This document shows positions 1 to 32,033 of a DNA stretch of 32,033 bases, one piece after another. The notes under the pieces are model-generated. The model ran no database searches. It saw nothing but the letters and a program-made list of their open reading frames with translations, and was not told the origin of the DNA. This DNA is from Bdellovibrio sp. (GTDB taxonomy: Bacteria > Bdellovibrionota > Bdellovibrionia > Bdellovibrionales > Bdellovibrionaceae). Position numbers and translations under genes: made by a program. Within the stretch, counting starts at the first letter, position 1. The number at the start of each line of letters is the position of its first letter. Where the stretch lies: NCBI GenBank assembly GCA_013360185.1, contig JABWCO010000049.1, forward strand, positions 1 through 32,033. The letters are read 5' to 3'.

Positions 1-1076
1 AACTCTGTTACCACTTCGCCGTTTAATTTGTACGCTGTGCACACGCCAATGCGGTCATGGCCTGTTAGGACGTCTAATTTCATCATCGCTAGGTTCGTAA
101 TACCATTCACACGGATCGCGTACTTAAGCGCCACTAGATCCAACCAGCCGCAACGACGTGCGCGTCCTGTTGTTGAGCCGAATTCGTGGCCATCTGTTTG
201 GATTTTCATTCCTACTTCGTCTGTTAACTCTGTCGGGAACGGGCCGCCACCTACGCGTGTTGCATAGGCTTTAAATACGCCGATCACTTTTTGGATGTTC
301 ATCGGGCCAATACCTGCGCTTGCGCACGCGTTGGCTGCCAATGTGGAAGAGCTTGTCACAAAAGGATACGTGCCGTGCATGATGTCCAACATCGTGCCTT
401 GCGCGCCTTCGAACAATACGCGTTTTCCAGATTTTAAATTTTTATTGATGAACAACGATGTGTCCTTCGTGCGGTACGGAGCTAACTCTTCTGCAACAGC
501 TTCGATGTCCTTCACTAAGGATTCAAGTTTGAAAGTTTCTACTTTGTAGTAGTTTTCCAACATGAAGTTTTTCTCGCGCAAGGCTAATTCGATTTTTGCT
601 TTTAATGTTTCCCGATCAAAGATATCGCCGAATAAAACAGCGCGACGGGAAGCGCGGTCTTCGTAAGCCGGGCCAATGCCTTTACCTGTAGTGCCGATTT
701 TGCCGTCGCTTAGCGCCGCTTCACGAGCCGCATCTAAAGCCTTGTGATACGGCAGAATGATTGTTGCCGTGTCTGCGATCATCAGTTGTTTTGGATTTTG
801 CAAATAACCTGAAGCTTTTAATTTACGAATTTCGTCGCGGATGGAAAAGATGTCGATCACAACACCCGGAGCAATCACGCATTGAGTTTCAGGTCTTAAA
901 ACTCCGCTTGGGACTAAGTGCAAAACGGTTTTCTGTCCGTTGACCACCAACGTGTGACCGGCATTTGCACCACCTTGGTAGCGTACCACCATGTCTGCTT
1001 TTTCCGAGAACACATCGATCAGTTTACCTTTACCCTCATCGCCCCACTGGGCGCCCACTACCACAATACCTGACAT
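1..1076 (-). CDS. purA: Adenylosuccinate synthetase, C-terminal end cut by window edge
   Basis: PurA joins IMP and aspartate using GTP to make adenylosuccinate, the first committed step of AMP synthesis in the cytoplasm. The reverse strand opens with an ATG at 1076 and reads MSGIVVVGAQWGDEGKGK, the family's N-terminal GDEGKGK nucleotide-binding motif. The frame stays open to the window edge and still matches the family there (GEVVTEL). About 358 codons are visible, against roughly 430 in typical PurA, so about 70 C-terminal residues lie outside. An AAGGGA Shine-Dalgarno sits about 6 nt before the ATG. The gene follows the dehydrogenase by 73 nt on the same strand with no terminator seen, so it may be the last gene of that operon. 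Confidence 0.95.
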   Translation of the reverse strand, partial: MSGIVVVGAQWGDEGKGKLIDVFSEKADMVVRYQGGANAGHTLVVNGQKTVLHLVPSGVLRPETQCVIAPGVVIDIFSIRDEIRKLKASGYLQNPKQLMIADTATIILPYHKALDAAREAALSDGKIGTTGKGIGPAYEDRASRRAVLFGDIFDRETLKAKIELALREKNFMLENYYKVETFKLESLVKDIEAVAEELAPYRTKDTSLFINKNLKSGKRVLFEGAQGTMLDIMHGTYPFVTSSSTLAANACASAGIGPMNIQKVIGVFKAYATRVGGGPFPTELTDEVGMKIQTDGHEFGSTTGRARRCGWLDLVALKYAIRVNGITNLAMMKLDVLTGHDRIGVCTAYKLNGEVVTE

Positions 1077-1149
1077 GACAAATCCCTTCGCTAGATGCCT
1101 GTAAAGCACCTCCCGGAACTTTCCCTCAAAGAATGGGGGCAATCAAGTT

Positions 1150-2136
1150 TTATTCGCCTTTGAAAGGGGCTGCTCCGTACCATGGGGCTCTTGGCGGGAG
1201 GGTGTCAGAAGTGGAGCCGTCGACAAAGAACGCCATAAGCTTATTAGCCGCTACCTGAGAGGCTTTAAAGAACGCGTCTTCCGTATTTGCTCCAATGTGC
1301 GGGGTCAGCGTGACGTTGTTATACGTTAACAGGTTTGAGTTTCTTTGCAGCGGCTCTTTTTCAAAAACATCTAAGCCGACGGCGCGCAGCCAGCCCTTGC
1401 CTAAAGCTTCGCACAGATCGTTTTCGTTGATGACAGAGCCGCGAGACGTGTTGATTAAAACAATTCCGCGGTGCAGATATTCAAAATGCGAACGGTTGAG
1501 CATATGCTCTGTTTCTAAAGTTTTCGGCACGTGGAAGCTCACCACGTCAGCGGTTTTTAAAACCTCTTCGTAACTTAAACGCGGAATTTTTAATTTTTCA
1601 AAAACGCTGTCTTCTTGGTACGGGTCAAAGGCGACGACATTCATGCCAAAAGCTTGCGCAATTTCTGCCACTCTTGTGCCGATGCGACCCAAACCTACGA
1701 TACCGTAATTTCGGCCAGAAAGCTCAATGCCAGTGATCGCGTCGCGATTCCAGTCACCGGCTTTGACCATTTTGTGGCCTTGCTGAATGTTATTTACGCA
1801 GCTTAAAACCAAGCCCCACGTCAATTGGGCGGCAGAGTCCACATTCGCAGACGGCGTGTGCATGACGGTGACACCCCATTTTTGTGTGGCATCTAAGTCG
1901 ATGTGATCAAACCCACTGGTACACGTGATGATCAATTGCAGCTGTTGTGCTTTTTTTAACAGCTCTTCGTTGATTTTGGTGCGGCTGCGGATAAGCAAAG
2001 CGTGGGCACTGACTAAATGTTCCAGAGGTAAGTGCTGAGGGTTGTCAGCGCGCACGACTTCAAATTGACTGTTTTGCTGTAAGTATAAAAAACTGTCCTG
2101 GGCAAAGCGGTCCGTGATGAGGATTTTTTTCTTCAT
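1150..2136 (-). CDS. serA: D-3-phosphoglycerate dehydrogenase-like 2-hydroxyacid dehydrogenase
   Basis: A 328-residue NAD-dependent D-2-hydroxyacid dehydrogenase. It shows the Rossmann motif GLGRIG (148-153) followed by an acidic residue after the second strand (D171), and the catalytic set Arg232 (in NTSRG), Glu261 (in DVFEKEP) and His280 (in TPHIG). It ends shortly after the catalytic domain, so it lacks the C-terminal ACT domain of SerA types that are feedback-inhibited by serine. Its start overlaps the stop of the upstream aminotransferase by 4 nt, implying translational coupling. The pairing with a class V aminotransferase suggests the first two steps of serine synthesis from 3-phosphoglycerate. 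Another 2-hydroxyacid or glyoxylate/hydroxypyruvate reductase is possible; the substrate cannot be read from sequence. Confidence 0.85.
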   Translation of the reverse strand: MKKKILITDRFAQDSFLYLQQNSQFEVVRADNPQHLPLEHLVSAHALLIRSRTKINEELLKKAQQLQLIITCTSGFDHIDLDATQKWGVTVMHTPSANVDSAAQLTWGLVLSCVNNIQQGHKMVKAGDWNRDAITGIELSGRNYGIVGLGRIGTRVAEIAQAFGMNVVAFDPYQEDSVFEKLKIPRLSYEEVLKTADVVSFHVPKTLETEHMLNRSHFEYLHRGIVLINTSRGSVINENDLCEALGKGWLRAVGLDVFEKEPLQRNSNLLTYNNVTLTPHIGANTEDAFFKASQVAANKLMAFFVDGSTSDTLPPRAPWYGAAPFKGE

Positions 2137-3308
2137 GGATTTTGCTCCAAGTATTGTTTTGCTTCGGCTGTCACCATAGAGATTTGTTCAAGCGTCAAAG
2201 AACCGCTATCAAAATGCAGTAAAGTTCGTCCCAGGCTGTCGATCAAATGCACCAATTCGCGATCTTGAATGTAACCCATGTGACCAATGCGAATGATTTT
2301 ACCTTTGGCTTGATCTTGGCCACCCATGATCGTGATGTTGAAGTTTTCTTCTAAATGCGCGCGGATTTTTTGTCCATCCATCGCTGGTGGAACTTGCAAA
2401 GACGTGACCGAATCACTTGGGGATTTTGCGTACAGAGTAAAACCTAATTTTTGCGCGAAAAGGCGCGTGAATTCAGCACGGCGATGAATGGTGTGAAATA
2501 AAGCTTCTAAGCCTTGCTTGTTGATCAGCTCAAGCACCACATCTAATGCGCGAATCAAGGCTACGTTTGATGAATAAAAAGTTTCTCCGCTGCCGTTGGC
2601 CTTTTTTTCTTTGCGTAAATCAAAATAAAATCGCGGAGCCTTTGCTGTATCCACGAACTTCCAGGCTTTTGCGGAAAAAGACACAAAGGCCATTCCTGTT
2701 GGTAACATAAAAGCTTTTTGCGAGCCGGCCACTAAGCCATCAATGCCCCAGCCATCCATTTCAATCGGGTACGCGCCTAATGCTGTGATCGCATCGACTA
2801 AAAACAAAGTTTCAGAATATTTTTTTACAACAGCCGCAATTTCTTGAATCGGGTGAGCCACAGCCGTACTAGTTTCACACGCTTGGCATAAAACAGCTCG
2901 TGCATCGGGATGTTGCTTAAGCATTTCTTCCACGGCCTTCACGCTGACAGCCTCGCCCCAAGGGACGTGAATAGGCAATACTTCGGCACCAAAAACTTTA
3001 GCCATCTCGGCCCAGCGTTCGCCGAATTTTCCAGAAATAACTGCAATCACTTTGTCGCCAGGTGAGAGCACATTGACAAGCAATGCTTCCATTCCGCCGG
3101 AACCAGTTGCGGTGAGTAAATAAACATCTTGTTGCGTCTGAAAAATAGTTTTAATTCCAGATAAAACTTTTTTTAAAATTTTATCGAATTCAGGTGTGCG
3201 GTGATGAATCATCGGCAGTGCCAAGGCTTTACGCACTTCAGGATGAAGGTTTACGGGGCCGGGCGCTAATAAACTGTAGTCTGCAGAGAAGTCTTCAACC
3301 GTTGCCAT
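2133..3308 (-). CDS. Class V PLP aminotransferase (phosphoserine or serine/alanine-glyoxylate type)
   Basis: A fold-type I aminotransferase of the alanine/serine-glyoxylate and archaeal/Thermotoga-type SerC group. From the chosen start it has 391 residues. The N-terminal PGPVNLHPEV motif, the cofactor-binding TATGSGGMEA stretch, Asp172 in FLVDAIT and the PLP Schiff-base lysine 198 in AGSQKAF are all visible. An in-frame ATG lies 54 nt further upstream (3362), but the ATG at 3308 has an AAGGAAG Shine-Dalgarno about 5 nt away and begins MATVEDF, so it is preferred. The stop overlaps the start of the serA-like gene, which makes phosphoserine aminotransferase the most attractive role, though this is inferred from context. 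It is divergent from lptE with a 44-nt gap that must hold both promoters or parts of them. Confidence 0.85.
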   Translation of the reverse strand: MATVEDFSADYSLLAPGPVNLHPEVRKALALPMIHHRTPEFDKILKKVLSGIKTIFQTQQDVYLLTATGSGGMEALLVNVLSPGDKVIAVISGKFGERWAEMAKVFGAEVLPIHVPWGEAVSVKAVEEMLKQHPDARAVLCQACETSTAVAHPIQEIAAVVKKYSETLFLVDAITALGAYPIEMDGWGIDGLVAGSQKAFMLPTGMAFVSFSAKAWKFVDTAKAPRFYFDLRKEKKANGSGETFYSSNVALIRALDVVLELINKQGLEALFHTIHRRAEFTRLFAQKLGFTLYAKSPSDSVTSLQVPPAMDGQKIRAHLEENFNITIMGGQDQAKGKIIRIGHMGYIQDRELVHLIDSLGRTLLHFDSGSLTLEQISMVTAEAKQYLEQNP

Positions 3309-3352
3309 TTTTCTTCCTTGATCTCTGTATAAATTTATACTCAACTGGGTCC

Positions 3353-3937
3353 GTGGACGCAATCTTTAAAGGTCTTATCATTATCACTCTGGCACTGTCG
3401 GCAACACTCAGCGGATGTGCTTATCACTTAGGGGCGGCGACCCGTGGTATCCCCGGTGGATATCGGCAAATTTCTGTGCCTGTTTTTAAAAATAAAACTC
3501 AAGAAACTGGCATTGAAGTGGCTTTCACCAATTCTTTGATTCAAGAATTTCAGCGCTCCCGCGTTGCTCGAGTTGTGGACAACTCGTTGTCAGAAGTGGC
3601 TGTGATTGGGCAGATTGACAGCATTAATTATTTGCCGGGATCTCCACGTAAAGCCGGGGACTCTTCGAGCATTTATTTGCCCAATGGAACGGTGATTGCC
3701 GCAGAATACCGCATTCTTTTAACTGTCACAGTGCGTGTCGTGCGCCAAGCTGATGGAGCTGAGCTGTGGAGAGGATCTTTTAGTGGTGAGCGCTCTTACG
3801 CGGCTCCGCAAGTGACGCTCGCCGGTGTGAACTCGGTAAATCCTCTTTACAATCTTTCTGCACGAAGGCAAAACATTGACGTCATGGCTAACGATATTAT
3901 GTCGGAAGCTCATGATCGTATTACTGAGAATTTTTAA
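3353..3937 (+). CDS. lptE: LPS-assembly lipoprotein LptE
   Basis: LptE is the outer-membrane lipoprotein that plugs the LptD barrel and helps insert lipopolysaccharide into the outer leaflet. A GTG start at 3353 gives a 194-residue protein with a short lipoprotein signal: a hydrophobic run followed by the lipobox LSGC, with lipidated Cys22. The segment after it (GIPGGYRQISVPVFKNKT, then EVAFTNSLIQEF) is typical of the LptE/RlpB family. Longer in-frame starts are possible, but they would bury the signal peptide and overlap the divergent aminotransferase. No strong Shine-Dalgarno precedes the GTG. The gene begins a plus-strand group with holA and a PilZ protein; lptE-holA adjacency is common in Proteobacteria and supports the call. 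Confidence 0.88.
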   Translation: MDAIFKGLIIITLALSATLSGCAYHLGAATRGIPGGYRQISVPVFKNKTQETGIEVAFTNSLIQEFQRSRVARVVDNSLSEVAVIGQIDSINYLPGSPRKAGDSSSIYLPNGTVIAAEYRILLTVTVRVVRQADGAELWRGSFSGERSYAAPQVTLAGVNSVNPLYNLSARRQNIDVMANDIMSEAHDRITENF

Positions 3938-3969
3938 TCCATGACTCTCAAGTTAGGTTCTGCAGCAAG

Positions 3970-4992
3970 ATGGCGTTAATCGAGGCACAAAAATTCTATA
4001 AAGACCTGGAAAAGGGTCAGCTTGCGCCTTTATATTTTCTTTTTGGTGAAGAACCTTATCTTTTAAATCAGTCTGTTGAGCGTTTTAAGTATTCTGTTTT
4101 GACCGAAGGTGCTGTGGATTTTAACTACAGCCTTTTTTACGCCAGCGACGCAGATGTAAACGTCGTGCGTGATGCGGTAGAGACTTTGCCGATGATGGCG
4201 CCTCGTCGTTTGATTATTTTAAAAGAAGCGCAAGAATTAACCGACAAAGAGTGGGCCGAGTTTGATGCTTTAATTGCTGAACCCGTCGACAGTTCTGTGT
4301 TTGTCATTTTGGCGTCGCGTGTGGATAAGCGTAAAAAACAAATTCGTCAGTTGCTTGAAAAAGCTGATTGTGTCGAGTTTAAAAAACCTTACGACAACCA
4401 AATTCCTTCTTGGATTAATTATATCGCGCAAAGTTTGGGACTTACGATCAGTAACGATGCTATTCAGTTGCTGCATAAGCTTGTAGGTCATCACCTCACT
4501 GAAATCGAATCTGAACTGAAAAAACTGGGCGATTTCGTCGGTGGTCAGCGCCGTATTGAAATGCAAGATGTGGCGCAGGCCGTGTCTCGCTCCAAAGAAG
4601 AAAATGTTTTTGATTTGACCAAGGCGATTGGCGAAAACGACCGCGTGAAAGCTTTGGAACACTTGGTGCATTTGTTAGACCAGGGGCAGAATGAGATCGG
4701 GATTATTTCCCTGGTGGCTCGTCACGTGCGTATTCTTTTAACTTTAAAAAGAGGCATGGAAGAAAACCTGCATGGCGCAAAGCTTGCCCATTATGCCCAA
4801 GTTCCGCCTTATTTCTTAGAAAGCTACCTGGATCAAGCTCGACTATGGACTATCAAAAATCTTGAACAGACCTTGGTGGTTCTATCTGAAACCGACAAGG
4901 CTCTAAAATCCTCACCATTGTCCAGCCATATCTGGCTTGAAAACATGGTTCTTAAGACCTGTGGGTCGACTGCCGTGCTTGCGCTGAATTGA
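3970..4992 (+). CDS. holA: DNA polymerase III delta subunit
   Basis: HolA is the clamp-loader subunit that opens the beta sliding clamp. The 340-residue product has the usual family length and the characteristic N-terminus, with the LYFLFGEEPYLL motif near residues 21-32. An AAA+-like first half has a partial glycine-rich region, and a C-terminal helical domain follows (DLTKAIGENDRVKALEHL, then a basic helix). It starts 32 nt after lptE and is followed 31 nt later by the PilZ gene, so the three may share a message. The ATG at 3970 lacks a strong Shine-Dalgarno, but the protein aligns with the family from its first residues. No key region appears to be missing. Confidence 0.93.
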   Translation: MALIEAQKFYKDLEKGQLAPLYFLFGEEPYLLNQSVERFKYSVLTEGAVDFNYSLFYASDADVNVVRDAVETLPMMAPRRLIILKEAQELTDKEWAEFDALIAEPVDSSVFVILASRVDKRKKQIRQLLEKADCVEFKKPYDNQIPSWINYIAQSLGLTISNDAIQLLHKLVGHHLTEIESELKKLGDFVGGQRRIEMQDVAQAVSRSKEENVFDLTKAIGENDRVKALEHLVHLLDQGQNEIGIISLVARHVRILLTLKRGMEENLHGAKLAHYAQVPPYFLESYLDQARLWTIKNLEQTLVVLSETDKALKSSPLSSHIWLENMVLKTCGSTAVLALN

Positions 4993-5023
4993 GTTTCTGC
5001 GCCAAACTGCCGATACGTAGGCT

Positions 5024-5386
5024 ATGACAGCAACCGTTCCCTTCGAAGATAAAGGTTATTTCCGTCGGCAGTATCCGCGACGCATGATGAAGCGCAAAGT
5101 AGGTATTCTCTGTGATGGGGCTTATTTCTTGTGTGATTCCGGCGAAGTCGGTGAGGGCGGTATGTCGATCCTGTCAGAATTTGTTCTGACCGAGGGGCAT
5201 GAATTGGTGGTGAGCTTCCAAGTGCCAGGCGGCGACTTTGTCTTCTTGCGTGGAACGGTTCGTTCAACACAAAAAAAACAGGGTGACTCGTTGGTCACCC
5301 ATGGTCTTAGCTTTAACGAGATCGAATTTGCTATTAAAAGACAAATCCGATCCTTTGTTTCAGCGCGAAATGATTCTACTATTTAG
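5024..5386 (+). CDS. Small PilZ-domain protein with an altered second motif
   Basis: A 120-residue protein that is essentially a single PilZ-like beta barrel with no signal peptide, so it is likely cytoplasmic. PilZ proteins bind cyclic di-GMP through an RxxxR motif and a D/NxSxxG motif. The arginine motif is present in the N-terminal RRQYPRR stretch. The second motif reads GEVGEGGMSI, lacking the usual Asp/Asn and Ser while keeping the glycines, so ligand binding may be weak or lost. It lies 31 nt after holA. Its stop codon overlaps the stop of convergent rpsT by 8 nt. Its partner is unknown. Confidence 0.75.
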   Translation: MTATVPFEDKGYFRRQYPRRMMKRKVGILCDGAYFLCDSGEVGEGGMSILSEFVLTEGHELVVSFQVPGGDFVFLRGTVRSTQKKQGDSLVTHGLSFNEIEFAIKRQIRSFVSARNDSTI

Positions 5387-5642
5387 CAGCAGAAACGCGT
5401 GTAGAAAGACGGCTGATTTTACGAGAAGCCGTTTCTTTTTTGATAACGCCAGTTTTAGCAGCTTTCATTACTGAAGAAGTGAACTTCTTCAACAACTCAG
5501 GAAGAGCTTTAAGATCTTTAGCTTGAATAGCTTTAACCAAGCTTTTTTCAACAGTTTTTACAGTGCTTTTACGAGCATTGTTAACTGTTGTTTTACGGAT
5601 AGACTGACGAGCTCTTTTTGCTGCAGACTTATGATTTGCCAA
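5379..5642 (-). CDS. rpsT: 30S ribosomal protein S20
   Basis: S20 binds 16S rRNA early in small-subunit assembly. The 87-residue lysine- and arginine-rich protein begins MANHKSAAKRARQS, a clear family signature, and has the normal length. The start codon is TTG (5640-5642), preceded by a strong GGAGG Shine-Dalgarno 7 nt away. E. coli rpsT also uses a UUG start, and this has been linked to its translational autoregulation, so the rare start is likely meaningful. The gene is divergent from murJ (59-nt gap), a common neighbour of rpsT, and convergent with the PilZ gene, whose end it overlaps by 8 nt. No terminator is visible at its 3' end. Confidence 0.97.
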   Translation of the reverse strand: MANHKSAAKRARQSIRKTTVNNARKSTVKTVEKSLVKAIQAKDLKALPELLKKFTSSVMKAAKTGVIKKETASRKISRLSTRVSAAK

Positions 5643-5701
5643 GGGATAACCTCCACAGTAATCTTACTTTTTTTAAACAGAACCAAAGGGATTAACATAG
5701 G

Positions 5702-7273
5702 GTGTCTCGGGAAGCAAGCGGATTAAAAGAAGATCGCAAAAAGGTCTTCAATAAAGCCTTAAAGATGGCCTCAGGGACCATGACAAGCCGCACACTCGGC
5801 CTGCTCAGGGATATCGCCATGGCGGCCTTCTTTGAGCGCAGGATCACCGATGCGTGGGCCGCGGCCTTTCGTTTCCCGAACCTCTTCCGCCGTTTATTGG
5901 GGGAAGGCTCCCTGTCTGTGAGTTTTATTCCCGTTTTTATTGAAGCTCGCAGCGAAGACCCCTCGGGGGTGCGGGCGCGGAATTTGGCCAATGGCATGTA
6001 TACGCTCCTGCTGATTGCGATGGGCAGTCTGACCTTTGCGGGAGTGCTGTTCACGGAGGACTTGTTTCGACTGATTCTTTCGGCCGATTACGCACAAATA
6101 AGTGAAAAGTGGGACCTGACCGTGCGCTTGGGCCGCATTATGTTTTCCTTCGTTTTTTTCGTGTCGATGTACGCCTACTGTTCGGGGGTATTAAACTCCC
6201 TAGGCAGTTTCGGCCTTCCGGCTTTAGCTCCAGCTCTATTAAATATCGCGATGTTGGCCTTCACATTTATGCCTGGGGAATGGTTTGCGCATCCTGGGGA
6301 TGGCTTGGCTTGGGGTGTGTTAGTTGGGGGGCTTTTGCAGGCCACCTTATTGTGGTGGGCGCTGTGGGCACGTGGCTATTTGCCGCGCTGGCAGGGGAGT
6401 CTGTGGAGTGAAGACATTCGCAAGGTCCTTCGCAATATGCTGCCAGGCTTAGTGGGCATGGGGCTTTTGCAGTTTTCAACCTTGGTCAACTTGTACTATG
6501 CAAGCTTTTTACCCGAGGGTGCGATCTCTTATATTTATTGGGCGGATCGTTTGCTAGAGCTTCCTTTATCTTTGATTTCCGTCAGCATCGGCAGTGTGCT
6601 TTTACCCACTTTAAGTTCGTTGAGATCACTGTCTGAGCGCGAAAAGTTTATTGAGACAGCCCAAGAAAGTTTTTTGCTGAATTTATTTTTGGCGTGGCCG
6701 GCTGCTCTGGGATTGTTTTTCCTGGCTCAGCCCATTGTGGAAGTGTTGTTTTTGCGCGGGCATTTTTCTGCGAGTGATGCCCTGGCTACGGCGACAGTTT
6801 TGAAGGTTTATGCTGTCAGCTTGGTGTTGCATTCTTGCAGCCGGGTGTTGATGCCGATGTATTTTGCTTTAAAGAACACGATTTTTCCGGCGTATGCTTC
6901 CTTGGCGGCTCTTTTATTACATATTTCCTTGGCGCCTAGCTTGATGCAATCGCAAGGACTGGTGGGACTGATCAGTGCCGGAGTCTATGCCGCTGCTTTG
7001 CAGGTTTTACTGCTGTGGTTTGGTCTGTATCGCCGTCAGGTGGCATTTGACGGCAGAGAGTTAATAAAGTCTTGTGCTAAATTTATGGTGTCGGGCTTGG
7101 GATTGTTTGTGGTCGTGAAAATTTATGAAGGTCTTGGCTTAGAAAAAAACCAAGGGCCGCAAGTGCTTGCCCTTGGTGGTATTATTATTGTCAGCATGAC
7201 TGTCTATTTTGCTATCGCAGCGCTTTTACGCTGCGAGGAGTTTTCTAAAATCCGTCAGTCGTTCCGACTTTAG
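5702..7273 (+). CDS. murJ: Lipid II flippase MurJ
   Basis: MurJ moves lipid II across the inner membrane for peptidoglycan synthesis. The 523-residue product is strongly hydrophobic, with about 14 predicted membrane segments. It carries the MurJ/MviN N-terminal signature: [16 protein letters not shown] (about residues 29-44) followed by [18 protein letters not shown] and FIPVF. The family's mid-protein [15 protein letters not shown] stretch is also present. The start is GTG at 5702, with an AAAGGG about 11 nt upstream; an in-frame ATG at 5765 is a weaker alternative. The length matches the E. coli protein once the extra 10-12 N-terminal residues are allowed for. Its last 29 nt overlap the convergent chemoreceptor gene. 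Confidence 0.95.
7216..7235 (-). terminator. Perfect 7-bp hairpin just past the chemoreceptor stop
   Basis: CGCAGCG and CGCTGCG form a perfect 7-bp stem around a 6-nt loop, 9 nt downstream of the chemoreceptor stop codon on the minus strand and inside the last codons of murJ. There is no long T run on either side (only four T's at 7241-7244 on the plus strand). A termination role is therefore tentative. Confidence 0.3.
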
Positions 7274-8918
7274 CGCGGTCGTCTTCGTCGTCAAAAGGAA
7301 TAACGTCCGAAGCCGTGGCTTTTTCAGGGGCCGGTGCCATTTTTTTCGGTGGCAACGTTACGACATTATTTTTTGCCGCTAGAGCAGGGGACTTGGCCGG
7401 CTGTGAATTCTTTCGAAGGGCACGGGTCGGTGTTTTCTCTAGGGTTTCTTCTTGCAACTTCACACCGAGGATCACTTCGGACAGTTCGACAGTTAGGTTT
7501 TGTGAAGTCGCTGCGAGATTGTTGATTTCACCACTGGTTGCAGCAATTTCTTCAGCTGACGCCGCGTTAGATTGCGACGCTTGGTCTAACTGATTCATCG
7601 CCTTGCCGATTTGTTGAATGCCGGTCGTTTGTTCTGCACTGGCCGCCGCGATTTCGTTATTTAAGTCAGATACTTTTTTGATGGAATTTACGATATTGGT
7701 AAGAACCGTCCCGCTGCGATCGGCAATATCACTGCCGCTTTCGATTTGAGACACGGATTCTTTAATTAAGCTTGTGATATCCTTAGCTGAAGAGGCACTT
7801 CTTTGTGCCAACGCACGTACGGCTTCTGCCACTACCGCAAATCCTTTTCCTTGTTCTCCGGCACGAGCCGCTTCCACCGCCGCATTCAGGGCCAAAAGAT
7901 TTGTTTGAAATGCGATGTCGTCGATCACGTGAATGATCTCTTCAATTTTTTTCGAAGATTGAGAAATTCCGGTCATCGAAAGAATCAATGTCTGAATTTC
8001 CTTTTCACCTTGTTCTGCAGAGTCGCGTGACGAAGCAGATAAAGCCGCAGCTTGTTTGGCGTTGTCCGAATTCATTTGCACCATAGAGGTCATTTCTTCT
8101 AGGGCGGCAACGGTTTCTTCTAAGGAAGCCGCCGCTTCCGTAGACGATTGCGAAAGACTGTTGCCGGCTTCGTTGAGCTGTTCAACGGAGCTGGCTACTT
8201 GGCCACCTGCGGTCGTGAGGCGTTCGGCGATGGAACCCACGGATTTTGCAATGTTGTTGCCTATCCAGATCAAAAGTCCAACGATCGCGAATCCTGAAAG
8301 GACGGTGATCAATATAATTAAGTTGAAAACCTCTGTTCGTGCTTCTTTACTTTCTAGAGCTTCCTCTTCACTAAGTTTACCGTAAAGTTCAGACACGTCC
8401 CGGTTGTGGTCTCGGACTGCGGCGTTGAGCTGTGCAAATGACCCATTCATTAGTTTCCGGGCTTCATCCACTTTCTGAGGATCTTTGGAATCAACAAGTG
8501 CGATAATGTTGTGCATGACTTTGATAAGTTCCGGCACAGTGTCTTTTACTTTGTCATGAATTTCTGTCTCGCCCGGAGCAAAGCGTGCGGCCGCATAAAG
8601 TTTATAGTTGGCTTCAAACTCTTCGATTCCTTCATGGGCGCTTTTCATTCTTTTACTGAGTTCTTCTGGATTGTTAAGACTGTCAATGCCGGCCCAGATT
8701 TGAAAACCGAATTTGTTGCGTGATTGGCGCATTTCTGCGATCACACGTAAATTGGGGATGATCAAACTGTGTGCATCGTTAAGCAGTACATTGGTGCGAT
8801 CCAAACCATTGATTGAGACGGCAAAGATGATGACAAAACCAATCACGGGCACAAACGCTGCGAAAAGCAAACGTCCTTTTATTCCACGGAACCAAGAAGA
8901 AACTGAGTGGGGCTTCAT
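7245..8918 (-). CDS. Methyl-accepting chemotaxis protein, apparently lacking HAMP
   Basis: A 557-residue transmembrane chemoreceptor. A first membrane helix (about 17-37) and a second (about 199-221) enclose a roughly 160-residue, mainly helical periplasmic part resembling a four-helix-bundle sensor. The cytoplasmic half is a long coiled coil with the conserved hairpin tip around 330-372 ([20 protein letters not shown], then [19 protein letters not shown]) that contacts CheA and CheW. Only about 25 residues separate TM2 from the signalling coil, so no recognisable HAMP domain is present. The C-terminus is a Pro/Lys/Ala-rich tail ending in an acidic stretch, without the NWETF-type tether for CheR. 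It overlaps murJ tail to tail by 29 nt. Its ATG is preceded by GAGG, and a TATAAT lies just upstream without a good -35. The ligand is unknown. Confidence 0.93.
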
Positions 8919-9064
8919 TTAAACCTCATTATACTTTTTTTAATTTAGGGGCTATTACATGGGAGTATTCGGCCGTACTAAAAAGACGCCGAAGGCCAGT
9001 TTAGGGAATACAAGGTCGAATCAAAAATTGCAATGAATCTAGCGCTCTCGTTGGAGCCTCAGAC

Positions 9065-9095
9065 AAAAAAAAGGGACTTCTTTTGTGAAGTCCCT
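9065..9095 (-). terminator. Intrinsic terminator of the 11-gene operon
   Basis: On the minus strand, AGGGACTTC and GAAGTCCCT form a 9-bp stem with a 6-nt loop, followed directly by eight T's (the A run at 9065-9072 on the plus strand). It lies about 30 nt past the stop of the coiled-coil gene, the last gene of the operon. This is a textbook rho-independent terminator. Confidence 0.9.
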
Positions 9096-9125
9096 GCGTT
9101 TAAAGGTTCTAAGTCTAGCTGTGGT

Positions 9126-9779
9126 CTATTTGACTTCAGCTAATGAATTGTAACTATCATTCAGCTTTTGTTGTCTTTCGACTTCTTTGCTCCAACGTTT
9201 CACTTCACCTTGGTAGCCTTTTTGTTTTGCTACCCATTCGTTTTCTTCACTCGCTAAAGAACGCATTTTCTGACTGACCTGCTCATTCTGTTCTTTTAAC
9301 GTATTCGCACGGGTATTCCAGATTTTCTTTTCTTCTTGCAGCTGGGTTAGTTGCAGTTGGTAATCGTTGATATTCATATCACGTTTTTTCTGGTTTTCTT
9401 TGATCTTGGCGATCATCGCTTCCAACTCTTGCACCTTTTGGTTTTCTTGGGCGAGTTTGGACTTTTCGTCGTTCATCAACTGTTGAATTTCTTTTTCCTG
9501 AGTGCCCAACCGGCCTATGGCCTGATTGTTTTCTTCAGCTTGCTGAAGCACTTGGCGTTGCTGATTTTCCACTTGGGATTTAGCTTTAGTTACTTCTGAG
9601 ATATTGCCTTCGACGGTCTTAAGGTTTTTCTCATATTCTTGCAGGTTGACCTTTGAGTTATTGACGTTGGCCTTAATGCGTTCAAGTCCATCTTTGGCAG
9701 AGTTCTGGGCCCCGGCATTGAGGTGCATGCTTAATAAGATTCCGAATGTTGCGCTAGAGAATGCTTTAGTTAATTTCAT
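9126..9779 (-). CDS. Secreted coiled-coil protein, last gene of the Agl/Glt-like operon
   Basis: A 217-residue protein with an N-terminal signal peptide (hydrophobic stretch ending near NAGAQ) and no later membrane segment, so it is probably periplasmic. Nearly the whole mature part is charged, Gln/Glu/Lys-rich heptad sequence predicted to form a long coiled coil (about 35-205). No enzyme motif is visible and no specific family is recognised. It starts 30 nt after the upstream TPR gene and is followed by the operon terminator, so it is co-transcribed with the motor genes. A structural or spacer role in the envelope complex is a reasonable inference, but the function is unknown. Confidence 0.8.
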   Translation of the reverse strand: MKLTKAFSSATFGILLSMHLNAGAQNSAKDGLERIKANVNNSKVNLQEYEKNLKTVEGNISEVTKAKSQVENQQRQVLQQAEENNQAIGRLGTQEKEIQQLMNDEKSKLAQENQKVQELEAMIAKIKENQKKRDMNINDYQLQLTQLQEEKKIWNTRANTLKEQNEQVSQKMRSLASEENEWVAKQKGYQGEVKRWSKEVERQQKLNDSYNSLAEVK

Positions 9780-9809
9780 CTTAAAAACCTTTCTTATGAC
9801 TCAATCTTA

Positions 9810-11927
9810 TTATTCAGCGAGACCAGCCACACTTGATTCTTGTGGGCAGACATTTTTCAAAGAAGAGCGATAGTGACCCACTTCGTCTTCCCAGATTTCG
9901 CCTTTAAATTTCCAGTTTAAGCTTTTTTCTTTTTGTACTTTAAGTTCAGGACGGTCTTTGACATTCACTTCGCCGCCAGCCATTTGGTAGCGGATGTGTT
10001 CGCCAGCGCCAGAATACAGTTCGTACTGCAGCACTTCATTTTGATCTAGGACACGATTTAAGCTTGCTAACATGTCACTGAAGCGACCTTTTAAAGCTTG
10101 TGAAGCTTGCGCACGTAAGACTATTTTTTCTTTTTCAATACGCGCTAAGCCGATAGAGCGTAAATTTTTAATCGATACACGGGCCTTTTTAGCAATGTGG
10201 TATTGGATGCGGTAACTCATCAGCTTTTTTTCCGCCTCTTGCACGCTGGCAATGGCAGCTTCTGACGGGCTATCACCCTTGATTTCTTTTTTTGCTTCCG
10301 CAAGTTGTTTGTTCGCCTCGTTTTGTTTGGCGATCAGCTCGCGCTCTTGCTTCACTAAAGTCAGTGCGATGCGATTAAAGCGTTGGATTTCGTCTTCGTA
10401 GGTATTGATTTGTTTTTGCACGCTCATAAATGCAGGGTGGCGTGCTAATTCCACGATGAAAGAGCGCGGTAAACCGTTAACTTCTTTCATTTCAGAGTTT
10501 TTGATCCAACTTTTCACGGTTTCATAATAGTTTGTTACTTCTGAGTTGGATTTTGAGTAATCTTCCAACTTCTTTTTCCACGGAGTGTATTTTTTGCTCA
10601 TTTCATTGAGCACTTGGACGCCGTCTCCGTATTGACACAAGTTTAGATAACCCACGGTACGTACGACGTATGATTCCGGAGAAAAGGCATTTTTAAAGAA
10701 GTCCGTGTGCAAAGAGAACATGTTCCCTGCGGCTCCCTCATAGTCTTCGCCCAGAACTTGGGTCCAAGCACTTTCAACCATGGCTTGCAGCCACAGGGGA
10801 TTTGACTTATCCACCTTCAAGTACGATTGGAAAGCATCTTTATAGTCACCCTTTTGGAACTGGATGCGTGCCAAGGTTAAAGCTGCGACAGAACGCAGTT
10901 GAGAAGTCTTTTGGTTTTCTGTGGCCGTCATTAACTTATCTAAGTGGATCGTGGCGTCGTCCACTTTACCTTGGCGATAGTTAAAAAGTGCTGATAATAG
11001 CAAAGCATCTGGGTAACGGGGAGACTTCTCTGAAATGTAAATCAAAGCATCTTCCATTAAACCTAACTGACCTTGCGCTGAATAATGTTTAGCGCGGGTG
11101 ATTTGATATTCGTCGTTCTTGGTGACGTCTAGATCATATTTGGATACCAACGGGTCAATCAGAGCAATATCAGAAGTTTCCAGCACATTGATGTACCTTA
11201 CTAAGGCTTCAGTTGCTTTTTGTTGCCAGTTTTTATCTTTTGACTCTTGTGACACCTGGATCATGTATTGGCGGAATTCAGAATTCAAACCCATGCCTTT
11301 GGCCGTCATCGCGTAATTGTACAGGGCTTCAATGCGGTGTTGCGGGTCATCCATGAGTTCGGCAAAAAGTCCCATGGCTAGCTCATAGTTTTTTTGAATT
11401 TCTAGGAAAATCAATGCCTGCAAAAGTTTATAATCATTCGGCTGCATCTCATCCATTTTGGTCAATTGCACCACGGGATCCGTAGTGCTGGGGTCCATGA
11501 CAGGATTGAGCAGCTTAACGTCTGGAATCTTTTTGAAAGCATCCGCAGATGTCAAATTTTTAGAAGGGGACACCACCTCGTTGTAGGGCAGCAATTGAAA
11601 TTGCAGAACAGCAGGGGATTCGCGGCGACGTGTATCTTTAATTTGCACATCGCGCTGAGTTGGTAAGCGCAGAGGCGAAAGATCTGCGGCGGTGACTTGG
11701 CGTTCTTCGCCGAGGTCAAGGGCCGGGATGTTTTTTACTTTATAGATTTCGACTTTACCATTCACGACTTTCTTTTGATAAACTTCAAAAGTCGGCACCA
11801 TGCTGGATTTCACCTTCAGCCCTGCCGAAGGTGCGCGACCTGCTTTGGTCACTTTCAACGCAGAGTCAGCCAAAGCTGTGCCGCACAGAAAGGGAATCGT
11901 CAATAATAGTTTAAAAGATGCTTTCAT
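9810..11927 (-). CDS. Secreted TPR protein with C-terminal coiled coil
   Basis: A 705-residue protein with a signal peptide (cleavage expected near GTALA-DS). The first 130 residues form a basic, low-complexity lead-in. Residues of roughly 170-480 are tandem TPR-like helical pairs, and about 500-640 are coiled coil. The C-terminal end carries an aromatic and acidic motif (WKFKGEIWEDEVGHY, then a Cys) that looks conserved rather than random. TPR proteins act as scaffolds, and several Glt proteins of the Myxococcus gliding complex are periplasmic TPR proteins. That parallel and the operon position suggest a scaffold in an envelope-spanning machine. Which Glt protein it corresponds to, if any, cannot be decided from sequence alone. 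It starts 21 nt after the barrel gene. Confidence 0.82.
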   Translation of the reverse strand: MKASFKLLLTIPFLCGTALADSALKVTKAGRAPSAGLKVKSSMVPTFEVYQKKVVNGKVEIYKVKNIPALDLGEERQVTAADLSPLRLPTQRDVQIKDTRRRESPAVLQFQLLPYNEVVSPSKNLTSADAFKKIPDVKLLNPVMDPSTTDPVVQLTKMDEMQPNDYKLLQALIFLEIQKNYELAMGLFAELMDDPQHRIEALYNYAMTAKGMGLNSEFRQYMIQVSQESKDKNWQQKATEALVRYINVLETSDIALIDPLVSKYDLDVTKNDEYQITRAKHYSAQGQLGLMEDALIYISEKSPRYPDALLLSALFNYRQGKVDDATIHLDKLMTATENQKTSQLRSVAALTLARIQFQKGDYKDAFQSYLKVDKSNPLWLQAMVESAWTQVLGEDYEGAAGNMFSLHTDFFKNAFSPESYVVRTVGYLNLCQYGDGVQVLNEMSKKYTPWKKKLEDYSKSNSEVTNYYETVKSWIKNSEMKEVNGLPRSFIVELARHPAFMSVQKQINTYEDEIQRFNRIALTLVKQERELIAKQNEANKQLAEAKKEIKGDSPSEAAIASVQEAEKKLMSYRIQYHIAKKARVSIKNLRSIGLARIEKEKIVLRAQASQALKGRFSDMLASLNRVLDQNEVLQYELYSGAGEHIRYQMAGGEVNVKDRPELKVQKEKSLNWKFKGEIWEDEVGHYRSSLKNVCPQESSVAGLAE

Positions 11928-11948
11928 AAGCCCCCCACCCCTGGGAAA

Positions 11949-12713
11949 TTAGTGCCAGTAAGTAATCCCGATCATCAATGATGTATTATTGATGGTTTCA
12001 GATCCTAAATCCCTGTTTCCAGTAACGGTGGTTCCGCCGACTGAAGATCCTGGTGCATAGTATTTCATTTTATTTTGTGTCGACCACGTGTTGATTAGAT
12101 CGGCACGGATCGCAAAGTGTTCCGAGAAAAACATCTGCTGGAAAACACCTAGTTTATAAGCAAAGGTACTTTTCGCAAGATTTCCTTCTGCCTGTGTGAT
12201 TTCGTAATTAAGTGTTCCTACTCCTGCAGAAAGACCCATATCGAAATAAATAATGGCTTTGTCCATCACGCTCATTTTCGCATAGAAAGGCACCCAGATT
12301 CCTGAAAGGAAGTAAGACGACTTAATCACGTTATGATCGGGGATGGCTTTATAAGAATTTACAAACTGATGAACGGCATCGTTGTCTTTCATGGAAGCAG
12401 AGTCAAAATTTACTTCCATACCATAGCGTTCGTTGAAAAAGTAACCCAAGCTGCCAGTAACAATCGTTCCGGTGCTGTAAGGGTCATTAAATGGAATACC
12501 TGCAGAGCCGGTAAGGTAAAAGCGTTCGGCTTTCGTGTAACGGCGGTTTTGCACGACACTGAAGTCGTCGTCTTTTGCGGCCCAATATTTTTGTTCCAAT
12601 TTTTTGATATCCAACTTATCACTGCCGCGTTGATCGGATTTTGTATCCGCTGCTTGTTGCGCGAAAGCCTGTGATGTTGCCAAGATGATAGTTAAGATGG
12701 TTTTTTTCAACAT
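11949..12713 (-). CDS. Outer-membrane beta-barrel protein
   Basis: A 254-residue protein with a clear signal peptide (cleavage near SQAFA-QQ), a charged mature N-terminus, then alternating hydrophobic strands with glycines and aromatics from FYLTGSAGIPF (about residue 65) to the C-terminal TSLMIGITYWH. This is the pattern of a small outer-membrane barrel of about eight strands. An AGGGG Shine-Dalgarno lies about 7 nt before the ATG. The Myxococcus gliding complex includes outer-membrane barrel proteins (GltA, GltB, GltH), and the adjacent TonB-like gene makes it a plausible outer-membrane contact of the complex. This role is inferred from the operon; the barrel topology is only predicted. Confidence 0.8.
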   Translation of the reverse strand: MLKKTILTIILATSQAFAQQAADTKSDQRGSDKLDIKKLEQKYWAAKDDDFSVVQNRRYTKAERFYLTGSAGIPFNDPYSTGTIVTGSLGYFFNERYGMEVNFDSASMKDNDAVHQFVNSYKAIPDHNVIKSSYFLSGIWVPFYAKMSVMDKAIIYFDMGLSAGVGTLNYEITQAEGNLAKSTFAYKLGVFQQMFFSEHFAIRADLINTWSTQNKMKYYAPGSSVGGTTVTGNRDLGSETINNTSLMIGITYWH

Positions 12714-12728
12714 GTTCTAACCCCTGCC

Positions 12729-14216
12729 TTAGTTTGTACTTTTGAATAGGAATGGATACGTTACTAGCACGCGAGTTCCACCTTGTGGGTTCGGAAACTT
12801 CCATGCTGCAACCCTGTTCAAAATACATCCCTCTACGGTTGCGTTCTTCAGTGTAGTATCACCGATGAGCTGTTGTTCCACGGACCCTGAGGGGCCGATC
12901 GTGAACTTCACAGCGACTTTGCCAAATAAATCTGGATTCGCGCTTAATTGGCGCTCATAACAATATAAGATCTGACCAAGTTTAGATTTGATGTACTGAG
13001 CGATAATTTCGCGATCTAGACCGCCGGTAATTTCGCCTTCTTCTTCAATCAAGCCAACCCCTGCATTGCCAGTACCGCCAGCCGCTAAGCCGCCCATACC
13101 CGACGCACTTTTGCCGCCACCTTTACCCGCCGTTGAAATTACCACGCCAGAACCTGTGCCTTCTGAGCCCCAGTCACGACCTGATTTTTCCATACCACCG
13201 ACCGCAGCTAGAGCACGACCGGAAGGACCTGAACCGGCCTTCACGCCATTCGCAAAAACGACGTTGCCTGATTTAGCCGCTTGCGCCGACACTTTTCCGA
13301 TCAGTTGAGAAATACGACCGCCTGCGATCGACTTCATCATTTTTGAAACCTTACCTTGGCTGCCACTTGTTGGCATTTCAGCCTTTGCTGATTTTTCTGT
13401 TGCCGGAGCTTCTTTCACGACAACTTCTTGTTTCGGAGCGGGAGCCGGAGCGGCCGCTTCGAGACGCTTACGTTTTGGTTTTAACTCTGTTTTAACCACA
13501 ATTTTTTGCGCCACTTTAGGGGGTGTCGCTGCGGTCTCGACCGTTTCTTTTTTCGGAGCAAAAACGCCGACAGAAACCAGCAGCAGGGCTGCACCCAGAA
13601 TGAAATAAAAACCACGTTTTGATTCTTTGTCCATTAACTGATCTGCAGACAGGTGACCTAGTTTAGCCACGTCTTCCATTGAAACGGTTCTTTGGCTGAT
13701 TTCCAAGTTTTCAACAACTTGTTTGTGCCAGTCTTCAGAAGGGGTGCATGCCACAACCAGAGGCGAGCCCGACATGGTCGTTACGAATTTTTTATTTAAA
13801 GGGATGACTTTTGTTTCCACGATTTGTCCGTATTGGCGGACCATGAAAAGTTGAAACTTTTTATCACTGGCGCGTGATTCTTTGCCTGTTTTATCTAAAC
13901 GCAGGTAAAGGTCCGCCTCTTTCGTCACCGGTGTAAATTTCAAAGTGCAATCGGCAAGTTCTAAAGTTTTTTCGCCATCAATGCACAGAGCCGGGGAGTC
14001 AGAGCCTTTTGCGCTGGCCTCCATGTCCATGTTCACATACCACCAACGGTTGTCACGGAATTCAAAAAAACCTTGAATCCCTTTGGTGTAAGGTGAAACG
14101 GAAATGACGTCTGCCAATCGGCTTGAGCCGAAGGTGTGTGTTTCGTTGTTTGAACGCAACTTCCAAGTTTTCGCCGTCCCATTTTTTAGGGATTGACGTA
14201 CAATTAACGTGATCAT
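12729..14216 (-). CDS. FHA - transmembrane - TonB/AgmX C-terminal protein (GltG-like)
   Basis: A 495-residue bitopic protein that could physically bridge cytoplasm and periplasm. Residues 1-100 resemble an FHA fold (FGSSRLADV near 29-37), although the canonical Arg/Ser phosphothreonine-binding set is not clearly intact. A cytoplasmic linker follows, then one membrane helix (about 202-220), a Pro/Ala/Lys-rich periplasmic stretch (about 230-290) and a Gly-rich stretch (about 325-400). The final 90 residues match the TonB-like AgmX/PglI C-terminal domain, with paired cysteines at 419 (in YCYER) and 464 (in GCILNRV). TonB-type proteins pass energy from ExbB/ExbD-like motors to outer-membrane partners. 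The same domain order occurs in Myxococcus GltG. It has a GAGG Shine-Dalgarno and is flanked by 15-nt gaps. Confidence 0.88.
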   Translation of the reverse strand: MITLIVRQSLKNGTAKTWKLRSNNETHTFGSSRLADVISVSPYTKGIQGFFEFRDNRWWYVNMDMEASAKGSDSPALCIDGEKTLELADCTLKFTPVTKEADLYLRLDKTGKESRASDKKFQLFMVRQYGQIVETKVIPLNKKFVTTMSGSPLVVACTPSEDWHKQVVENLEISQRTVSMEDVAKLGHLSADQLMDKESKRGFYFILGAALLLVSVGVFAPKKETVETAATPPKVAQKIVVKTELKPKRKRLEAAAPAPAPKQEVVVKEAPATEKSAKAEMPTSGSQGKVSKMMKSIAGGRISQLIGKVSAQAAKSGNVVFANGVKAGSGPSGRALAAVGGMEKSGRDWGSEGTGSGVVISTAGKGGGKSASGMGGLAAGGTGNAGVGLIEEEGEITGGLDREIIAQYIKSKLGQILYCYERQLSANPDLFGKVAVKFTIGPSGSVEQQLIGDTTLKNATVEGCILNRVAAWKFPNPQGGTRVLVTYPFLFKSTN

Positions 14217-14231
14217 TGATTACCTCTAATC

Positions 14232-14483
14232 CTAGTTATTCAAATATAGGGCTGATTCGCGAATACGGGCGTCCATATCCTTCTGCACATCGTAAAGTGG
14301 CATAAACTTAATGCCCCTTTTTTGCACAAGGTAGGCCCCATCAGGATTACGAATCGTACCCTTGAGGTTCATCTCACCAAAATTGACTTCTTGGACTTTA
14401 CGGACTGTTCTTTGTTTGGCAAAGGCAGTCGCGGTTGTTCCCAAGAGAATGAAAGCGACCATCGCTGTGATGATAGTTTTCAC
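14232..14483 (-). CDS. Small secreted protein in the motor operon
   Basis: An 83-residue product with a GTG start and a strong GGAGGG Shine-Dalgarno 6 nt away. The signal peptide ends near ATAFA-KQ, leaving a mature protein of about 60 residues with no cysteines and no membrane segment. The mature part has a conserved-looking core (EVNFGEMNLKGTI, then a KRGIKFMPLY region) and a charged C-terminal helix. No family is recognised. It sits between the large TPR gene and the FHA-TonB gene with 14-15 nt gaps, so it is co-transcribed with them and is likely a small periplasmic component of the same complex. Confidence 0.75.
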   Translation of the reverse strand: MKTIITAMVAFILLGTTATAFAKQRTVRKVQEVNFGEMNLKGTIRNPDGAYLVQKRGIKFMPLYDVQKDMDARIRESALYLNN

Positions 14484-14497
14484 TTGTACCCTCCATA

Positions 14498-17400
14498 CTA
14501 CAAGTCTCCCGAGATAACGTGCTGACCGACTTTGTTCTGAGTTTTCAAATATTCTATTTTCTTACCTAACCAATCACGCATATCCAATTGCTGACTGGCT
14601 TTAAATGCTTTTTCATAAGAGTCTAACGCAAGCGTCGGACTTCCTTTGTAGGTCTCAAATAAATGAGCCTGCTGTAATAAGTAATCGACATTTTCCCTGC
14701 GAACATTAAGCAATTCTTTAATCAAACTTAATGCTTTGTCGACCTCGCCCTTCTGGGCATAAGCTTCACTCATGACTGGGCCTACACCAAGAGTATACAA
14801 CTGGTCTTTCGACAAGGCAGATAATTTTTCAATCGCGCGTGTGAAATCTCCCTCTGAGAAAGATTTAATACCTGCGAAAGTTTGCATTTCTGTCGAAGGC
14901 ATTTGCATGTCTAAAACTTTTTCGAAAAATGGCATCGCGGAAATCAAACCATCTTCTTTATAAAGTAAACGAGCTTTTTGATACACGAACGGAGAGACTT
15001 CTGGCTGCGCTTTAAGAGCGGCCTCAATCATCCACAGGGCTTTGTCATTAAACCCTTTACCTTCGGATCCTAGACTTGCGAAGAATAACCCCAAAGAGCG
15101 GGTCTCTTTATTTTTTGCTAGCTCTAGACCTAGACGCTCGACGGTTTCAAATTGTTTTGAGTAATAGCAGTTACCCGCGATATCAAAGGCGTTAGCCAGA
15201 TTGATTCCGCCGCTGCCGACTAAGGTTTTATTACAAGTTTTAGCCGCCTTTGTCTCAAAACGAGTCACTTTACCGATGCTCATGTCAGAGCTGTTTGGCA
15301 AGAAGGCCAGCATTTTTTCTGCAGCTGGATACGCCACCACCGGAGGCAACGTTTGGTCAGGGCGGACGTTGGCCAAAATGCGCTCTGTGCTTGAAGCTTG
15401 CCCCTTAGACGCTGCCAATACTTTGAGTTTGGCTTCATTTTCATTTTTCTTTTCTTGAATCGGTGTCGTTAATTTGGCGATTTCTATGCGCAGAGCTTTC
15501 TGATCTTCCGCACTCAAAGTCGCAGGCAAAGGCATTGTTTCTAAACTTTCAATGAAGTTCGCATAACAACGATCGATACCACGCATTGCTTCAAGTTGTT
15601 GATAAGGATCTTTGCTCATTTTCAATGTCGTGTGGTAGGCGGTGTGCGCTTTGTCTAGTTTTTCGGTCTTCATCGAAAGAACCAGAGCAAATTTTTCCTC
15701 ACGAGCTTTGACGCTTTGTTGGACCAATTCTTTTTCTAAAATGCGGGCCTGAATCAGGCGAGCTTCGGCACGGACTTCCGCGGGCGCATCCCGACCGTTG
15801 GCTTTTAACGAAAGGTCAAACGCTTGAGAGATTTTACCGGCATCTAAGAAAGCGCGGGCCCGAGCGATCATGATTTGTGTTGTGAACGGTTCTATACCTT
15901 TTGCTAAGATTTGATTTTGCAACTTTTCCAGTTCTGCTGCTTGAGGTTCATTTTTATAGGAATCTAAAAGCTTCGTATAGATGCGCTCCAGCGTTTTGTT
16001 GTCAGCACCATTTAAGATGTTTGTATAAGCGGCGCGGGCTTCTTTTGTTTTCTTTTCCAAAAGATAGATATCGGCAGCCAACTCGAGCTGATTGTTGCGG
16101 TCTTTTTTGTCAAGATCTGCAATTTTTAATAAAGTTTCTGCTGATTTTGAAATCTGACCGACTTCGGCATACGCTTTGGCCGTATCTTTTAGCACGTCCA
16201 GGTTACGTTTGTCGTTCGGATATTTTTTCACGAATTTTGTAGAAAGCTCTGCGGCCTCAAAGATCCTGCCTTCAGAATAAAGGATACTCAAAGCTTGCCA
16301 TAAAGCATCTTGAGAAAGTTTCGAGTTCTCGTGCTCTTTGGCGAAGGCAATAAGTTTTTGCGAGGCCTGGTCTTTGTCGCCTGTTTTCGCGAACTCTTGA
16401 ATTTCTGTGAAGTGGGCTTCTTCCATGATTTTGTTCATGCTCTTTTTGCGATCTTCATCGCTGGAAGATCCCACCACTTGTTTGGTAAAGGACTTAATAC
16501 CTGCATAGTCTTTGCGGATGTTCAGGATGTCGAGTATCAAATCTTCAGATTTCTTTTTGATATCGGGTTGGTCGCCGGCTTTTAGCTGCGTTAAAGGCTT
16601 TAACCATTTTTCGGCTTCCAGATAGTTATTTTCTTCGTAGGCGATATGGCCGACTTTGAATTTAACCAATGTCGCATATTTGCCAGTAGGGTGCTTGGCC
16701 AAATAGTTCGTTGCTAAATCTTTGCGTTCAGCATCTTTTAAAGGATCTGATTTTTTCTCGATGCTTTTTTCTTTCGAATATAAAGCGGCATAGTTTGCAT
16801 CATGGCGCATTGTTGGCTCTGCGGATTTGTCGCCGACCATTTTGTATTGTGTGCTGGCTTCGTCATACTTTTCGAGTTGGAAAAGAAGTTCGGCGTAAGC
16901 ATAGCGAGTTTTAAGGTCCGGTTTTGTTGGGTCTTCGTTGTCGAGGATCAACTTAAATAGTTTTTGAGTAAGATCTGAAAACTGTACATTTTGTTTGTTC
17001 TTAAGCCAGATCTCCCACCATTTTTTCGCCATGTCTAGGCTGGTGCGGCGGAAGCCTTCTTCGCAAGATGCTTTTAGGATGTCGGCCTTTTGCAGGGATC
17101 TCCATGTCGCATCACCTTTACAGAGATCACTGACTTCTTGCAAATGAGTGATGACTTTGTCACGTAATTTCAAAGTTTCATTGGCTTCAACCAAGAATAG
17201 ATGTGAACGCACGACATCGGGACCCGAAGAACGTTTGTCGATGTATTCACCCAAGAAGATATTCATTTCTTTTTGACGGCTGTGGGATTCATAAAGCTTT
17301 GCCATGTTGATCATGGACTCGCCCAGTTCTTCTTCAGTCGTAAAGTCTTCAAAGAAGGAATATAGTTTGTCGGCAGAATAAGAGTCACCCACAAAGACAG

Positions 17401-18208
17401 CTAAATCGCGCAAAGCTTCACGGCGCAAGTTATGGCGATTGGTCGGCACTTCGCCGTCCTGCAATGCCGGGTTTGTTTTTACCACAGTGACTAGCTTTTT
17501 GATGCCGTTGTCACTGTCGCGCAGATTGTAATATGCCCAAGCGGCTTTATACATGCCGTAAGAGTAAACTCGGCTGTTCGGAAATTTTTCAACCGCTAGA
17601 AAATGGTCTAAGGACTCTTTGAACTTTCCTTGATCGTAAAGTAATTCACCTAAGGCCAAAGTTCCGTCGGGAATCAGAGGTGACTTAGGAAAGCGGGTGA
17701 TCAGTTTTAGATAAAGCGCTTCAGATTGTTTGAACTGAGCGACTTGTTGGTTTGCAAAGGCATTATTGAAAAGAACCGAATCCATTTGTTTGAAATTCGG
17801 AAAGTCTATTTCAATTTTAGTATAAATTTTAATGGCTCGCTTGATCGCTTCCGAGCCTTTTTCGTTGGCTACTGGAAACGGAGAAAGTTTCAAGAGGGGA
17901 GTGTCTTGGTGCAAGTCAAAGAAACGGCCGGATTTTGAGCGTCGCATATAGAGCTCCGCCAAACGATACCACAGGTCGGCTTCTTCTTTGGCACCTTTCT
18001 TTTTCTTGATGATTTGCTGTAAAGAATCAATCGCTTTATTTTCAGAGCGAGTGATCATGACCTCACTGCTGAGCGCCTTCTTTTCGTTTTCTTCTTCGCT
18101 GGTGTTTAAGCGAACTTCCGGTAAAAGCCCTTTTTCAGTTCTTTCTGCAGAAAAACTTGATAACGAAAATAATTGAAGTGCGAGCAGTAAAATCATGTTG
18201 CGATACAT
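14498..18208 (-). CDS. Large secreted TPR repeat protein
   Basis: A 1236-residue protein with a signal peptide (cleavage near SFSA-ER) and then an almost continuous helical repeat array. Many segments fit TPR or Sel1-type spacing, for example around ADLWYRLAELYMRRS (about 75-95) and YAYAELLFQLEKYDEAS in the middle. No catalytic motif is visible. Very long periplasmic TPR proteins are part of the Myxococcus gliding complex. Its position directly after the two ExbD-like genes (4-nt gap) makes a periplasmic scaffold for the motor the best inference. A GGAG Shine-Dalgarno precedes the ATG; a second in-frame ATG lies four codons further in. The next gene starts 14 nt downstream. Confidence 0.85.
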   Translation of the reverse strand: MYRNMILLLALQLFSLSSFSAERTEKGLLPEVRLNTSEEENEKKALSSEVMITRSENKAIDSLQQIIKKKKGAKEEADLWYRLAELYMRRSKSGRFFDLHQDTPLLKLSPFPVANEKGSEAIKRAIKIYTKIEIDFPNFKQMDSVLFNNAFANQQVAQFKQSEALYLKLITRFPKSPLIPDGTLALGELLYDQGKFKESLDHFLAVEKFPNSRVYSYGMYKAAWAYYNLRDSDNGIKKLVTVVKTNPALQDGEVPTNRHNLRREALRDLAVFVGDSYSADKLYSFFEDFTTEEELGESMINMAKLYESHSRQKEMNIFLGEYIDKRSSGPDVVRSHLFLVEANETLKLRDKVITHLQEVSDLCKGDATWRSLQKADILKASCEEGFRRTSLDMAKKWWEIWLKNKQNVQFSDLTQKLFKLILDNEDPTKPDLKTRYAYAELLFQLEKYDEASTQYKMVGDKSAEPTMRHDANYAALYSKEKSIEKKSDPLKDAERKDLATNYLAKHPTGKYATLVKFKVGHIAYEENNYLEAEKWLKPLTQLKAGDQPDIKKKSEDLILDILNIRKDYAGIKSFTKQVVGSSSDEDRKKSMNKIMEEAHFTEIQEFAKTGDKDQASQKLIAFAKEHENSKLSQDALWQALSILYSEGRIFEAAELSTKFVKKYPNDKRNLDVLKDTAKAYAEVGQISKSAETLLKIADLDKKDRNNQLELAADIYLLEKKTKEARAAYTNILNGADNKTLERIYTKLLDSYKNEPQAAELEKLQNQILAKGIEPFTTQIMIARARAFLDAGKISQAFDLSLKANGRDAPAEVRAEARLIQARILEKELVQQSVKAREEKFALVLSMKTEKLDKAHTAYHTTLKMSKDPYQQLEAMRGIDRCYANFIESLETMPLPATLSAEDQKALRIEIAKLTTPIQEKKNENEAKLKVLAASKGQASSTERILANVRPDQTLPPVVAYPAAEKMLAFLPNSSDMSIGKVTRFETKAAKTCNKTLVGSGGINLANAFDIAGNCYYSKQFETVERLGLELAKNKETRSLGLFFASLGSEGKGFNDKALWMIEAALKAQPEVSPFVYQKARLLYKEDGLISAMPFFEKVLDMQMPSTEMQTFAGIKSFSEGDFTRAIEKLSALSKDQLYTLGVGPVMSEAYAQKGEVDKALSLIKELLNVRRENVDYLLQQAHLFETYKGSPTLALDSYEKAFKASQQLDMRDWLGKKIEYLKTQNKVGQHVISGDL

Positions 18209-18212
18209 AAAA

Positions 18213-18710
18213 CTATTCTCCGACTAAAGTAATAAGCTTCAGCTGAGGATATCCCGCCATAGAGGCTGTATACATAACTTTTCGTAAAGTTGCGTAGGGA
18301 AGATCTTTATCAGCTTGAAGTAAGATACGACCTTCTTTAACGTGAGGCTTGTCTGATTCCGCTTTTGCGATTTTATCAAGCTCCTGAAACAAAGGTTTGA
18401 TGAAGTTTGCATCTTTGGATTCTAAGTCCTGGGGCAAGAAATCGGCATCTTTCACATCTGCGAGTTTTGTCTGGTCAATCTTTAGCGAGCTCTTCGAAAG
18501 AGAAATCTTTATGGATTCCGTCGGATTTAGCATGGATGAAGACGCAGGTAAGCGAATTTCGCTGTCAGGCGTAATCTGTATCTCGGCAGTTGAATATGTT
18601 TGCAGCAAGAACACCAGCATGATCGTGAACATGTCTGTCATCGAGGTGATGTTCAGGGTGAACGTTGAGTTTTTCTTTATATTTGGTTCATATCTACGAC
18701 GGCGTGACAT
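18213..18710 (-). CDS. ExbD/TolR-family protein with intact membrane aspartate (AglS-like)
   Basis: A 165-residue single-span inner-membrane protein. A basic cytoplasmic N-terminus (MSRRRRYEP) precedes one membrane helix at about 20-42, in which TSMTDMFTIMLVFLL carries the conserved aspartate that takes up ions in ExbD, TolR and MotB-like stators. The rest is a periplasmic domain ending with the ExbD-type LLQADKDLPYATLRKVMYTA stretch. In Myxococcus the AglR-AglQ-AglS proteins form a proton-driven gliding motor with one TolQ-type and two TolR-type subunits, the arrangement seen here. It is separated from the other ExbD-like gene by 3 nt and from the large TPR gene by 4 nt, so translation is probably coupled. 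Confidence 0.9.
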   Translation of the reverse strand: MSRRRRYEPNIKKNSTFTLNITSMTDMFTIMLVFLLQTYSTAEIQITPDSEIRLPASSSMLNPTESIKISLSKSSLKIDQTKLADVKDADFLPQDLESKDANFIKPLFQELDKIAKAESDKPHVKEGRILLQADKDLPYATLRKVMYTASMAGYPQLKLITLVGE

Positions 18711-18713
18711 AGA

Positions 18714-19259
18714 TTAGCCCTCCATCATGTTGGCAAAAACAATTTCTGGAAACATATAGTTCGTTTCCACGTTTTTGCCCTGTTTGGTGTCGTACACGGG
18801 GAACTTAGTGTTTGTGTCACGAGCTTGACGAGCCTCGTCCATCACTTTAACGACATCGTTATAAGGAACAGCGCCATCGGGACTTAATTCAATTTTGAAA
18901 ACGTCAGGATGGGCTTTCTTAACCGCAACTAACTTCTGATGTAAAGTTGCATAATCAAAGGCGCCATCTTTCAATGGAACTGTTTCGACTACGTCTTTGC
19001 CTTTTTCGGTAATGACGATATGAAATCCTTCTTTAGCGACAACTTCCACGGCAACGTTGGTGACGGTGGGCTGTTGTTCTTGGCGTTGGATCGCCTCGTT
19101 TACAACCTGTGGAAGTTCGGATTCAATGACCATCATTTGCACGAAAGCAGAGGACACTAGAAGTACTGGCACTAGCTTCACCATCACGGCAAGCAGGGGA
19201 GCCAAGTCCAACTCGAATTCGCTGTTGTGATTCACTTTAATTTTCTTAGTGCGTCTCAT
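18714..19259 (-). CDS. ExbD/TolR-family protein lacking the membrane aspartate (AglQ-like position)
   Basis: A 181-residue single-span protein with the ExbD/TolR layout: basic N-terminus (MRRTKKIKV), one membrane helix at about 20-44, and a periplasmic domain with the LSPDGAVPYNDVVKVMDEAR stretch typical of ExbD. The helix reads APLLAVMVKLVPVLL where the family has a TPLVDVMLVLL-type sequence. The conserved ion-carrying aspartate is therefore replaced by alanine, and a lysine appears four residues later. The nearest acidic residue is the Asp in ELDLAPLL, outside or at the edge of the helix. It may act as a structural partner of the aspartate-bearing paralogue. It follows the ExbB-like gene by 48 nt, across a strong hairpin. 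Confidence 0.88.
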   Translation of the reverse strand: MRRTKKIKVNHNSEFELDLAPLLAVMVKLVPVLLVSSAFVQMMVIESELPQVVNEAIQRQEQQPTVTNVAVEVVAKEGFHIVITEKGKDVVETVPLKDGAFDYATLHQKLVAVKKAHPDVFKIELSPDGAVPYNDVVKVMDEARQARDTNTKFPVYDTKQGKNVETNYMFPEIVFANMMEG

Positions 19260-19298
19260 AAAATTCCATCCTAGCTTAAGCTGTACGTCTTTATTCGC

Positions 19299-19318
19299 AA
19301 GCTTCCCTTAGGAAGCTT
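19299..19318 (-). other. Intercistronic hairpin holding the stop codon in its loop
   Basis: AAGCTTCC and GGAAGCTT form a perfect 8-bp stem around a 4-nt loop, and the TAA stop of the ExbB-like gene lies in that loop. No T run follows on the minus strand, so this is unlikely to be a full terminator. It may instead protect or process the message between the ExbB-like and ExbD-like genes. Confidence 0.55.
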
Positions 19319-20015
19319 TTGAATTTGGTGACGGAGGAGTTGCCGTTGGCGCCGTCATATTGTCCGGGTAGACATTTTGACGAGTCAAACTTGGGATATG
19401 AGCACTAGTTAAAAGTTCAGCAAGCTTTGAGCACTTCTCTTGCATTTGCTCGATCAGTTGATTTTGACGAGCTGTCAAGACAGAGAAGAACACCATCGCC
19501 GGGATTGCCACGGCAAGACCCAAAGCTGTTGTATACATCGATACCGAGATACCGTGTGCTAACAAAGCTTGTTTTTGCGCTGGATCGGCTGTCGCGACCG
19601 CTTGGAACGAAAGGATCAGACCGTGGATGGTACCAAGAAGACCCAACAAAGTTGCCACGTTGGCAAGCATCGAAAGGTAATGTAAACGTTTCGTATACAA
19701 AGGAATGTTTTCGCTTAAAGCAATATCGTGCGCTTGGAAAATTGTATCATCATCACGATCGGCTTTTTCAAGGATCGTTTTAAAAGAGTTTGCTAAAGGC
19801 TTTTTATCTAACTGTGCGCAAAGCAATAAAGCTTCATCCAGTTTTTTCGCTAAAACTAGATTCTGTATTTTGCCCATGAACTCGTCGACATTCATCGCAT
19901 AGTCTTTGTAAAGAGCGCGAGCGCGTTCTGCAACCAGAACTAGTGAACCGATGCCCACTACTAGGATGCACCAGCCTACGAAGCCAGAATCGTTCATAAA
20001 ATTAAGAAATGCCAT
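19308..20015 (-). CDS. MotA/TolQ/ExbB proton-channel family protein (AglR-like)
   Basis: The channel-forming subunit of an ion-driven inner-membrane motor. From the ATG at 20015 it has 235 residues, with a first membrane helix near the N-terminus (GWCILVVGIGSLVLVAE), a cytoplasmic loop of about 80 residues, and two further helices carrying the family signature GLLGTIHGLILSF, then MYTTALGLAVAIPAMVFF. Three spans and this loop order are typical of TolQ/ExbB. A start eight codons upstream is possible, but the chosen ATG has an AAGGGGG Shine-Dalgarno about 6 nt away. The start overlaps the end of the GYF-PilZ gene by 14 nt. Two ExbD-like genes follow, matching the AglR-AglQ-AglS order of Myxococcus. 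Confidence 0.92.
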   Translation of the reverse strand: MAFLNFMNDSGFVGWCILVVGIGSLVLVAERARALYKDYAMNVDEFMGKIQNLVLAKKLDEALLLCAQLDKKPLANSFKTILEKADRDDDTIFQAHDIALSENIPLYTKRLHYLSMLANVATLLGLLGTIHGLILSFQAVATADPAQKQALLAHGISVSMYTTALGLAVAIPAMVFFSVLTARQNQLIEQMQEKCSKLAELLTSAHIPSLTRQNVYPDNMTAPTATPPSPNSKAS

Positions 20016-20607
20016 TTGTTTCCCCCTTGGAGCCGTCACCGTGCGTCCATTTAGTTAGCTGATTCGAACCCTGATCTTGCACTTGGAGGAAACGAACTGC
20101 GTAATGCAAACCAGATTTAACATTAAGTCGTTGCTTGGAATAATTCTTACGAACTACTTCACAAAGCACATTGAACGGCTGAGGATTCACCTCGGACGTT
20201 CTAAAATTCAAAAGAACTTTTTGCCCTGGTAAGAGCAATGGATCATTTAACAAAACCAAAGCACCGTTTTCGCTGACGCTCAAGGTTTGACCGTCAAAGA
20301 ACGTGTGGTCGTTGTGTGCATACACTGGCGTCGACAAATCCACGCGTGGGAATTGACGAGCTTTAAAGGCGCCCGACAGATGATCTTTTGTTTCGATCAA
20401 GCGGCACAAGCGGTCTTTTGAAAACTCTTGCAGGTCACCAACCAGTGTCCAGTTGTCGATGTGTGAAGCCCATACATAGTTGTAATCATAGAGCTCGCCA
20501 TTTTGGATCATCGAGATCAAGGCTTTGTATTCGTAAGGACCATATTTCATGTCCCCACGAAGGATGTACCATTGAGCTGTATTTGATGCTGCTTGCGCCG
20601 TGCTCAT
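20002..20607 (-). CDS. GYF-PilZ fusion protein
   Basis: A 201-residue cytoplasmic protein with two domains. Residues 11-62 match a GYF_2-type fold (QWYILRGDMKYGPY, then NWTLVGD), which usually binds proline-rich peptides. Residues 80-180 form a PilZ domain with RQFPR (Arg84, Arg88) matching RxxxR and SVSENG (110-115) close to D/NxSxxG, the first position being Ser. Cyclic di-GMP binding is therefore plausible. It overlaps the ExbB-like gene by 14 nt, so it is made together with the motor. A GYF domain also occurs in Myxococcus AgmX/GltJ. A c-di-GMP-responsive adaptor touching the Pro-rich FHA-TonB protein or another motor partner is an inference. Confidence 0.85.
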   Translation of the reverse strand: MSTAQAASNTAQWYILRGDMKYGPYEYKALISMIQNGELYDYNYVWASHIDNWTLVGDLQEFSKDRLCRLIETKDHLSGAFKARQFPRVDLSTPVYAHNDHTFFDGQTLSVSENGALVLLNDPLLLPGQKVLLNFRTSEVNPQPFNVLCEVVRKNYSKQRLNVKSGLHYAVRFLQVQDQGSNQLTKWTHGDGSKGETNGIS

Positions 20608-20621
20608 TCGTTCAGCTCCTC

Positions 20622-21689
20622 TTACAGTTTGATCGACTTAGGATAGAAGTCGATTTGAATATTTGCGTTTGCACCTGGCACAGAGGTTCCGTGGAAGGTG
20701 ATCGTTAAGTCTGAAGCGTTGTATGTCCAGCCGTTCACAGCGTCGGGTTGTACAGTCACGCCATCAACAGTTACGGCGATCGTATCAACTTGCGGTTCAC
20801 GCGAAAGTTTGAATACGGCTGACAACTGAATGATAGAGTCAGAGATCAACTCTAAAGTTTCTCCGAAGTTAGAACACAATGAACCCTTTACGCCGCCAGT
20901 TAAGTCGGCAAGTTGTGGCAAACGTGTTGAGATCTTGCGTAAGAAACCATCTGTTGAAAGTTGTGTCTTACAAGCTGTATCGGGAACAGAGATCGTGCTA
21001 ACAGAATAGTTTTTGCCGTACACCGATGTTTTGGTGAAGGTATCTAAAAAGTCGACATAACTTTGTACTGTAAAGTTTTTGCTGGCGTCTTCAAAAGCTG
21101 TTGCTGAAGAACCAGAGAAGTCCTCTTCGTCACTGACGATGATAACAGCTAAGAACGCGTCATCACGGCGGAAGGCAGAGTTGTTCGGCTCAAGGAGAGT
21201 TTGTTTAAAGCTTTCGAAAGCTCTTTCATCACCGTTACCGATAGTTCCCTGTTTGATATTGGTCGAAAATACTGAATTCAGATCAGCTGTTGTTTTGTCC
21301 ATCACGAACACGCCAGAATGTGTTTCGATTTTCGGACTTGTTTGCAAGATGGCACCATCTTTAATGCGGGCTTTGATACTGCCGGCATCAAATTGTTTTT
21401 CCCAAGCTTCGGTTGTCGTGACGGCCATGCGGAAGTCGTAATTAGATTGATTGAAGCGCTCGATGAAGGCTTGGAAGTTAGAAGCTAGATTGTTTTGTGA
21501 TGTCTCCATAGATCCGGAGTTGTCGACAACCCAAAGGATATCGATCTTCTTCGGAATAAAGACAGCCTGCTGTTTGTAATCCTCAGCGTCTGCTAATAAC
21601 GAGAAAGAATCAGCACCCTTGTTACATCCTGCTAACATAGCAACTGCCGAAACGGCGATCACTGTTTTGCGTGCGATTTGATTCATCAT
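20622..21689 (-). CDS. von Willebrand factor A-domain lipoprotein, first gene of the operon
   Basis: A 355-residue predicted lipoprotein. The signal peptide ends in the lipobox LAGC (lipidated Cys22, Asn at +2). From about residue 48 a VWA domain begins, with the metal-binding MIDAS motif DNSGS (56-60) in ILWVVDNSGSM and a later acidic VSDEEDF stretch. VWA domains bind metal-dependent protein partners, often surface adhesins or matrix. The C-terminal 80 residues form a beta-rich domain ending FYPKSIKL. An AGGAGGG Shine-Dalgarno lies 8 nt before the first of two adjacent ATGs. It leads the motor operon with a 14-nt gap to the next gene. A surface adhesin or an assembly factor for the machine is possible; its substrate is unknown. 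Confidence 0.88.
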   Translation of the reverse strand: MMNQIARKTVIAVSAVAMLAGCNKGADSFSLLADAEDYKQQAVFIPKKIDILWVVDNSGSMETSQNNLASNFQAFIERFNQSNYDFRMAVTTTEAWEKQFDAGSIKARIKDGAILQTSPKIETHSGVFVMDKTTADLNSVFSTNIKQGTIGNGDERAFESFKQTLLEPNNSAFRRDDAFLAVIIVSDEEDFSGSSATAFEDASKNFTVQSYVDFLDTFTKTSVYGKNYSVSTISVPDTACKTQLSTDGFLRKISTRLPQLADLTGGVKGSLCSNFGETLELISDSIIQLSAVFKLSREPQVDTIAVTVDGVTVQPDAVNGWTYNASDLTITFHGTSVPGANANIQIDFYPKSIKL

Positions 21690-22086
21690 ACGGTTTGCCC
21701 TCCTGAGCGTCCCACGTCCACATTTTTTGCTTGAATAGAGTTTCGTGCAAAATTACTGAAAACTAAAGTTACTGCTAACTACGTGGATTTGTTTTTTTAT
21801 TTTTAATGAGTATTATTCTGAGACGCGCTAAGTATTTGAAATTCATTTGGATTGATAACTTAGGCAATTTTCGAAAATTATTCTTCTGTCTAGGTCCTCG
21901 ACATTTTCTGAAGACTTCTCAAGGGGAAGCCAGGCCAAGTCTGCGTGATATTGGGAAGTTTTGAATTACTGACGAACTTTTTGTCGGGCCACTAAGCGGA
22001 ACTCTCGGTTGTTTCGGCTTATAAAGTCGGGGAATGCAGGAGGAGTGGGCCTTGCGGAGAGATATCGCTGCGGGAAGCGGTCGCCT

Positions 22087-22204
22087 CTTGTACTTGTACT
22101 TGTACTTGTACTTGTACTTGTACTTGTACTTGTACTTGTACTTGTACTTGTACTTGTACTTGTACTTGTACTTGTACTTGTACTTGTACTTGTACTTGTA
22201 CTTG
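22087..22204. repeat. CTTGTA hexanucleotide tandem array, 19 full copies plus CTTG
   Basis: A perfect, uninterrupted 6-bp tandem repeat of 118 bp. No frame on either strand contains a stop, and any copy-number change keeps the frame. It lies about 400 bp upstream of the VWA gene and 340 bp upstream of the HNH gene. The perfect array suggests recent expansion and likely length variation between strains. Confidence 0.98.
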
Positions 22205-22445
22205 AGGCATAAATTTTGAATTTAGGCATTTAAAAAAAAGTAACGCAGCATTTATTTGAAAATAATATTTGACGTATTTTTCTTCGTTCCAATTCTGCCT
22301 ATTGAGTGAGTTTCCGCGTGTTTTGATTTTTCAAAAAGACAGCCCTAAGATCGTTGCCTATAGAGGCGTTTAGAACCATGTGCTCTTGTTTATTTTGTCT
22401 CCTGATCTTTGCGTAAAATCCAGCTCTTAAAGTCATGTTATATCT

Positions 22446-22462
22446 ACTGCCACGGTGGCAGT
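22446..22462. promoter_or_regulatory. 17-bp palindrome, copy 1, upstream of the HNH gene
   Basis: ACTGCCACGGTGGCAGT has 8-bp perfect arms around one central base. It lies 83 nt before the HNH start codon. An identical copy, with the same three following bases (GAA), occurs inside the HNH gene. It could be an operator or a mobile repeat; the function is not known. Confidence 0.6.
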
Positions 22463-22545
22463 GAATCTGGTGTTACTAAAAAGTAAAGGAACCACGGAAG
22501 CGGGAAGCCTTGGAATTATTAGCTGACTTATAAAGGGCGAACTAA

Positions 22546-23463
22546 ATGAATCTAAAAAAATTAAATAAAATTGAACTCGATCAACGAATCAAATCGTTAG
22601 CTTCACAGGAACGCACGCTTCTTCATGAAATCCTTCTAACGATCAAAGAAATCGATCAGCGTCGCTCGTATCTCGAATTAGGCTTTGCTAATTTATTTTC
22701 GTACCTTGTGGAGGGCGTTGGATATTCAGCGGGAAGCGCCCAACGTCGTATCGATGCGGCCAGGCTTTTATCTGAAGTTCCGGCATTGGGAGAGAAAATC
22801 AAGTCGGGTGAAGTAAAATTGCAGCAAATCTCTTTGCTTCAAATAACGGCTCGGGAGGTTTTTAAAACGACACACAAAAATGTAACGTCCGCTGAAAAGG
22901 AGGAGATTCTTGAAAGTATCGCGAACCAATCCTTTGAGGTCTCCCAAAAAGAAATTGCTAGCTATTTTGATATTCCCGTCATTGAGGCGACAAAGAAGAC
23001 TGTGCAGTCTGACGAAAGTGTGCGCGTATCCGTCACTTTATCGAAAGAGTTAGCCGCTAAAATTCAAAGGGCTCAAGAGTTATTGTCGCATTCGTTGGCA
23101 ACAAATGACTTGGTTACATACTTAGAATTTTTGACTGATAAAGTGATTAAACAAAAAACATCGGTCCGTTCAACTGCCACGGTGGCAGTGAAGCGAGAAG
23201 AACTCGCGAAGGACTCGGTTGGCTTTTCTAATCGTGTGAAGAAGATTGTATTGAATAGGCATCAAGCTTGTCAGCATCGCGATATACAATCGGGAAAGAT
23301 GTGCGGTAGTAGATGGTTTCTGCAAGTGGATCATAAACTAAGTAAATGGGCCGCTGGGAGCAATAGAATAGAGAATGCGCAAGTGTTGTGTGCTCAGCAT
23401 AACAATTTGAAGTACCGCAAAGAAGTGGGGTTGAAGTTGTTGGCTCTGACCTTCCCCCTGTAG
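22546..23463 (+). CDS. HNH endonuclease with 13E12/DUF222-like N-terminal region
   Basis: A 305-residue protein. Residues 1-140 are helical and resemble the N-terminal region of the 13E12/DUF222 HNH group (LASQERTLLHEIL, then SAGSAQRRIDAARLL). A linker (about 200-225) leads to a C-terminal HNH nuclease domain: CQHRDIQSGKMC (Cys242, Cys253), QVDH (His263), an Asn in RIENAQVLC (Cys282) and AQHNNLK (His285). These are the metal and catalytic positions of HNH nucleases, so it looks active. The linker codons include the second copy of the palindrome. The base composition is more AT-rich than the flanking housekeeping genes, fitting an accessory gene. The stop is 1 bp from the end of the transposase remnant, and the last codons may come from the insertion sequence end. 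An AAAGGG lies about 9 nt before the ATG. Confidence 0.88.
   Translation: MNLKKLNKIELDQRIKSLASQERTLLHEILLTIKEIDQRRSYLELGFANLFSYLVEGVGYSAGSAQRRIDAARLLSEVPALGEKIKSGEVKLQQISLLQITAREVFKTTHKNVTSAEKEEILESIANQSFEVSQKEIASYFDIPVIEATKKTVQSDESVRVSVTLSKELAAKIQRAQELLSHSLATNDLVTYLEFLTDKVIKQKTSVRSTATVAVKREELAKDSVGFSNRVKKIVLNRHQACQHRDIQSGKMCGSRWFLQVDHKLSKWAAGSNRIENAQVLCAQHNNLKYRKEVGLKLLALTFPL
23173..23189. repeat. 17-bp palindrome, copy 2, inside the HNH linker
   Basis: This is the identical ACTGCCACGGTGGCAGT, encoding residues TATVAV in the linker between the N-terminal region and the HNH domain. It lies 727 bp from copy 1. Confidence 0.6.
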
Positions 23464-23464
23464 C

Positions 23465-23813
23465 CTAGCCAGTTTTGAGTTCGGAACTTGCCTGTGTTAA
23501 TGACCCTTTCTTTTTTGCATACTCTGATGGAGTTAGACCATTTAGACTCGAATGCGGCCGGTAGGTCTCATACTCTTTTTTCCATTTCAAGCTGAGCACT
23601 CTTGCAACTTCTAAGTTGTCGAACAAGTTGCGATCAAGACATTCGGCTCTGAATTTTCCGTTCAACGATTCAATATATCCATTCTGCTGAGGCTTGCCTG
23701 GGTCAATAAAATGCAGCCGAACACCATTCATGGTTGCCCATCTTTGCAAGGCTCTTGACCGGAATTCAGGGCCATTATCAACGACCAGGGTGGTTGGCTT
23801 CTCGGTGAAGTTT
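23465..23813 (-). pseudogene. IS3-family transposase OrfB, C-terminal remnant
   Basis: The reverse strand reads the last third of an IS3 OrfB integrase core: VVDNGPEF (second catalytic Asp), GKPQQNGYIESLNGKF (catalytic Glu, with 35 residues between them as in DD(35)E), then YRPHSSLNGLTPSEYA. The first catalytic Asp, the helix-turn-helix part and OrfA are absent. The frame runs into the TTAG array, where TAA stops follow at once, so no full transposase can be made. The element is dead. The sequence starting near 23447 (TGACCTTCCCCC) resembles IS3-family terminal inverted repeats and may mark its surviving end, overlapping the last codons of the HNH gene. Confidence 0.88.
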
Positions 23814-23898
<85 letters not shown>

Positions 23899-24050
23899 GC
23901 CCCCCTCATTTCGGGCAGATCTGTTTCGGCTGTTGTGCATCGTGTGGTCATCCCGTGTGCGCTGAAAACCGAGCGTCGTGTTCGGTTTGAGAAGGCCGCA
24001 GAGGAGAATTGTTTTTTTTGAGGAGGGGAAATGGCTTGAGGTTGTCCTTC

Positions 24051-24863
24051 CTATTTTTTCTTTAGGGCGGCCTTCGCTTTTTGCCAGTACGCTTCTTTTT
24101 CTTCTAAACTAAAACTGCCCCAGTCTTTGCCTTCTGATGTAGCAATGCTAACCATTTCCTTAAATCTTTCACTAAAGCGCACATTCGCTTTACGCAAAAC
24201 TTGCTCAGGCTCCATCTCCAAATGTCGGCCCAGTTGCGCCAACGAAAACAAAACGTCTCCCAGCTCGTGGAAGATGTTTTCGTGCACGTCACTGTCTAAA
24301 GCTTCGCGCAACTCGTCGAATTCTTCTTCGACTTTTAACATCACGCCGTCCAAGTTTTCCCAGTCAAATTTGAATTTCTCCGTGCGTTTGCCAATTTTGT
24401 AGGCTTGTTGCAATGCAGGCAACGGGGGGACATTTAAAGCATAGGGAGAAGTTTCTCCCGCAGCGGCTTTTTCTTTTTTCTTTATTTCTTCCCAATTGCG
24501 GATAACTTCAGCAGAGTCCTCCACCGCGACACCGGCGAAAACATGGGGATGGCGGCGCACTAATTTTTCGCTGATGGAGGCAATGACCTCCTCTAAGGTG
24601 AAAGCGCCTCGTTCGGAGGCCAATTGTGCATGCAAAATGACCTGGAATAAAACATCACCCAGTTCGTCTTTGATTTTGTTATCGCGCAGGGGCCCGACGG
24701 GCATTTCAATGACTTCAACAAGCTCGTGGGACTCTTCGATTGCGTATTGAGTCAAAGACTCGTGAGTTTGCTCCTTATCCCAGGGGCAACCATTGGGGCC
24801 GCGCAGGGCAGATACGATCTCGACTAAGGACGCAATTTGACGTAGGTTAGAAGGAGCATTCAC
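24051..24863 (-). CDS. mazG: Nucleoside triphosphate pyrophosphohydrolase MazG
   Basis: MazG hydrolyses NTPs and dNTPs to monophosphates, cleaning up damaged nucleotides and, in E. coli, limiting ppGpp-related stress. The 270-residue product has the family's usual length and tandem domain layout. The first MazG domain has GCPWDKEQTHESL, EESHE (43-47) and ELGD (67-70), which supply the magnesium-binding acids; a HPHVFAG motif follows, then a second domain with EEEFDEL and ELGDVLF. The start is GTG at 24863 with a GAGG about 9 nt upstream; the nearby ATG is out of frame. It is divergent from the HD-domain gene, with a 127-nt gap. Confidence 0.95.
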   Translation of the reverse strand: MNAPSNLRQIASLVEIVSALRGPNGCPWDKEQTHESLTQYAIEESHELVEVIEMPVGPLRDNKIKDELGDVLFQVILHAQLASERGAFTLEEVIASISEKLVRRHPHVFAGVAVEDSAEVIRNWEEIKKKEKAAAGETSPYALNVPPLPALQQAYKIGKRTEKFKFDWENLDGVMLKVEEEFDELREALDSDVHENIFHELGDVLFSLAQLGRHLEMEPEQVLRKANVRFSERFKEMVSIATSEGKDWGSFSLEEKEAYWQKAKAALKKK

Positions 24864-24924
24864 TATAAAGAGCCTCGACTTTCTGATGGAATCTCTTTAT
24901 TGCTAGCACAATTGCTGAGTGATT

Positions 24925-24953
24925 TCGACAATTATTCTAAAACGAGTTAGGCT
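24925..24953 (+). promoter_or_regulatory. Possible sigma70-like promoter of the 7TM-HD gene
   Basis: TCGACA and TAGGCT, separated by 17 bp, lie 37 nt upstream of the start codon. The -35 match is good and the -10 match is weak. It is the best candidate in the divergent mazG/HD gap. Confidence 0.3.
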
Positions 24954-24990
24954 AGGACGGAGTGTGTTTTTAAGGATGACAGATTAGATT

Positions 24991-27384
24991 ATGCAACGAG
25001 GAAAGAATTCGAAAAAAGGCGAGAGTCCCGCGACTCGAGTAAATTATGAGGATCACAGTTTAAAGTTTTTAGACTGGGTGGATTCTATTGGCCTTGAGAA
25101 AACTTACTTTGGTCGTTTTGTGCAGCTCATGGAAGAGAAATTTTTCGTGCGGCGTGCGCTGTTAATCTTTTTGTATTGTGTTCTTTTGTCGTACACGATT
25201 TTTTATCAACTCGATATTCCCTTTAATTTTAATGTCGGAGACGTGGCCAAATATGACGTGACTGCGCCTGTCGGCTTTGAGATGACCGATGAGGTCACCA
25301 CAGAAGAAAAGCGCACCAAAGCTGAGTTTTCAGTGCCAATTGTTTACGATTTCGATACGGCGGTATTTGAGCGTGTGTCGGTGGGCTTGATTCACTCTTT
25401 CCGCACCATGCGCGCCTATTATCGCGAGACTTCTTGGCCGTCAGCGCCGGCTGCCTATCGCGCGAAAGTGAAAGAGTTCTTTCAGCATAAAAAGCAATTC
25501 GAAAAAGAACTGGGTGTCCCGGTTTCGGATTTTATGTTTGAGTGGCTGATTGATCTTAAGTTCACTCCACGCATTGAATCTGTGGTGATTCGGAATATGG
25601 AAAGCTGGTATGATCGTAAGATCGCCGAAGCCCCGGATCGCTTTATTCCCACCAATCAAGGTAATGTGGTCGGGCGGGTTGTACATCGAAATAATCTGGG
25701 CAAAGAATTCCCTATTTCCCGAGATGAAATCGTAGATTTACAATCGCCAGAAAACTTCGACCTTGAACTGAAGAAAGATTTGATACGCTTTAATGACAGC
25801 GACCAAGCTAATATCCTGTATTTTGCGCGCTCCCTTCTGACTCCGAATTTAACTCTGAATAAACAAGAAACCGCAAGCCGTCGCCAGGCCGCCCGTGATG
25901 CGGTGATCCCGGTTACGATCACGATCAAAAAGAACCAAACCATCATTACCCAGGGTTCTGTGATTCAGCCATTTCAAATGGCGGTGATTAAACAAATCGA
26001 AAACATTCGCGCCGACAAACGCAAAGATGTCATGGCCTTGTCGATGGCGCTTATGTTGTCGGTCGCTATCATGGTGTTTTTCTCTTATCTGAAGCGTTTC
26101 ACCATGAACAAGGTGAAAATTGATTTCAAAGATATTTCCGTGATGATGTTGATTGCCTTTGGTGTGATCTTCTTTACGAAAATTTATCTTTTCATGACGG
26201 ATGCCGCCTTTGCTTCGAAAATGAGCCATTTGATTCCGGCCTCAGTATTCTTATATGCTGCTCCGGTGGCTGCGGGCCCGATGTTAGTGGGTTTACTGAT
26301 CACGTATGGCGAAATTGTCTGGCTTTTTTCGGCCTTTCTGTCGGTGTGTCTGGGGATCATGGTCGATTATAACTTTGCCTTCATGTTCGTATCCCTGGTC
26401 GGTGGGATCGCCGCGGCTCGAGGCGTTTTTAATTGTAAAACTAGAAACGATATTTACTTTGCCGGCGTACGCACGGGGCTAGTTAATGCCTTGATGATCG
26501 CATTCGTTTTGACGATGACTAAGTTTGACCAAGAGGGCGGACTGAAAGAGATCCTTCTGTCCATTCCCGCGGGCTTCATCGGCGGTATTTTCAGTGCCCT
26601 TTTTGCCATGATGTTTGTGCCGTTATTAGAGTCTATTTTCAACTATACAACAGACGTAAAATTGCTCGAGCTTAGTAATCTCAATCATCCGCTTTTAAAA
26701 GAAATGATTGTGAAGGCACCAGGCACCTACCATCACTCGATGATGGTGGGTTCGATGGTGGAGGCCGCAGCTGAAGAAATCGGTGCAAATCCTCTTTTAG
26801 GCAAAGTCATGTGCTATTACCACGACATCGGTAAGATGGAGCATGCGAATTACTTTATCGAAAATCAAAAGCCAGGGCACAATCCCCACGATCATATTTC
26901 GCCGTTTATGAGCAAAACTTTGCTGATCGCCCACGTGAAAGATGGCATCGAGATGGGCACGGCCTTTAAGTTAGGGAAACCTATATTAGACGGTATCATC
27001 CAGCATCACGGCACGACCTTGATTTCTTATTTTTATAACAAAGCTTTGGATCTTAAAAAAGAAGATGACCCAGAAATCAGTGACAATGACTTCCGCTATC
27101 CTGGTCCTAAACCTCAGTTCCGCGAATCAGCGCTGTGCATGCTTGCTGACAGTATTGAAGCCGCGGCGCGATCTTTGGATGAGCCCACGCCCACACGTTT
27201 GCAAAACATTGTGCGAAATATTATCCAGAGAAAATTTTCAGACGGGCAGCTGGATGAGTGTAATTTGACTCTGAAAGACATCTCAAAGGTCGAACTTGCT
27301 TTCGTAAGAATCTTGCTTGGGATCTATCATCAACGCATCGATTATCCACGCAGCGCTGGCGGTGGTTTGGGCGAGTCAGTCTGA
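24991..27384 (+). CDS. 7TM-HD phosphodiesterase (PgpH-like)
   Basis: A 797-residue membrane protein of the 7TMR-HD family, whose studied members (PgpH) degrade cyclic di-AMP. A first membrane helix (about 54-73) is followed by a large extracytoplasmic domain (about 80-345), several membrane helices (about 345-560) and a cytoplasmic HD domain. The metal-binding set is visible: TYHHSMM (about 578), YYHDIGKM (HD about 610), PHDHIS and IIQHHGT. All expected HD residues are present, so it looks active. The ybeY gene starts one base after its stop; pgpH-ybeY neighbourhood is widespread, which supports the family call. An AAGGA lies about 14 nt before the ATG, unusually far. The actual nucleotide substrate is inferred from the family. 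Confidence 0.9.
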   Translation: MQRGKNSKKGESPATRVNYEDHSLKFLDWVDSIGLEKTYFGRFVQLMEEKFFVRRALLIFLYCVLLSYTIFYQLDIPFNFNVGDVAKYDVTAPVGFEMTDEVTTEEKRTKAEFSVPIVYDFDTAVFERVSVGLIHSFRTMRAYYRETSWPSAPAAYRAKVKEFFQHKKQFEKELGVPVSDFMFEWLIDLKFTPRIESVVIRNMESWYDRKIAEAPDRFIPTNQGNVVGRVVHRNNLGKEFPISRDEIVDLQSPENFDLELKKDLIRFNDSDQANILYFARSLLTPNLTLNKQETASRRQAARDAVIPVTITIKKNQTIITQGSVIQPFQMAVIKQIENIRADKRKDVMALSMALMLSVAIMVFFSYLKRFTMNKVKIDFKDISVMMLIAFGVIFFTKIYLFMTDAAFASKMSHLIPASVFLYAAPVAAGPMLVGLLITYGEIVWLFSAFLSVCLGIMVDYNFAFMFVSLVGGIAAARGVFNCKTRNDIYFAGVRTGLVNALMIAFVLTMTKFDQEGGLKEILLSIPAGFIGGIFSALFAMMFVPLLESIFNYTTDVKLLELSNLNHPLLKEMIVKAPGTYHHSMMVGSMVEAAAEEIGANPLLGKVMCYYHDIGKMEHANYFIENQKPGHNPHDHISPFMSKTLLIAHVKDGIEMGTAFKLGKPILDGIIQHHGTTLISYFYNKALDLKKEDDPEISDNDFRYPGPKPQFRESALCMLADSIEAAARSLDEPTPTRLQNIVRNIIQRKFSDGQLDECNLTLKDISKVELAFVRILLGIYHQRIDYPRSAGGGLGESV

Positions 27385-27385
27385 T

Positions 27386-27823
27386 ATGCAATTAGTGATC
27401 GTCAATGAATCCAAGCATCCGGTGCCGCGCCAATTTGTGCAAAAATGGACCGCGGATTTAGTCAAAGAGCTGCAAAAGCGCAAAGTTTTAAAAGCAATTC
27501 ACCTAAAACAAGAACTCACCTTGGTGTTCTTAGATAAAAAGCCTGCGCAAAAGTTGAATAAAGAATTTCGGGGCAAAGACTACGCCACCGATGTGCTCAG
27601 TTTTGACTCGATGGAGCCGGGCTCGTTCGGCGAGCTGATTCTGTGCCCCGACGTTTTAAAGCGCCAGGCCAAAGAGCATAGCCTGACCTATCGCGAAGAG
27701 CTGGGGTACATGCTTTTGCACGGAATCTTGCATCTCTTAGGTTACGACCACGAAACCGGCGAAAAAGACGCAAAAAAGATGTTCGCTTTGCAGGATGTGG
27801 TGTTTGAAAAGCTGCTCAGCTAG
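27386..27823 (+). CDS. ybeY: Endoribonuclease YbeY, rRNA maturation factor
   Basis: YbeY is a zinc-dependent ribonuclease-like protein for 16S rRNA 3'-end maturation and 70S quality control. The 145-residue product has the signature HGILHLLGYDH, the three-histidine metal site, near its C-terminus. It also has the family's ELTLVFLDKKPAQKLNKEFR and ATDVLSFD segments. The start is set at the ATG at 27386, one base after the HD-gene stop; an upstream in-frame start would add 23 residues inside the HD gene and is not needed. Translation is probably coupled to the HD gene. Confidence 0.95.
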   Translation: MQLVIVNESKHPVPRQFVQKWTADLVKELQKRKVLKAIHLKQELTLVFLDKKPAQKLNKEFRGKDYATDVLSFDSMEPGSFGELILCPDVLKRQAKEHSLTYREELGYMLLHGILHLLGYDHETGEKDAKKMFALQDVVFEKLLS

Positions 27824-27835
27824 CAGCGCTAGGCC

Positions 27836-27863
27836 TTGACAGCTTGACCTTGCCCGATACACT
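27836..27863 (+). promoter_or_regulatory. Possible prfB promoter giving a leaderless message
   Basis: A perfect TTGACA (27836-27841) and a TACACT (27858-27863) are 16 bp apart. The expected start of transcription falls at or next to the prfB ATG at 27870, and no Shine-Dalgarno precedes that ATG. Confidence 0.35.
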
Positions 27864-27869
27864 GGCGTC

Positions 27870-29001
27870 ATGTCGATAGTTACAGAAGCCTCTGATATAA
27901 AAAGTAAAATTTCGTCCCTCGAGAGTTTCGCAAAGGAACTCCGGGGGTATCTTTGACTTAGATAAGAAAAAGAAACGCTTGGATGAACTTGCGATCCAAG
28001 CCGAAAATCCCGCGCTGTGGGAAAAACCTGCAGAAATGCAAAAACACAATAAAGAAAAAAGTCTCTTAGAGCGCGCCGTGGGCGAGTTCGATGCTTTTGC
28101 CAATCGCTTAAGCGATGCGCAAGTTTTATTGGAAATGGCCGTGGAAGCGCAAGATGAAGGCAGCTTTGGTGAGGTGAAGACGGAAATCACCGCTCTCGAA
28201 AAGTTCGGCCAAGAGCTCGAACTTAAGCGAGTTTTAAGTGGTGAACTAGATGCTAACAGCTCTTATCTTTCGATCAACTCTGGGGCCGGTGGAACAGAGT
28301 CCTGTGATTGGGCCGAGATGTTGCTTCGCATGTACACGCGCTACTGTGAAAAACACGGCTATAAAGTACAAATCATCGAGATGACCGAGGGCGAAGGCGC
28401 AGGCATCAAGTCCTGCACTCTCCTGGTGGAAGGCCCTTATGCCTATGGTTATTTAAAAGCGGAATCCGGCGTGCATCGTTTGGTGCGCATTTCGCCTTTT
28501 GACTCGAATGCGCGACGCCATACTTCTTTTGCTTCGGTATTTGCCTGGGCAGAGGTGGATGATGATATCAATATCGAAGTTCGCCCCGAAGACCTGCGCG
28601 TGGAAACCTTCCGCTCCAGTGGTGCTGGGGGACAGCACGTCAATAAAACCGACTCTGCCGTGCGCATGTACCACATTCCATCGGGTGTTATCGTTTCGTG
28701 CCAGTTGGAAAGATCGCAAATTCAAAATAGAGAAAAAGCCTTGAAGATGTTGAAGGCGCGCCTTTACGAAATTGAAGTTGAAAAACGCAATGCCGAAAAA
28801 GACGTCATGAATTCGCAAAAAAAAGCTAACGAATGGGGTTCGCAAATTCGTTCTTACGTGATGCATCCCTACCAAATGATCAAGGATCACCGTACGGATT
28901 TTGAAACGAATCAGGTTGATGATGTGATGGACGGCGATTTGGACGGCTTTATTATGGCGTACCTCAAAGAGCAAATCACCAACCAGGTCGCCTCTTCGTG
29001 A
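27870..29001 (+). CDS. prfB: Peptide chain release factor 2, with programmed +1 frameshift
   Basis: RF2 reads UGA and UAA and releases the finished peptide. Translation starts at the ATG at 27870 and meets an in-frame TGA at 27954-27956 after 28 codons (ending GYL). The context GGGGGTATCTTTGAC is the classic RF2 recoding site: an internal Shine-Dalgarno-like G run, a CTT slip codon, TGA, then C. A +1 shift resumes at GAC (27955) and gives a product of about 376 residues. The downstream part has the RF2 stop-recognition motif SPF (in VRISPFDSNARRHTSFASV) and the peptidyl-hydrolysis motif GGQ (GAGGQHVNKTDSAVR). The shift lets RF2 level control its own synthesis. The stop overlaps the lolC start by 4 nt. 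Confidence 0.97.
27942..27957 (+). promoter_or_regulatory. prfB: RF2 programmed +1 frameshift site
   Basis: The site comprises the G-rich internal Shine-Dalgarno-like element, TAT, the CTT slip codon at 27951-27953, the TGA at 27954-27956 and the following C. It is the near-universal bacterial prfB recoding arrangement. Confidence 0.95.
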
Positions 29002-30230
29002 ATAGATACCTAGCCTGGATTTCTTGGAGGCTCTTAGTGTCTCGCCAGACTCTGTTTGGCGGGTCGGCTCCGTTGTCGATCCTGGGCTTGATTTTAGGGG
29101 TGGCTGCCTTGGTCGCCTCAATGGCGGTGATGAGTGGTTTTGAATCGACACTTAAAAAAGCCATGTCCGAAGTTTCTGGTCACGCCCAGGTCGTGAAGCG
29201 TTCGCGTTTTCCTGATGACTGGCAAGAGCTGGAAGAGCGTATAAAGCAAGCTGAACCAAGCTTGGTTTCTTCTAGTCGCTTTGTTTTTATTGAAGCCGTG
29301 CTGGCGAAAAGGGGTAAAATTTCTGGCGTTTTGCTTCAAGGTGTTGACACGGATCGTGTGAATCAAGTTTTAAATTTAAAGCCGCGCTTAACCAGTGGTT
29401 CGGAAGACCTTTCGGGTTCCAGCGGTGACGTGCCGCTGGCTCTTATCGGTAAAGGGTTGGCTAGCAAAATGGAATTGCAAGTCGGCGAGCGTTTTCGCAT
29501 TGTCGTACCCGTGGCGGACGCCGTGGATCCTGCAAAATTCCAACGCCGAGTGGGCGAGTTCCAGGTGCAAGGCATTTTAGATCTGGGCAAGTACGAATGG
29601 AACGAGCGGTTTATTATTTCTGACTTAAAAGCCGCACAAAATATTGCAGAAATTGGCGATCGGTATTCGGGATTGCTCTTGCGTTTTGAAGACGTCAATC
29701 ACGCTCGCACGGCAAGTTTTAACTTAAGCCAAGTTTTAGGCTCTCCTTATTGGGTGCGTGACTGGCGTGATTCCAACGAAAATCTTTTTGAAGCAGTCGA
29801 GGTCGAAAGACCGGGGATTTTTTTGGTCGTCTTAATTATCACATTGGTAGCGGCGTTTAATGTCTCGGCCACCTTATTTGTGAATGTGGTTCGACGTTAC
29901 AAAGACATTGCGATTTTAAAAACCGTTGGTCTTTCACAACGGGACATCGTCAAAATTTTTGCATTCCAAGGTTTATTTTTGGGCGGCATCGGGATCTTTT
30001 TTGGATTCTTATTAGGTTTTGTTTTGTGCCTGCTTTTTGCTGTCGTACAAGCACGCTTGGGCTTGATTGCGGGGGAAGTGTACCGTTTGGATTCGATTGA
30101 ATTAAATATTCGTTTTGTCGACTCTCTGGCTATTTGTGTGGCCACGTTGTTGATTTGTTTTATCGCGACTTTGGCTCCGGCACGCCGGGGTGGAAAGCTC
30201 AACCCTGTGCAAGGACTTCGCAATGAATGA
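28998..30230 (+). CDS. lolC: Lipoprotein-releasing ABC permease LolC/LolE family
   Basis: The membrane subunit of the Lol system, which extracts lipoproteins from the inner membrane for delivery to the outer membrane. The 410-residue product has one N-terminal membrane helix (about 25-45, with the family start SILGLILGVAALVASMAVM), a large periplasmic domain (about 50-270) and three C-terminal helices with the FtsX-like arrangement (NVVRRYKDIAILKTVGLS coupling region, then LAPARRGGKLNP). The GTG start overlaps the prfB stop by 4 nt. Only one LolC/E-type gene is followed by lolD, so it may act as a homodimer (LolF-like) unless a second permease lies elsewhere. Confidence 0.93.
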   Translation: MNRYLAWISWRLLVSRQTLFGGSAPLSILGLILGVAALVASMAVMSGFESTLKKAMSEVSGHAQVVKRSRFPDDWQELEERIKQAEPSLVSSSRFVFIEAVLAKRGKISGVLLQGVDTDRVNQVLNLKPRLTSGSEDLSGSSGDVPLALIGKGLASKMELQVGERFRIVVPVADAVDPAKFQRRVGEFQVQGILDLGKYEWNERFIISDLKAAQNIAEIGDRYSGLLLRFEDVNHARTASFNLSQVLGSPYWVRDWRDSNENLFEAVEVERPGIFLVVLIITLVAAFNVSATLFVNVVRRYKDIAILKTVGLSQRDIVKIFAFQGLFLGGIGIFFGFLLGFVLCLLFAVVQARLGLIAGEVYRLDSIELNIRFVDSLAICVATLLICFIATLAPARRGGKLNPVQGLRNE

Positions 30231-30906
30231 TAATCCAGTTTTTTTAAGAGCCGTTGATATTCACAAATCCTATGCGCAAGGTGCGGGGCAATTAGAAATC
30301 TTGCGCGGGGTCAGCTTAGAAATTAAGCAGGGCGAGGCTCTGGCCATTTTAGGATCTTCAGGTGCGGGAAAAAGTACGCTGTTGCAAATTATGGGCACCT
30401 TAGACCGCCCGAATCGTGGCGAGTTGTTTTGCGAGGGGCGGGATCTTTTGGCGATGGGTGACGAAGAGCTATCGCGTTTTCGCAATTCGGAAATGGGCTT
30501 TGTATTTCAGTTCCATCATTTGCTGGGCGAATTTTCTGCAGTGGAAAACGTTATGATTCCATGTCGCGTCGCAGGAGAGCCGCTGAGGGCTGCGCGAGAA
30601 AAAGCTCTGCATCTGCTGGAGTTTATGGGGTTAGCGGATCGTGCTGAACATTATCCAAGTCAACTTTCTGGCGGAGAGTTGCAACGCGTGGCGATTGCCC
30701 GAGCGTTGGTACGCCATCCGAAAATTTTGTTCGCAGATGAACCGACGGGCAACTTAGATTCTGCCACCAGTGCGAAAATTCAAGATCTGTTTTTCCGTTT
30801 GAAAGAGGACATGAAGTTAGCCCTGGTCGTAGTGACTCATGATCTGGCTTTTGCGACACGATTCCCGAAAGTGTATAGAATGAAAGATGGTCTTTGGCAT
30901 TCTTAA
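30223..30906 (+). CDS. lolD: Lipoprotein-releasing ABC ATPase LolD
   Basis: The ATPase that powers the Lol permease. The 227-residue product has every ABC motif: Walker [10 protein letters not shown] (about 45), a Q-loop in [21 protein letters not shown], the signature [15 protein letters not shown], Walker [13 protein letters not shown] and the switch His in VVTHDL. The QFHHLLxEFxAxENVMIP-type segment is characteristic of LolD within the MacB/LolD group. The ATG at 30223 overlaps the permease stop by 8 nt, so the two are translationally coupled. A start 33 nt upstream is possible but would overlap more and add nothing conserved. Confidence 0.95.
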
Positions 30907-30947
30907 GTTTCCCCGTGGAAAATGACCCAATGTGCGGCGCGTCTTCT

Positions 30948-30976
30948 TTGACACGACTTTGGTCTTAAGTTACGAT
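30948..30976 (+). promoter_or_regulatory. Sigma70-like promoter of bamA
   Basis: A perfect TTGACA (30948-30953), 17-bp spacer, then TACGAT (30971-30976). It lies in the 150-nt gap after lolD and would give a leader of about 75 nt before the bamA start. It fits an independent start for bamA transcription. Confidence 0.55.
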
Positions 30977-31056
30977 TCCCAGGATAAATTGTAAGTATTT
31001 AAAAATCTTATTGTTTTTAAAAAACTGATTTAAAAACCTGTTGAGGAATTGAAACT

Positions 31057-32033
31057 TTGAGTAAGCTTCTTTGTACACTGTTAATCACTTCATTGGCTTC
31101 GACGGTTTGGGCGGCTCCCGCTAAAAAGAAAACCACAAAAAATAAGGCTTCTGTGGCGGTGGCGACTTCAGCCCCAGCCTCTTCCGGTCTGATTGTTAAG
31201 AATATCGAAGTTGTTGGAAACAAAAAAATCGAAAAAGATGCCATTTTGGCGAAGATCACTTCCAAAGTGGGCAGCTCTTATTCTGCCCAAGACGTGCGCG
31301 CTGATGTTGAGGCTCTTTTCAAGTTGGGCTTTTTCAACGACATCGAAGTGGATCGTCAAGTTAGCGGCAAAGACGCGACCTTAACGTATAAAGTTTTAGA
31401 AAAGCCTTCGGTCGTGGAAATTACCTACGAAGGTAACAGCGAAGTAAAATCAGAGGACATCGCCGATGCCTCAGGCATTAAAGCTTATCAGCTGTTGAAT
31501 ATGAACAAAGTCAAAGAAGCGGTTGAAAAAATTCAAAAGCTTTATGAGGACAAAGGTTTCTTCTTAGCGAAAGTTGAAGCCGAAGTGCAAAACTTGAAAA
31601 AAGACGAAACGGTTCGTTTGGTTTTCAAGGTGCGCGAAAGCGATAAGGTCAAAGTGAAACAAATCACTTTCTTAGGCAACCAACATCTGGGTACGACTCA
31701 GCTAAAAAGCAGCATGTTGACTAAAGAGGGCGGATTCTTCTCTGGCATCAGCGGCTCGGGGCAATACAAGCAAGAGATGTTTGATCGAGACGTGCAAATC
31801 CTGCGTTTTCTGTATTGGAATCAAGGTTATGTGCAAGCCAAGGTCGATCGTCCGCAGGTGACGGTGACGCCAGATAAAAAGAATATTTATATCACCATCC
31901 GTATCGAAGAAGGTGATCAATACGAAGTCGGTGATGTCGACTTTACCGGTGACTTGTTGTTTCCAAAGCAAGAGCTCTTCGATGCGATCACCATCGACGA
32001 CAACGGCGTTTTTACTTACGATGTTTTGCAAAA
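31057..32033 (+). CDS. bamA: Outer-membrane assembly factor BamA, 5' part
   Basis: BamA is the Omp85 barrel that inserts proteins into the outer membrane. A TTG at 31057 with GAGGA 9 nt upstream gives a signal peptide (LLCTLLITSLASTVWA, cleaved near AA-PA) and a Lys/Ala/Ser linker. Tandem POTRA domains then follow: the first from IVKNIEVVGNKKI, the second from VVEITYEGNSEVKSEDI, the third from VKVKQITFLGNQHL, and a fourth beginning YEVGDVDFTGDLLF. The other nearby TTG codons run into stops at once. About 325 codons are visible; the remaining POTRA sequence and the barrel lie beyond the window. The lolC-lolD-bamA order is common in Gram-negative bacteria. Confidence 0.94.
   Translation, partial: MSKLLCTLLITSLASTVWAAPAKKKTTKNKASVAVATSAPASSGLIVKNIEVVGNKKIEKDAILAKITSKVGSSYSAQDVRADVEALFKLGFFNDIEVDRQVSGKDATLTYKVLEKPSVVEITYEGNSEVKSEDIADASGIKAYQLLNMNKVKEAVEKIQKLYEDKGFFLAKVEAEVQNLKKDETVRLVFKVRESDKVKVKQITFLGNQHLGTTQLKSSMLTKEGGFFSGISGSGQYKQEMFDRDVQILRFLYWNQGYVQAKVDRPQVTVTPDKKNIYITIRIEEGDQYEVGDVDFTGDLLFPKQELFDAITIDDNGVFTYDVLQ

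Follow-up and report, generated by a model that had tools for sequence, protein, structure and literature searches.

The closest described counterpart of the locus analysed here is Bd1473–Bd1483 of Bdellovibrio bacteriovorus, one of four published agl/glt operons. For its product Bd1482, a gliding role as c-di-GMP receptor had earlier been put forward (PMC3271064), and Bd1483 has been found in a surface secretome (PMC11003981). GltH, GltI, GltJ and GltK have been reported absent from B. bacteriovorus (Luciano et al.), and a 2026 review lists the motor, the switch and the adhesin for Bdellovibrio gliding as unidentified.

Judged from sequence, an operon in the window (the whole 32,033-nt stretch of DNA that was analysed) is the orthologue of this already published operon: HD100 matches it gene for gene across all 11, order included, with no content difference found, and the proteins are 73–94% identical in the probable HD100 region (L052), which agrees with the published gene positions. 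The window comes from a draft genome of the genus Bdellovibrio, which agrees with the predatory setting supposed in a first-pass annotation of the DNA. In the literature searched, the published HD100 work contains no description of three properties considered below, namely the loss of an aspartate from AglQ, the fusion of GltD to GltE and the origin of the VWA/PilZ gene pair; the first two, and the grouping of the Bd3100–Bd3099 pair, are apparently unreported.

Layout and family of the operon

Eleven minus-strand ORFs at 9126–21689 make up one operon in the ORF list of the window, and the first-pass description of closely spaced genes (gaps of 48 nt or less) ending in a strong terminator was borne out, a stem with a T-run lying at 9095–9072. 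Neighbouring genes are 3 to 48 nt apart, and the sole overlap is that of the GYF-PilZ and AglR genes, where the AglR GTG at 20039 gives an overlap of 38 nt and is followed 24 nt later by an in-frame ATG. The features, in the order of transcription, are:

20622–21689, minus strand: VWA/MIDAS lipoprotein, putative adhesin (Bd1483 orthologue); lipobox, MIDAS, NCBIfam match and predicted fold
20002–20607, minus strand: cytoplasmic GYF-PilZ protein (Bd1482 orthologue), probable cyclic-dinucleotide receptor; Pfam PilZ 4.4e-14, GYF_2 1.7e-9
19308–20039, minus strand: AglR, TolQ/ExbB-type channel (Bd1481 orthologue); Pfam MotA_ExbB 2.9e-26, tree placement
18714–19259, minus strand: AglQ-type ExbD subunit without the transmembrane Asp (Bd1480 orthologue); Pfam ExbD 1e-20
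18213–18710, minus strand: AglS-type ExbD subunit, Asp kept (Bd1479 by gene order); Pfam ExbD 5.5e-16
14498–18208, minus strand: GltD–GltE fusion, secreted TPR protein, 1236 aa; Myxococcus GltD/NfsD matches, E 7e-61 and 4e-64
14232–14483, minus strand: GltF/CglF homologue, secreted, 83 aa; NCBIfam CglF 1.8e-4
12729–14216, minus strand: GltG, with cytoplasmic domain, TM and TonB/AgmX tail; NCBIfam GltG 4.4e-45, AgmX/PglI C-terminal domain 3.5e-31
11949–12713, minus strand: outer-membrane barrel of GltA/GltB type; NCBIfam OMP_myx_plus 1.3e-23 (above cut-off), Myxococcus G2 barrels 6e-10
9810–11927, minus strand: GltC, secreted TPR protein; NCBIfam GltC 2.3e-32, Myxococcus G2 GltC 3e-29
9126–9779, minus strand: periplasmic coiled-coil protein, last or near-last operon gene, conserved across the order
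9072–9095, minus strand: intrinsic terminator directly after the last gene; 9-bp stem, 6-nt loop, T-run

Of the 21 terminator-like sites that the region contains, against 17.1 in shuffled sequences, this terminator ranks first. All 11 genes occur in the same order in each of 25 regions from relatives within the Bdellovibrionaceae (L045–L069), a conservation of gene order far beyond chance. The operon is absent from one genome, G025, which may be that of an epibiotic predator; any link between absence of the operon and epibiotic predation rests on that one genome.

Most of the domain reading made at first pass was recovered, with PilZ, GYF_2, MotA_ExbB, two ExbD, TPR and outer-membrane barrel domains in Pfam and the GltG/AgmX tail in NCBIfam; an exception was an FHA domain, which Pfam did not detect in the window's own GltG. 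The Pfam scores of the barrel and of TonB_C fall below the curated cut-offs, and among the NCBIfam models the AgmX/PglI tail domain scores above its cut-off and the GltG equivalog below its cut-off of 650 bits.

These assignments place the operon, on sequence grounds, in the Agl/Glt family, with GltG, GltC, GltF/CglF, GltD, an OMP_myx_plus barrel and an AglRQS-type motor. Profile comparison matched Myxococcus GltC, GltD, GltG, AglR, AglQ and AglS and the GltF homologue of the Nfs cluster, and the features of the family are present in the R-Q-S order of the motor genes, in a GltG with an AgmX/PglI-TonB-like tail, in GltC, GltD, GltE and GltF, and in the GltA/B barrel. GltE appears as the C-terminal part of GltD; in 14 regions belonging to other families, a lipoprotein ORF of its own aligns with the last ∼220 aa of the fusion. 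Further identification of the small secreted protein comes from its L079 orthologue (NCBIfam CglF 6.8e-9) and from its family profile, which matches the Nfs-cluster GltF homologue at 8e-7. For the periplasmic coiled-coil protein, profile comparison found no counterpart in the Myxococcus clusters.

The window GltD, GltG, GltF and GltC profiles score at least as well against Nfs-cluster proteins as against those of the gliding cluster, and it might be supposed that the machine transports or builds a surface polymer or a component of the envelope, as Nfs does for the Myxococcus spore coat, and has no role in locomotion. The core complex has in fact been reported in bacteria not known to glide, its Nfs copy serving sporulation (PMC3169522), and GltI, GltJ and GltK, like GltH, were not found in the operon by Pfam, NCBIfam or Myxococcus profile comparison. 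However, a MIDAS adhesin of predicted surface location fits contact better than polymer export, and murJ is the only polymer-synthesis gene near the operon. In addition, bd1480 (aglQ), along with bd3099, is surface-induced in a manner dependent on the cGAMP synthase Bd0367 (PMC9140294), and a Bd0367 mutant does not glide (PMC9140294; PMC3271064). We consider a role of this kind unlikely for the operon.

The motor subunits

In the tree, AglR falls in the Agl clade, within a Bdellovibrionales branch with 100% support, apart from Tol/Exb proteins and also from the clade that holds the nearest Myxococcus AglR. The AglR of a second Bdellovibrio operon (C206, Bd0828-0838 type) belongs to the clade of Myx_C5 and that of the window to a separate one, so that orthology of the window motor to AglRQS of the Myxococcus gliding locus was not obtained, where the identity of Myx_C5 with that locus (M1) is assumed. 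Among Bdellovibrio operons, then, C206 and not that of the window comes nearest by sequence to the Myxococcus gliding motor (PMC3169522).

Assignment to a plain Tol-Pal or TonB energiser cluster could draw on the weak TolQ/ExbB and TolR/ExbD equivalog scores that AglR and the ExbD subunits give, but all of these TolQ, ExbB, TolR and ExbD scores fall well short of the cut-offs, TolB/Pal neighbours are lacking, the AglR branch is separate from the genome's own Tol-type operon (C113), and GltG and GltC give strong matches. Such an assignment, to which we give almost no credence, is refuted by the tree and the profiles, which uphold the first-pass view of an Agl/Glt-type machine.

The AglQ-type subunit reads PLLAVMVKLVP where a PxxD motif is expected, with a Lys four residues past the Asp position. 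The proton-carrying Asp is lost in all 30 aligned Bdellovibrionaceae sequences, which have Ala or Ser instead within a nearly invariant stretch, and it is also missing from four of 14 AglQ-type orthologues from other families; all agl/glt paralogues of the window genome keep it. A single ancestral loss was considered; by our count this distribution calls for at least three changes on the motor tree, whose deep support is weak. Because orthologues from other families also lack the residue and all other core features of the family are present, the Asp is not taken here as family-defining. In the AglS-type subunit it is present in 51 of 51 aligned sequences. Loss of the TM3 Glu of AglR was considered as a second special feature and rejected, as Agl paralogues vary at this position and one family member (L068) keeps the Glu. 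With Asp naturally lost from one of its two ExbD-type subunits and kept in the other, the motor lends itself to testing whether both are required in 5:2-type motors.

Proposed switch, adhesin and function

The lipobox Cys22 and the MIDAS residues D56-x-S58-x-S60 are invariant in 23 aligned VWA proteins, and the lipobox and a DxSxS metal site in a VWA fold are the marks of the MIDAS family. The window protein has no Pfam match; it matches the NCBIfam models MIDASAdhsBdello (2.4e-18) and CglD (2.5e-13), and its AlphaFold model (pLDDT 86) finds its best PDB fold matches in integrin beta headpieces (E 1.3e-10). A 404-aa Myxococcus VWA lipoprotein (L232, L234) was considered as CglB, an identity that was not established, no CglB model having matched.

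The GYF-PilZ protein has R84xxxR88 and S112xxG115 invariant in 23 proteins. The second of these corresponds to the PilZ motif (D/N)xSxxG with Ser at the first position, and nucleotide binding is not certain because Ser replaces the usual D/N. The fold matches are headed by MotI/DgrA and include YcgR, with the GYF domain of Myxococcus GltJ further down; neither this protein nor the VWA lipoprotein has a direct sequence relative in the PDB at E 0.01. From sequence and predicted structure, the GYF-PilZ protein is probably a cyclic-dinucleotide receptor or switch.

These two genes and that of the small secreted protein had been taken at first pass for lineage-specific additions, a view that does not survive comparison: the small protein is GltF/CglF, the VWA lipoprotein belongs to the CglD/MIDAS family, and the GYF-PilZ gene lies within the operon in all 18 regions read for other families in the order, seven of which also have the VWA gene. 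The detached Bd3100–Bd3099 pair groups with the in-operon pair of those families, and their retention of the pair predicts that Bd3100–Bd3099 works with a motor of the window type.

Taken together, the operon probably encodes a proton-driven, c-di-GMP- or cGAMP-clutched machine for surface contact or gliding that ends in an integrin-like MIDAS adhesin. Proton flow through AglR would rely on the AglS-type Asp alone, GltG would transmit the movement across the periplasm to the outer-membrane barrel, and the lipoprotein at the surface would grip the substrate or other cells, while the GYF-PilZ protein may act as a clutch or brake that responds to cyclic dinucleotide, much as YcgR and MotI act on MotA. 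Slow surface movement or force-bearing surface contact would be the likely result, on solid surfaces and in biofilms rather than in prey entry itself. Transposon insertions in Bd1481 and Bd1483 lowered biofilm predation, a weak defect (PMC2277423). Counting against this explanation, a Bd1483 deletion left predation and invasion unimpaired (PMC11003981), and proteomics tied gliding at exit to another cluster, Bd2368–2377 (PMC12546842); the apparently closer kinship of the C206 operon to the Myxococcus gliding motor likewise counts against gliding.

The complex might instead be a mechanosensor, in which GltG and AglRQS sense the load borne by the MIDAS adhesin and the GYF-PilZ protein relays it to cyclic-dinucleotide signalling, an Asp-less AglQ reflecting a lesser need for torque. 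The uniform loss of that Asp within so conserved a stretch would suit this proposal, as would the capacity of MIDAS proteins to act as force sensors (PMC11003981), but retention of the AglS-type Asp and of both AglR threonines argues for continued proton flow, and PilZ proteins usually receive signals rather than make them. We consider this proposal improbable.

It is conceivable, if rather doubtful, that the operon represents a Bdellovibrionales-specific Agl/Glt subfamily which in the Bdellovibrionaceae has an asymmetric one-aspartate motor, perhaps a force sensor, in which one ExbD-type subunit conducts protons and the other has lost the Asp; that this motor is clutched by GYF-PilZ and coupled to an operon-encoded integrin-like adhesin; and that the operon supplies the motor, switch and adhesin that the 2026 review asks for. 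It does offer one candidate for each of the three in one conserved unit.

Comparison with described machines

The Agl/Glt machine of Myxococcus xanthus (AglRQS, GltA-K, CglB) resembles the window operon in its R/Q/S-type motor, in GltC, D, E, F and G, in the outer-membrane barrel and in a CglD-family VWA lipoprotein. Both have a GYF domain, within GltJ in Myxococcus and on a separate PilZ protein here. Unlike the Myxococcus gliding machine, the window has GltD and GltE fused, an AglQ without its Asp, a single operon and an AglR in a separate clade. The Nfs spore-coat machine, whose GltC, D, F and G counterparts score at least as high as the gliding set, serves a different biology, and the Nfs region examined yielded neither a VWA nor a PilZ gene.

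Bd0828-0838, Bd2368-2377 and Bd0411-0421 of Bdellovibrio are paralogous agl/glt operons, and in the window genome the probable counterparts of two of them, C208 and C79, likewise have a VWA lipoprotein at the end. The paralogous operons differ in keeping the AglQ Asp (in the window genome) and in having no GYF-PilZ gene, and in C206 GltD and GltE are separate. YcgR and MotI/DgrA, the PilZ clutches of flagellar stators, are similar in that a PilZ fold acts near a MotA-type channel; the window protein, for which interaction with AglR is proposed, differs in carrying an N-terminal GYF domain rather than YcgR-N, at ∼16% identity.

A known operon and its parts

The operon is already known: its eleven minus-strand ORFs, separated by intergenic gaps of 3–48 nt with one overlap, correspond to Bd1473–Bd1483 in B. 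bacteriovorus HD100. Four tonB-like/agl operons have been published, and this is one of them (PMC2797640; PMC3169522). Its position in G006, a single-contig genome (3,782,950 bp) that is probably HD100, fits the published gene numbering, and the published operon together with the close match to this region places the window's draft genome, of which the window is contig C84, in the genus Bdellovibrio. The minus-strand 11-gene operon and terminator proposed by the first-pass annotation were borne out, with ORFs, gaps and stem all located:

21689–9126, minus strand: eleven ORFs of the operon
9095–9072: terminator-like stem and T-run, downstream of the last operon ORF
22087–22204, upstream of the operon: perfect 19.7-copy hexamer array CTTGTA (minus strand CAAGTA), within a small minus-strand ORF
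23815–23895: TAGG tetranucleotide array, 20 copies, 98% matches

The CTTGTA array could be a length-variable element, and the TAGG array is a second simple repeat near it.

Genes were identified with NCBIfam and Pfam models and with profiles built from orthologues of the family (Bdellovibrionaceae) and compared with Myxococcus clusters.

Table. Identities of operon genes (model match; family profile against Myxococcus)
GltG: NCBIfam/Pfam 4.4e-45; 6e-37
GltC: NCBIfam/Pfam 2.3e-32; 3e-29
GltD: family profile against GltD 7e-61
Outer-membrane barrel: OMP_myx_plus 1.3e-23; GltA/B-type barrels 6e-10
AglR: MotA_ExbB; AglR 2e-39 to 7e-41
AglQ and AglS: two ExbD matches; profiles match AglQ and AglS
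GYF-PilZ protein: PilZ and GYF_2
VWA gene: Bdellovibrio MIDAS adhesin model 2.4e-18; CglD model 2.5e-13

The small secreted protein, first taken for a lineage-specific addition, matches the CglF model (1.8e-4 in the window; 6.8e-9 for its orthologue in L079, from another family) and is therefore GltF/CglF; its family profile also matches a GltF-like protein of the Myxococcus Nfs cluster (8e-7). Family-profile searches of the Myxococcus clusters read found no counterpart of the coiled-coil protein or GYF-PilZ. The predicted structure of GYF-PilZ (pLDDT 79) matched PilZ structures, with the motility inhibitor MotI/DgrA first, followed by cellulose synthase PilZ domains and YcgR. For the VWA gene, the model (pLDDT 86) matched integrin beta headpieces (E 1.3e-10) with TM-scores near 0.4, so that the domain and not the full-length protein is matched.

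Expression of Bd1473–Bd1483 is raised in host-independent growth and falls from attack phase to 30 min of predation (PMC2797640). Transposon insertions in Bd1481 (aglR) and Bd1483 (VWA) reduced predation on biofilms (PMC2277423), and deletion of Bd1483 left invasion without defect (PMC11003981). For gliding controlled by DgcA, Bd1482 (GYF-PilZ) has been put forward as PilZ receptor (PMC3271064).

Conservation and rearrangement across the order

The 11 genes are all present, in unchanged order, in 25 of 25 regions from relatives (L045–L069). Beyond these, two regions (L073 and L074) keep ten genes without the VWA gene, two are interrupted by contig ends, and L071 holds only a lone GYF-PilZ gene (13397–13954). 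The latter belongs to G025, a complete Bdellovibrionaceae genome (2,657,893 bp) that is without the operon, while other species of its genus have it, and that keeps one glt operon (of the type on contig C206 of the window's genome). G025 is probably B. exovorus, an epibiotic predator.

A search with GYF-PilZ alone led into the same operon in 18 of 18 regions examined in the order's other families; five further genomes of the order gave weak matches, matches at contig edges or none, and do not enter this count. Seven of the 18 also carry the VWA gene in the operon. Both proteins therefore belong to the machine's long-standing components in the order, and are not lineage-specific additions as initially proposed. 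In family f10 (L238, L239, L240, L247, L257) the operon is split, and GYF-PilZ, AglRQS and GltG share one locus; G047, of this family, has a second locus with GYF-PilZ, VWA, GltD, GltE and GltF.

Bdellovibrionaceae also have a stand-alone GYF-PilZ and VWA pair (L082 in the window's genome, L083 in probable HD100, and L248–L256), which is Bd3100–Bd3099 by position and published numbering. In midpoint-rooted trees this pair (clade support 99; deeper nodes weak) groups with the copies that other families carry within the operon, and the in-operon copies of Bdellovibrionaceae form another branch. The simplest reading of these trees would be duplication followed by displacement. Because relatives keep that pair beside the motor, bd3099–bd3100 is predicted to act with the window-type motor, in agreement with the shared surface induction, dependent on Bd0367, of bd3099 and bd1480 (aglQ) (PMC9140294).

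Other families of the order encode a TPR protein of ~1000 aa followed by a separate protein of 223–326 aa, often a lipoprotein (14 regions and one second locus). GltD and GltE form a single ORF of 1222–1283 aa in the family regions read full-length, and its C-terminal part aligns to that separate protein. G029, of the same family, has an unfused version (894 aa), so the fusion is not universal in the family.

The AglQ-type subunit without aspartate

The transmembrane aspartate of TolR/ExbD (TolR D23) is replaced by alanine or serine in the AglQ-type subunit of 30 of 30 Bdellovibrionaceae sequences; the column was set with an approximate TolR reference sequence, and the paralogues point to the same one. 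The surrounding stretch is near-invariant (PLLAVMVKLVP), with a lysine four residues on. The aspartate is present in the AglS-type subunit (51/51 sequences), in AglQ of 7/7 paralogues (window genome and Myxococcus) and in 10 of 14 AglQ-type orthologues from other families, the other four having lost it; AglR retains both its TM2 and TM3 threonines. The motor tree, in which deep nodes are weak, requires at least three changes at this AglQ residue (manual count). The literature searched, which took in few subscription papers, holds no earlier report of the loss.

Proposed working and place among Agl/Glt systems

Family knowledge suggests how the parts, whose list, conservation and adhesin and PilZ motifs were established here, would work together: proton flow would drive AglR around the ExbD-type subunits, GltG would transmit this movement to the components in the periplasm and outer membrane, the MIDAS lipoprotein would grip outside, and GYF-PilZ may serve as a clutch. 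The output is likely gliding, biofilm movement or force-bearing contact; a polymer-moving role is possible on the example of Nfs.

The window's genome carries at least four more agl/glt gene sets (contigs C206, C208, C79 and C37/C76), which may share or divide functions with the window operon. In published proteomics, Bd0411-0421 is associated with the early bdelloplast, and Bd2368-2377 with exit (PMC12546842). Besides the window operon, two agl/glt operons in the genome end in a VWA lipoprotein gene (L085 1737–2765; L087 13442–14686), giving three with their own MIDAS-type protein. Near-identical AglR and AglS-type genes on C37 and C76 (L088 2230–2802; L092 4205–4636) reflect either an assembly effect or a duplication of recent date. 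The public record L097, which bears the label "Comamonas sp. KCTC 72670", contains Glt/Nfs clusters and an MglA 99% identical to an approximate M. xanthus query, and on both counts looks like a Myxococcus-type genome with a wrong label.

On the AglR tree the window operon and its orthologues form a clade (support 100) apart from Tol/Exb proteins, and the AglR-type proteins of Myxococcus (Myx_C5), Anaeromyxobacter and Sorangium join the C206, C208, C79, C37 and C76 paralogues (support 82–83). This placement is in line with the designation of Bd0828-0838 as closest to AglRQS by Luciano et al. (PMC3169522). The resemblance to AglRQS-Glt noted at first thus holds for family membership, by models, profiles and tree, but not for orthology: judged from sequence, the window system is an Agl/Glt family member and not an orthologue of the Myxococcus gliding motor. 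Myxococcus GltJ has a GYF_2 domain (Pfam), and its GYF structure (7z3c) was a lower-ranked match of the GYF-PilZ model (E 0.029).
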